Source: Oscillospiraceae bacterium (lineage in GTDB: Bacteria; Bacillota; Clostridia; Oscillospirales; Oscillospiraceae). From it: a stretch of 45,519 nt of DNA. Where the stretch lies: NCBI GenBank assembly GCA_017416325.1, contig JAFQCV010000019.1, forward strand, positions 1 to 45,519, given 5' to 3'. The translations under genes and the position numbers were made by a program. This document shows, piece by piece, positions 1 through 45,519 of this stretch. Below the pieces are notes generated by a model. It was given only the letters and a program-made list of their open reading frames with translations. It was not told where the DNA came from and made no database searches. Positions within the stretch are counted from its first letter, which is position 1. Every line of letters starts with the position of its first letter.

Positions 1-1583
1 CCGACGGCAAGTTCATCGAAGTCACCGCTATCACCCCCACTCCCTTTGGCGAAGGCAAATCCACTGTTTCCCTGGGTCTGATTGAGGGCCTGGGCTATAT
101 CGGCAAGAATGCCGGCGGCGCTCTGCGTCAGCCCTCCGGCGGCCCCACCATGAACGTTAAGGGTACCGCAGCAGGCGGCGGCAACGCTCTGCTGATGCCC
201 ATGACCGAGTTCTCCCTGGGCCTGACCGGCGATATTAACGATATTATGAACGCTCACAACCTGGCTATGGTGGCTCTGACCGCCCGTATGCAGCACGAGC
301 GCAACAACAACGACGAGTGGCTGGCCAAGAAGGGCCTGCGCCGTCTGGACATCGACCCCAAGCGCGTGGAAATGGGCTGGATCATCGACTTCTGCGCTCA
401 GTCCCTGCGTAACATCATCATCGGCATCGGCGGCCGTCTGGACGGCTTCATGATGGAGAGCAAGTTCGGCATCGCTGTCGGTTCCGAGCTGATGGCTATC
501 CTGGCTGTTGCCAAGGATCTGAAGGATCTGCGCGAGCGTATCGGCAAGGTCGTCGTGGCTTACTCCAAGACCGGCGAGCCTGTTACCTGTGAGGATCTGG
601 ACGTTGCCGGCGCTATGGCTGCCTGGATGCGTAACGCCATCAACCCCACCATGTGCTACTCCGTGGAGCATCAGCCCGTTCTGATCCACGCCGGTCCTTT
701 CGCCAACATTGCTATCGGCCAGTCCTCCGTTATCGCTGACCGTCTGGCTCTGAAGCTGTTTGACTACCACGTCACCGAGTCCGGCTTTGCTGCCGACATC
801 GGCTTCGAGAAGTTCTGGAACGTTAAGACCCGTCTTTCCGGTCTGACTCCCAACGTTTCCGTTCTGGTTGCTACCGTCCGCTCCCTGAAGATGCACGGCG
901 GCGGCCCCAAGGTTACCCCCGGCGCTCCCCTGCCCAAGGAATACACTGAGGAGAACCTGGAGCTGCTGGAGAAGGGTACCTGCAACCTGTTCCACCATGT
1001 CAACACCATCAAGAAGTCCGGCATCAATCCCGTGGTCTGCATCAACCGGTTCTACACCGATACCGACGCTGAGATCAATCTGCTGAAGAAGCTGTGCGCT
1101 GAGCGCGGTGTCCGCTGCGCCGAGTCTAACCACTGGCGTTACGGCGGCGAAGGCGCTGCTGAGCTGGCCCGTGTGGTCGTGGAAGCCTGTGAAGACCCCG
1201 TGGAAGTCAAGTTCCTGTACGATCTGGATATGCCTCTGCGTGAGCGCGTTGAGCGGATCGCCAAGGAAGTCTACGGCGCTGACGGCGTTGTTTGGCTGCC
1301 TCTGGCTACCGAGAAGGCACAGCGCTTTGAGTCCGATCCCAAGTACGCTGACTACTGCACCATGATGGTCAAGACCCACCTGTCCCTCAGTGACGATCCC
1401 ACCAAGAAGGGTGTTCCCACCGGCTGGAAGCTGACCATCCGTGACATTCTGGAGTACGGCGGCGCTAAGTTCCTGTGCCCCATGGCCGGCACCATCTCCA
1501 TGATGCCCGGTACCGCTGCTGACCCCGCCTACCGCCGTGTCGACATCGACACCGAAACCGGCAAGGTCTCCGGCCTGTTCTAA
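1..1583 (+). CDS. fhs: Formate--tetrahydrofolate ligase (5' partial)
   Basis: ATP-dependent ligation of formate to THF, giving 10-formyl-THF; first folate step of the Wood-Ljungdahl methyl branch and a source of formyl groups for purines. The frame is open from base 3 to the stop at 1583, giving 526 visible residues, so the N-terminus lies outside the window. The P-loop reads [11 protein letters not shown] (bases 36-68), followed by RQPSGGPT and AAGGG, the family's conserved nucleotide/formyl-phosphate region. [11 protein letters not shown] and HGGGPKV also match the family. The ATG at 150 is internal because the P-loop lies upstream of it. Several usually invariant stretches differ from the common acetogen type ([11 protein letters not shown] instead of FGIKGGAAGGG, and [18 protein letters not shown]), so it belongs to a divergent branch of the family. 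fchA and folD follow on the same strand. Confidence 0.96.
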
Positions 1584-1592
1584 TTCACATTT

Positions 1593-1630
1593 TCCAAAAG
1601 CAGAGGCGGTTTTCCGCCTCTGCTTTTGGA
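1593..1630 (+). terminator. Perfect hairpin after fhs
   Basis: A 17-bp perfect inverted repeat (arms 1593-1609 and 1614-1630, loop TTTT) starts ten bases after the fhs stop. No clean U-run follows, so it may be an attenuating or 3'-end-stabilising hairpin rather than a strong terminator. Confidence 0.6.
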
Positions 1631-1638
1631 GCGTTTAT

Positions 1639-1699
1639 TGTAGGGCAGGGGCTTGCTCCTGCCGCATCATCAACGGCGGGAGTGAACCCCCGCCCTACA
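1639..1699. repeat. TGTAGGG-ended inverted-repeat element
   Basis: A short element bounded by TGTAGGGC and GCCCTACA, with further internal complementarity (GGCAGGGG-like and CCCCCGCC segments). It sits between the fhs hairpin and the fchA ribosome binding site. Similar ends occur at 29633-29681 and 39410-39480. Confidence 0.6.
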
Positions 1700-1729
1700 A
1701 AAGAATAATACATAAAGGAGATATTTCCT

Positions 1730-2350
1730 ATGGATATGACAATGGAAACCTGCCGCAAGTTTGTGGAAGTCCTGGCATCCGATGCGCCCGCTCCCGGCGG
1801 CGGCGGCGCTGCTGCTCTGGTTGGTGCCATCGGCACCGCTCTGGGCAACATGGTGGGCAGCCTGACTGTGGGCAAGAAGAAATATGCTGAGGTCGAGGCT
1901 GAGATCATTGCCCTGAAGGCAAAGTGCGACGCGCTTCAGACGGAGCTTCTGAACCAGGTGGAAGCTGACGAAGTGAACTTCCTGCCCCTGGCTAAGGCCT
2001 ACGGAATCCCCAAGGATGACCCCACCCGGGACACCGTTATGGAGGAAGCGACCCTGATCGCCTGCTCCACCCCCATGAAGATCATGGAGCTGTGCTGCGA
2101 AGCCATTGAGCACATTGCTGTGTTTGCCGCCAAGGGCAGCCGCCTGGCTGTTTCCGATGCCGGCTGCGGCGCTGTGTGCTGCAAGGCCGCTCTGCAGGCT
2201 GCCAGTCTGAACGTGTTTATCAACACCAAGACCCTGAAAAACCGGGAAAAGGCGGAAGAGCTGAACCGCAAGGCCCTGGGCATGATGGACAAGTACTGCG
2301 CCATGGCTGACGAGATCTTTAACTCTGTCAAGGCCGGATTTGGCGTGTAA
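1730..2350 (+). CDS. fchA: Methenyltetrahydrofolate cyclohydrolase (FchA, cyclodeaminase family)
   Basis: Interconverts 10-formyl-THF and 5,10-methenyl-THF. The 206-residue protein is a stand-alone member of the formiminotransferase-cyclodeaminase C-domain family, a mostly helical cytosolic enzyme. The glycine-rich signature APAPGGGGAAALVGA is at about residues 20-34, the usual place. AAGG-type ribosome binding site (AAAGGAGAT) eight bases before the ATG. It lies between fhs and folD, the typical clostridial order. The FolD next door lacks residues needed for cyclohydrolase activity, so FchA probably carries this step alone (inference). Confidence 0.92.
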   Translation: MDMTMETCRKFVEVLASDAPAPGGGGAAALVGAIGTALGNMVGSLTVGKKKYAEVEAEIIALKAKCDALQTELLNQVEADEVNFLPLAKAYGIPKDDPTRDTVMEEATLIACSTPMKIMELCCEAIEHIAVFAAKGSRLAVSDAGCGAVCCKAALQAASLNVFINTKTLKNREKAEELNRKALGMMDKYCAMADEIFNSVKAGFGV

Positions 2351-2468
2351 GCGCCTTCGGCGCAATAATATTCGCCTTCCGGCGAGTGATATTGCTTCGC
2401 AGTGATATATCTGCTGCCGCAGATGTGATATTTGCCTGCGGCAAATTTACGGTGTCCGCTTCGCGGAC
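2351..2468. repeat. Tandem mini-hairpin array 1 (GTGATAT spacers)
   Basis: Six consecutive small stem-loops start at the base after the fchA stop: 2351-2363, 2373-2384, 2393-2401, 2410-2423, 2431-2445 and 2454-2468. Stems of 3-6 bp have different sequences but tiny loops (TTC, TTCC, TGCC, TGC). They are separated by AT-rich spacers of about 9 nt, three of which contain GTGATAT. The array ends just before the folD ribosome binding site at about 2480. A second array with the same design is at 7665-7747. Confidence 0.75.
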
Positions 2469-2494
2469 GATTAAACATTTGGAGGAAATAAACT

Positions 2495-3367
2495 ATGGCT
2501 AAGAAATTACTGGGCAAAGAAGTAAACGAAGCTCTGGTTGCTGCGCTGCAGGCCCGGACTGCTGCGCTGCAGGCAAAGGGCATCGTTCCCACTCTGGGCA
2601 TCATCCGTCTGGGTGAGAACCCCTCTGACCTGAGCTACGAAAAGGGCGCTACCAAGCGCGCTGAGGAAGTGGGCGTTGCTGTTAAGAACTTTGTTCTCCC
2701 CGAGACCGCTACCAAGGAAGAAGTCCTGGCTGTGATCGACCAGGTCAACGCCGACGATTCCATCCACGGTGTTCTGATGTTCCGTCCCCTGCCCAAGCAT
2801 CTGAAGGCTGACCAGGACGAGATCTGCAACCGTCTGGCTCCCAAGAAGGACGTGGACTCCATGACCCATATGTCCAACGCCGGCGTGTTCGAAGGTCAGG
2901 ATCTGGGCTACGCCCCCTGCACCCCCGCTGCCTGCATGGAGATCCTGGACTACTACGGCATTGACTGCAAGGGCAAGAATGCGGTAGTTATCGGCCGCTC
3001 TCTGGTGGTCGGCAAGCCTGCCGCTATGATGCTGATGCAGAAGAACGCCACCGTCACCGTCTGCCACACCAAGACTGTCAACACCGCTGAGATCTGCAAG
3101 GGCGCTGACATCATCGTGTCTGCTGCCGGTGTGCTGAACAGCCTGACCAAGGATTATGTCCGGGAAGGCCAGATCGTCATCGACGTTTCCATGAACTGGA
3201 ACCCCGAGAAGATCACCTCCAAGGGCAAGGGCGGTATGTCCGGCGATGCCATCTTTGACGAGGTGGAGCCCATCGTCGAAGCCATCACCCCCGTTCCCGG
3301 CGGTGTCGGCGCTGTGACCACCAGCGTTCTGATGAAGCACGTTGTGGAAGCCGCTGAGAAGATCTAA
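2495..3367 (+). CDS. folD: Methylenetetrahydrofolate dehydrogenase (FolD family, cyclohydrolase residues missing)
   Basis: NAD(P)-dependent interconversion of methenyl- and methylene-THF. The 290-residue length is normal. The nucleotide-binding part is intact (GRSLVVGKPAAMML, about residues 161-174) and the C-terminal substrate motif TPVPGGVGAVTT is present. The family's YxxxK catalytic motif reads Y48-EKG-A52, so the cyclohydrolase lysine is alanine. The QLPLP motif reads FRPLP, so the partner glutamine is also lost. The DVD aspartate is kept (KDVDSM). This predicts a dehydrogenase with little or no cyclohydrolase activity, consistent with the adjacent fchA. Ribosome binding site GGAGG lies 11 bases before the ATG. 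Confidence 0.93.
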   Translation: MAKKLLGKEVNEALVAALQARTAALQAKGIVPTLGIIRLGENPSDLSYEKGATKRAEEVGVAVKNFVLPETATKEEVLAVIDQVNADDSIHGVLMFRPLPKHLKADQDEICNRLAPKKDVDSMTHMSNAGVFEGQDLGYAPCTPAACMEILDYYGIDCKGKNAVVIGRSLVVGKPAAMMLMQKNATVTVCHTKTVNTAEICKGADIIVSAAGVLNSLTKDYVREGQIVIDVSMNWNPEKITSKGKGGMSGDAIFDEVEPIVEAITPVPGGVGAVTTSVLMKHVVEAAEKI

Positions 3368-3381
3368 ATTCTGAACGATTT

Positions 3382-3416
3382 GCGTGCCGCGGAAAACGCG
3401 GCACGCTTTCTTTTTT
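3382..3416 (+). terminator. Terminator after folD
   Basis: A perfect 10-bp GC-rich stem (3382-3391 / 3397-3406, loop GAAAA) followed by TTTCTTTTTT. It closes the fhs-fchA-folD unit. Confidence 0.9.
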
Positions 3417-3423
3417 GAGCTGC

Positions 3424-3690
3424 CCAACAAATTGCCATTTCTCGGGCGGTTGCAACAGAGCACAAAGGCTTCTCCTTGAGGAGAAGCTGTCAGCCTAACA
3501 GGCTGACTGATGAGGTGTAGGCTGCATAGCAGCCGTTACAAGGCTGGGATTCTGCTTCGCAGACCACCTCATCCGTCTTCCAAAATGCCCAATCTGTGCA
3601 TTTTGGAATCCACCTTCCCCTCGAGGGGAAGGCTTTGCGGCTGCGCCGCTGAGTTCTAACCAACAGCCCGATAAACGGGAATTGGCAAAT
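3424..3690. repeat. Palindromic intergenic element, family R1 (copy a)
   Basis: Ends carry TTGCCATTTCTCGGGC and, inverted, GCCCGATAAACGGGAATTGGCAA. Inside are a CTTCTCCTTGAGGAGAAG hairpin, a GTCAGCC/GGCTGAC hairpin, a TGAGGTG/CACCTCA pair, and CTTCCCCTCGAGGGGAAG. The same order occurs at 12135-12377 and 37748-38051. No ORF of interest lies inside. The remaining gap to 3797 shows nothing recognisable. Confidence 0.8.
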
Positions 3691-3797
3691 ATAGCCGCGA
3701 ATCGGACTGTTCCCAATGGTGTAACGAATATTACCCGTCCGCCAATCCCGAGGTTGTCTGTGGCTGCCCGCCGCAATTGTTAAATTTTTTCTATCGG

Positions 3798-3826
3798 TTG
3801 CATCCGGTGGCAAGCTATGGTAAAAT
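3798..3826 (+). promoter_or_regulatory. Putative promoter for the ABC exporter
   Basis: TTGCAT (3798-3803), 17-nt spacer, TAAAAT (3821-3826). It leaves a leader of about 130 nt before the ATG at 3965. Confidence 0.55.
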
Positions 3827-3964
3827 ATTGTTTCATTATCCCTGGGAATGTGCAAGTCATTATTTCAGACTTTACAGCAGAAAATGTCCTATTCTCTTGC
3901 TTCCTGGATCGAGCCATTGAGAATACGGACGACCATCCCCGCCGCCGAAAAAAGGAGGAATCCC

Positions 3965-5710
3965 ATGATTAAACGGCTTGCCCGGTGTGTCCGGGAATAC
4001 AAATGGGCTACGATCCTAAGCCCTGTGTGCATGATCGGCGAGGTTGCTATGGAAGTGACCATCCCCATGGTCATGGCAAACCTTTACGACTACGGCATCC
4101 AGTACCAAAACATGTCCTACATCGCCAAACAGTCCCTGCTTTTGGTGATATGCGCCCTGGCATCTTTGTGCTTTGGCGTCCTTTCGGCGGTATTTGCCTC
4201 CAAGGCCGGTACCGGCTTTGCCCGAAACCTGCGCCACGATATGTTCCACCATGTCCAAAACTACAGCTTCCGGAGTATCGATAAGTTCTCCACCGCTTCC
4301 ATCGTTACACGGCTGACCTCGGATGTTGCCAACCTGCAAATGACCTTCCAAATGCTCATCCGTATGGCCATCCGCTGCCCCATGATGCTCATTCTGGCTT
4401 TGGTTCAGGCGCTGCGCATCAGCACCAAGCTCAGCACCATTTATATGATCGTCATGCCCATTTTGATTTTGGTGCTGGTTTTGCTGACCCCTGCGGTATT
4501 TAAGATCTTCGACCGGGGCTTTAAGACCATCGACAAGCTGAACAACACCGTTCAGGAGAACATCCATGGTATCCGGGTGGTCAAGAGCTTCGTCCGTGAG
4601 AAAAAGGAGATCCACAAGTTTTCTGAGGTCTCCGATTCTCTTTACAAGGATTTCTCCAAGGCAGAAAAGATCCTTGCCCTCAACGCCCCGGTGATGCAAT
4701 TCTGTGTATATACCTGTATGCTTTTTATCTCCTGGGTAGGCGCGCAGATGGTGGTTGCCTCCGGCAACAATCCCGACCTGGGATTGACCACCGGACAGCT
4801 TAGCGCTATGTTCGGCTTCACCTCACAGATCCTCATGGGTCTGATGAACCTTTCCATGGTTTTTGTCATGCTCACCATGAGCCGCACCCCCTTGCGCCGC
4901 TGCGGCGAGCTGCTTTCTGAGGTGCCGGATCTGGTATCTCCTGCCGATGCCGTAACAGAAATTGCCGACGGCGCTATCGATTTTGAAAACGTTTCCTTCC
5001 GCTATTCCGATGCCGCCGGCAGAAATTCTCTGGAGAACATCAGCCTCCACATTCCCAGCGGCGCAACCGTAGGTATTCTGGGTGGTACCGGCTCCGGCAA
5101 ATCCACTCTGGTGCAGCTGATCCCCCGGCTGTATGATGTGACGGAAGGCTCTCTGAAGGTTGGCGGACGGGATGTTCGGGAATATGAGCTGGAAACACTT
5201 CGGGACAATGTGGCCATGGTGCTGCAAAAGAATGTACTGTTCTCCGGCTCTATCAAGGAAAACCTGCGTTGGGGCAACCCCAATGCTACGGACGAGGAAA
5301 TGGAGCACGCCTGCAAGCTTGCCTGCGCCCATGATTTTATTACATCCTTCCCCGACGGGTACGATACCCACATTGAACAGGGTGGCAAAAATGTTTCCGG
5401 CGGTCAGAAGCAGCGGCTGTGCATTGCCCGGGCGCTGCTGAAAAATCCGAAAATTCTGATTTTAGACGACTCCACCTCCGCGGTAGACACTGCCACAGAC
5501 GCCGCCATCCGCCAAGCCTTCCGGGAGCATATCCCCGGCACCACCAAGCTGATCATCGCCCAGCGGGTAGCTTCCATTCAGGACGCGGATCTGATCCTGG
5601 TGCTGGATAACGGCAGTGTTGCCGCTGTGGGCAACCACGAACAGCTGCTGAAAGAGTCCCAGATCTATCGGGAAGTCTTTGAATCCCAGAAGAAGGGAGG
5701 GGACGAATAA
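3965..5710 (+). CDS. ABC exporter subunit A (degenerate ATP site)
   Basis: Half-transporter of 581 residues: a six-helix exporter membrane domain (about residues 15-310) and a C-terminal ATPase. Walker A is GGTGSGKST, signature NVSGGQKQR, Walker B ILILDDSTSAVD. The catalytic glutamate after Walker B is aspartate and the H-loop reads IAQR instead of IAHR, so this subunit contributes the non-hydrolytic site of a heterodimer. The frame is open from 3848, but AAAGGAGGA just before ATG 3965 fixes the start. It overlaps the next gene by one base (TAATG), so the two are translationally coupled. Substrate unknown; the family includes multidrug and peptide/lipid exporters. Confidence 0.9.
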   Translation: MIKRLARCVREYKWATILSPVCMIGEVAMEVTIPMVMANLYDYGIQYQNMSYIAKQSLLLVICALASLCFGVLSAVFASKAGTGFARNLRHDMFHHVQNYSFRSIDKFSTASIVTRLTSDVANLQMTFQMLIRMAIRCPMMLILALVQALRISTKLSTIYMIVMPILILVLVLLTPAVFKIFDRGFKTIDKLNNTVQENIHGIRVVKSFVREKKEIHKFSEVSDSLYKDFSKAEKILALNAPVMQFCVYTCMLFISWVGAQMVVASGNNPDLGLTTGQLSAMFGFTSQILMGLMNLSMVFVMLTMSRTPLRRCGELLSEVPDLVSPADAVTEIADGAIDFENVSFRYSDAAGRNSLENISLHIPSGATVGILGGTGSGKSTLVQLIPRLYDVTEGSLKVGGRDVREYELETLRDNVAMVLQKNVLFSGSIKENLRWGNPNATDEEMEHACKLACAHDFITSFPDGYDTHIEQGGKNVSGGQKQRLCIARALLKNPKILILDDSTSAVDTATDAAIRQAFREHIPGTTKLIIAQRVASIQDADLILVLDNGSVAAVGNHEQLLKESQIYREVFESQKKGGDE

Positions 5711-7608
5711 TGCCTCCTGCAAAAATGCGCGGCGATGGCCGCAAGGCAAAAAATCCCGGCAAGACTCTGCTGCGGCTTTTAAGTTATTTGAAAAAATACT
5801 GGTACATACTGATCCTGGTGTTTTTGTGCATTGTTGCCAACGCCATCGCCCAGACCACCGGCTCTGTGGCCCTGGGCAAGCTGGTTGACAACTACATTCT
5901 GCCCATGGTCGCCGCGGGAAACAGCGATTTTGCCCCGGTGCTTCAGTTCCTGCTGGAGATCGCCGGCATCTATGTCATTGGCATGCTGGCATCCTTTGGT
6001 CTGAATTTTTTGATGGTGGGCGTGACCCAAGGCGTCCAAAAGACCATCCGGGACGATATGTTTGTGAAAATGCAGCGTCTTCCCCTGCGGTATTTCGACT
6101 CCACCGCCGCCGGCAACACTATGTCCCGGTTTACCAGCGATGTGGATACCATGCGGCAGATGATCTCTCAGTCCATCCCCCAGACGGTTTCCTCTCTGGT
6201 CACACTGATCGTAGTGCTGTACCGGATGCTCACCACCTCCTGGGTCCTTACCTGTGTGGCTATGGTCACCATTGCCGGTGTGATCCTGGTCACCAAGACT
6301 CTGGCAGGAAAATCCGGAAAGTTCTTCATCGCCCAGCAGCGGTCTTTGGGCGCTGTGAACGGCTACATCGAAGAAATGATCAACGGGCAGAAAGTCGTCA
6401 AGGTCTTCAATCACGAGGAAGTCTGCAAGGAAGAATTTGATAAGCTCAACGAGCAGCTTCGGGTAAACGCTTTTTCTGCCGGCAAATTCTCTAACATGAT
6501 GGGTCCCATCAACAACAACTTAGGCTATGTCCAGTATGCGGTGCTGGCCATTTTCGGCGGCATTTTGGTGGTTTCCAGTGAAGGCGCGATGCTGTCTTTG
6601 GGCAGCTTGATGGCCTTTATGATGCTCAGCAAATCCTTCAACATGCCCATCAACATGATCTCCAACCAGATCAACGCCATCGTTATGGCCCTGGCCGGCG
6701 CGGAGCGGGTCTTCGAACTGATGGACGAAGAGCCTGAGACCGACAGCGGCTATGTGACTTTGGTGAACGCCAAGCTGGACGAAAACGGCCAGATCATCGA
6801 GTGCGAGGAGCGCACCGGCATGTGGGCCTGGCGGCATCCCCACCAGGCAGACGGCTCCGTCACCTACACCCAGCTCAAGGGCGACATCGTCATGGATATG
6901 GTGGACTTTGCCTATGTTCCGGAGAAGCAGGTGCTGTTTGACGTGACCCTCTACGCCCATCCCGGTCAGAAAATCGCTTTTGTTGGCGCTACCGGCGCAG
7001 GCAAGACCACCATTACCAACCTCATTAACCGGTTTTATGACATTGCCGACGGCAAGATCCGCTACGACGGCATCAACATCAATAAGATCCGCAAGCCGGA
7101 TCTGCGCCGCAGCCTGGGCGTGGTGCTTCAGGAGACCAATCTGTTTACCGGTACGGTCATGGAGAACATCCGCTACGGCAAGCTGGATGCCACCGATGAG
7201 GAGTGCATCGCCGCGGCAAAGCTGGCCAACGCCCATGACTTCATCACCCGGCTTCCCAAGGGCTATGAAACGGAGCTTACCGGCAACGGCGCGAACCTCT
7301 CTCAAGGTCAGCGGCAGCTGATCGCCATTGCCCGGGCGGCGGTAGCCGATCCTCCGGTGATGATCCTGGACGAGGCTACCTCCTCCATTGATACCCGAAC
7401 CGAGGTTCTGGTGCAGAAGGGTATGGACGCGCTGATGAAAGGCAGGACCACCTTTGTCATCGCCCACCGGCTCAGCACGGTTATGAATTCTGACTGCATT
7501 ATGGTTTTGGATCACGGCCGGATCATTGAGCGAGGCACCCATGAAGAGCTGATCGCCCAAAAGGGCACGTATTACCGGCTCTACACCGGCGCTTTTGAGC
7601 TGGACTAA
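5710..7608 (+). CDS. ABC exporter subunit B (canonical catalytic residues)
   Basis: Partner half-transporter of 632 residues. An N-terminal basic stretch precedes six membrane helices (about residues 22-330), then the ATPase with Walker A GATGAGKTT, signature NLSQGQRQL, Walker B VMILDEATSSID and H-loop IAHR. The catalytic Glu and His are present, complementing subunit A. The LSQGQ signature is the altered one expected to face the degenerate site. Between membrane domain and ATPase lies an extra segment of about 45 residues (around 350-395, containing ERTGMWAWRHPHQADG), which accounts for the greater length. A strong hairpin follows the stop. Confidence 0.9.
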   Translation: MPPAKMRGDGRKAKNPGKTLLRLLSYLKKYWYILILVFLCIVANAIAQTTGSVALGKLVDNYILPMVAAGNSDFAPVLQFLLEIAGIYVIGMLASFGLNFLMVGVTQGVQKTIRDDMFVKMQRLPLRYFDSTAAGNTMSRFTSDVDTMRQMISQSIPQTVSSLVTLIVVLYRMLTTSWVLTCVAMVTIAGVILVTKTLAGKSGKFFIAQQRSLGAVNGYIEEMINGQKVVKVFNHEEVCKEEFDKLNEQLRVNAFSAGKFSNMMGPINNNLGYVQYAVLAIFGGILVVSSEGAMLSLGSLMAFMMLSKSFNMPINMISNQINAIVMALAGAERVFELMDEEPETDSGYVTLVNAKLDENGQIIECEERTGMWAWRHPHQADGSVTYTQLKGDIVMDMVDFAYVPEKQVLFDVTLYAHPGQKIAFVGATGAGKTTITNLINRFYDIADGKIRYDGININKIRKPDLRRSLGVVLQETNLFTGTVMENIRYGKLDATDEECIAAAKLANAHDFITRLPKGYETELTGNGANLSQGQRQLIAIARAAVADPPVMILDEATSSIDTRTEVLVQKGMDALMKGRTTFVIAHRLSTVMNSDCIMVLDHGRIIERGTHEELIAQKGTYYRLYTGAFELD

Positions 7609-7612
7609 TTTC

Positions 7613-7663
7613 CCAATAACAAAAATCTGCCTTTCTTTTGGGGAGGCAGATTTTTGTTATTGG
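7613..7663. terminator. Long hairpin terminator after the ABC exporter
   Basis: A perfect 20-bp inverted repeat (7613-7632 / 7644-7663) contains an A-tract in the left arm and TTTTTG in the right, as in bidirectional Rho-independent terminators. Confidence 0.88.
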
Positions 7664-7664
7664 A

Positions 7665-7747
7665 TCGATATAAATCCCTTGCGGGATTTTCGATATTTCC
7701 CTTCGGGAATCGATATGTGCTGCCGCACTCGATATGCGCTGCGGCGC
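7665..7747. repeat. Tandem mini-hairpin array 2 (TCGATAT spacers)
   Basis: Four small hairpins: 7672-7689 (AAATCCC/GGGATTT), 7697-7709 (TTCCC/GGGAA), 7717-7728 (GTGC/GCAC) and 7736-7747 (GCGC/GCGC). Each is preceded by TCGATAT, with GATAT at 7667, 7692, 7712 and 7731. Stem sequences differ while spacer and loops (TTGC, TTC, TGCC, TGCG) are nearly constant. It abuts the terminator on the left and another repeat on the right. Confidence 0.78.
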
Positions 7748-7749
7748 AA

Positions 7750-7916
7750 GCCTCCCCTGTGTAAGGGGAGGTGGGCAAAATCTTTGATTTTGGCCGGAGG
7801 GGTTGTCAAAAACACGACAATCCCTCAGTCAAAAATGCCGTTTTGACGGCATTTTGCCAGCTCCCTTTACACAAGGGAGCCTTTCGTTCTACCGCAACTG
7901 CCCGGGAAATGGCAAT
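7750..7916. repeat. Palindromic intergenic element related to R1 (opposite arrangement)
   Basis: Bounded by GCCTCCCCTGTGTAAGGGGAGG and GCTCCCTTTACACAAGGGAGCC-type hairpins (about 7750-7772 and 7861-7883), with an internal CAAAATCTTTGATTTTG palindrome and a CCGTTTTGACGG palindrome. It ends in GCCCGGGAAATGGCAATTTT, the terminal sequence also used by R1 and the 41.6-kb element. Confidence 0.7.
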
Positions 7917-7975
7917 TTTTTGGATGCTGCAGGTTTTGCAGTGCCTGGTTTTCTTTTCTTTTTGCAAAAAAACTA

Positions 7976-8004
7976 TTTACATTTTTATTTTCTTCGTGTA
8001 TGAT
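7976..8004 (+). promoter_or_regulatory. Promoter of the folate transporter leader
   Basis: TTTACA (7976-7981), 17-nt spacer, TATGAT (7999-8004). It starts transcription a few bases before the THF aptamer. Confidence 0.8.
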
Positions 8005-8008
8005 AACG

Positions 8009-8110
8009 GCGAACAGAGTAGAAGATGCCGCGTTAAGTGCCACCGGGACGGGGAGTTGCCCGGAGGACGAAGGAAATTTTCCACGATGGCGTCTTCGCAC
8101 CCGCTGCCCA
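8009..8110 (+). promoter_or_regulatory. THF riboswitch (THF-I class)
   Basis: The leader contains the class hallmarks in order: GAGTAGAAGATG (8016-8027), GCGTTAAGTGCC (8030-8041), GGGACGGGGAGTTGCCC (8045-8061), GGACGAAGG (8065-8073) and GCACCCGCTGCC (8097-8108). It binds reduced folates and precedes a folate S component, its classical target. A linker of about 90 nt follows and ends in a terminator at 8202-8229, suggesting transcriptional control. CCTCCTT at 8121-8127 is complementary to the AAGGAGG ribosome binding site at 8263-8269, so translational masking is an alternative. Binding specificity is from family knowledge; the switching mode is inference. Confidence 0.9.
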
Positions 8111-8201
8111 TATAGGATATCCTCCTTTATGAGAGGCGATACTCGGTCGGGCGAATGGTCAGGCTGGTTACGTTGCCTTGCCCAACTGTATCTGTGAAGC
8201 T

Positions 8202-8229
8202 CCCTTGCGCTGCGCGCAGGGGCTTTTTT
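8202..8229 (+). terminator. Riboswitch-associated intrinsic terminator
   Basis: Stem of about 9 bp (8202-8210 / 8214-8222, loop TGC, one G-T pair) followed by a C and TTTTTT. It lies between the THF aptamer and the folT start codon. Confidence 0.7.
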
Positions 8230-8276
8230 GTTGGTACTTCGGTTGGCCAGTCGCCTATCAATAAGGAGGTCATTTT

Positions 8277-9371
8277 ATGTCCAGAACACAAAAAAGCACA
8301 ACCCTGTATCCCCATCCCTTTTCCAAAGCCTATTGGCGTGACGCCGCCGCCGAACTGAAAGACATCAAGATGCTGGTTGTCACCGCGCTGATGATCGCGC
8401 TGCGTATCGCCCTGAAGCCCTTTGCCATCTACATAGGACCCCAGATGGCCATCCAGACCGCCACCCTGGCCACCGCCCTGGGCGCCATGATCTTCGGACC
8501 TGTGTTGGCAATCCCTGCGGCGATCATTTCGGATACCATCGGCTTTATGATCTTCCCCACGGGAGACTATTTCCTGCCCTTTATGCTGACAGAGATCGCC
8601 AGCACCATGTTCTACGCCCTGTGTCTGTACCGGGCTAAGCCCTCTGCCACCCGGGTGATCATTGCCCGATTCCTTATCTGCTTCGTGGTCAATGTAGTGC
8701 TGCAGCAGCTGATCTTCGCCTGGCAGTACACCTACATGGGCAATCCCGAAAAAGCCAAGGATTCCATCCTGGGCATCATGACTGTCGCACGGATCTTCAA
8801 GAATCTGTTCTTCTTCCCCATCGAGGCCGTGGTAATCACCCTGTTTTTAAAGGTACTGGTACCCATCACTGCCCGGGCCAAGCTGACCTATGACCGCAGC
8901 GCCAATCTAAGCTTCAACAAAAAGCAGATTGCCGCTCTGGTTTTGTTGGTGGTGGTAGGCATCGGCAGCGCTGTTGGCTATCTGACTTACCGTTACCGGG
9001 ACACTTCCCGCAGCGCCGACTACACCGATGCCCAGCGCGTGGAAGCCAACAAAGCCATGACCACGCTGGTTTTGGAAAAGACCGATGAATGGGACAGCGA
9101 GACTGTTGTTTGCATCGTGGACAGCGCCTACCGTCCCATGTTTGAAAACGAGACGGATTACACCGTTTCCGTATACATATTGGATAAGGAAGCCTTTGCT
9201 GCCGGACAGGAAAAGGACGCAGACTATGATCTGGATACCCTCTGGGGTTACTCCAAATCCGGCCCCTCCAAGGACAAATATAAATCTCTGGTCAAGGTAG
9301 CTCAGGTCACCATCGAAAAGAACGAAAAGACAGAAGAAATACTGACATTCGATTTAAAAACTATTAAGTAA
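8277..9371 (+). CDS. folT: ECF transporter S component, folate type, with C-terminal extracytoplasmic extension
   Basis: Substrate-binding membrane subunit for folate uptake, expected to use a shared energising module (EcfA/A'/T) encoded elsewhere. Of 364 residues, the first ~215 look like an S component: basic cytoplasmic start, then about six hydrophobic helices (roughly residues 30-200). Folate is assigned mainly from the THF riboswitch upstream. Usual S components end near 170-210 residues. Here a further transmembrane helix (about 221-240) leads into a ~125-residue hydrophilic tail rich in Asp, Glu and Lys, with no recognised domain. Ribosome binding site AAGGAGG, 8 nt before the ATG. 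It could in principle carry another vitamin. Confidence 0.85.
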   Translation: MSRTQKSTTLYPHPFSKAYWRDAAAELKDIKMLVVTALMIALRIALKPFAIYIGPQMAIQTATLATALGAMIFGPVLAIPAAIISDTIGFMIFPTGDYFLPFMLTEIASTMFYALCLYRAKPSATRVIIARFLICFVVNVVLQQLIFAWQYTYMGNPEKAKDSILGIMTVARIFKNLFFFPIEAVVITLFLKVLVPITARAKLTYDRSANLSFNKKQIAALVLLVVVGIGSAVGYLTYRYRDTSRSADYTDAQRVEANKAMTTLVLEKTDEWDSETVVCIVDSAYRPMFENETDYTVSVYILDKEAFAAGQEKDADYDLDTLWGYSKSGPSKDKYKSLVKVAQVTIEKNEKTEEILTFDLKTIK

Positions 9372-9378
9372 ATTTCCA

Positions 9379-9414
9379 TGTGGGGGCAGCAAGGCTGTCC
9401 CCACATAATTTTTC
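9379..9414 (+). terminator. Terminator after folT
   Basis: A 12-bp stem (9379-9390 / 9394-9405, one G-T pair, loop AAG) followed by TAATTTTTC. Confidence 0.85.
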
Positions 9415-9485
9415 TCGGCAGCCTGTTAATTTTGAAAAAATATTTGTCCAAACGAAAAAAATTCTATTTCCTGACAAATGTTAAT

Positions 9486-9514
9486 TTGACAAGCGGGCAA
9501 TTCTTGGTTATAAT
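9486..9514 (+). promoter_or_regulatory. Consensus promoter of the His-rich/CooT unit
   Basis: TTGACA (9486-9491), 17-nt spacer, TATAAT (9509-9514): a perfect sigma-70/SigA type promoter, 28 bases before the start codon. Confidence 0.88.
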
Positions 9515-9541
9515 ACTGTTAAAATGCAAAGGAGTATCTTT

Positions 9542-9976
9542 ATGCATCTGCACCACGATCACGTCGGCGGTCACGGACATGACCACGAGCATACTCACAC
9601 CCACGAACACACCCATGACGGTGTCACCCACACCCACGCCCATAACCACATGCATGAGCATGACCACGTACATCCCCATGAGCATGACCAGCTCCACGCC
9701 GAGGGCGTTGCCCACGACCATTCCCACGATTGCAGCGGCCAGTGTCAGGGTTGTCAGAGCGCTTGCCAGCATACACCCATGGAGGAGCTGGTAGCACTGA
9801 TGAAGTACATGGTCGGTCACAACGCCGCCCACGCCAAGGAGCTGGCTGATCTTGCCGCCGAGCTGGAAAAGGCCGGCAGCCACAGCGCCTACGAGCAGGT
9901 AATGGCAGCCGTTTCCGACTTCGAAAAGGGCAATATGCGCCTAAGTGTTGTGCTGACCAGTCTGGATGCAAAGTGA
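9542..9976 (+). CDS. Histidine-rich metal-binding protein (probable nickel storage/chaperone)
   Basis: A 144-residue cytosolic protein whose first 62 residues contain 26 histidines, alternating with Asp, Glu and Thr. A cysteine cluster C64-x3-C68-x2-C71-x3-C75 follows, then a predicted all-helical domain (about 78-144). The ATG at 9524 is in frame, but AAAGGAG overlaps it and points to the ATG at 9542. It is followed nine bases later by a CooT-like nickel protein. Ni-CODH and Ni-ACS genes are in the same window. The His tract resembles the Ni-binding regions of CooJ, HypB and SlyD, but here it is N-terminal. Nickel is inferred from context; zinc or another metal is possible. Confidence 0.8.
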   Translation: MHLHHDHVGGHGHDHEHTHTHEHTHDGVTHTHAHNHMHEHDHVHPHEHDQLHAEGVAHDHSHDCSGQCQGCQSACQHTPMEELVALMKYMVGHNAAHAKELADLAAELEKAGSHSAYEQVMAAVSDFEKGNMRLSVVLTSLDAK

Positions 9977-9985
9977 GGCAAGGAT

Positions 9986-10177
9986 ATGTGTCTTTCTACT
10001 GTTTATAAGAACACCATGACCCCGGAAACGGTGGTTATGAAAAATGTGATGAAAATCGAATGTAAGGACGGGTGCGTCCTGCTGACTGACTTGATGGAAC
10101 GCACCGTTGCCATTGAAGGCACGCTGGAAAGCGCCAACTTGGTAGACGGTTTTGTCATTGTCAAGGAAACCGCTTAA
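9986..10177 (+). CDS. CooT-like small nickel-binding protein
   Basis: A 63-residue protein starting Met-Cys. CooT-family proteins are small beta-sheet dimers, about 60-66 residues, that bind one Ni through Cys2 at the dimer interface and assist CODH maturation. The second residue here is Cys, and the rest (KNVMKIECKDGCVLLTDLM) has the alternating pattern and Gly placement of the family. It probably shares an mRNA with the His-rich protein. AAGGA ribosome binding site before the ATG. CooT function in this organism is inference. Confidence 0.78.
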   Translation: MCLSTVYKNTMTPETVVMKNVMKIECKDGCVLLTDLMERTVAIEGTLESANLVDGFVIVKETA

Positions 10178-10258
10178 ACCATCGCAAAAACTTTTTACCC
10201 TGGATAACCCGGATAACCGGAAGATCATACAACACATAAACGCAAGGAGGAAAACAAA

Positions 10259-12079
10259 ATGAAAAAAATCACCAACCTGCTGGTTCTGCTGCTGGCTTTG
10301 GTTATGGTAGTTTCTTTGTTTGCCGGCTGTACCCCTACCGAAGATCCTAACGAAACCCAGAATCCTACCCAAGGAGAGGAAGGTATTCAGCAATCTGCTG
10401 GATCTCCCGCTATCAATAACGATATGTTCCCCTTGAAAAAGCCCGTTACCTTCCGTATCGCCGTCCGCGGTCAGAAGGAATATCAGTCCCTGATCGAGCG
10501 GTGCGAGTGGTATAAATACCTGAACGAGAAGACCAATGTTACCATCAAGTGCATTGTTCTGGGTGACGAGCACATCGAGACCCTGGAAACTCTGATCGCC
10601 ACCAACTCTACTCCCGACGCGATCCTCGGACCCGACGCTTTGTCTTCCTCCGATATTCTGGACTATGCTGCCAAAGACCGGCTGCACTCCCTGGAAAAAT
10701 GGGTTAACGATCCCAAGATCATGCCCAACTACCAGAAGGCTCTGGCATCTGTCCCCGGCGCTCTGAACAAGATGACAGGCGCTGACGGTCACATCTGGTC
10801 TCTGCTGGGTCTTTCTGAATCTGCCGGCACCGCTTGGGAGTCCCCCCTGACTGTCAACATGGATTGGCTGAAGCAGGTTCCCGGTTATACCGACGGCAAG
10901 ACCTTCCCCAAGACCATTGAGGAATTCACCACGGTTCTGCGTTACTTTAAAGAGCACGACATGAACGGCAACGGCGATCCCAACGATGAGATCCCCTTGC
11001 TGATGGTATCCTCCAGCGATGCCGGCGATGGACAGGGCACCCTGCAGGGCCTGATGAACCTGTGGGGTCTGGGCACCACCGACTCCTCCGACAGATACTA
11101 TGTAACTATCCAGGATGACGGTGTTTGCACCACCGCCCCCCAGACCCAGAACTACCGGGATTGCCTGACTCAGATCAACGCCTGGTGGCAGGAAGGTCTG
11201 ATCTGGGACAAGTTCTTTGACAATGTTTCCGCAGAAGAATTTGCTGAGGTTGCCGGCGCTGAGACCGCTTCCTGGGGCTTCTATAACGGCAAGACCTGGT
11301 TCAACAACGGTTCTGAAGACAACGGCAGTCTTGCCTGGCGGGATGCCCAGACTTTGGTTGTTCCCTTTGACACCGGTTATGAGACCAATTATTCCCTGAA
11401 CCCCTCTGTGAAGGGCACTCTGAATACTTTCACCGTGTTCAAAACCTGTAAGAACCCTGACATTCTGATGGCCTGGATGGATCAGTTCTTCTCCCTGGCC
11501 GGCTCCCGGAGCGCGGAATCCGGTTTGCCCAACGAATGGACCCTTTGGGGTGATGCCGCTACTTACAAGGATTACTATACGAACAACCCCACCTGGTACA
11601 TCGACAGCGACGGTTCTCTGAAATATCCCTCTGCCGAGAATGATTCTTGGGTGGATCTGAACACCTACGATGAATCCCTGGCTGTCAAGCAATCTGTAAA
11701 CCATCCTCTTTGGAACGATATCTTTGAGCTGGGCGACATCTTTAAGTGTATTACACCGCAGATGTATTTGAACGGTCAGTGGGAGTCCGATCAGAACTCC
11801 GAAGCTTATGTCTTAGGCAAGTTTATGGAGGAGCATCCCGAACTGTTTGACCACTACATTTGGCCGGATGCCCGCACCTCTGAGGGAGAAAAGAGCGAGC
11901 TGGACTTCCTGTGGGCCAGCATTAAGCCTATCTGCGCTAAATATGAGAAGGCCTTCATCACCGGAGAGCTCCGGCTGAACGACAACAACTGGGCCGCCTT
12001 CCAGAAGGAACTGGAACTTAATGGTATCCAGGACCTGGCTGCCAATATGCAGATCATCTGGAACCGTTATTCGGCTTAA
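10259..12079 (+). CDS. Extracellular solute-binding lipoprotein (orphan)
   Basis: A 606-residue ABC-type substrate-binding protein. The signal peptide has a lipobox ending LFAGC, with Cys24 as the lipidation site for Lgt, itself encoded at 44378. A linker rich in Thr, Pro, Glu and Asn follows (about 25-55), then a two-lobe family-1-like binding protein. A Ca2+-loop-like motif DMNGNGDPNDE is at residues 234-244, common in the large carbohydrate- or peptide-binding Firmicutes proteins. No permease or ATPase is adjacent, so the partner transporter must lie elsewhere. Strong AAGGAGG ribosome binding site. Ligand unknown. Confidence 0.85.
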   Translation: MKKITNLLVLLLALVMVVSLFAGCTPTEDPNETQNPTQGEEGIQQSAGSPAINNDMFPLKKPVTFRIAVRGQKEYQSLIERCEWYKYLNEKTNVTIKCIVLGDEHIETLETLIATNSTPDAILGPDALSSSDILDYAAKDRLHSLEKWVNDPKIMPNYQKALASVPGALNKMTGADGHIWSLLGLSESAGTAWESPLTVNMDWLKQVPGYTDGKTFPKTIEEFTTVLRYFKEHDMNGNGDPNDEIPLLMVSSSDAGDGQGTLQGLMNLWGLGTTDSSDRYYVTIQDDGVCTTAPQTQNYRDCLTQINAWWQEGLIWDKFFDNVSAEEFAEVAGAETASWGFYNGKTWFNNGSEDNGSLAWRDAQTLVVPFDTGYETNYSLNPSVKGTLNTFTVFKTCKNPDILMAWMDQFFSLAGSRSAESGLPNEWTLWGDAATYKDYYTNNPTWYIDSDGSLKYPSAENDSWVDLNTYDESLAVKQSVNHPLWNDIFELGDIFKCITPQMYLNGQWESDQNSEAYVLGKFMEEHPELFDHYIWPDARTSEGEKSELDFLWASIKPICAKYEKAFITGELRLNDNNWAAFQKELELNGIQDLAANMQIIWNRYSA

Positions 12080-12095
12080 TTTCCTATAACCCAAA

Positions 12096-12127
12096 AAGAG
12101 GGGCCAACCGGCCCCTCTTTTACTTTT
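12096..12127 (+). terminator. Terminator after the solute-binding protein
   Basis: A perfect 10-bp stem (12096-12105 / 12110-12119, loop AACC) followed by TTACTTTT. Confidence 0.85.
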
Positions 12128-12134
12128 ATTGTGA

Positions 12135-12377
12135 CCAACAAATTGCCATTTCTCGTGCAGTGGCAAAGGCTTCTCCTTGAGGAGAAGCTGTCAGCCTAAC
12201 AGGCTGACTGATGAGGTGTAGGTTGCGGAGCAACCTACACAAAGCCTGTTTTTCTGCTTCGCAGAACACCTCATCCGTCAAAAATCAAAGATTTTTGCCA
12301 CCTTCCCCTCAAGGGGAAGGCTTAGCGGCTGCGCCGCCGAGTGCGAATCAACTGCCCGACAAACGGGCATTGGCAGC
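12135..12377. repeat. Palindromic intergenic element, family R1 (copy b)
   Basis: Same order of hairpins as 3424-3690: TTGCCATTTCTCG end, CTTCTCC/GGAGAAG, GTCAGCC/GGCTGAC, TGAGGTG ... CACCTCA, TTCCCCTCAAGGGGAA, and the inverted end GCCCGACAAACGGGC followed by TTGGCA. It fills the space between the preceding terminator and the stop codon of the minus-strand surface protein gene. Confidence 0.8.
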
Positions 12378-13580
12378 TTACCGGTACATAGCCAGGCCGG
12401 GGGCATCTTCTGCCAGCAGGCTGATCCGGTACAGGAGCTTTGCAGCCTCCCCACGGGTCAGGGTCTCGGCGGCTTTTACCGAAACACCGTTATCCTGCAG
12501 GGCTGCTACTGCCACTGCCGCCCACTGGGGTACACCCTCCTGTCCTTCATCCACCACAGTCAGCACCGCAAAATCCAACGCGTTTTGCAGCATCACCGCT
12601 GCCGCGCCGCCGGTGATGGGCGTGCCGAGGGTTTGGGAATCTTCTGCAGGAAGACCTGCGGTAAGACCCGACCGCAGCGCCGCGGCAAGGTAGGGACGCA
12701 GCCACTGGGGCACATCCTCAGGATATCCGGTATAGTTTGCCGTTTCCTCTAGAGGAATTCCCAGTGCCTTGACCATCATGACCAGGAACTCTTCCTGGCT
12801 CACCGGCTTTTCCTCCTGGAAGCAAAGCTCACCGCCCAGGGTCTCACCCACAAAAAGGCCGTTGTTTTTCAGCCATTCTGCGGCAAAGCGGCAATCCGAA
12901 CCAACGGTATCCGTATACTGGGCAGCGTCACCGGGCTTGAGTACCGTAACAGTCACGGTGGCTTCCCGGGATACGTTCCCCGCCGGGTCCGTTGCGGTAT
13001 AGGTGAAGGAATCTACGCCCACCTTGTTTTTCTTAGGCGTATACACAAAAGAGCCGTCCTCGGCCACCGTCAAGGTCCCCCGTTTGGGCTGCCGGGTAAC
13101 GGTATAGGTCAGCTGCTTTCCCTCCGGGTCTGTTACCTTCAGATTGCCGGTATTGGGCAGGTTCTTATAGGTTTCCAGGGCAGAGTCTACCGCCACGGGT
13201 GCCTGATCCTCCTTGCCCCGGATGGAGACCGTGACGGTGGTAGATTTTTCTACCCGGTTTTCATAGATGGGAAGATAAGACATCACTGCCTGGACATCGA
13301 CCTGGGTATCTAAGGGAGAAAAGGTCATTTTCTCCAGCTGTTCTACGGTGAGAATATCCCCCGGCCGCAGCACTCTGCCTCCCAGCATCACCGTTCCTGC
13401 AGCGGTATCCGGCAGGTCTGTGATACAAATTCCTACCAGATCTTCGCTTGGGGCGAAATCTTCTGTCCGGAAGCAATAGACCGCGCCGCTTTCCACCTCC
13501 GCGGCAGAAACTGCGCCGCCCAGCAGACTCAGTCCGCATGCCAGCGCTGTAAGCACCCAGACAACTCGTTTATGAAACAT
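12378..13580 (-). CDS. Secreted cadherin-like/SLH-domain surface protein
   Basis: A 400-residue exported protein. Residues 1-26 form a signal peptide (KR, hydrophobic core, AVSAAE). A ~100-residue region of unknown fold follows, then one cadherin-like/Ig-like repeat (about 130-212: VTDPEGKQLTYTV, GSFVYTP, DSFTYTATDPAGN). The C-terminal half (about 218-400) has three divergent SLH-like segments with the FAAEWLKNNGLF, WLRPYLAAALRSGL and WAAVAVAALQDNGV pattern, which would tether it to the cell-wall polymer. TAGGAGG ribosome binding site precedes the ATG. It faces xpt divergently and has no operon partner. Role probably adhesion or cell-surface structure. Confidence 0.82.
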   Translation of the reverse strand: MFHKRVVWVLTALACGLSLLGGAVSAAEVESGAVYCFRTEDFAPSEDLVGICITDLPDTAAGTVMLGGRVLRPGDILTVEQLEKMTFSPLDTQVDVQAVMSYLPIYENRVEKSTTVTVSIRGKEDQAPVAVDSALETYKNLPNTGNLKVTDPEGKQLTYTVTRQPKRGTLTVAEDGSFVYTPKKNKVGVDSFTYTATDPAGNVSREATVTVTVLKPGDAAQYTDTVGSDCRFAAEWLKNNGLFVGETLGGELCFQEEKPVSQEEFLVMMVKALGIPLEETANYTGYPEDVPQWLRPYLAAALRSGLTAGLPAEDSQTLGTPITGGAAAVMLQNALDFAVLTVVDEGQEGVPQWAAVAVAALQDNGVSVKAAETLTRGEAAKLLYRISLLAEDAPGLAMYR

Positions 13581-13693
13581 TCCAATAACCTCCTAAAAAT
13601 AAACAGTGGGGAGCTGTAGAGGTATTGTTTGCCATTGCTTCCAAAAATATTCTGCCTGATGCAGGATTATTTTTATTTTCCGCGGTCTGCCCC

Positions 13694-13722
13694 TTGCATT
13701 TTTTGTAAAATTCCGTCATAAT
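13694..13722 (+). promoter_or_regulatory. Putative xpt promoter
   Basis: TTGCAT (13694-13699), 17-nt spacer, CATAAT (13717-13722). The leader is too short for a purine riboswitch and none is seen. Confidence 0.6.
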
Positions 13723-13757
13723 GAAAGGCAACGAACCTACTTTTGGGAGGGACTGCT

Positions 13758-14333
13758 ATGGAAGCACTGTATCAGCGTATTCGCCAGGAGGGCAAGATCC
13801 TGTCCGGCAACATTGTCAAGGTTGACAGTTTTCTCAATCACCAGGTCGATGCCCGTTTTCTGGGGGAGCTTGCCCAGGAATTCGCCCGACGGTTTGATAT
13901 TTCTCAGGTCACCAAAATCCTCACCGCGGAAGCCAGCGGTATTCCTCTGGCAACTGTCTGCTCCTATTGCTACGGCATCCCTGCGGTGTTTGCCAAGAAG
14001 GCAAAAAGCGACAACATCGAGGGCGGTCTGTACCGCAGCGATATTTTCTCCTACACCTACAAAAAGAAGGTCACCCTGATCTGCTCCCAAAACTGGATCA
14101 CCCCGGAGGATAAGGTGCTGATCATTGACGACTTTATGGCCAACGGCGAAGCCATGCGGGGGCTTCTGAACATTGTGGAGCAGGCCGGCGCAGAACTCAT
14201 TGGCGTTGGCGTTGCCATTGAGAAAGGCTTCCAGCAAGGCGGCGACAAGCTGCGCGCAGAGGGCTGCCCCCTGCAGTCTTTGGCGATCATCGACCGGGCG
14301 GACGAGAACGGTTTCGTCTTCCGGGGAGAGTGA
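13758..14333 (+). CDS. xpt: Xanthine phosphoribosyltransferase
   Basis: Salvages xanthine to XMP with PRPP; 191 residues, normal length. The type I PRT signature VLIIDDFMANGEAM (about 118-131) matches the PRPP loop of Xpt, and TAEASGIPLA (about 56-65) the family's substrate region. A TTG at 13743 is in frame, but GGGAGG lies between it and the ATG at 13758, which is therefore the start. It stands as a single gene just upstream of the de novo purine operon, separated by that operon's own promoter and riboswitch. Confidence 0.93.
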   Translation: MEALYQRIRQEGKILSGNIVKVDSFLNHQVDARFLGELAQEFARRFDISQVTKILTAEASGIPLATVCSYCYGIPAVFAKKAKSDNIEGGLYRSDIFSYTYKKKVTLICSQNWITPEDKVLIIDDFMANGEAMRGLLNIVEQAGAELIGVGVAIEKGFQQGGDKLRAEGCPLQSLAIIDRADENGFVFRGE

Positions 14334-14438
14334 TCCCTCCCACCCCTTCCAGCCCCGAATTCCCTTGAAACTCCTTGTTTTTGGCAAGTTTCACAGGGGA
14401 AGCTGTCATATTTTTTTATAAATTGTCTTTTCGCCAAG

Positions 14439-14468
14439 TTGACTATTGGCTTTGTGCCATGCTATAAT
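14439..14468 (+). promoter_or_regulatory. Promoter of the purine operon
   Basis: TTGACT (14439-14444), 18-nt spacer, TATAAT (14463-14468), about 17 nt before the ZTP aptamer. Confidence 0.82.
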
Positions 14469-14484
14469 ATTTCAGTACGAAACA

Positions 14485-14557
14485 GGACCCTTATGACTGA
14501 CGGATCAGTGGAGCACCACACGGAGTAAGGGCTGATATTTGCCGACCGTCTGGGCAC
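14485..14557 (+). promoter_or_regulatory. ZTP riboswitch (pfl motif)
   Basis: P1 pairs CCCTTA (14488-14493) with TAAGGG (14526-14531) around the conserved TGACTGACG ... GTGGAGCACCAC ... CGGAG core. The 3' subdomain GCCGACCGTCTGGGCA (14541-14556) matches the diagnostic CCGCCUGGGC of the class. It senses ZMP/ZTP, which builds up when 10-formyl-THF runs short. The last bases of the aptamer are also the left arm of the terminator at 14552, so ligand binding and termination are mutually exclusive, the usual genetic ON switch. It controls the purine operon that follows. Confidence 0.9.
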
Positions 14558-14590
14558 ACTTTTCCTTTCTTGGATAAGTGCGCCCTTTTT
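14552..14590 (+). terminator. ZTP-riboswitch expression-platform terminator
   Basis: Arms 14552-14561 and 14576-14585 (one A-C mismatch) followed by TTTTT. The left arm overlaps the conserved GGGCA of the aptamer. Confidence 0.8.
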
Positions 14591-14644
14591 GCTTTTTGTC
14601 CGCCCTGCGGACCCCACATTCTTATCTTGGAGGTCACGATCGAT

Positions 14645-15127
14645 ATGAAAAAAGTTGCCATTATCATGGGCTCTGACAGCGACCTGCCCGTGGTAAAGAA
14701 AGCCGCAGACACCTTGGAATCCTTTGGTGTCCCCTACGAAATGCATGTGTATTCCGCCCACCGCACCCCGGTACAGGCACGGGACTTCTCTGTTAACGCC
14801 CGGGAAAACGGTTTCGGTGTGATCATTGCCGCTGCCGGTATGGCCGCCCATCTGGCTGGCGCTCTGGCCGCCAATACCACCTTGCCGGTCATTGGCATCC
14901 CCATGAAATCTTCTATCTTCGCCAACGGCTTGGATGCCCTGCTGTCTACTGTCCAGATGCCCTCCGGCATCCCCGTTGCAACTGTGGCTGTGGATGGCGC
15001 GGTCAATGCCGCATTGCTCGCCATTCAGATCCTGGCTGTCACCGATGCTGATCTTGCCGACAAGCTGGATGCCAAGCGGGCAAGCGATGCGGAAAAAGTG
15101 CTGGCAAAAGATGCCGCGCTGCAATAA
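14645..15127 (+). CDS. purE: 5-(carboxyamino)imidazole ribonucleotide mutase
   Basis: Rearranges N5-CAIR to CAIR in de novo purine synthesis; 160 residues. The MGSDSD phosphate-binding motif (about 9-14) and catalytic SAHRTP (about 41-46) are class-I PurE features, as is [18 protein letters not shown]. The ATG at 14645 is chosen because GGAGG lies about 10 nt upstream; the frame is open from 14570, but that overlaps the terminator. No purK is in this window, so N5-CAIR must come from a distant gene or another route. First gene of the ZTP-controlled operon. Confidence 0.94.
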
Positions 15128-15165
15128 ATCAGTTATTTTTATACTTTCAGAAAGAGGTATTTATT

Positions 15166-15855
15166 ATGGAAAACTTGAAGCTTCTCTACACCGGTAAAAC
15201 CAAGAATGTTTATGCCCTGCCCAACGGCAACTGCCTGCTGAAATTCAAAGACGACTGCACCGGCAAGGACGGCGTGTTCGATCCCGGCGAAAACAGCGTT
15301 GGCCTGACCATCGAAGGCGTAGGCGATGTGAACCTGCGGATGAGCATCTACTATTTCGAGAAGATCAATGCCGCCGGCATCAAGACCCACTACGTCTCTG
15401 CCGACCTGAATAACACCACTATGGAAGTTCTGCCTGCTAAGGTTTTCGGTAAGGGTCTGGAAGTTATCTGCCGCCGCAAGGCTGTTGGCTCTTTCTTCCG
15501 CCGCTACAACGAGTACTGCACTGAGGGTCAGGATCTGCCCTACTACGTAGAAACCACCTTCAAAAACGACGCATTGGGCGACCCCCTGGTCACCAAGGAC
15601 GGTCTGGTAGATCTGGGTGTTATGACTGCTGAGCAGTATGATTCTCTGAAGGAGCAGACGCAGGCCATCACCAAGATCGTTGCTGACGATCTGGCTGAGA
15701 AGGGCATGGAGCTGTATGACATCAAGTTTGAGTTTGGCTACGCTCCCGATGGCAAGGTCATGCTCATCGACGAAGTGGCTTCCGGCAATATGCGCGTCTA
15801 CAAGAACGGCGAGTATATCGACCCCATGAAGCTCAACGAGCTGTTCTTCGCTTAA
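15166..15855 (+). CDS. purC: Phosphoribosylaminoimidazole-succinocarboxamide synthase (divergent)
   Basis: ATP-dependent coupling of CAIR with aspartate to SAICAR; 229 residues. The N-terminal YTGKTKNVY matches the family's nucleotide-binding start. [21 protein letters not shown] and YDIKFEFG (with DEVASGNMR near the C-terminus) follow the family order. Usually stronger motifs are altered: RNxAAGS is [12 protein letters not shown], and DEISPDTCR is DEVASGNMR. It is therefore a divergent PurC clade, but position between purE and purF supports the role. Confidence 0.9.
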
Positions 15856-15879
15856 TTACTACCTGAAGGAGAAAGCCTC

Positions 15880-17301
15880 ATGGGAGGATTTTTTGGCATC
15901 GCATCCAAGCAGGACTGCATGATGGATGTGTTCTTCGGCGTGGATTATCATTCCCATTTGGGTACCCGCCGGGGCGGCATGGCCGCCTGGGACAAGGAGA
16001 TCGGTCTGCAGAGAAAGATCCACAGCATCGAAAACTCTCCGTTCCGCACCAAGTTTGAGCATATTTTTGACGAGATGCAGGGTACGTCCGTGATCGGCTG
16101 TATCAGCGATTCAGACCCTCAGCCCCTGCTGATCCGCTCTAAGCTGGGCACTTTTGCCTTGACTACCGTAGGCATTGTAAACAACTCCGACCAGCTGATC
16201 CAGGATTATATGGAGCATGGCGGACATTTTGATTCCATGACCGGCGGCAAGATCAACGCCAACGAGCTGATCGCCTCTTTGATCAGCTTAAAGTCCAATT
16301 TTGTAGAGGGCATCCAGTTCGTCCAGCAGGTGGTGGAAGGTACTGCCAATATTCTGATTTTGACGGATGAAGGCCATCTGATCGCCGCCCGGGACAAGCT
16401 GGGCCGAATCCCTGTGCAGATCGGCAAAAACGAAGACGGCTACTGCGCCAGCTTCGAAGAATTTGCCTTTACCAAGCTGGGCTTTGAAAAGGTCTGTGAG
16501 CTTGGCCCCGGCGAGATCGTAGAGCTGACCCCAGACTCCATGACCCAGCTGGCTGCCCCCGGTACGGAAATGCGGATGTGCGCCTTCCTGTGGTCCTATT
16601 ACGGCTATCCCACCTCTACCTACGAAGGCATCAATGTGGAAGCCATGCGTTACCGCAACGGCGCCGCCATTGCGGAACGGGATATGGAGCAGGGCCGCAC
16701 CATGGAGATCGACTATGTAGGCGGTGTTCCTGATTCCGGTACGCCCCACGCCATCGGCTATGCCAACCGCACCGGCAAGGCTTTTGCCAGAGCCTTTATC
16801 AAGTACACCCCCACCTGGTCCCGGAGCTTTACCCCCGCCAAGCAGTCCGACCGGAAAAAAGTGGCGAAAATGAAGCAGATCCCGGTGCATGAGTTGATCC
16901 AGAACAAGCATCTGCTGTTTGTGGACGATTCCATCGTCCGGGGCACGCAGCTGCAGGAAACCGTAGATTTTCTTTACGAAAACGGCGCCAAGAGCGTCCA
17001 TATGCGCTCTGCCTGCCCGCCTATCATGTATAGCTGCAAATATCTCAATTTCTCCCGTTCTACCAGCGATATGGATCTGATCTCCCGCCGGGTGATCGTA
17101 GAGCTGGAGGGCGAAGAGGGTTTAAAGCATATTGAAGAATATGCCGACGGCAACACCGAGCGAGGCAAGGCCATGCGCGCCGCCATCCGGGACAAGTTCA
17201 AATTTGACTCTTTGGGCTTCCAGACGGTAGACGGCGTGGTTAAGGCCATCGGCCTGGACAAATGCAAGCTGTGTACCTACTGCTGGAACGGCAAAGAATG
17301 A
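15880..17301 (+). CDS. purF: Amidophosphoribosyltransferase lacking the N-terminal nucleophile cysteine
   Basis: Makes 5-phosphoribosylamine from PRPP, committing flux to purines; 473 residues. The PRT half is canonical, with LLFVDDSIVRGTQLQ (about 345-359) as PRPP loop. All four Fe-S ligands of the Bacillus-type enzyme can be placed: C234, C386, C465 and C468. The glutaminase half is not canonical. It starts MGGFFGIA where the family has (propeptide-)CGVFGI, so the Ntn nucleophile is Gly. The HRGQ region is HLGTRR and the NG oxyanion motif is not visible (VGIVNNSD). No in-frame upstream start adds a Cys. It may use free ammonia or a separate glutaminase subunit (inference). Ribosome binding site GAAGGAG. 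Confidence 0.9.
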   Translation: MGGFFGIASKQDCMMDVFFGVDYHSHLGTRRGGMAAWDKEIGLQRKIHSIENSPFRTKFEHIFDEMQGTSVIGCISDSDPQPLLIRSKLGTFALTTVGIVNNSDQLIQDYMEHGGHFDSMTGGKINANELIASLISLKSNFVEGIQFVQQVVEGTANILILTDEGHLIAARDKLGRIPVQIGKNEDGYCASFEEFAFTKLGFEKVCELGPGEIVELTPDSMTQLAAPGTEMRMCAFLWSYYGYPTSTYEGINVEAMRYRNGAAIAERDMEQGRTMEIDYVGGVPDSGTPHAIGYANRTGKAFARAFIKYTPTWSRSFTPAKQSDRKKVAKMKQIPVHELIQNKHLLFVDDSIVRGTQLQETVDFLYENGAKSVHMRSACPPIMYSCKYLNFSRSTSDMDLISRRVIVELEGEEGLKHIEEYADGNTERGKAMRAAIRDKFKFDSLGFQTVDGVVKAIGLDKCKLCTYCWNGKE

Positions 17302-17306
17302 CGAAC

Positions 17307-17382
17307 AATTAGGAATGAGAAATGAGGAATTAGAAATTTTTCTATGCCTCAGCTCCTAATTCCTAACTCCTAATTCCTAATT
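17307..17382. repeat. AATTAGGAAT/ATTCCTAATT inverted-repeat element, empty copy 1
   Basis: Left arm contains AATTAGGAATGAGAAATGAG; right arm contains repeated CTAATTCCTAA; a ~20-nt AT-rich loop separates them. It lies between purF and purM, immediately before the purM ribosome binding site. The same arms flank the four-helix-bundle gene at 21174. Confidence 0.82.
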
Positions 17383-17403
17383 CACAAAAAGGAGCTTTTT
17401 ACT

Positions 17404-18456
17404 ATGGATCACAAGAACTCCCATTCCGCCAGCTACGCCGCTGCCGGCGTGGATATCACAGCCGGTTACAAGGCTGTGGAGCTGATGAAAAAGCACGTTG
17501 CCCGGACCCGTAACGAAGGTTGTCTGGACGATGTGGGCGGCTTCGGCGGCTGCTTCGGTTTGGATCTTACCGGGATCGAGGAGCCTGTTCTGGTCTCCGG
17601 CACCGATGGCTGCGGCACCAAGGTGAAGCTGGCTATCCTCATGGACAAGCACGATACCATCGGTATCGACGCGGTTGCCATGTGCGTCAACGATATTATC
17701 TGCTGCGGCGCAAAGCCCCTGTTCTTCCTGGACTACATCGCCTGCGGCAAGAATTATCCCGAAAAGATCGCCCAGATCGTTGCCGGCGTGGCAGAAGGCT
17801 GTGTCCAGTCCGGCGCGGCCCTGATCGGCGGCGAAACTGCCGAGCATCCCGGTCTGATGCCCCTGGAGGATTACGACCTGGCTGGCTTTGCTGTAGGTGT
17901 GGTGGATAAGAAGAAGATCCTGGACAACACCAAAATGGCAGAAGGTGACGTTGTCATCGCCCTGGCTTCCACCGGCATCCACAGCAACGGCTTCAGCCTG
18001 TGCCGCCGGGTGTTTAATATCGACAACAATCCTCCCCATCTTTACACTCCCCGGGAGGCGCTAAACGGCCGCTCCATTGCCGAGGCGCTGCTGGAGCCCA
18101 CCCGGATCTATGTCAAGAGTATTCTGGCTCTGCTTAACAAGGTGGATGTAAAGGGCATCTCCCATATTACCGGCGGCGGCTTTTATGAAAACATTCCCCG
18201 CAGCATCCCCGACGGCCTGTGCGCCAAGATCGACAAGGCTTCTGTCAAGGTGCTGCCCGTCTTCGATCTGATCGCTTCCTGGGGCAACATCCCTGAGCGG
18301 GATATGTTCAACACCTACAATATGGGTGTTGGCATGAGTGTTGTGGTTCCCGCCGCCCAGGTGGAAACCGCTTTGGAAATTCTGAAAGCCAACGGTGAAG
18401 ACGCCTACGTGATCGGTCAGATTATCAAGGGCGAAGAAAAGGTGATCCTGGAATGA
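17404..18456 (+). CDS. purM: Phosphoribosylformylglycinamidine cyclo-ligase (AIR synthetase)
   Basis: ATP-dependent ring closure of FGAM to AIR; 350 residues, normal. SYAAAGVDI near the N-terminus, then SGTDGCGTKVKLA (about 60-72), GGETAEHPG (about 141-149), STGIHSNGFSL and HITGGGFYENIPR match the PurM/PurL ATP-binding superfamily. AAAAAGGAG ribosome binding site sits at the edge of the inverted-repeat element. Its stop overlaps the purN start by four bases (ATGA). Confidence 0.96.
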   Translation: MDHKNSHSASYAAAGVDITAGYKAVELMKKHVARTRNEGCLDDVGGFGGCFGLDLTGIEEPVLVSGTDGCGTKVKLAILMDKHDTIGIDAVAMCVNDIICCGAKPLFFLDYIACGKNYPEKIAQIVAGVAEGCVQSGAALIGGETAEHPGLMPLEDYDLAGFAVGVVDKKKILDNTKMAEGDVVIALASTGIHSNGFSLCRRVFNIDNNPPHLYTPREALNGRSIAEALLEPTRIYVKSILALLNKVDVKGISHITGGGFYENIPRSIPDGLCAKIDKASVKVLPVFDLIASWGNIPERDMFNTYNMGVGMSVVVPAAQVETALEILKANGEDAYVIGQIIKGEEKVILE

Positions 18457-19076
18457 AGCGGATCGCTGTTCTGGTTTCCGGCGGCGGCACAAACCTACAG
18501 GCCTTGATCGACGCGCAAGCCCGGGGCGAGCTGGGCGGCGGCGAAATTGCTGCCGTCATCTCCACGAAGCCCGGTGCCTACGCGCTGGAACGCGCCGCAA
18601 ACGCCGGCATTGCGGGTTTTGTTCTTCCCCGAAAAGAATTTGAATCCAATAAAGCCATTACGGTGGCATTGGTAGAGCTTCTGCGGAAGCTTGACATCCA
18701 CTTGGTAGTGCTGGCAGGCTGCATGACCATCTTCACAAACGAACTGGTGGCTGCTTATCCCAACGCCATTATGAATGTCCATCCGGCGCTGATCCCCTCC
18801 TTCTGCGGACCCGGCTATTACGGTCTGCGGGTCCACGAAGAAGCCATTAAATACGGCGTGAAGCTTTCCGGCGCAACGGTGCATTTTGTCAGTGAAGAAT
18901 GTGACGGCGGCCCTATCATCGCCCAAAAGGCAGTAGAGGTCCGTTCCGACGACACCCCCGAAGTGCTGCAAAAGCGGATCATGGAGCAGGCCGAATGGAA
19001 GCTGCTTCCCGAAGCGGTAAAGGCCTTCTGCGAAGACCGCATCCGCGTCGATGGCCGCACCGTTATTATTAGATAA
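18453..19076 (+). CDS. purN: Phosphoribosylglycinamide formyltransferase (10-formyl-THF dependent)
   Basis: Transfers formyl from 10-formyl-THF to GAR; 207 residues. SGGGTNLQA at the N-terminus binds the phosphate. Catalytic Asn-His lie in NVHPALIPS (about 108-116) and the Asp in VSEECDGGPII (about 149-159). Translationally coupled to purM. It drains the 10-formyl-THF made by Fhs, linking this operon to the start of the window. Confidence 0.95.
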   Translation: MKRIAVLVSGGGTNLQALIDAQARGELGGGEIAAVISTKPGAYALERAANAGIAGFVLPRKEFESNKAITVALVELLRKLDIHLVVLAGCMTIFTNELVAAYPNAIMNVHPALIPSFCGPGYYGLRVHEEAIKYGVKLSGATVHFVSEECDGGPIIAQKAVEVRSDDTPEVLQKRIMEQAEWKLLPEAVKAFCEDRIRVDGRTVIIR

Positions 19077-19077
19077 A

Positions 19078-19120
19078 AAGCCTTCTCCTTGAGGAGAAGC
19101 CTATGCGGCGGCGCCGCATG
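19078..19120. repeat. Short R1-type hairpin fragment
   Basis: CTTCTCCTTGAGGAGAAG, identical to the first hairpin of the R1 elements, is followed by ATGCGGC-GGC-GCCGCAT. It appears to be a truncated or minimal R1 relative between purN and purO. Confidence 0.6.
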
Positions 19121-19144
19121 AAATAAAAATTGGAGGTCATCCAA

Positions 19145-19858
19145 ATGAATGTCTATGAGATCGGCTCTATGGCCGAAAAGCTGGCAAACAACACCTATCC
19201 CGGCCGCGGCATCGTTCTGGGCATCACCCCCGACGGCAAGAAAGCCGTTGCCGCTTACTTCATCATGGGCCGCTCCGTCAACTCCCGTAACCGCGTTTTC
19301 GCGCTGGAGAGCGATGGCATCCGCACGGAGGCTCATGACCCCAGCCTGATGAAAGATCCTCATCTGATCATCTATCATCCCGTCCGGGAGCTGGGCAAGG
19401 GCCTCATCGTCACCAACGGCGACCAGACTGATACCATTTGGGAGTATGCTGCCCGGGGCGAAAGCTGGGAAGCCGCTCTGCGCACCCGCATGTTTGAAGA
19501 TGACGGTCCCAACTGGACCCCCCGTATTTCCGGCCTGCAGGCCGGTGACGGCAGCTACAAGATGTCTATTTTGAAGGCTGCCGATCCGGAAGGAACGAAC
19601 TGCGCCCGGTTCTTCTGGGAGTATCCTGCCACCGCCGGTCTGGGTCATTTCCTGCACACCTATGTGTGCGACGGCAATCCCGTGATCCCCACCTTCCAGG
19701 GTGAGCCGGAACGGGTCGCCATTCCTGCCGATATCGAAGCTTTCACCAAGGAATTGTGGGAAAACCTGAACGAGAACAACAAGATTTCCCTGTTTGTCCG
19801 CTACACCGACATGGCTACCGGTGAGTATCAGCAGAGGATCATTAATAAACACTGCTAA
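19145..19858 (+). CDS. purO: IMP cyclohydrolase, PurO type
   Basis: Closes FAICAR to IMP, the last step of de novo synthesis. The 237-residue protein resembles the archaeal-type PurO fold, not the MGS-like domain of bifunctional PurH. PGRGIVLG (about 19-26), YFIMGRSVNSRNRVF (about 38-52), NGDQTD and a C-terminal FVRYTD are typical. TTG at 19130 is in frame, but GGAGG before the ATG at 19145 fixes the start. A stand-alone AICAR transformylase follows, so together they replace bifunctional PurH. Confidence 0.9.
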   Translation: MNVYEIGSMAEKLANNTYPGRGIVLGITPDGKKAVAAYFIMGRSVNSRNRVFALESDGIRTEAHDPSLMKDPHLIIYHPVRELGKGLIVTNGDQTDTIWEYAARGESWEAALRTRMFEDDGPNWTPRISGLQAGDGSYKMSILKAADPEGTNCARFFWEYPATAGLGHFLHTYVCDGNPVIPTFQGEPERVAIPADIEAFTKELWENLNENNKISLFVRYTDMATGEYQQRIINKHC

Positions 19859-19860
19859 AC

Positions 19861-19939
19861 AATTAGGAATAAGAAATGAGGAATTATTTTTCCGAATCCT
19901 CGCTACCAATTCCTAATTCCTAACTCCTAATTCCTAATT
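19861..19939. repeat. AATTAGGAAT/ATTCCTAATT inverted-repeat element, empty copy 2
   Basis: Same design and orientation as 17307-17382: AATTAGGAATAAGAAATGAG left arm, ~25-nt middle, and repeated TTCCTAA/CTCCTAA right arm ending at the purH ribosome binding site. Confidence 0.82.
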
Positions 19940-19955
19940 TTTGGAGGTCCTATCT

Positions 19956-21140
19956 ATGAAAACTTTTGAGTTAAAGTACGGCTGCAACCCCAATCAGAAG
20001 CCTGCTTCTGTGTATATGCATGACGAAACCGAGCTGCCCTTTGAGATCCTCAACGGTCGCCCCGGCTACATCAACTTTATGGATGCCCTGAACTCCTGGC
20101 AGCTGGTCAAGGAGCTAAAGGAAGCTACAGGCATGGCCTGCGCCACTTCTTTCAAGCATGTTTCTCCCACCTCTGCCGCTGTTGGCAAGGTTCTCCCTCC
20201 GGAGCTGAAGAAGGCCTGCTTCGTAGAAGACATCCAGGGTCTGGACGAGAATCCCCTGGCCTGCGCCTATGTCCGCGCCCGTGGCACGGACCGGATGTGC
20301 AGCTTTGGCGACTGGGTCGCCCTGTCTGACGAGTGCGACGCCCTCACCGCTTCTTTGATCGCGCCCGAGGTTTCTGACGGCGTCATCGCTCCCGGCTACA
20401 CCGAGGAAGCTCTGGCGATCCTGAAAACTAAGCGCAAGGGCAGCTACAATGTGGTTAAGATCGACCCCAACTACATTCCCGATGCCCAGGAGCGCAAGCA
20501 GGTCTACGGCATCACCTTTGAACAGGGCCGCAACAATTTTAAGATCGGCAACCATCTGCTGGAAAACATCGTTACCGCCAACAAGGACCTGCCGGAAAGC
20601 GCCAAGGTCGACCTGATCGTAGCCCTGATCACCTTGAAGTACACCCAGTCTAACTCCGTTTGCTATGCTTACGACGGTCAGGCTATCGGCGTTGGCGCCG
20701 GTCAGCAGAGCCGTATCCACTGCACCCGGCTTGCAGGCTCCAAGGCAGACACCTGGTTCCTGCGCCAGCATCCCAAGACCCTGGCTCTGCAGTTTAGAGA
20801 GGATCTGGGCCGGGCAAACCGGGACAATGTTATCGATGGCTACATCAATGGCAACGAAGAGGATGTCTGTGAAGATGGTATCTGGCAGAACTACTTCACC
20901 GTCCGTCCCGAGCGGCTGACTGAAGAAGACAAGAAAGCCTGGCTGTCCACCCGTCAGAATGTGGCTCTGGGCAGCGACGCCTTCTTCCCCTTCTCCGACA
21001 ACATCAAGCGCGCTTATGCTTCCGGCGTTAAGTACATCGCCGAACCCGGCGGCTCCATCCGGGACGACCTGGTTATTGAAGAATGTGACAAGAAGGGCAT
21101 GGTCATGGCCTTCACCGGTATGCGCCTGTTCCATCACTAA
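19956..21140 (+). CDS. purH: AICAR transformylase (stand-alone PurH transformylase)
   Basis: Formylates AICAR with 10-formyl-THF to FAICAR; 394 residues, matching the single-function clostridial enzyme and lacking the N-terminal IMP cyclohydrolase domain. YGCNPNQKPA at the start, SFKHVSPTSAA (about 66-76, with the catalytic Lys-His pair), GVIAPGY, and near-C-terminal SDAFFPFSDNI and GGSIRDD match the family. ATG at 19956 is chosen by TTGGAGG; a TTG at 19941 overlaps it. Pairs with purO. Confidence 0.94.
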   Translation: MKTFELKYGCNPNQKPASVYMHDETELPFEILNGRPGYINFMDALNSWQLVKELKEATGMACATSFKHVSPTSAAVGKVLPPELKKACFVEDIQGLDENPLACAYVRARGTDRMCSFGDWVALSDECDALTASLIAPEVSDGVIAPGYTEEALAILKTKRKGSYNVVKIDPNYIPDAQERKQVYGITFEQGRNNFKIGNHLLENIVTANKDLPESAKVDLIVALITLKYTQSNSVCYAYDGQAIGVGAGQQSRIHCTRLAGSKADTWFLRQHPKTLALQFREDLGRANRDNVIDGYINGNEEDVCEDGIWQNYFTVRPERLTEEDKKAWLSTRQNVALGSDAFFPFSDNIKRAYASGVKYIAEPGGSIRDDLVIEECDKKGMVMAFTGMRLFHH

Positions 21141-21143
21141 GCC

Positions 21144-21175
21144 AATTAGGAATTAGAAATGAGGAATTAGGAATT
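21144..21175 (+). repeat. Left arm of the gene-carrying inverted-repeat element
   Basis: AATTAGGAATTAGAAATGAG followed by GAATTAGGAATT, nearly identical to the left arms of the two empty copies. It starts three bases after the purH stop. The arm supplies purine-rich AGGA sequences immediately before the start of the four-helix-bundle gene. Confidence 0.85.
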
Positions 21176-21530
21176 GGGTTCGAACGAAGTGAAAGTAAAA
21201 AGTCTTGTCTTTGCAAAAAGAATTGTCCAAGCATATCAGTATCTGTGTAAGGACAAAAAAGAATTCATTCTTTCAAAACAACTGCTTCGTTGCGGAACCA
21301 GTATTGGTGCAAATGTTGCAGAAGCCCAATACGGAATCAGTCGGAAGGATTTCTTAAACAAACTGTATATCGCCCTGAAAGAATGTGCGGAAACCTTATA
21401 CTGGCTGGAATTGCTTGCTTCTTGTCATTATTTATCCGAGTCGGAATACCAATCCCTATATGCAGATTGCAATGAATTAAGAAAACTTCTTTCCTCTATT
21501 ACAAAAACCATACGTGATACTCTGCCGTAA
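21174..21530 (+). CDS. Four-helix-bundle protein (23S rRNA intervening-sequence protein family)
   Basis: A 118-residue all-helical protein of the S23/IVS-protein family, structurally related to the Avd proteins of diversity-generating retroelements. The core SKQLLRCGTSIGANVAEA (about 34-51), then SRKDFLNKLYIALKECAET and YWLELL are diagnostic. Family members are encoded in intervening sequences of 23S rRNA genes, but here the gene sits in the purine operon between purH and purD. No ATG is available. TTG at 21174 lies in the repeat arm; GTG at 21189 is an alternative. Its composition is more AT-rich than its neighbours, suggesting acquisition with the element. Molecular function unknown; no reverse transcriptase nearby. 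Confidence 0.85.
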   Translation: MGSNEVKVKSLVFAKRIVQAYQYLCKDKKEFILSKQLLRCGTSIGANVAEAQYGISRKDFLNKLYIALKECAETLYWLELLASCHYLSESEYQSLYADCNELRKLLSSITKTIRDTLP

Positions 21531-21544
21531 TTATATTCTGCAAA

Positions 21545-21594
21545 GGATTAGGAGTAGGATAAATTCCTAACTCCTAATTCCTAATTCCTAATTT
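21545..21594 (+). repeat. Right arm of the gene-carrying inverted-repeat element
   Basis: GGATTAGGAGTAGGAT, then repeated TTCCTAACTCCTAATTCCTA units, complementary to the left arm at 21144-21175 and matching the right arms of the empty copies. It ends at the purD ribosome binding site (TTTTGGAGG). Confidence 0.85.
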
Positions 21595-21606
21595 TGGAGG
21601 TCATTC

Positions 21607-22872
21607 ATGAAGCTTTTAGTAGTCGGCGGCGGTGGCCGGGAACACGCCATTATCCGCTCTTTGAAGAAAAATCCCGATGTAGAAACCATTTACGCTGCCC
21701 CCGGTAACGGCGGCATCGCGCAAGACGCCATCTGCGTGCCCATTGGCGCAACGGAAATTGAAAAAATCGTGGCTTTTGCCACCGAGAATAAGATCGACTA
21801 CGCAGTCGTCGCCCCGGATGATCCCCTGGTCCTTGGCTGTGTGGACGCCCTGGAAGAAAAGGGTATCCCCTGCTTCGGCCCCCGGGCCAACGCTGCCATC
21901 ATCGAAGGCAGCAAGGCTTTCTCCAAGAATTTGATGAAGAAGTACGGCATCCCCACCGCTACTTACGAGATCTTCACTGACCTTCCCAAGGCTCTGGAAT
22001 ATCTGGAAACTGCCCCCATGCCCACCGTGGTCAAGGCCGACGGTCTGGCGCTGGGCAAGGGCGTCATCATCGCCCAGACCCGGGAAGAAGCCAAGCAGGC
22101 CGTTACCGACATGATGGCTAACGCCAAGTTCGGCAAATCCGGCTCCACGGTGGTCATTGAGGAGTTCCTCACAGGCCCCGAGGTTTCCGTCCTCGCCTTT
22201 ACCGACGGTAAGGTAGTGCGTCCCATGGTATCCTCCATGGATCACAAGCGCGCCGGGGACAACGATACGGGTCTGAACACCGGCGGTATGGGCACCATCG
22301 CCCCCAACCCCTACTATACCGAGGATATTGCCAAGCAGTGCATGAAAGAGATCTTCCTGCCCACCATCCGGGCCATGAAGAAAGAAAAGCGCACCTTCAA
22401 GGGCTGCCTGTACTTTGGCCTGATGCTGACCCCCAATGGCCCCAAGGTCATTGAGTACAACTGCCGGTTCGGCGATCCCGAAACCCAGGTGGTGCTGCCC
22501 CTGCTGAAAAGCGATCTTCTGACCATTATGATGGCATGTACCAATGGCACTTTGGCCAAAACCCCTGTCCGCTTCGCCAAAAAGCACGCCTGCTGCGTCA
22601 TTAAGGCATCCAAGGGCTATCCTGAAAGCTACAAAAAGGGTTATAAGCTGAGCATGTCCGACCGGGCAGCCAGGGCTACCTTTGTTGCCGGCGCTAAGCT
22701 GGAGAACGGAAAGCTGCTCACCGCCGGCGGCCGGGTCACCGGCACCACCGCCGTCCGGGGCACTCTGGAGGACGCCATTACCGCTGCCTACCGGCTCAGC
22801 GCCGGTGTCAAATTCGCCAACGCCTACAGCCGCAGCGATATCGGTCAGAAAGCACTGGCTGCTAAGAAATAA
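21607..22872 (+). CDS. purD: Phosphoribosylamine--glycine ligase
   Basis: ATP-grasp enzyme joining phosphoribosylamine and glycine to GAR; 421 residues. VVGGGGREHA at the N-terminus, KADGLALGKGV (about 139-149), NTGGMGTIAP (about 224-233) and EYNCRFGDPETQ (about 287-298) are hallmark motifs. TTTTGGAGG precedes the ATG and directly follows the repeat arm. It uses the unstable product of PurF from the same operon. purL starts 12 nt downstream. Confidence 0.96.
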   Translation: MKLLVVGGGGREHAIIRSLKKNPDVETIYAAPGNGGIAQDAICVPIGATEIEKIVAFATENKIDYAVVAPDDPLVLGCVDALEEKGIPCFGPRANAAIIEGSKAFSKNLMKKYGIPTATYEIFTDLPKALEYLETAPMPTVVKADGLALGKGVIIAQTREEAKQAVTDMMANAKFGKSGSTVVIEEFLTGPEVSVLAFTDGKVVRPMVSSMDHKRAGDNDTGLNTGGMGTIAPNPYYTEDIAKQCMKEIFLPTIRAMKKEKRTFKGCLYFGLMLTPNGPKVIEYNCRFGDPETQVVLPLLKSDLLTIMMACTNGTLAKTPVRFAKKHACCVIKASKGYPESYKKGYKLSMSDRAARATFVAGAKLENGKLLTAGGRVTGTTAVRGTLEDAITAAYRLSAGVKFANAYSRSDIGQKALAAKK

Positions 22873-22884
22873 GGAGGAATCCCC

Positions 22885-25800
22885 ATGGTCTATCGTGTAT
22901 ATGTAGAGAAAAAGCCGGGACAGACCCACGAAGCCTCCGGTCTTTTAAAGGAAGTGCAGGAGTTCCTGCAGATCAAAGGACTGGAAGCTGTTCGGGTCCT
23001 GAACCGTTATGATGCGGAGAATCTGGAGAAAGAACTGTTTGACTACGCGGTCAACACCGTGTTCTCCGAGCCCCAGGTGGATAATGTCAGCTTTACTGCG
23101 CCCACCGGCTCCATCGTGTTTGCCGTAGAGCCTCTGCCCGGCCAGTTTGACCAGCGGGCAGATTCCGCTGCCCAGTGTATTCAGATCCTGGGTCAGTGCG
23201 ACCGTCCCACCGTCCGCTCCGCCAAGGTCTATGTGCTGGAAGGCAAGCTGCGCGACGAGGATATCGCCGCCATTAAGAAGCATGTTATCAATCCCGTGGA
23301 ATGTCGGGAGGCATCCCTGGAGATGCCCGAAACTTTGGCAGCGGAATATGCTGTTCCCAGCTCCGTTGCCACGGTTACCGGCTTCATCACCATGGACGAG
23401 GCTGCTTTGGCCGCGCTTTTGGACAAGCTGGGTCTTGCCATGGATCTGGACGATCTGAAGTTCCTGCAGAACTATTTCGCAGGCGAGGAGCATCGGGACC
23501 CCACCATCACCGAGATCCGGGTCGTTGACACCTACTGGTCTGACCACTGCCGCCACACCACCTTCTCCACCATTATCGACGATGTGAAGATCGACGATCC
23601 TGCTGTGGCAGCCGCTTATCAGCGGTATTTGGATGCCCGGATCGAGGTCTACGGAGAAGAAAAGGCCGCCAAACGGCCCCAGACCCTGATGGACATTGCC
23701 ACCATCGGCGGTAAGACTCTGAAAAAGCGGGGTCTTCTGCCGGAGCTGGACGAAAGTGAAGAGATCAATGCCTGCTCCATCCATGTCACCGCCAAAGTAA
23801 ACGGCGAGGATCAGGACTGGCTGCTGATGTTTAAGAATGAGACCCACAACCATCCCACGGAGATCGAGCCTTTCGGCGGCGCAGCCACCTGTATCGGCGG
23901 CTGTATCCGAGATCCCCTCAGTGGCCGCGCCTATGTCCACCAGGCTATGCGCGTCACCGGCGCTGCCGATCCCCGGAGATCTTTGAGCCAGACTCTCTCC
24001 GGCAAGCTGCCTCAGAGAAAGCTCTGCCAGACCGCCGCTGCCGGTTACTCCTCTTACGGCAACCAGATCGGTCTTGCCACCGGTCATGTGGCAGAAATCT
24101 ACCACGATGGCTTCGTTGCCAAGCGCTTAGAGTGCGGCGCTGTGGTTGGCGCAGCCCCTGCCTACAACGTCCGCCGGGAACGCCCCGCTCCCGGTGATAT
24201 CATCGTCCTGCTGGGCGGCCGCACCGGCCGTGACGGCATCGGCGGCGCTACCGGCTCCAGTAAGAGCCATAACATGAAATCCCTCACCACCATGGCTTCC
24301 GAGGTCCAGAAGGGCAACGCCCCCGAGGAACGGAAGATCCAGCGCCTGTTCCGGGACCCCAAGGTTACCCGGCTGATCAAGCGGTGCAATGACTTCGGCG
24401 CCGGCGGTGTATCCGTTGCCATCGGTGAGCTGGCTGACGGTCTGCGGATCGATCTGGATGCTGTACGGAAAAAGTACGAGGGTCTGGACGGCACAGAGAT
24501 CGCCATCTCCGAATCCCAGGAGCGTATGGCTGTCGTGGTGGCTGCTGAAGATGCCGACACCTTCATCGCCTACGCCCAGGCAGAAAACCTGGAAGCTTAC
24601 CGGGTTGCTGTTGTTACCGAAGAGCCCCGGATGGTCATGCAGTGGAAGGGCACAGAAATTGCCAGCCTCAGCCGGGCTTTCCTGGACACCAACGGTGCCA
24701 GCAAGCATGCCAACGTTGCCGTTGGCAAGAAGGATCTGTCTCAGCTGAGCCAGGCTCTGTACGGCTCTTTGCGGGAAATGGCTGCGGATCTGAACACCGC
24801 CAGCCGCAGAGGACTTGTGGAGCGCTTTGACGGTTCTATCGGTACAGGCTCTGTTTTGATGCCCTTCGGCGGCAAGACTCAGCGCACCCCTGCCCAAGCG
24901 ATGGTGGCTACCCTGCCGGTGCTCCCCGGTCAGGTCACCGACCAAGCCAGCGTGTTTAGCTACGCTATGGACCCCGACCACATGAGCATGGATCCCTACA
25001 CCGGCGCCCACGCCGCCATCTACTCCAGCGTTGCCAAGCTGGTAGCTGCCGGCGCTGACTATAAGAAAGCTTATCTGTCCTTGCAGGAGTTCTTTGAGAA
25101 GCTCCGCACAGAACCCAGCCGCTGGGGCAAGCCCTTCGCTGCCCTTCTGGGCGCGCTGGACGCGCAGCTGGAGCTGGGTGCTGCCGCCATCGGCGGTAAG
25201 GACTCTATGTCCGGCTCTTTCCTGGATTACGATGTGCCTCCCACGCTGATCTCCTTTGCCATTGCCCCCATTGATCAGAATGATGTTCTGACTCCCGAAT
25301 TTAAGGAAGCCGATCACCCTGTTTATGTTTTTGGGCCTACCGAGCCTACTGCTGAAAGCCGCAAGGCTGCCTGGGAGCGGTTCTATGAACTGCACATGGC
25401 AGGCAAGGTCAAGGCTGCATGGGCCGTAGAGTATGGCCTGGGCGAAGCCGTGATGAAGATGTCCTTCGGCAATAACATCGGCTTTATCGGCTGCGAGGGC
25501 CTTGACGGTCTGTGGCATCAGAAGCGCTGCGGCGTTTTGGTCGCCGAGCTGACGGAAGAAGTGGATATCCCCGGTGTCATCAAGCTGGGCTGGACCACGG
25601 AAGAGCCTGTTATTGACCTTAACGGCGACCGGGCAGAAATTGCCGAGCTGCTGGCTCTGCATGAGAGTGTTTTGGAGAATGTCTATCCCACCAAGACAGA
25701 AGAAAGTAAGGATTCCCTGCCTGTCTTTGGCTTCGACGGCGGCTGCAACATCGCGCCTGCCGTAAAGGTTGCCAAGCCCAAGGTTCTGATCCCTGTCTTC

Positions 25801-26571
25801 CCCGGCACCAACTGCGAATATGACTCCGCACGGGCTATGCTCTCTGCCGGTGCTGATCCCGAAATTTTTGTGGTTCGCAACCTCAGCGCTGAGGATGTGA
25901 CCCGGAGCGTGGAGCAGTTTGCCGCTAAAATCGCCGAAAGTCAGATGATCTTCATCCCCGGCGGCTTCTCCGGCGGCGACGAGCCCGACGGTTCTGCCAA
26001 GTTTATTACGGCTTTCTTCCGCAACCCTGCCATCAAAGAGCAGGTTACGAAACTCCTGGAGGATCGGGACGGTCTGATGCTGGGCATCTGCAACGGCTTC
26101 CAGGCGCTGGTGAAGCTGGGTCTGGTTCCCTTCGGCAAGATCATCGACACCGATGAAAACTGCCCCACCTTGACCTACAACCACATTGCCCGCCACCAGA
26201 GCAAGCTGGTGCGCACCCGGGTATGTACCAACAAGAGCCCCTGGCTTGCCGGTACGGAAGTGGGTGAAATTTACACCGTGCCCATTTCCCACGGCGAGGG
26301 TCGGTTCTTTGCCAGCCAGGAGCTGGCCATGCAGCTGGCGGCGGGTGGTCAGATCGCTACCCAGTATGTGGATCTTGAGGGCAACCCCACCATGGACACC
26401 GCCTTCAATCCCAACGGCTCTATCTTCGCCATCGAAGGCATCACCTCTCCCGACGGCAGAGTTCTGGGTAAGATGGGTCACTCAGAGCGCTGGCAGAAGG
26501 GTCTGTACCGCAATGTTCCCGGCGAGTACGATATGAAGCTGTTTCAGTCCGCTGTGAAATACTTTAAGTAA
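22885..26571 (+). CDS. purL: Phosphoribosylformylglycinamidine synthase, large fused PurL-PurQ
   Basis: Converts FGAR to FGAM with glutamine and ATP; 1228 residues. Domains in order: N-terminal PurS-like region (1-~150), linker (DTYWSDHCRHTTFST, about 213-227), two AIR-synthetase-like halves (KNETHNHPTEIEPFGGA, about 317-333; GIGGATGSSKSHN), and a C-terminal class-I glutaminase. The latter has FPGTNCEYDSA (about 972-982), nucleophile Cys1069 in GICNGFQAL and SHGEGR. So this enzyme has an intact glutaminase, unlike PurF in the same operon. It matches the clostridial fused clade, somewhat shorter than the proteobacterial type. Last gene of the operon. Confidence 0.96.
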   Translation: MVYRVYVEKKPGQTHEASGLLKEVQEFLQIKGLEAVRVLNRYDAENLEKELFDYAVNTVFSEPQVDNVSFTAPTGSIVFAVEPLPGQFDQRADSAAQCIQILGQCDRPTVRSAKVYVLEGKLRDEDIAAIKKHVINPVECREASLEMPETLAAEYAVPSSVATVTGFITMDEAALAALLDKLGLAMDLDDLKFLQNYFAGEEHRDPTITEIRVVDTYWSDHCRHTTFSTIIDDVKIDDPAVAAAYQRYLDARIEVYGEEKAAKRPQTLMDIATIGGKTLKKRGLLPELDESEEINACSIHVTAKVNGEDQDWLLMFKNETHNHPTEIEPFGGAATCIGGCIRDPLSGRAYVHQAMRVTGAADPRRSLSQTLSGKLPQRKLCQTAAAGYSSYGNQIGLATGHVAEIYHDGFVAKRLECGAVVGAAPAYNVRRERPAPGDIIVLLGGRTGRDGIGGATGSSKSHNMKSLTTMASEVQKGNAPEERKIQRLFRDPKVTRLIKRCNDFGAGGVSVAIGELADGLRIDLDAVRKKYEGLDGTEIAISESQERMAVVVAAEDADTFIAYAQAENLEAYRVAVVTEEPRMVMQWKGTEIASLSRAFLDTNGASKHANVAVGKKDLSQLSQALYGSLREMAADLNTASRRGLVERFDGSIGTGSVLMPFGGKTQRTPAQAMVATLPVLPGQVTDQASVFSYAMDPDHMSMDPYTGAHAAIYSSVAKLVAAGADYKKAYLSLQEFFEKLRTEPSRWGKPFAALLGALDAQLELGAAAIGGKDSMSGSFLDYDVPPTLISFAIAPIDQNDVLTPEFKEADHPVYVFGPTEPTAESRKAAWERFYELHMAGKVKAAWAVEYGLGEAVMKMSFGNNIGFIGCEGLDGLWHQKRCGVLVAELTEEVDIPGVIKLGWTTEEPVIDLNGDRAEIAELLALHESVLENVYPTKTEESKDSLPVFGFDGGCNIAPAVKVAKPKVLIPVFPGTNCEYDSARAMLSAGADPEIFVVRNLSAEDVTRSVEQFAAKIAESQMIFIPGGFSGGDEPDGSAKFITAFFRNPAIKEQVTKLLEDRDGLMLGICNGFQALVKLGLVPFGKIIDTDENCPTLTYNHIARHQSKLVRTRVCTNKSPWLAGTEVGEIYTVPISHGEGRFFASQELAMQLAAGGQIATQYVDLEGNPTMDTAFNPNGSIFAIEGITSPDGRVLGKMGHSERWQKGLYRNVPGEYDMKLFQSAVKYFK

Positions 26572-26578
26572 TAGACGC

Positions 26579-26620
26579 AAAAAATCTCCGCAGCATTACC
26601 GCTGCGGAGATTTTTTATTT
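26579..26620. terminator. Bidirectional terminator, purL / minus-strand membrane gene
   Basis: A perfect 16-bp stem (26579-26594 / 26601-26616, loop ATTACC) with A-tract on the left and T-tract on the right serves the convergent genes at both sides. Confidence 0.92.
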
Positions 26621-26623
26621 TCC

Positions 26624-26884
26624 TTACTTCAGGACCTTCATATAGTCCAGAACTGCCAGCACGATACCGGCTAACACATAGAGCTCCACGATCCAGCCGA
26701 CAATCTTCAGCACCAAACCGATCACCGCGCCCAAAACCGGAATCCAGCCGGTGATCAGGCCTGCCAGCCCCAGCACAAGACCGGCAGCGATTGCCGCCAC
26801 AAGGTACACAACGATCCTAACGACCAACGCCTTCACATCCGTCGCGCCGAAGGAAAAGGGAAAGAGTTTTTTTAGCATATCCAT
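26624..26884 (-). CDS. Small membrane protein, function unknown
   Basis: An 86-residue protein: short basic N-terminus (MDMLKKLFPF), then about three hydrophobic helices separated by Gly/Pro (ALVVRIVVYLVAAIAAGLV, TGWIPVLGAVIGL, YVLAGIVLAVL). No catalytic motif seen. The frame continues upstream to 26917, but AAAGGAGG before the ATG at 26884 sets the start. It has its own promoter and a shared terminator, so it is likely expressed as a single gene. Confidence 0.7.
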   Translation of the reverse strand: MDMLKKLFPFSFGATDVKALVVRIVVYLVAAIAAGLVLGLAGLITGWIPVLGAVIGLVLKIVGWIVELYVLAGIVLAVLDYMKVLK

Positions 26885-26922
26885 GGAAAACAGCCTCCTT
26901 TTTAAGTTCTTTGACAAGATCT

Positions 26923-26950
26923 ATTATAGCAGTTCTTTCCTTAAATGCAA
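26923..26950 (-). promoter_or_regulatory. Promoter of the small membrane protein gene
   Basis: On the minus strand: TTGCAT (26950-26945), 16-nt spacer, TATAAT (26928-26923), close to the ribosome binding site. Confidence 0.7.
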
Positions 26951-26955
26951 GTTTT

Positions 26956-27471
26956 TTAGGCATTGTCTGACCTTTTACTCGTTTTAATGATATTTTGACT
27001 GTGCCGCAGGATCAGCGCAAGCAGCAACACGCCGGCAATGACACCACTGCTGTCGATCATAACATCCGTTGCCGCTGGGTGCCTGCCGCCCACAAAGTGC
27101 TGATGCAGCTCATCGGATATGGCGTAAACTGTGCCCACTGCCCACGCCCACAGCCAGGGAAAACATACCGTTATTCGCTTTCGCAGCTGTCGGATGTGGA
27201 GCATAAGAGAAAGGCCCAGCAGCGCATACTCAGAAAAGTGTGCCGCTTTCCGGATCAATAAGCCCACGGTACTAAGCAGCGCCTTTTGCTGTGTTTCAGA
27301 AAAGCTGTCAAAATCCGAAACAAAAAGCCGCACAACCCTTGCCGTAATTCTGCCGCTGAGCGCGCCGGAAGATTCTCCGGTCTGGGCCGAAAAACAAAAG
27401 ATCATTCCCATAACCGCCAGCACCAACACAAGGCTCATGCCAATGCTGTGTCTTATAAACCATTGCTTCAT
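26956..27471 (-). CDS. VanZ-like membrane protein
   Basis: A 171-residue integral membrane protein with about four helices. The VanZ-family motifs are RKAAHFSEYALLGL (about 84-97) and SDELHQHFVGGRHPAATDVMID (about 127-148, His/Glu/Arg/Asp conserved). The first helix ends in FCFSAQTG, also typical. The start is the ATG at 27471 behind GGGAGAG; the open frame upstream runs through the promoter. VanZ itself is linked to teicoplanin resistance, but most family members are of unknown function and no van genes are here. Confidence 0.82.
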   Translation of the reverse strand: MKQWFIRHSIGMSLVLVLAVMGMIFCFSAQTGESSGALSGRITARVVRLFVSDFDSFSETQQKALLSTVGLLIRKAAHFSEYALLGLSLMLHIRQLRKRITVCFPWLWAWAVGTVYAISDELHQHFVGGRHPAATDVMIDSSGVIAGVLLLALILRHSQNIIKTSKRSDNA

Positions 27472-27510
27472 CGCTTCTCTCCCCGCTGCATCTGTATAAA
27501 TTCTAAAGTC

Positions 27511-27539
27511 ACTATAGCACAGAGAATAACCGAATTCAA
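27511..27539 (-). promoter_or_regulatory. Promoter of the vanZ-like gene
   Basis: Minus strand: TTGAAT (27539-27534), 17-nt spacer, TATAGT (27516-27511). Confidence 0.65.
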
Positions 27540-27615
27540 GGCACTGCTGCCGCTTTACAGCTCCCGCGCTTCTCCAAATACTGCCAAAAATCCCCCCGGG
27601 GAGGTTCTTTTCCAG

Positions 27616-27644
27616 TTGACAAGCCGGGGGATTCTGAGTACAAT
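27616..27644 (+). promoter_or_regulatory. Promoter of the CODH/ACS unit
   Basis: TTGACA (27616-27621), 17-nt spacer, TACAAT (27639-27644), about 70 nt before the CODH start. Confidence 0.82.
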
Positions 27645-27716
27645 AACACTGATACACTATGCGCCGATATACTCTGATGCGTATCGGCTGAGAATATCTG
27701 TTAGGAGGAACAAACT

Positions 27717-29621
27717 TTGAAGGATTGGGCATTTACTACATCCGTCGAGGAGATGGAAGCTGCCACCAATTCTTTGCTGGAAACCGCCAGCAAGGTTGGC
27801 GCTGACACTTGGCAGCAGCGTGTCAAGAATCAGACTCCTCACTGTGGCTTCGGCGAAGCAGGTACCTGCTGCCGGATCTGCTCCATGGGTCCGTGCCGCA
27901 TTACCAAGAAGGCACCCCGGGGCATCTGTGGCTGCGATGTTCACGGCATCGTCGCCCGTAACTATCTGCGTTTTACTGTCGGCGGCACCGCTGCGCACTC
28001 CGACCACGGCCGTGAGATCATGCACACCCTGCACCAGACTAAGGAAGGCGGCAACTATCAGATCAAAGATCCTGAGAAGCTGATCCGTATCGCCAAGGAG
28101 TGGGGCGTGGAGACCGAAGGTAAGGATATCTACGATCTTGCCCACGAAATGGCCGAGATCGGTCTGCTGGAATACGGCTTCCCCTTTGGCGAGCAGAAGT
28201 TCGCACAGCGCGCTCCCGAGCACACCAAGGAGCTGTGGCGCAAAGCGGAGATCATGCCCCGCGCCATTGACCGGGAGATCGCCACCGCTATGCACATGAC
28301 CCATATGGGTTGCTCCTCTTTGCCGGAAGCGCTGATCCGTCAGTCCTTGCGGGCAGGCCTCAGCGACGGCTGGGGCGGCTCTATGATGGGCACCGAGTTC
28401 TCCGATGTTATGTTCGGAACTCCCAAGCCTGTCGACACCGAGGCAAATATCGGTGTTATGGAGAAGGACAATGTCAATATCGTGGTTCACGGTCACGATC
28501 CTTCTCTGTCTGAAATGATCGTTTACTATGCCAACGATCCCGAAATGATCGCCTACGCCAAGAGCCTGGGTGCTAAGGGCATCACTGTTTCCGGTGTCTG
28601 CTGCACCTCCAACGAAGTTACCATGCGTCACGGCATCCCCATGGCCGGTAACTTCCTGAATCAGGAAAATGTCGTACTTACCGGTGCCTGTGAAGCCATC
28701 GTGGTGGACGTGCAGTGTATCTTCCCTGCCCTGGGCCCCCTGAGCAAGTGCTTCCACACCAAGTTCATCACCACCTCTCCCATTGCCCGGATGCCTGACT
28801 CCGAGTTCATCCAGTTCCATGCGGAGACTGCCGGTGAGAACGCCAAGGCGATCGTGAAGATGGCCATTGAAAATTTCCAGAACCGCAACCAAGAGCTGGT
28901 CAATATCCCCAGCCAGAAGCAGAAGGCCAGAGTTGGCTACTCCGTCGAGGCCATCAAGGGCGTTTTGGATACCGTTGCCAACTCCCAGTTGGACGAGTTC
29001 GGCACCACCAAGCCTCTGGTGGAGTGCATCCACTCCGGTGTTATCCGTGGCGCTGTGGCTATGGTCGGCTGTAACAACCCCAAGGTTCGTCCCGACGCCG
29101 CGCACATTGGTCTGATGAAGAAGCTGCTGGAAAATGATATCGTTCTGATCGTATCCGGCTGCTCCGCGCAGGCTGCTGCCAAGGCCGGCCTGATGGATCC
29201 TGTTCAGGCTAAGGAATACTGCGGTGCCGGTCTGAAGCGTGTTTGCGAGCTGGCAAACATTCCTCCCGTGCTGCACATGGGCTCCTGCGTGGACATCTCC
29301 CGTATGATGATCCTGGCTTCCGATATTGCCAAGGATTGGGGCATCAACATTTCCCAGGTTCCCGTGGTTGGCTGCGCTCCCGAATGGATGTCTGAGAAGG
29401 CTGTTTCCATCGGTAACTACGTTGTCGCCACCGGTATTGAGACCTTCCTGGGCGTCGATCCCTACTCCAAGGGTTCCGAAGAAGTCACCGCTCTGCTTCA
29501 GGGCGACCACGGCATCAACGAATGGGTCGAAGCGAAGTTCGTTGTGGACACCGACATCGAGTCCCTGGGTGACAAGATGATCGCCTGCATCGAAGCCAAG
29601 CGCGACGCTCTCGGCATCTAA
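27717..29621 (+). CDS. cooS: Anaerobic carbon monoxide dehydrogenase, catalytic subunit
   Basis: Ni-Fe enzyme reducing CO2 to CO (or the reverse), here with ACS as acsA equivalent; 634 residues. N-terminal cysteines for the D- and B-clusters are C43, C51, C52, C55, C60 and C71 (GEAGTCCRICSMGPC, RGICG). C-cluster regions are visible as VDVQCIFPA, VGCNNPK, VSGCSAQ and MGSCVDISR, with the catalytic HGHDPS and EKAVSIG regions. The start is TTG, nine bases after AGGAGGA; there is no nearby ATG. cooC and acsB follow. Cys73 next to C71 is an extra cysteine beyond the usual set. Cytosolic, dimeric in the family. Confidence 0.96.
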   Translation: MKDWAFTTSVEEMEAATNSLLETASKVGADTWQQRVKNQTPHCGFGEAGTCCRICSMGPCRITKKAPRGICGCDVHGIVARNYLRFTVGGTAAHSDHGREIMHTLHQTKEGGNYQIKDPEKLIRIAKEWGVETEGKDIYDLAHEMAEIGLLEYGFPFGEQKFAQRAPEHTKELWRKAEIMPRAIDREIATAMHMTHMGCSSLPEALIRQSLRAGLSDGWGGSMMGTEFSDVMFGTPKPVDTEANIGVMEKDNVNIVVHGHDPSLSEMIVYYANDPEMIAYAKSLGAKGITVSGVCCTSNEVTMRHGIPMAGNFLNQENVVLTGACEAIVVDVQCIFPALGPLSKCFHTKFITTSPIARMPDSEFIQFHAETAGENAKAIVKMAIENFQNRNQELVNIPSQKQKARVGYSVEAIKGVLDTVANSQLDEFGTTKPLVECIHSGVIRGAVAMVGCNNPKVRPDAAHIGLMKKLLENDIVLIVSGCSAQAAAKAGLMDPVQAKEYCGAGLKRVCELANIPPVLHMGSCVDISRMMILASDIAKDWGINISQVPVVGCAPEWMSEKAVSIGNYVVATGIETFLGVDPYSKGSEEVTALLQGDHGINEWVEAKFVVDTDIESLGDKMIACIEAKRDALGI

Positions 29622-29632
29622 TCAACCATTCC

Positions 29633-29681
29633 GTAGGGGCGTGCATTGCACGTCCGCGGACGACCGATGGTCGCCCCTACA
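29633..29681. repeat. TGTAGGG-type inverted-repeat element between cooS and cooC
   Basis: GTAGGGGCG and CGCCCCTAC ends enclose GTGCATTGCAC and GTCCGCGGAC small palindromes. Same class as 1639-1699. Confidence 0.6.
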
Positions 29682-29703
29682 TAAAAATTGAGGTCAATTT
29701 TCC

Positions 29704-30468
29704 ATGAAACTTGCGATTACCGGTAAGGGCGGTGTGGGTAAGACCACATTGTCCTCCACCCTGGCTCGGCTCTATGCCGATGAGGGCAGAACGGTCCTGG
29801 CTGCGGATGTAGATCCCGACGCCAACTTAGGGTTGGCCCTGGGTCTAAGCCAGGAGGAAGTCGATCAGATCGTTCCCATCTCCAAGATGCGGACTCTGGT
29901 GGAAGAACGCACCGGCGCTTCTGCCGCCAATAAATTCTTCAAGCTGAATCCCTATGTGGCGGATATCCCTGATACCTTCAGCAAGGACATCAACGGTGTC
30001 AAGCTGCTGGTAATGGGTACCGTAGACGTAGGCGGCAGCGGCTGTGTCTGTCCCGAGCATGTGATGCTGAAATCTGTCCTAAGCAGTCTGACCTACCGCA
30101 AAGGCGATGTGGTCATTATGGACATGGAGGCAGGTCTGGAGCATTTGGGTCGGGGAACCGCCATGAACATGGATCAGTTCATTGTGGTCATCGAACCGGG
30201 TGCCCGGTCCGTACAGACCTACCACAACGTAAAACGTCTGGCCAAGGATCTGGGCGTAAAACGGGTTCGGGTGGTAGCCAACAAGATCCGGGACGAGAAG
30301 GATGAACAGTTCATCCTGAACACCATCCCCGCCGAGGATCTTCTGGGCATCATTCACTACAACCCGGAGATCATGGATGCCGACCGCAACGGAAAATCAC
30401 CTTATGACTGCAGCCCTACGGCTATTGAAGAGATTCGGAAAATCAAAGAGATTCTGGATCGCGACTAA
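29704..30468 (+). CDS. cooC: CODH nickel-insertion ATPase CooC
   Basis: MinD/ParA-like ATPase that loads nickel into the CODH C-cluster; 254 residues. Deviant Walker A GKGGVGKTT (about 7-15), DVDPDANLG switch region (about 36-44) and the dimer-bridging Ni-binding Cys-x-Cys at C114/C116 (GSGCVCPEHV) identify the family. It lies between the CODH and ACS genes and could serve either. TTGAGG before the ATG is a modest ribosome binding site. Confidence 0.94.
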   Translation: MKLAITGKGGVGKTTLSSTLARLYADEGRTVLAADVDPDANLGLALGLSQEEVDQIVPISKMRTLVEERTGASAANKFFKLNPYVADIPDTFSKDINGVKLLVMGTVDVGGSGCVCPEHVMLKSVLSSLTYRKGDVVIMDMEAGLEHLGRGTAMNMDQFIVVIEPGARSVQTYHNVKRLAKDLGVKRVRVVANKIRDEKDEQFILNTIPAEDLLGIIHYNPEIMDADRNGKSPYDCSPTAIEEIRKIKEILDRD

Positions 30469-30492
30469 TCATTTTAACAGGAGGAATCAAAC

Positions 30493-32628
30493 GTGACACT
30501 ATTTGACAGAGTTTTTGGCGGTAGCGATTATAACTACGCGCGTACCGTGGCCGCTGTCGACGCAGCTGTCGCTAAGTTTGGCGAAGCTGAGCCTGTGGCG
30601 TTCCCCAACACCGCCTATAACATTCCCTGCTACTACTCTATCACCGGCAAGAAGATCAACACTCTGGGCGAGCTGAAAGCCGCTTTGGAGAATGATATCA
30701 AGCCCATGCTGACCCGCAACAAGCGTCTGCAGGATGCTTTTGACAGCGGCATCGCTTCCGCTCTGTGCGCAGAGTTTTTGGAAGTTCTGAAGTACATCCA
30801 GGGCGCAGAGCCCTATGCTGAGCCCGAGATGGGCTTCCTCACCGACTCTTTCGTCCGTAATCTGGGCCTGCCTCTGGTTACCGGCGATATCCCCGGCGTG
30901 GCCGTTATTATCGGCGGCGCGGAAGACCCCGCCGAAACTGTAGCTCTGGCCAAGTCCTATCAGGCGCAGGGTCTGCTGGTCACCGTGACCGGCGCAGGCA
31001 TCAAGCACCTGGCTGATGCCGGTGTAAAGACCGGTGAAGGCGTCCGCCTGTGCCCCCTGGGCTATGAGGATCAGTCCGTTATCCATGTTGTATCCGTTGC
31101 GCTTCGTGCTGCCCTGATCTTCGGCGCTATCCAGCCCGGCGACACCAAGGCCCTGTATAAGTACACCATGGACCGCATCCGCGCTTTCGTCAATGCTTAC
31201 AAGTCCCTGACTGACGAGATCGTCTCCTACGGTGCCGGCGCCATCCAGCTGGGCTTCCCCGTCATTTCCAACGAGACCGAGAACATGTTCCGTGTTCCCA
31301 AGTCCCTGATCCAGCAGCTGGACACCTCCAAGTGGAACGCCACCTCTCTGGAGGCTCGCGACATCAAGCTGAAGATCACCAAGATCGACATTCCCGTTTC
31401 CTATGCCACCGCTTTCGAAGGCGAGATCATCCGTAAGGGTGACATGCAGGTAGAAGTGGACGGCTCCCGTGTGGACTGCTTCGAGCTGGTTCAGACCAAG
31501 ACCATGCAGGAAGTGGAAGACCACAAGATCACCGTCATCGGTCCCGAGATCGACCAGATCCCTGTTGGCTCCAAGATCTCCCTGTCCTACACCATCGAGG
31601 TTGCCGGTAAGGCTATGCAGGCTGACTTCGAATCCGTCATGGAGCGCAAGATCCACGCATGGATCAACTGCATCGAGGGTGTTATGCACACCGGTCAGCG
31701 TGACATGATCCGCGTCCGTATCAGCAAGGCTGACTTTGAGGCCGGCTTCAAGTTCGCGCACCTGGGCGAAGTTCTGTACGCCAAGGTCATGAGCGAGTTC
31801 GAGGCTGTTGTGGACAAATGCCAGGTCACCATCGTGGTGGATCCCGAGCAGAACAAGGAGCTCCGGGCTCAGGCCAACGAGATCTTCAACAAACGCGACG
31901 CAAGACTTGCTTCCATGACCGACGAGTCTGTGGATACCTTCTATACCTGCATCATGTGTCAGGCCTTCTCCCCCAGCCACGTGTGTATCGTCACTCCCGA
32001 GCGTCTGGGTCTGTGCGGCGCCGTTTCCTGGTTGGATGCTAAGGCTACCCAGGAGCTGGACCCTGCCGGTCCTTGCCAGCCCATTCTGAAGGCCGGCTGC
32101 CAGGACGAGCGTTTGGGCCGTTACGACTCCATGGACGAGGCTGTTAACAAGTACTCTCAGGGCGCTGTTGAGCGGATCACGCTGTACTCCCTGTTCGAAG
32201 ATCCCATGACCTCCTGCGGCTGCTTTGAATGTATCTGCGGCATGGAGCCCTGCTCCATGGGTGTTGTCATCACCTGCCGTGAGCATGCGGGCATGACGCC
32301 TCTGGGCATGAGCTTCTCCGAAATGGCTTCTATGACCGGCGGCGGCGTCCAGACCCCCGGCTTCATGGGCCACGGTAAGCATTTCATCTCCTCCAAGAAG
32401 TTCATTGCGGCGGAAGGCGGCCCCGGCCGTATCGTCTGGATGCCCAAGATGCTGAAGGATCAGATGCGTGAGCGTCTGGATGCTACCGCTCTGGAGATGT
32501 ACGGCGTTGAGAACTTCACTGACATGGTTGCCGATGAAACCATCTGCACCGAAGATCCTGAAGCTCTGCTGACCTACCTGAGCGAAGTGGGCCACCCTGT
32601 TCTGGGTATGGAACCCTTCGATATCTAA
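30493..32628 (+). CDS. acsB: Acetyl-CoA synthase (CODH/ACS alpha subunit)
   Basis: Assembles acetyl-CoA from CO, a methyl group and CoA; 711 residues, close to the 729 of the Moorella enzyme, so the N-terminal CODH-contacting domain is present. All A-cluster ligands are present with exact family spacing: C486, C489, C498 and C508 for the 4Fe-4S cluster and proximal nickel, and the C575-G-C577 motif for distal nickel. Start is GTG behind AGGAGGAA. The corrinoid protein (acsC, acsD) and methyltransferase (acsE) genes that usually follow are not in this window. Confidence 0.96.
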   Translation: MTLFDRVFGGSDYNYARTVAAVDAAVAKFGEAEPVAFPNTAYNIPCYYSITGKKINTLGELKAALENDIKPMLTRNKRLQDAFDSGIASALCAEFLEVLKYIQGAEPYAEPEMGFLTDSFVRNLGLPLVTGDIPGVAVIIGGAEDPAETVALAKSYQAQGLLVTVTGAGIKHLADAGVKTGEGVRLCPLGYEDQSVIHVVSVALRAALIFGAIQPGDTKALYKYTMDRIRAFVNAYKSLTDEIVSYGAGAIQLGFPVISNETENMFRVPKSLIQQLDTSKWNATSLEARDIKLKITKIDIPVSYATAFEGEIIRKGDMQVEVDGSRVDCFELVQTKTMQEVEDHKITVIGPEIDQIPVGSKISLSYTIEVAGKAMQADFESVMERKIHAWINCIEGVMHTGQRDMIRVRISKADFEAGFKFAHLGEVLYAKVMSEFEAVVDKCQVTIVVDPEQNKELRAQANEIFNKRDARLASMTDESVDTFYTCIMCQAFSPSHVCIVTPERLGLCGAVSWLDAKATQELDPAGPCQPILKAGCQDERLGRYDSMDEAVNKYSQGAVERITLYSLFEDPMTSCGCFECICGMEPCSMGVVITCREHAGMTPLGMSFSEMASMTGGGVQTPGFMGHGKHFISSKKFIAAEGGPGRIVWMPKMLKDQMRERLDATALEMYGVENFTDMVADETICTEDPEALLTYLSEVGHPVLGMEPFDI

Positions 32629-32640
32629 TCTTTTCCTACA

Positions 32641-32673
32641 AACCCGCCGTTCGGATAACCGAACGGCGGGTTT
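32641..32673 (+). terminator. Hairpin terminator after acsB
   Basis: A perfect 14-bp stem (32641-32654 / 32659-32672, loop ATAA) with only a short T-run after it. Confidence 0.8.
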
Positions 32674-32743
32674 CGCCGTTTGTTTCCCCAAAAAACAAGC
32701 CTGTCCGGCAGTGGAATTGGTTTTAACTTATCCCGATTTTATC

Positions 32744-32772
32744 TTGCTATTTTCCCAAAATACAGATATAAT
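32744..32772 (+). promoter_or_regulatory. Promoter of the asparaginase gene
   Basis: TTGCTA (32744-32749), 17-nt spacer, TATAAT (32767-32772). Confidence 0.72.
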
Positions 32773-32822
32773 AGGACTAGTATCTTCGTAAAGTGGAAAA
32801 TGATGCCCTCAGGAGGCGCACT

Positions 32823-33821
32823 ATGCGGAAAAAGAATATTTTGCTGCTGACCACCGGCGGCACCATTGCGTCCCTTTCCGGTGAGGAAGGTTTAGCGCCT
32901 CAGTGCTCCTGTGTTATGGATCGGGAGCTGGAGCAGCTGCGCGCCCATTATGATATCACCGTCCGGGATATTCTGTGTCTGGACTCCTCCAACATTTCTC
33001 CTAGGGAGTGGCAGCTCATCGCCCGGCGGATCTTTGAGGACCGGGCAGGCTTTGACGGCATTGTGATCTCCCACGGTACAGACACCATGGCCTATACCGC
33101 CTCGGCGGTGTCTTTCATGCTTCCGGGTATCGATTTACCGGTGGTATTCACCGGCTCTCAGCTGCCACTGTCCGACATTCTTTCCGATGGACCGGACAAT
33201 CTGCGTACCGCCTTTGCCATGGCCGCTTCCGGCTGTGCCGGTGTGTTTCTGGCCTTTGACCGCAAGATCATGCTGGGCTGCCGGGCCGTGAAAGTCCGGG
33301 CTTCCAATTTCTCTGCTTTTGAAAGTGTCAACGCCCGGTATGTGGCATCCGTAAGCAATCTGGGCTTGGTGGTAGAGGAAAGCATCCTCCCCTCCCGGAA
33401 AGCCGCCCCGGCGCTCCGGGACAGCATCTGTGAAAATGTATTTTTGCTGAAGCTGACGCCGGGTTTGAATCCTGCGGTCTTCGATATGCTGGCTGCCATG
33501 GGCTATAAGGGCATCGTGGTGGAGGCTTTCGGCCTTGGCGGTATCCAAGTGCTGAATAAAGGCCTGCGGGGTATCCGCCGGGCTGTGGAAGACGGCATCA
33601 GCGTGGTAATCACCACCCAATGCCTCTATGACAGTTCGGATCTGCGAGTCTACCAGGTGGGCAACAAGCTGCTGGAGCTGGGTGTCATTCAAGGCCGGGA
33701 CATGACCTCTGAAGCCGCCGTAGTCAAGCTGATGTGGGCCTTGGGCCAAGGGATGGATCAAGCGCAGGTCGCTGCCATCTTTGCCCAGAATCTCGCCGGT
33801 GAGATCACAGAAGAAGGATAA
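32823..33821 (+). CDS. ansA: L-asparaginase, type I-like
   Basis: Hydrolyses asparagine to aspartate and ammonia; 332 residues without a signal peptide, so cytosolic. The two nucleophile motifs are LLTTGGTIAS (about 7-16, catalytic Thr) and VISHGTDTMAYTAS (about 86-99, Thr-Asp pair). ATG at 32823 is chosen by AGGAGGCG just upstream; an in-frame ATG at 32793 overlaps the promoter region. It releases ammonia, which a glutaminase-deficient PurF could use, but that link is only speculative. Confidence 0.92.
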   Translation: MRKKNILLLTTGGTIASLSGEEGLAPQCSCVMDRELEQLRAHYDITVRDILCLDSSNISPREWQLIARRIFEDRAGFDGIVISHGTDTMAYTASAVSFMLPGIDLPVVFTGSQLPLSDILSDGPDNLRTAFAMAASGCAGVFLAFDRKIMLGCRAVKVRASNFSAFESVNARYVASVSNLGLVVEESILPSRKAAPALRDSICENVFLLKLTPGLNPAVFDMLAAMGYKGIVVEAFGLGGIQVLNKGLRGIRRAVEDGISVVITTQCLYDSSDLRVYQVGNKLLELGVIQGRDMTSEAAVVKLMWALGQGMDQAQVAAIFAQNLAGEITEEG

Positions 33822-33825
33822 ACCA

Positions 33826-33862
33826 GAATTATCATTCCTAATTCCCAACTCCTAATTTCCAA
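33826..33862. repeat. Partial ATTCCTAATT element (right arm only)
   Basis: CATTCCTAATTCCCAACTCC followed by TAATTTCC resembles the right arms at 17307, 19861 and 21545 and sits just before the pyrophosphatase ribosome binding site. A recognisable left arm is missing, so it is probably a decayed copy. Confidence 0.65.
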
Positions 33863-33877
33863 AAAGGAGGTTCATTT

Positions 33878-35491
33878 ATGGATCCTATTTATGTTACCGG
33901 TCACCGCAATCCGGATACGGACTCCATCGTTGCCGCCATGGCATACGCCGCTTTGCGCAACGCCACCGGCGATCGGGAGTATGAAGCCGCCTGCCTGGGC
34001 CGTGTTTCTGACGAGACCCAAAGTCTTCTGGATCGGTTCGGCTTCCAGCCGCCTGTGCGAATCCACAGTATGCACACCCAGATTCGCGACCTGGACTTCG
34101 ATAAGCCGCCGGTGTTCTCCGCCGCGGTGACCATGGGCAGAGCCTGGTCTGTGCTGGGCGAGCTGATCAGCGTCCCGGCTATGCCCGTTTCCAACGAAGA
34201 CGGTACCCTTTACGGCATGCTCTCCCGGGAGGACGTGGCAAACTACAATATGTCCCTGGCCAATGCCGGCAGACTGGAAGCTGTACCCCTGTTTAATGTC
34301 CTGTCTGTTCTGGAGGGCAAAGTCATCAACGATGCCGGCGAAAACATTGACCTGATCTCCGGCAATGTTACCATCGCCCTGCCCCAGAGCCGGAGCAATC
34401 TGCTGTTTAACGACCCCCAGTCCATCGTCATCTGCGGTCATCAGCCGGATATGATCCGCCGGGCGCTGGAGATGAATGTTTGCTGTCTTGTTCTGTGTCA
34501 GACGGAACTGTCGGAGGAATTGCGCACCATTCCCACCCAAACCTGCATTATCTCTACCCCTTATGATGCTTATCGGGCGGTACGTAAGATCTTCCAGTCC
34601 ACGCCTATCGGCCGTATCTGCCGCACTTCCGGCCTGATCTGCTTCCATCTGGATGACCGGGTGGACGATGTGCGGGAGACCATGCTGAAGTACAGAGACT
34701 CCTGTTACCCCATTTTGGACGAAAACGAGCAGGTCGTGGGTATCCTTACCCGGTATCACCTGCTCCGTCCCCGGAAAAAGCGGGTAGTTTTGGTGGACCA
34801 CAATGAAGCCGCCCAGTCCGTCCCCGGTCTGGAGGAAGCGGAAATTTTGGAGATCATCGATCACCACCGCCTGGCAGATATCCAGACTGCCAATCCTATC
34901 TATGTACGCAACGAGCCGGTTGGCTCTACCAATACCATCATCGCAGGCATGTTCCAGGATCGGGGCTTGATGCCCTCGGAAAAGATGGCAGGACTTATGG
35001 CCGCCGCCATTCTTTCCGATACGGTCATGTTTAAGTCTCCCACCTGCACCGAGCGGGATATCCGTACGGCAGAACGGATGGCGCGGATCGCCAATGTCTC
35101 TTTAGAGGAATTGGGCAAACAGATCTTCTCTGCATCTGTGGAACGCCGTCCCGCCCAGGAACTGCTGATGAGCGATTACAAGGAATTCCACATTGCAGGC
35201 TACGATCTGGCAGTTGCCCAGGTCACCTGTATGGACAGTCCCAAGCTGCTGGAGCGCAAGGACGAGTTCCTGGCGCTGATGAAGCAGCTAACAGAGAAAA
35301 AGGACTTTTCCATGATGATCCTGATGCTCACAGACGTGCTTCTTGAGGGTACGCAGATCATCTATCTGGGAGACGAGGAAGTGATCCGCCAGGCCTTCAA
35401 CGTCTCTCCCAAGGACAACACCGCTTTCCTGCCCGGCATCATGAGCCGGAAGAAGCAGGTCATCCCGCTGCTGTCCGCCCTGTGGGGTTAA
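33878..35491 (+). CDS. ppaC: Mn-dependent inorganic pyrophosphatase, family II, with CBS-DRTGG regulatory insert
   Basis: Hydrolyses pyrophosphate to two phosphates. The 537 residues are far longer than the ~310 of the basic enzyme. DHH domain starts with GHRNPDTDS (about 8-16); regulatory insert of about 70-300 contains two CBS halves around a DRTGG domain; DHH resumes with VDHNEAAQS (about 305) and IIDHHRL (about 326); DHHA2 domain at the C-terminus with SRKKQVIP. In characterised family members the CBS pair binds adenine nucleotides and tunes activity. AAAGGAGG ribosome binding site. It may be co-transcribed with holB and ricT. Confidence 0.93.
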   Translation: MDPIYVTGHRNPDTDSIVAAMAYAALRNATGDREYEAACLGRVSDETQSLLDRFGFQPPVRIHSMHTQIRDLDFDKPPVFSAAVTMGRAWSVLGELISVPAMPVSNEDGTLYGMLSREDVANYNMSLANAGRLEAVPLFNVLSVLEGKVINDAGENIDLISGNVTIALPQSRSNLLFNDPQSIVICGHQPDMIRRALEMNVCCLVLCQTELSEELRTIPTQTCIISTPYDAYRAVRKIFQSTPIGRICRTSGLICFHLDDRVDDVRETMLKYRDSCYPILDENEQVVGILTRYHLLRPRKKRVVLVDHNEAAQSVPGLEEAEILEIIDHHRLADIQTANPIYVRNEPVGSTNTIIAGMFQDRGLMPSEKMAGLMAAAILSDTVMFKSPTCTERDIRTAERMARIANVSLEELGKQIFSASVERRPAQELLMSDYKEFHIAGYDLAVAQVTCMDSPKLLERKDEFLALMKQLTEKKDFSMMILMLTDVLLEGTQIIYLGDEEVIRQAFNVSPKDNTAFLPGIMSRKKQVIPLLSALWG

Positions 35492-35516
35492 TTTTCAAAC
35501 TGTTAGGAGGGGAATT

Positions 35517-36464
35517 ATGGGTTTTGACCGTTTGCTTGGCAACACACAGCTGAAAGAAAACCTAAACCGCAGCTTAAGCCAGAACCATATTTCTCACTTC
35601 TATCTGATTTCCGGCCCTCGTGGCTCGGGCAAGCGCACTCTTGCCCGGCTTTTGGCCGCAGGTATTCTGTGCCGGGGTCCTGAGAAGCCCTGCCTTGCCT
35701 GTCCGGCTTGCCGCAAGGTCATGGAAAACATTCATCCGGATGTGATCACCGTAGAAGACCCGGAACATAAGAATGTATCGGTCAGGATCGTCCGGGAATT
35801 CCGGGAGGATATGTTTGTAAGGCCCAACGAGGGCAGCCACAAAATTTATTTATTGCCCCAGGACTTGGGCATCGAGGGTCAAAACGCCCTGCTGAAGATC
35901 CTGGAAGAACCGCCCAGCTATGGCGTGTTTATGCTGCTGACGGATAATCCGGAAAAGCTGCTGCCCACCGTCCGTTCCCGTTGTACGGAGCTGAGCTTGC
36001 AGCCGCTGCCGCAAGATCTGCTGGCCGCAGCTCTGGAAAAAGACTTTCCTCAGGCCCAGCAGGAAGATATCGCCGCCGCGGTTCGGCGAAGCGGCGGCTT
36101 CTACGGACAGGCAAAGCAGCTGCTGCAGGACGGAGAAATGTTGCTGCCCCAGACCCGGCAATTTTTACAGGCATACGCCGCCAAAGACCCTTTGCTGCTG
36201 CTGCAGGTTCTTTCTCCCATGGAAAAATGGAAGCGGGATCCGCTGCTCACCGCCCTGAACCAATGGCTGGAGCTGCTGGGAGAGGCCCTTTCCTGCCAGG
36301 TTGGCGGAGTCACGCCCACCAGTCTGACCCGAGACCTTTGCGGCTGCCGCAGCGCCCGGGAACTGACAAACGCCATAGAGCAGCTGCAAACAGCCATTAC
36401 CTATGCCCACAGCAATGTGTCCCCAGGCGCCATCTGCGGTTTCCTGTCCTGGGTACTGAGATAA
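35517..36464 (+). CDS. holB: DNA polymerase III delta-prime subunit
   Basis: Clamp-loader subunit that helps place the sliding clamp on DNA; 315 residues. Walker-A-like GPRGSGKRT (about 33-41), a four-Cys zinc module (CRGPEKPCLACPACRK, about 52-67), GQNALLKILEEPP (about 121-133) and sensor region RSRC (about 153) are typical. TAGGAGGGG precedes the ATG. The order holB-ricT is conserved in many Firmicutes. Confidence 0.92.
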   Translation: MGFDRLLGNTQLKENLNRSLSQNHISHFYLISGPRGSGKRTLARLLAAGILCRGPEKPCLACPACRKVMENIHPDVITVEDPEHKNVSVRIVREFREDMFVRPNEGSHKIYLLPQDLGIEGQNALLKILEEPPSYGVFMLLTDNPEKLLPTVRSRCTELSLQPLPQDLLAAALEKDFPQAQQEDIAAAVRRSGGFYGQAKQLLQDGEMLLPQTRQFLQAYAAKDPLLLLQVLSPMEKWKRDPLLTALNQWLELLGEALSCQVGGVTPTSLTRDLCGCRSARELTNAIEQLQTAITYAHSNVSPGAICGFLSWVLR

Positions 36465-36482
36465 CCAATTAAGGAGAAAAAC

Positions 36483-37691
36483 ATGGAAACAACAAAGACA
36501 CCCACTGTCCAGGTGGTGGACATCCAGTTCCGCCCCGGTCAGAAGGTTTACTATTTTGATCCTGCCGGTCTGACGTTGCGTCCCGGGGATCATGTCATCA
36601 TCGATACCGCCCGGGGGGCTGAATTCGGTATCGTCGCCGGGGGCAACCACCGTATCCCGGAGAAGGATGTGGTATCCCCCCTGCGCAGCGTACTGCGTGT
36701 TGCCACCGCCCAGGATGAAAAGACGGTGGAAGAAAACCGGGCGAAAGAACGGAAGGCCTTTGCGGTCTGCCAGCAGAAAATTGCGGAGCAACAGTTGGAT
36801 ATGCAGCTGGTCAGCGCGGAGTGCGCCTTTGACGGCAGCAAGTTGCTGTTCTTCTTCACCGCCGACGAGCGGGTGGATTTCCGGGATTTGGTGAAAAGCC
36901 TTGCCGCCAGCTTCCACACCCGCATCGAATTGCGCCAGATCGGTGTCCGGGACAAGGCAAAAATGGTGGGTGGTCTTGGCATTTGCGGCAGACCCTTCTG
37001 CTGCGCCAGCTTTCTGGACGATTTTCAGCCCGTATCCATCAAAATGGCTAAGACCCAGAACCTTTCTCTGAACCCCACCAAGATCTCCGGCACCTGCGGC
37101 AGACTGATGTGCTGTCTGAAATACGAGCAGGATGCCTATGAAGATTTGATCCGCAACGCACCCAAGGCAGAATCCTTTGTGGACACGCCGGAGGGTCGTG
37201 GCACTATCGTGGATGTGGATCTTCTGCGCAGCCGGGTGAAAGTACGGCTGGAGGATCAGCCGGAGACGGTCATCACCTTTTTAAACACCGATATTGCCGT
37301 GCTTCGCAGCGGCAAAGCCAAGAAAAACGATCCCCCTATCCCGGCAGATCTGGCACCCATCTCCGGCGGAGGCAAGCGCAGCAAGATGACGGCGCGGGAA
37401 ACGGAAGCTTCTCCCTCTTTGGATCCTATCCGCTTCCGCTACAGCACGGAGTCTCTGGTAGAAGAACCGGAAGAGGAAGTTGCCGGGGATACCCCTGTTG
37501 CCGAGCAGAAAAAGCGCCGCCGCAACCGGCACAGAGGCCACAATCAAAACCGGGAGAACAAACCGGCAGCCGCCGCGCCTGTGGGAGAAAAGCCTGCCGA
37601 GCCTGCCCAAACAGGCGAGAAAAATCCGGGACAGAACCGGCATCACCGCCGCCACAGACCCAGACACAAAGCACCAAATAAGCCTGAATAA
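36483..37691 (+). CDS. ricT: PSP1-domain protein RicT/YaaT
   Basis: In Bacillus, RicT forms an Fe-S-containing complex with RicA and RicF that guides RNase Y processing and affects sporulation and competence. The 402-residue protein has the PSP1 core (about 10-260), including the cysteine signature GICGRPFCCASF (about 164-175) and GTCGRLMCCLKYE (about 201-213). The C-terminal ~130 residues form a low-complexity tail rich in Arg, His, Lys, Asn, Pro and Ala (KKRRRNRHRGHNQN ... RHHRRHRPRHK), not present in shorter relatives and likely nucleic-acid-binding (inference). It sits 18 nt after holB. Confidence 0.92.
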   Translation: METTKTPTVQVVDIQFRPGQKVYYFDPAGLTLRPGDHVIIDTARGAEFGIVAGGNHRIPEKDVVSPLRSVLRVATAQDEKTVEENRAKERKAFAVCQQKIAEQQLDMQLVSAECAFDGSKLLFFFTADERVDFRDLVKSLAASFHTRIELRQIGVRDKAKMVGGLGICGRPFCCASFLDDFQPVSIKMAKTQNLSLNPTKISGTCGRLMCCLKYEQDAYEDLIRNAPKAESFVDTPEGRGTIVDVDLLRSRVKVRLEDQPETVITFLNTDIAVLRSGKAKKNDPPIPADLAPISGGGKRSKMTARETEASPSLDPIRFRYSTESLVEEPEEEVAGDTPVAEQKKRRRNRHRGHNQNRENKPAAAAPVGEKPAEPAQTGEKNPGQNRHHRRHRPRHKAPNKPE

Positions 37692-37696
37692 TAAGC

Positions 37697-37728
37697 CGCC
37701 GGGCGTATCTTACAAGATACGCCCGGCG
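37697..37728 (+). terminator. Hairpin after ricT
   Basis: A perfect 15-bp stem (37697-37711 / 37714-37728) with a two-base gap as written; in RNA the loop would open to at least four bases. TTAAACTGTTT follows. Confidence 0.75.
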
Positions 37729-37747
37729 TTAAACTGTTTATCTTATC

Positions 37748-38051
37748 AAATTTCCGTTTTTCGAGCAGTTACGATATTGCACCAAAGGCTTCCCCTTGAG
37801 GGGAAGCTGTCAGCCGTGGTACGCCGCGCAGCGAATTTTAAATATCTATGCTTGCCGGTGGCAAGCATACCTTGATATCACGGCTGACTGATGAGGTGTA
37901 GGCTGCGTAGCAGCCATTACAAAGCATGAATTTTGCTTCGTAGACCACCTCATCCGTCAAAAATCAAAGATTTTTGCCACCTTCCCCTCAAGGGGAAGGC
38001 CTGGGCGGCTACGCCGCCAAGTTCTAACCAACTGACCGGGAAGTGGCAATT
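37748..38051. repeat. Palindromic intergenic element, family R1 (copy c), with inserted hairpins
   Basis: Same framework as 3424-3690 and 12135-12377: CTTCCCCTTGAGGGGAAG, GTCAGCC ... GGCTGAC, TGAGGTG ... CACCTCA, CTTCCCCTCAAGGGGAAG, ending GGGAAGTGGCAATTTTA. In this copy the GTCAGCC/GGCTGAC loop is expanded (37811-37886) by a CGC..GCG hairpin and a TATGCTTGCC-GGT-GGCAAGCATA hairpin separated by AAATATC and TTGATATC, the same style as the mini-hairpin arrays. It reaches the stop codon of the minus-strand gene. Confidence 0.78.
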
Positions 38052-39356
38052 TTACGATCCCTTTATCCTGGCTTCGATCCGTTCCAAGGCCGCTTTCATA
38101 GCCAGGTAATCGCTTTCTTCAACACTGCCCACTGCCTCATTCTCGTAGGTTTCTATGGCATTGTTCAGTCGCAGCAGCCGCATACCGCCACCTGCTTCTG
38201 TCTCATCCAGCAGGTAGATCGGTGTCCAGGAATAGTTCGTGATCTTGGTTTCCCCGGTGACACCGTCTTTGGTGATCTCCAGATCCAGCACCACGGAATA
38301 GTTGGTGCCGGCTTGGGTGCCGTCAGACAGGAAATCCCCCAGAGAATAGGCAACAAACCGTCCTGTTTGCCGGTCGAAGGTCATCTGCTGGACATAGTGG
38401 GAATGGGTACCAATGATGGCATCCACACCCTGCTCCTGCATCAGATTGCAGATCTTCTTCTGGGTGGAGCTGATGGTATTGTTGTATTCGCTGCCCCAGT
38501 GCAGCAGCGCCACAGTGATATCCGGCCGCTCCTTGGCGACCTTTTTCAGCACCGCGGTAATGCCTTCTTCATCCACCTTTTGGTAAGTGCTGTTATAGTC
38601 GGTATAAAGCAGATTGACACAGTCCTCGCTGCCTTGGGGGATGCCCCGACCGTCCATGCCCTTGGTAAAGGCCACCACCGCAATGCGGATACCCTGGATC
38701 TCCAGCATGGTAAAGCCGCCGGCCTTGCGGAACTCCTCTTTGGAAGCGAAGGTCCCCACCGGCTCCATACCCGCCTCCCGGACCGCATCCAATGTGGCAG
38801 TCAGCCCCAAGAGGCCGTTGGCCACACTTTTGGAATTGGCAGTTTGCAGCAGGTCCACACCGGCATTTTTCAAGGCTTTCAGCAGCTGCGGCGGAGCGGA
38901 ATCTTTCCCGTAGGGCGTACCAACCGCGCCGCCCTCAAAATTCAGCACCGACACATCCGCCTCTGCCAGGGTCGGCAATACATCCAAAAAGATCTTACTG
39001 TAATCGTAACCCATATCGGAAGCGCCTGCCGACACCACCTTGTCGGTCACATTTAAATCGCCGCCGGCTGCCAGATGAATCACGGTATCCGGGGACTGGG
39101 TGGTCGGCGGCACCGTCGTCGGCGGCACTGTGGTCGGTAGTTGGGTTTGCACCGCCTGGGTGGTTTCCGGGGGCTTCGGCTGCTGCGTACTTGTGCTGCG
39201 CAGCAGAAATACCAACACACAGGCAATGGCGATCACCAAGAAAACCGCGACCCCGATGAGCACAAAGGTCTCCTTTTTTCGCTGTTTTTCCGACTGAGCC
39301 TTCTGCTCCAGCCGCCGCTGCCGGCGTCTATTCAGTTCTTCTTTGTCAAACGCCAT
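38052..39356 (-). CDS. Membrane-anchored CapA-family protein
   Basis: A 434-residue CapA/PgsA-like metallophosphatase-fold protein. A charged N-terminus (RRRQRRLEQKAQ) precedes one transmembrane helix (about 30-50), then a Thr/Pro/Gln linker (about 53-90), so the main domain is outside the cell. Motifs AAGGDLNVTD (about 95-104), LNFEGGAVG (about 137-145), LLHWGSEYN and IIGTHSHYVQ (about 325-334), and SLGDFLSDG match the family. CapA relatives take part in poly-gamma-glutamate export or amide-ligase functions; no pgs genes are adjacent. Start at 39356 behind GGGGAGG. Confidence 0.88.
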   Translation of the reverse strand: MAFDKEELNRRRQRRLEQKAQSEKQRKKETFVLIGVAVFLVIAIACVLVFLLRSTSTQQPKPPETTQAVQTQLPTTVPPTTVPPTTQSPDTVIHLAAGGDLNVTDKVVSAGASDMGYDYSKIFLDVLPTLAEADVSVLNFEGGAVGTPYGKDSAPPQLLKALKNAGVDLLQTANSKSVANGLLGLTATLDAVREAGMEPVGTFASKEEFRKAGGFTMLEIQGIRIAVVAFTKGMDGRGIPQGSEDCVNLLYTDYNSTYQKVDEEGITAVLKKVAKERPDITVALLHWGSEYNNTISSTQKKICNLMQEQGVDAIIGTHSHYVQQMTFDRQTGRFVAYSLGDFLSDGTQAGTNYSVVLDLEITKDGVTGETKITNYSWTPIYLLDETEAGGGMRLLRLNNAIETYENEAVGSVEESDYLAMKAALERIEARIKGS

Positions 39357-39409
39357 AAAAGCCTCCCCTAAAGAGATACGAGATATATGCCAATTGCCCT
39401 TTGCCGGGC

Positions 39410-39480
39410 TGTAGGGAACGGATTTAGCCCTTCCGCCGATGCTTTTCCTAAGTTGGCGGAATATAAATGCATTCCCTACA
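39410..39480. repeat. TGTAGGG-ended inverted-repeat element between two minus-strand genes
   Basis: TGTAGGGAA (39410) and TTCCCTACA (to 39480) form terminal inverted repeats, with an internal TTCCGCC/GGCGGAA pair. Preceded by TGCCAATTGCC and GCCGGGC, reminiscent of the R1 end sequence. Confidence 0.65.
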
Positions 39481-39511
39481 AGGATTACGTAACAACCCAA
39501 CAAATAGCAAA

Positions 39512-40537
39512 TTAATGGGCAGAATCCAAAGGACGCAGGACACCGTAGTCATCATAACGGTTATCGTTGGTGTTGGCCAGGAACACCATCCGCAGCTCCG
39601 GGTCTGTCATTCCTGCCTGCTCTGCCATCAGCAAGACATTTTCTGCCGCCACATTTTCCATATACAGGCGGCAACGGCCCTCGGGCAGGGGGAAGGTTGG
39701 GTCGGTACTGGTAAAGGACACCGTAAAGGTTTCCGAGGTACAGGCGGTCACCAATGTCTGGGCGCAGGTAGCCAGTGCCGCAGTCTTATCCCCGGTATAA
39801 TAGATCTGATCCGTATCCGGGAAGCGGAAATCGTAGAACAGCACCTCATCAAAGCCTAAGGTCCGCAGCTCTGTCACGATCCGCACCAGATGCTGCACCG
39901 TTCCGTCGGCATCGGGCTTCAGCCAGTAGCACTTGGTTTCATCCATCCAAAGGGCAACCAGATGCACCTTGTTGATATCCATCAGGCCGCAGGCTACATT
40001 TCTCAGGCCGAACTGATAATCCCGGAAAGCCGGCAGCCGCCCGATGACATAGTAACCACCGTCCCGTAAAAAGGCGATCAAATCATCCAGCGCCGCCTGG
40101 GAAACCGCGCTGGAGGGATTGCCCACATTGCTGGAATAATAAAATTCACCCCGGATGCTTTTCACATCCAGCATCACCGGCGTTCCCTTTGGCAACTGCG
40201 CAATCTGCTCTTTCAGCGATGACATATCTCCCTTCAGCATATCCAGGGTTATGTAGTAGCCGGACAGCTGCTTCAGCTCCGTAGAGGGAGGCTCTGTAGG
40301 TTCGGTCTGATCAAATTCGATCTGAATGGTATTTTCCGTGGACTGGGTTCCCGCCAGCTGTCCCGGCTGGAATTCGTCAGAAATACCAAAATCCAGCTTG
40401 ACGCCGTCCTTGGTATAGATCACAAACCGGTTCAGCCAAAGCAGCCAGCACAGCAGTCCCAAGGCCACCAGCAACGCCAGCACCAGCAAAACTGTGCAAA
40501 GCCGCCGCAGCGCCCGGCGGGATCGATAAGATAACAT
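39512..40537 (-). CDS. Putative membrane-anchored glycoside hydrolase (DUF4015-like TIM barrel)
   Basis: A 341-residue protein with a basic N-terminus, one membrane helix (about 12-36), a Thr/Glu/Pro-rich spacer (about 70-87), and an extracellular domain. Sequence pattern VMLDVKSIRGEFYY (about 122-135), YYVIGRLPAFRD and TLGFDEVLFYDFRFPD (about 240-255) follows the putative glycosyl hydrolase family of TIM-barrel type. The Asp-rich FYDFRFPD strand is the likely active-site region. It overlaps the prmA stop by one base (TAATG), so it is translationally coupled to prmA. Substrate unknown. Confidence 0.75.
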   Translation of the reverse strand: MLSYRSRRALRRLCTVLLVLALLVALGLLCWLLWLNRFVIYTKDGVKLDFGISDEFQPGQLAGTQSTENTIQIEFDQTEPTEPPSTELKQLSGYYITLDMLKGDMSSLKEQIAQLPKGTPVMLDVKSIRGEFYYSSNVGNPSSAVSQAALDDLIAFLRDGGYYVIGRLPAFRDYQFGLRNVACGLMDINKVHLVALWMDETKCYWLKPDADGTVQHLVRIVTELRTLGFDEVLFYDFRFPDTDQIYYTGDKTAALATCAQTLVTACTSETFTVSFTSTDPTFPLPEGRCRLYMENVAAENVLLMAEQAGMTDPELRMVFLANTNDNRYDDYGVLRPLDSAH

Positions 40538-41475
40538 TACTGAAGTCTCCTTTTTGCGATGATACAGCGCCAATCCTCTCTGGCGCAGACCCGGATGGGG
40601 TCGATTCCCGCCCGGTTCAATGCTTCCTTCACATCCTCCAGACGGCTATCCAAAATGCCGGAGCAGATCAGCGTGCTGTCTGCTGACAGAAACTTCGGCA
40701 GCACAGGGGCAAGGTGGATGATGACATCTGCCACGATGTTCACAAAAACCAAATCGTACTTCCCGGCAAGCCGCGCCATCAGAGCGCTGTCCGCGGTAAC
40801 ATCTCCCGTAAGGGCGGTAAATTTCTCACTGCCGTAGCCGTTGGCGGCGGCATTTTCCCGGGCCATATCCTCCGCCTTGGGGTCGATATCCACACCCACA
40901 GCCTGTTTCGCCCCCAGCCGCAGGGCGGTAATAGACAAAATACCGCTGCCGCTGCCCAGATCCAGGCAGTTATCCCCGGCTTTTACTGTTTCTTCCATGG
41001 CCTCAATAACCATTTGGGTGGAGGGGTGAGAACCGGTGCCAAAGGTCAAACCGGGGTCCAGGATCACCGGGATCCGGTCTCCGGCGTAGGTATCCTCCAG
41101 CCAGTAGGGCAGGATCACAAGGCTCTTACCCAGTTCTACAGGGGGATAGTTATCCTTCCAGCTTTCTTCCCAGTTTTCCTCCGCCAAAAGGTTCTGGCAC
41201 ATAGTCAGCCCCCGGCGCTCCACCAGCGATGCCAGCTTCTCCAAAGCCTGGGTATCCGTATCCTCCAGATACAACCGGATTCGGGACAGACCCGTCAGCT
41301 GCTGCTGGAGCTTTTCGTCAATATAATCCCAGCAGGCACGATTCTGCTCCAAAAAATCCTTAAACTCCTGCTGATCCTCGATCACCAGCTCCGAAAAGCC
41401 GGCTGCTGTCAATGCTGCAGCGGTTTGGTCTACATTACCGGGCGCCGTCTGCACTGTGATTTCCAGCCAAGCCAT
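40537..41475 (-). CDS. prmA: Ribosomal protein L11 methyltransferase
   Basis: SAM-dependent trimethylation of L11; 312 residues. N-terminal substrate-recognition domain (1-~100), then the methyltransferase with DPGLTFGTGSHPST (about 143-156), SAM motif DLGSGSGILSI (about 172-182), VDIDPKA and FVNIVADVI (where NILA is the common form). AAGGAGGAAAG precedes the ATG. It is the first gene of a minus-strand unit continuing into the glycoside hydrolase-like gene. Confidence 0.94.
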   Translation of the reverse strand: MAWLEITVQTAPGNVDQTAAALTAAGFSELVIEDQQEFKDFLEQNRACWDYIDEKLQQQLTGLSRIRLYLEDTDTQALEKLASLVERRGLTMCQNLLAEENWEESWKDNYPPVELGKSLVILPYWLEDTYAGDRIPVILDPGLTFGTGSHPSTQMVIEAMEETVKAGDNCLDLGSGSGILSITALRLGAKQAVGVDIDPKAEDMARENAAANGYGSEKFTALTGDVTADSALMARLAGKYDLVFVNIVADVIIHLAPVLPKFLSADSTLICSGILDSRLEDVKEALNRAGIDPIRVCAREDWRCIIAKRRLQ

Positions 41476-41516
41476 GTGATCTTTCCTCCTTGAGAATACT
41501 TCCCCTATTTTCCCCT

Positions 41517-41545
41517 ATTGTACTCTATTTAGGGCAAATTCGCAA
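41517..41545 (-). promoter_or_regulatory. prmA promoter
   Basis: Minus strand: TTGCGA (41545-41540), 17-nt spacer, TACAAT (41522-41517). Confidence 0.68.
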
Positions 41546-41599
41546 CCGCAAAAGCTGTTAAATTTTTTCATACCTCTTCCTATTTCCAAGAAAGTGGTG

Positions 41600-41605
41600 T
41601 ATAAT
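41600..41605 (+). promoter_or_regulatory. Putative -10 box of the yfmF leader
   Basis: TATAAT preceded by GTG; the -35 region is weak. Transcription from here would read through the repeat element at 41618-41800 before yfmF. Confidence 0.45.
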
Positions 41606-41617
41606 ACTCCATATTAT

Positions 41618-41800
41618 CCTGCCAATTCCCGTTTATCGGGCAGGCGGTGCCTGCCAATGGATAATGAAAAATGTATAATGGATAATGAAGGAGTCGCCTT
41701 CGGCGACATACTTAAAATCATTTTCGAAGAAAATACCACAATTGTCAATTATCAATTATCCATTATTCATTCGTGCGTCAGCACGATAAATGGCAATTTT
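41618..41800. repeat. Composite palindromic element, family R2 (copy a)
   Basis: Outer ends TGCCAATTCCCGTTTATCGG and CGATAAATGGCAATTTTA resemble R1 ends. The inner core (about 41653-41770) has GGATAATGAAAAATG and GTATAATGGATAATG on one side and CAATTATCAATTATCCATTA on the other, around a GTCGCC-TTC-GGCGAC mini-hairpin and an ATTTTCGAAGAAAAT palindrome. A core of the same type occurs inverted at 45363-45519. Confidence 0.8.
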
Positions 41801-41829
41801 ACGAATTTGTTCCTGTTAAGGAGTTTTTT

Positions 41830-43101
41830 ATGATCCAAACCCTTTCCCTCGCTCCGGGCATCACCCTCCGGGGCTGCACCGACGGCCGGTTTAAGCAAAG
41901 TGTCCTCAGCATCCAGTTCGTCCGGACTATGCGCCGGGAGGAGGCCGCACAGAACGCTTTGATTCCCGCTGTGCTTTTGCGCGGCTGCCGGGCCTACCCG
42001 GATCTGCGGACCATTACCGCCCGGCTGGATGATCTGTACGGCGCCGGCATCAGCGCTCTGGTACGCCGGATCGGCGACTATCAAACCACCGGTCTTAGCT
42101 GCGCCTTTATCAATGACCGTTTCGCTATGGCTGGCGATACCATTCTTGAGCCAATGGCAAAGCTGCTGCAGCAACTGCTGCTGGAGCCTGTGTGCCAAGG
42201 GGATGGCTTTTGCGAGGCTTTTGTAGAAAGTGAAAAGAAAAATCTCATCTGCTCCCTGGAAGCAGAGCGCAACGATAAACGCGCCTACGCCGGCGCCCAG
42301 CTGCTGCGGACCATGTGCCGGGAGGATTCCTTCGGGATCCCCCGGCTGGGTACCCCCGAGGCGGTAGCCGCCATTGACCCGGTATCTTTGATGGCCCATT
42401 ACCGAAAGATCCTGAAAGAAAGCCCTGTGGAGATCTTCTACGCCGGCGGCACTTCCCTGTCCCAGGTTGCCCAAGCTCTTTCACCGCTTTTCTCTGAGAT
42501 GGACAGATGTTATGTTAACCTCCCTGTCCAAACCCCCTTTCGGGATGCGCCCACCCAGGCTCTGCGGACGGAGGAAATGGAGGTTGCCCAGGCCAAGCTG
42601 TGTATGGGCTTTGTGACGCCCATCACCAACCGCCACGAGGATTTTGCTGCCATGCAGGTATTCAACACCCTGTTTGGCAGCGGTCAAAGCTGCAAGCTGT
42701 TCCAAACCGTCCGGGAGAAGCTGTCCCTGTGCTACAGCATCGGCTCCGGCTACTACAGTTCCAAGGGCATCGTGACGGTCTGCGCCGGCATCGACAGCCG
42801 GGATATGGAAAAAACCCGGGATCAGATCCTGCGGCTGCTGCAAGACTGCCGGGACGGGCGCATTACCCAGGAAGAACTGGAAGCCGCCAAGCTTTCTCTC
42901 ATCAGCGGTCTGCAAACGGTCCATGATTCCCCCGGTGCCATGGAGGGCTATTACGCCACCGCTGCCCTCAGCGGTCTTGCCCTGTCTCCGGAGGCCTACA
43001 TGCAGGCTGTGGAAGCCGTTACCGCCCAGGCTGTGGCGGCGGCGGCTGGGACGGTGCAGCTGCATACCACCTATTTCTTAAAGGAGGTGGGTTCATGCTG
43101 A
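41830..43101 (+). CDS. yfmF: M16-family peptidase-like protein YfmF
   Basis: 423-residue non-catalytic M16-like partner. The N-terminal M16 half lacks a HxxEH zinc motif: its place reads LLRGCRAYPDL. The second half has the usual MGFVTPI, LFGSGQSCKLFQTVREK (about 279-295) and LCYSIGSGY. In Bacillus the YfmF/YfmH pair is linked to 5-aminopentanol modification of EF-P; the precise role is not settled. ATG at 41830 is chosen by TAAGGAG. It overlaps the next gene by seven bases, so stoichiometric expression is expected. Confidence 0.88.
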   Translation: MIQTLSLAPGITLRGCTDGRFKQSVLSIQFVRTMRREEAAQNALIPAVLLRGCRAYPDLRTITARLDDLYGAGISALVRRIGDYQTTGLSCAFINDRFAMAGDTILEPMAKLLQQLLLEPVCQGDGFCEAFVESEKKNLICSLEAERNDKRAYAGAQLLRTMCREDSFGIPRLGTPEAVAAIDPVSLMAHYRKILKESPVEIFYAGGTSLSQVAQALSPLFSEMDRCYVNLPVQTPFRDAPTQALRTEEMEVAQAKLCMGFVTPITNRHEDFAAMQVFNTLFGSGQSCKLFQTVREKLSLCYSIGSGYYSSKGIVTVCAGIDSRDMEKTRDQILRLLQDCRDGRITQEELEAAKLSLISGLQTVHDSPGAMEGYYATAALSGLALSPEAYMQAVEAVTAQAVAAAAGTVQLHTTYFLKEVGSC

Positions 43102-44360
43102 CGGCTTATCCCCGTTTGGACACAACACTTTACCGCCATCGGCTGGAAAACGGCCTGCAGGTGCTGATCAATCCGCGCCCCGGCTTTACCAAGACCTTGG
43201 CATACTTTGCCACAGGCTACGGTTCTGTCCACAACCAATTTATTTTGGATGGGCAGACCCACAGCGTGCCTGCCGGTATCGCCCATTTCTTGGAACACAA
43301 GCTGTTTGAGCTGCCGGACACCGATGTGACCGCACGGCTTTCCGCCTTGGGCGCCCATGTCAACGCCTTTACCAGCTACGATATGACGGCCTATTACGTG
43401 CTTTGCACCGGACATTTTTACGAAAGTCTACGGCTGCTGCTGGAATTTGTCAGCACCCCCTACTTCCCGGAAGAAAGTGTAAAACGGGAGCTGGGCATTA
43501 TCGATCAGGAGATCGGGATGCACGCCGACTCCCCGGACAGTCGGGTCTTTGAGAACCTGATGCAGGCGATGTATCAGAAATTCCCCATCCGGCAGCCTAT
43601 TTTAGGCACTTCTGACAGCATCCGGGACATCACACCGGAAAATCTGACGCTCTGCCACAGGGCTTTTTACGATCCGTCCAACATGGTGCTGAGCATCGTG
43701 GGTGATGTAGACCCGGAACAGGTCCTTTCCGTGATCCGAAAGGTTCTGGGCAGCGAAACGCGGACAGCCGGCGAAAAATGCCGGGAGGAAACCGAGCCTG
43801 TCTCCTGCTTCCAGCCCCGGAGCTTAGACAAAATGGAGATCTCCATGCCCACCTTCCTCCTTGGCTTCAAATGGGGGCGCCTGGCCAATTCCCAAGAGAG
43901 TATCCGGCTGGAGGTCATTGGCGATCTGGCTTCGGAAGCTTTGTTCGGGGAATCCTCAGAGCTTTATCTTTCCCTGTATGACCAAGGCCTTATCGACGGC
44001 TCTTTCGGCGGTGGCTTTGAGGTTGCGGACGACCGGGCGATGCTGGTCTGCGGCGGGGACAGCGACGATCCCCAGGCCGTTTTTGACGCGGTTTTGACCC
44101 AGGCGGAAAAGCTTTCCCAAACCGGCATCGACGAGACCGCTTTTCTGCGAATGAAGCGCAGCGCCCTGGGCCGCCGAATTCGAGACCTGGACAGCTTTGA
44201 CAGCACCTGCTTCCGGCTGTGCGCCTATGCTTTGTCGGATTTTGATTATTTTACATTTCCGGAAATTTATGACCAGGTGACCCGGGAGGATGTGCGGCAG
44301 TTTCTGCTGGCTCTGACGGATCGCAGCCGCTGGTCGATCTCTGTCATTGAACCACTCTGA
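43095..44360 (+). CDS. yfmH: M16-family zinc peptidase YfmH
   Basis: 421-residue active partner. The zinc motif HFLEH (about 64-68) is intact with a downstream Glu (ELGIIDQEIGMH, about 134-145). NAFTSYDMTAYY and GTSDSIRDIT are typical of the YfmH/AlbF group. The second half forms the usual inactive M16 lobe. AAAGGAGGTG ribosome binding site lies inside yfmF. lgt follows 17 nt later. Confidence 0.9.
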   Translation: MLTAYPRLDTTLYRHRLENGLQVLINPRPGFTKTLAYFATGYGSVHNQFILDGQTHSVPAGIAHFLEHKLFELPDTDVTARLSALGAHVNAFTSYDMTAYYVLCTGHFYESLRLLLEFVSTPYFPEESVKRELGIIDQEIGMHADSPDSRVFENLMQAMYQKFPIRQPILGTSDSIRDITPENLTLCHRAFYDPSNMVLSIVGDVDPEQVLSVIRKVLGSETRTAGEKCREETEPVSCFQPRSLDKMEISMPTFLLGFKWGRLANSQESIRLEVIGDLASEALFGESSELYLSLYDQGLIDGSFGGGFEVADDRAMLVCGGDSDDPQAVFDAVLTQAEKLSQTGIDETAFLRMKRSALGRRIRDLDSFDSTCFRLCAYALSDFDYFTFPEIYDQVTREDVRQFLLALTDRSRWSISVIEPL

Positions 44361-44377
44361 TCAAGGAGGTTACTTTT

Positions 44378-45298
44378 ATGCTAAACCCATATACCGAAAT
44401 TTCCTTCCCCGCCCTTGGTATCCAATGGAATCCGGCGCGTTCCTTCTCCATTGGGCCTTTGACCATGCATTATTACGGTCTGATCATCGCCCTGGGCTTG
44501 GTGCTGGCGGTACTGTACGGCTGGAAGCGCAGCCGTCAGTTCGGCATCAAACAGGACGACATTCTGGACGGTGTGCTGATCGTAGTACCCATCGCCCTGA
44601 TCTGCGCCCGGCTGTACTACTGCTTCTTCCGGTGGAATGACGGTGGTTATGCTGAAAATCCCATCAGTATTCTGTATGTCTGGGAGGGCGGCCTTGCCAT
44701 CTACGGCGGTGTGCTGGGGGCTGTTGCTGCCATCGCGGTATTCTGCCTGGTTAAAAAGATCAACCTGCCGGCGCTGCTGGATCTGGTGTTCCTTGGCTTT
44801 TTGATCGGCCAGTCTATCGGCCGCTGGGGCAACTTCTTTAACCGGGAAGCCTTTGGCGAAGAAACAGATTCTTTCCTGCGGATGGGACTGCTGAACAGCT
44901 CCACCGGACAGGTGGAATATCACCACCCCACTTTCCTGTATGAATCGGTTTGGAATGCCATCGGCTTTGTACTGCTGCACTTCCTGTCCAAAAAGCGCAA
45001 GTATGACGGACAGATCGCTTTGGGTTACTGCGCCTGGTACGGTCTTGGCCGCGCCATTATCGAAGGCTTACGGACGGACAGCCTGTATATCGGCAATACC
45101 AACTTGCGGGTCAGCCAGCTGCTGGCTGCCTTAAGCTGCGTGGTTGCGGTGGCTGTGCTTCTGTTTATGACCTTCAAGCGCCACAATCGAGAGAACCTCT
45201 ATGTCAACCGGGTAGTCCTCACGGAAGAAGATGACGAAGAAGTTGAAGAAACGGAAGAAGCCGTAGAAACCGTAGAAACCGCAGAAACGGAAGAATAA
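44378..45298 (+). CDS. lgt: Prolipoprotein diacylglyceryl transferase
   Basis: Transfers diacylglycerol from phosphatidylglycerol to the lipobox cysteine of prolipoproteins; 306 residues. Seven membrane helices. The H-x-YG region is HYYGLIIALG (about 31-40), and the Lgt signature GQSIGRWGNFFNREAFG lies at about 148-164. YESVWN and GLGRAIIEGLRTDS also match. The C-terminal ~25 residues are a Glu/Thr/Val low-complexity tail in the cytoplasm. AAGGAGG ribosome binding site. The lipoprotein at 10259 is an obvious substrate. Confidence 0.95.
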   Translation: MLNPYTEISFPALGIQWNPARSFSIGPLTMHYYGLIIALGLVLAVLYGWKRSRQFGIKQDDILDGVLIVVPIALICARLYYCFFRWNDGGYAENPISILYVWEGGLAIYGGVLGAVAAIAVFCLVKKINLPALLDLVFLGFLIGQSIGRWGNFFNREAFGEETDSFLRMGLLNSSTGQVEYHHPTFLYESVWNAIGFVLLHFLSKKRKYDGQIALGYCAWYGLGRAIIEGLRTDSLYIGNTNLRVSQLLAALSCVVAVAVLLFMTFKRHNRENLYVNRVVLTEEDDEEVEETEEAVETVETAETEE

Positions 45299-45308
45299 TC
45301 CCTTTCCC

Positions 45309-45340
45309 GCCGGCAGGCTTTCCAGCCTGCCGGCACTTTT
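45309..45340 (+). terminator. Terminator after lgt
   Basis: A perfect 10-bp stem (45309-45318 / 45325-45334, loop TTTCCA) followed by ACTTTT. Confidence 0.85.
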
Positions 45341-45362
45341 GCAATCATTACACGACGGTTGT

Positions 45363-45519
45363 TGCCAATTCCCGTTTATCGGGCTGATGCCCGAATGGAT
45401 AATTGATAATTGATAATGGATAATTGTGGTATTTCCTTCGGAAATGATTTAAAATCGTCGCCTTTGGCGACACAATCATTATCCATTATACATTTTCCAT
45501 TATCCATTGGCAGGCGCAG
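45363..45519. repeat. Composite palindromic element, family R2 (copy b, cut by window end)
   Basis: Begins TGCCAATTCCCGTTTATCGG like 41618-41800. The core runs in the opposite direction: AATGGATAATTGATAATTG, TTTCCTTCGGAAA, GTCGCC-TTT-GGCGAC, then ATTATCCATTATACATTT and CCATTATCCATTGGCAGGC. The right end lies beyond the window. Confidence 0.78.

Follow-up and report, generated by a model that had tools for sequence, protein, structure and literature searches.

Inverted heptamer arrays around S23/IVP genes in a purine operon and elsewhere: a candidate REPIN/RAYT-like system with a four-helix-bundle protein

Introduction

According to the accessible part of its description, the intervening sequence (IVS) of the Coxiella 23S rRNA is 428 nt long and carries three tandem heptamers (two in some strains) of the sequence GACAGAT before an S23 gene (PMC4990558). 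Excerpts of other accounts place IVP genes in insertions in the 16S and 23S rRNA of CPR bacteria (PMC11270868) and within cas loci (PMC3936711). The S23/IVP protein domain is termed functionally uncharacterised in the available text of the CPR account (PMC11270868).

Heptamer repeats are known from bacterial genomes, with the sequences GGGAATC and GGGGAYT in Xanthomonas and Nostoc (PMC4692102) and TAACTGA in Beggiatoaceae (PMC4679880). The majority of the GGGAATC arrays of Xanthomonas have four units, and 70 and 75 convergent inverted pairs were reported from two genomes, as far as the consulted excerpt goes (PMC4692102). For the spread of the TAACTGA repeat, the excerpt states that "no mechanism is evident" (PMC4679880). 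The accessible parts of these two papers name no protein associated with the repeats, and those of the accounts of the Coxiella IVS, CPR bacteria, cas loci, Xanthomonas and Beggiatoaceae do not join the observations to each other. No report linking an IVP protein with heptamer arrays was found in literature searches of open-licence PMC.

REPIN/RAYT systems, in the portion of the source available, combine a resident gene with dispersed short inverted doublets that are matched to it (PMC3116915). Here we describe a comparable arrangement in a 45,519-nt stretch of DNA from an Oscillospiraceae bacterium, referred to as the window. The window contains an element that belongs to a widespread class of small elements. 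Such an element is composed of an array in which a 7-bp unit is mostly repeated four or five times, an S23/IVP gene of about 350 bp, and the same array inverted. The architecture occurs in several phyla, the units of the two arms are reverse complementary, the heptamer varies with the protein, and gene-less copies exist. We estimate a probability of about two in three that the elements form a REPIN/RAYT-like system, the protein of which is a four-helix bundle and not a transposase. RAYTs are tyrosine transposases and their repeats are palindromes, whereas the elements described here consist of heptamer arrays and encode a four-helix bundle. The resident protein of the window is not a Y1 transposase, and the system is therefore not a member of REPIN/RAYT itself.

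Results and discussion

The S23/IVP element of the purine operon

The purine operon of the window includes, by Pfam matches, genes for AIR synthetase, a formyl transferase, an IMP cyclohydrolase-like protein, AICAR transformylase, purD, and an FGAM-synthase-like protein. The gene between the AICAR-transformylase gene and purD (Table 1) encodes an S23/IVP protein, which matches PF05635 with an E-value of 2.5e-30 and TIGR02436 with 1e-32 in profile searches. The scores are above the curated cut-offs (112.6 bits versus 24, and 105.3 versus 33.8), and 23S_rRNA_IVP was the only Pfam family matched at E-values up to 1. The window element shares the protein family and the complementary ends around the S23 gene with the 23S rRNA IVSs (S23p frame) such as that described in part for Coxiella, but it is positioned outside rRNA genes. 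A short motif check of the fetched loci identified no IVP gene inside rRNA; its two matches both lay in long purine-operon stretches of relatives.

The earlier note on this DNA described an IVP gene between inverted AATTAGG arms together with gene-less copies. This description is confirmed and the sites that it named hold, as does the placement of the translation start at the arm edge. A TTG start is also present in the copies of the AATTAGG element in two congeneric genomes (G011 and G031). The genome of the window contains four IVP genes.

Table 1. Heptamer elements and neighbouring genes in the window
Feature	Position	Strand	Remarks
Gene-less element	17307..17382		arms 17307-17338 and 17351-17382; precedes AIR-synthetase (purM-type) gene; spacer differs among relatives
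Gene-less element	19861..19939		left arm decayed, right arm 19908-19939; precedes AICAR-transformylase gene; bare site in G063 and G012
AICAR-transformylase gene (PF01808)	19956..21140	+	upstream neighbour; purH of the earlier note
Left arm of gene-bearing element	21144..21175	+	AATTAGG heptamers, five ARTK cores, 32 nt
S23/IVP four-helix-bundle gene	21174..21530	+	118 aa; TTG start within last core of left arm
Right arm of gene-bearing element	21562..21593	-	left-arm heptamers in reverse complement, five cores, 32 nt; directly precedes purD ribosome-binding site
purD (PF02844/PF01071/PF02843)	21607..22872	+	downstream neighbour
Lone right arm (half copy)	33833..33857	-	AATTAGG arm
Gene-less element	41656..41771		AATGGAT type, a second heptamer family; two arms of 32 nt
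Gene-less element	45394..45508		AATGGAT family; two 32-nt arms

Gene-less and partial copies in the window

With up to one mismatch, the window contains 22 copies of the sequence AATTAGGAAT, whereas 100 shuffled sequences contained 2.1 occurrences on average and 8 at most. The arms are tandem heptamers, and 9 of the 11 arms in the window are exactly 32 nt long, corresponding to four heptamers and a closing four-base core. The half copy, which the earlier note had placed at 33826-33862, is present as a lone right arm of smaller extent. The two AATGGAT-family elements are additions to the elements noted previously, and other contigs of the same genome hold further AATTAGG copies. The gene-less elements resemble MITEs in having terminal inverted repeats, no gene, and many copies. 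No target-site duplication was seen by eye at the AATTAGG copies of the window's genome, the relatives of which are too diverged for a strict test. The purine-rich arm had been thought to come first relative to transcription. However, an inverted repeat is identical on both strands, so that this order cannot depend on transcription, and the constant feature is the head-to-head order of the arms instead.

A putative nested arrangement is located at positions 6050-6265 of locus L018 (contig 79 of genome G000), where an AATTGAC-type inverted array is enclosed by an AATTAGG pair. Three Rfam matches are present in the window, a THF riboswitch (8012-8108), a ZMP/ZTP riboswitch (14483-14562), and a Gut-1 RNA (2363-2436), and none of them overlaps the heptamer elements.

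A seven-base register flanks S23/IVP genes in several phyla

Among the first IVP loci read, many had flanking inverted heptamer arrays, and the heptamers were various. In total, 101 congeneric genomes were surveyed, 68 with IVP genes and 33 without. A set of 192 IVP matches was reduced to 186 by filters for flanks, completeness, and Ns (the row of the window duplicates locus L009), and to 179 non-redundant loci by the removal of near copies. The set consists of 91 loci from this genus, 76 from several phyla, and 12 from viral contigs. The genus loci are part of the congeneric matches (29 loci and 60 further stretches were fetched), and the 76 loci from several phyla derive from the best 80 of 586 relatives, picked by protein similarity without regard to arrays. 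Only two phage records match IVP.

Arrays with a period of seven (at least 16 of 21 matches) are located directly upstream of the gene in 117 and directly downstream in 121 of the 179 loci. In contrast, control windows about 0.9-2.3 kb away contain such arrays in 22 of 646 cases, and for periods that are not multiples of seven, at most 4 of 179 flanks qualify. Loci with an array on either side make up 55 of the 91 from the genus, 71 of the 76 from several phyla, and 11 of the 12 from viral contigs. Both arrays reach at least 15 of 21 matches in 115 of the 179 loci, which are the basis of the comparisons of arm pairs. In 102 of the 115 loci, the left unit agrees with the reverse-complemented right unit with at most one mismatch, whereas swapped pairs do so in about 10% of cases.

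The 115 loci contain 67 different heptamers, which can be rotated into the shared register A-R-T-K-N-N-N: A (0.95), A or G, T (0.82), T or G, and three free bases. The likelihood of this register is -401, compared to -448 for the best of 20 letter-shuffled sets of units. The heterozygosity of the free bases is 0.10-0.21 within an array and 0.66-0.71 between elements. The number of cores is exactly five in 126 of the 230 arms, four in 34, and six in 35. The solved relatives 2rld and 2gsc, the latter being the IVP protein XCC0516 from X. campestris, have five chains each, and the Xanthomonas S23 protein is stated to be a homopentamer in the available part of one account (PMC4990558). Each subunit may meet one core.

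The arrays could in principle be heptamer microsatellites that grew by slippage, with the gene there by chance. Array length is indeed variable, up to 14 units, and heptamers are over-represented in some bacteria according to an excerpt (PMC4692102). However, the peak at five cores speaks against this origin, and the inverted pairing together with the match between heptamer and protein refutes it as a full account; the probability of such an origin is minute.

It is also possible to view the element as acting at the RNA level, with the arms forming a stem cut by RNase III, as in the 23S IVS, and with a protein that is incidental or acts on RNA. The ends of the Coxiella IVS form a 28-bp stem that is cut by RNase III in vitro, as the accessible text reports (PMC4990558), and as RNA both gene-less AATTAGG copies (z-scores of -3.4 and -4.2) and one gene-less AATGGAT copy (z-score of -3.8) of the window fold better than shuffled sequences. 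However, in the 38 loci with four units in each arm, the similarity of mirrored units, which would pair in a stem, does not exceed that of unmirrored units (0.895 versus 0.914 mismatches, p = 0.71), which speaks against stem pairing as a conserved feature and against the earlier idea that the arms are conserved for RNA pairing. Furthermore, pairing alone predicts neither the covariation of heptamer and protein nor the usual number of cores, and we consider a purely RNA-level element quite improbable.

A separate clade of IVP genes of the genus (L010, L011, L012, and others) has no flanking arrays, and heptamers occur only in the 450 bp upstream. They are present in both orientations, with short hairpins between them in the loci read. 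Upstream heptamers were detected in 26 of 32 cases. The corresponding numbers were 3 of 30 for regions far upstream, 4 of 33 for downstream regions, and 0 of 35 for shuffled sequences. Three of the four IVP genes of the window's genome are of this type.

Correspondence between protein residues and heptamer bases

Heptamers differ by at most one mismatch in 4% of locus pairs with 40% protein identity, in 31% at 60%, in 62% at 70%, and in 12 of 12 pairs with identity of at least 80%. After correction for overall identity, the first free base, N1, is associated most strongly with residue 53 of the protein (partial r = -0.30, z = -6.5) and N2 with residue 68 (partial r = -0.39, z = -5.6), whereas N3 has no clear partner column in the same screen. 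Some core positions also have partner columns, based on few changes. The mutual information between residue 53 and N1 is 1.157 bits, compared to 0.507 ± 0.061 under a null model in which shuffling was confined to clusters of similar proteins; none of 500 shuffles reached the observed value. Glutamine at position 53 is accompanied by G in 22 of 23 cases, histidine by G in 8 of 9, arginine by C in 13 of 14, tyrosine by A in 14 of 14, glycine by A in 8 of 9, and phenylalanine by A in 5 of 6, whereas cysteine, asparagine, and serine are mixed. In the solved relative 2rld, a Bacteroides thetaiotaomicron protein, the aligned position holds glutamine, for which G would be expected as N1.

The residue-53 rule was transferred between the genus and the other loci. 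Learned from the genus, it gave a prediction for 42 of the 67 other loci, and 26 of these predictions were correct (13 for the majority base, 20 for the nearest protein). In the opposite direction, it covers 44 of 48 loci and is right in 38 of the 44 (12 and 23, respectively). When columns are compared for N1 from the genus to the others, columns 21, 58, 110, 32, and 87 are right in 33 to 29 of 67 loci and column 53 in 29; summed over both directions, column 53 ranks first with 68 of 115, followed by 59, with a median of 30. Across phyla, residue 68 predicts N2 no better than the majority base does, and the same holds for residues 65 and 110.

A hold-out set of 113 genes, mostly from Bacteroidota (the best Pfam scorers), contained 21 usable loci, and there the rule was right in 7 of 17 cases, which is chance level (3 of 3 plasmid loci and 4 of 14 Bacteroidota). 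Arrays are present in only 29 and 37 of the 113 flanks, and 14 of the 21 usable proteins have glycine at position 53. The Bacteroidota proteins are divergent, with 36-42% identity in the seven listed, and most are without arrays. Since the rule failed in these divergent and mostly array-less proteins, a code, if it exists, is a property of the GTSIGAN subfamily and not of PF05635 as a whole. Of 14 plasmid loci listed, eight have a register that is clear by eye; among them L224, L226, L228, and L366 fit the rule and L372 does not. The remaining three, cyanobacterial loci with Ser53, have C as N1, and two of the three proteins are 81-86% identical to a discovery protein. Phylogenetically independent pairs point in the same direction as the rule, but they are too few, and the comparison lacks power when the tree is allowed for.

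The covariation of the sequences strongly suggests that the protein reads its own heptamer sequence-specifically and that residue 53 would meet N1. The five cores of an arm could correspond to the five subunits of a homopentamer. If a four-helix bundle used such a code between residues and bases, it would constitute a different kind of nucleic-acid reader.

Gene-less arrays in genomes with and without S23/IVP genes

A generic four-core pattern has 6898 matches (overlaps included) in the 101 genomes, compared to 1065 for the reversed pattern. The median number of matches is 54 in IVP-positive and 2 in IVP-negative genomes (p = 3e-8, uncorrected for kinship), and the arm search proposed earlier thus shows arrays tracking IVP genes genome-wide. 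Arrays occurring independently of the gene, which would have spoken against the earlier reading, were found in part, as 6 of the 33 IVP-negative genomes have at least 20 matches. In the Nostocales genome G119 (L177), the generic pattern has 1718 and 1578 matches, and the reversed control also has 1035 and 1020.

Individual heptamers follow the matching gene. Arrays of AGATAC occur in 6 of 6 genomes whose purH-purD protein has this heptamer and in 15 of 95 others (p = 4e-5), AGG arrays in 3 of 3 carriers and 21 of 98 others (p = 0.012), and GAG arrays in 5 of 6 carriers and 12 of 95 others (p = 4e-4). Genomes were counted as GAG carriers if a clear GAG unit could be read from both arrays, which applied to six; G056, G081, and G082, which have decayed GAG-like arrays and two of which have matches, were placed among the others. 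The counts include the arms of the element itself, and one of the two AGG matches in G031 is such an arm. Several genomes contain many arrays but no known matching IVP gene, for example G038, with 119 AGG matches (one of its three IVP loci was read), and G090, with 29 AGATAC matches. With such exceptions, the dispersed doublets are matched to a resident gene as in REPIN/RAYT systems.

Clostridium carboxidivorans and its relatives contain a 131-bp MITE-like family with heptamer ends (L231, positions 751-881; copies in G109, G121, and G123). The repeat is near-full length and has the same ends in three genomes of the genus. In a check of its insertion sites, the flank matches fell on different contigs.

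History of copies at shared sites

Gene-bearing copies are located in the same spacer in different species, and their history is unlike that of the neighbouring gene. Elements of three heptamer types occur in the purH-purD spacer: AATTAGG in G000, G011, and G031, AGATAC in six genomes, and an AGTGGAG type in seven loci, one of which (L108) is from a more distant genome. In G042, the spacer contains a gene-less array, and match positions suggest a gene-less AGATAC pair in G019. The element is absent from G063 and G012, the nearest genomes by purD, and from ten more of the spacers shown. The spacer before the AICAR-transformylase gene and that after purD are likewise bare in relatives. Of the 96 genomes in which purD was matched at E ≤ 0.001, in some cases weakly, at least 15 have the IVP gene beside purD by a hand count, so that presence of the same gene in all distant relatives with no empty sites, raised earlier as a counter-indication, is not fully what is observed. 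The differences in presence and absence between orthologous spacers support the description of an IVS-like element with gene-less MITE-like relatives. Its spread through the spacers of one mRNA, as originally proposed, is too narrow for the copies elsewhere, the 67 heptamers, and the gene-bearing copies at shared sites.

The 16 IVP proteins encoded in purH-purD spacers group into one clade (94/88), within which the subclades correspond to the heptamers. A single old insertion in this spacer, inherited vertically, with many losses and with arrays that changed in concert, would account for the single clade and for the copy in the more distant genome. However, monophyly of each of the three heptamer classes is rejected by the purD tree (AU test p = 7e-9, 1.9e-5, and 2e-4; 14 of the 16 rows, leaving out the short L023 and L108 with its very long branch), and the element is missing from the two genomes nearest by purD; vertical descent alone is decidedly unlikely. 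The flanks of further IVP clades are likewise homologous between species on both sides, in components of sizes 7, 6, 4, 3, 3, and 3 and seven pairs, and the heptamers differ in most of these groups. The copies look like repeated entry into the same site, and homologous recombination of short tracts is a possible alternative.

The arrays could also be operators of a regulon, in which an autoregulator binds at its own start and at other operons and the sites are spread by selection and not by mobility. The start of the window gene inside an array, the position of several arrays in spacers beside ribosome-binding sites, and the tracking of the protein by the heptamer fit this model. The complete inverted pairs at unrelated spacers, which differ between related species, and the tree conflict at purH-purD look like insertion instead, and the 131-bp repeat of Clostridium carboxidivorans and its relatives, which has constant ends in three genomes of that genus, also argues against operators. 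We regard a regulon as unlikely.

In relatives, the same spacers of the purine operon (for example in L202, L205, L209, and L210) hold other families of intergenic repeats, such as TCATTGCGAG...CTCGCAATGA palindromes and GGGGGGT blocks.

Proposed mechanism and relation to described systems

In the favoured REPIN/RAYT-like system, mobility might proceed via pairing of two arms by the protein. The protein would bind and pair the arms, and host or other enzymes would copy or move the DNA between them. Gene-bearing copies might then re-enter fixed sites, including those in other species, and gene-less copies would spread in trans, like REPINs around a RAYT gene. No target-site duplication, excision product, or transposition event was found in the genomes compared.

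Gene versions with their own heptamers, together with gene-less repeats, suggest an unrecognised kind of mobile repeat with a reader protein. The pairing of the protein with its own heptamer offers a testable answer both for the uncharacterised domain and for the spread of heptamer repeats. The 23S rRNA IVSs are probably members of the class. The Coxiella heptamer GACAGAT, as given in the consulted excerpt, can be rotated to AGATGAC, which corresponds to the AGAT-core subtype among the arrays analysed here. Unlike the 23S rRNA IVSs, the elements described here are positioned in protein-coding operons and intergenic spacers, their heptamer varies with the protein, and gene-less copies are dispersed. 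The heptamer repeats of Xanthomonas, Nostoc, and Beggiatoaceae may likewise be tied to IVP proteins. More tentatively, and with the odds against it, the elements may constitute a separate class of mobile DNA, present in several phyla and characterised by a non-enzymatic four-helix-bundle pentamer that reads five heptamers per arm, a residue-to-base code, paired arms, a cassette homing to fixed sites, and gene-less copies. If so, the footprints of that class would be the ribosomal IVSs and the unexplained heptamer repeats known from cyanobacteria, Xanthomonas, and Beggiatoaceae.

The Avd protein of diversity-generating retroelements is a distant relative of the window protein, which scores 19.8 bits with DivGenRetAVD, below the cut-off of 80. 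Unlike Avd, the IVP genes analysed here have no association with a reverse transcriptase, and the window element lacks the combination of reverse transcriptase and Avd. The idea, derived from Avd, of a reverse transcriptase acting in trans was rejected: RVT_1 matches are present in 32 of 68 IVP-positive and 20 of 33 IVP-negative genomes (p = 0.21). The genome G011 has AGG arrays and no RVT_1 match, and the single RVT_1 match of the window's genome is located on a different contig from the window.

IVP genes on plasmids (L222, L226, L373, L370, and L371) adjoin genes for helicases and methylases, lie within a type I restriction operon, or are positioned between cas2 and cas1.
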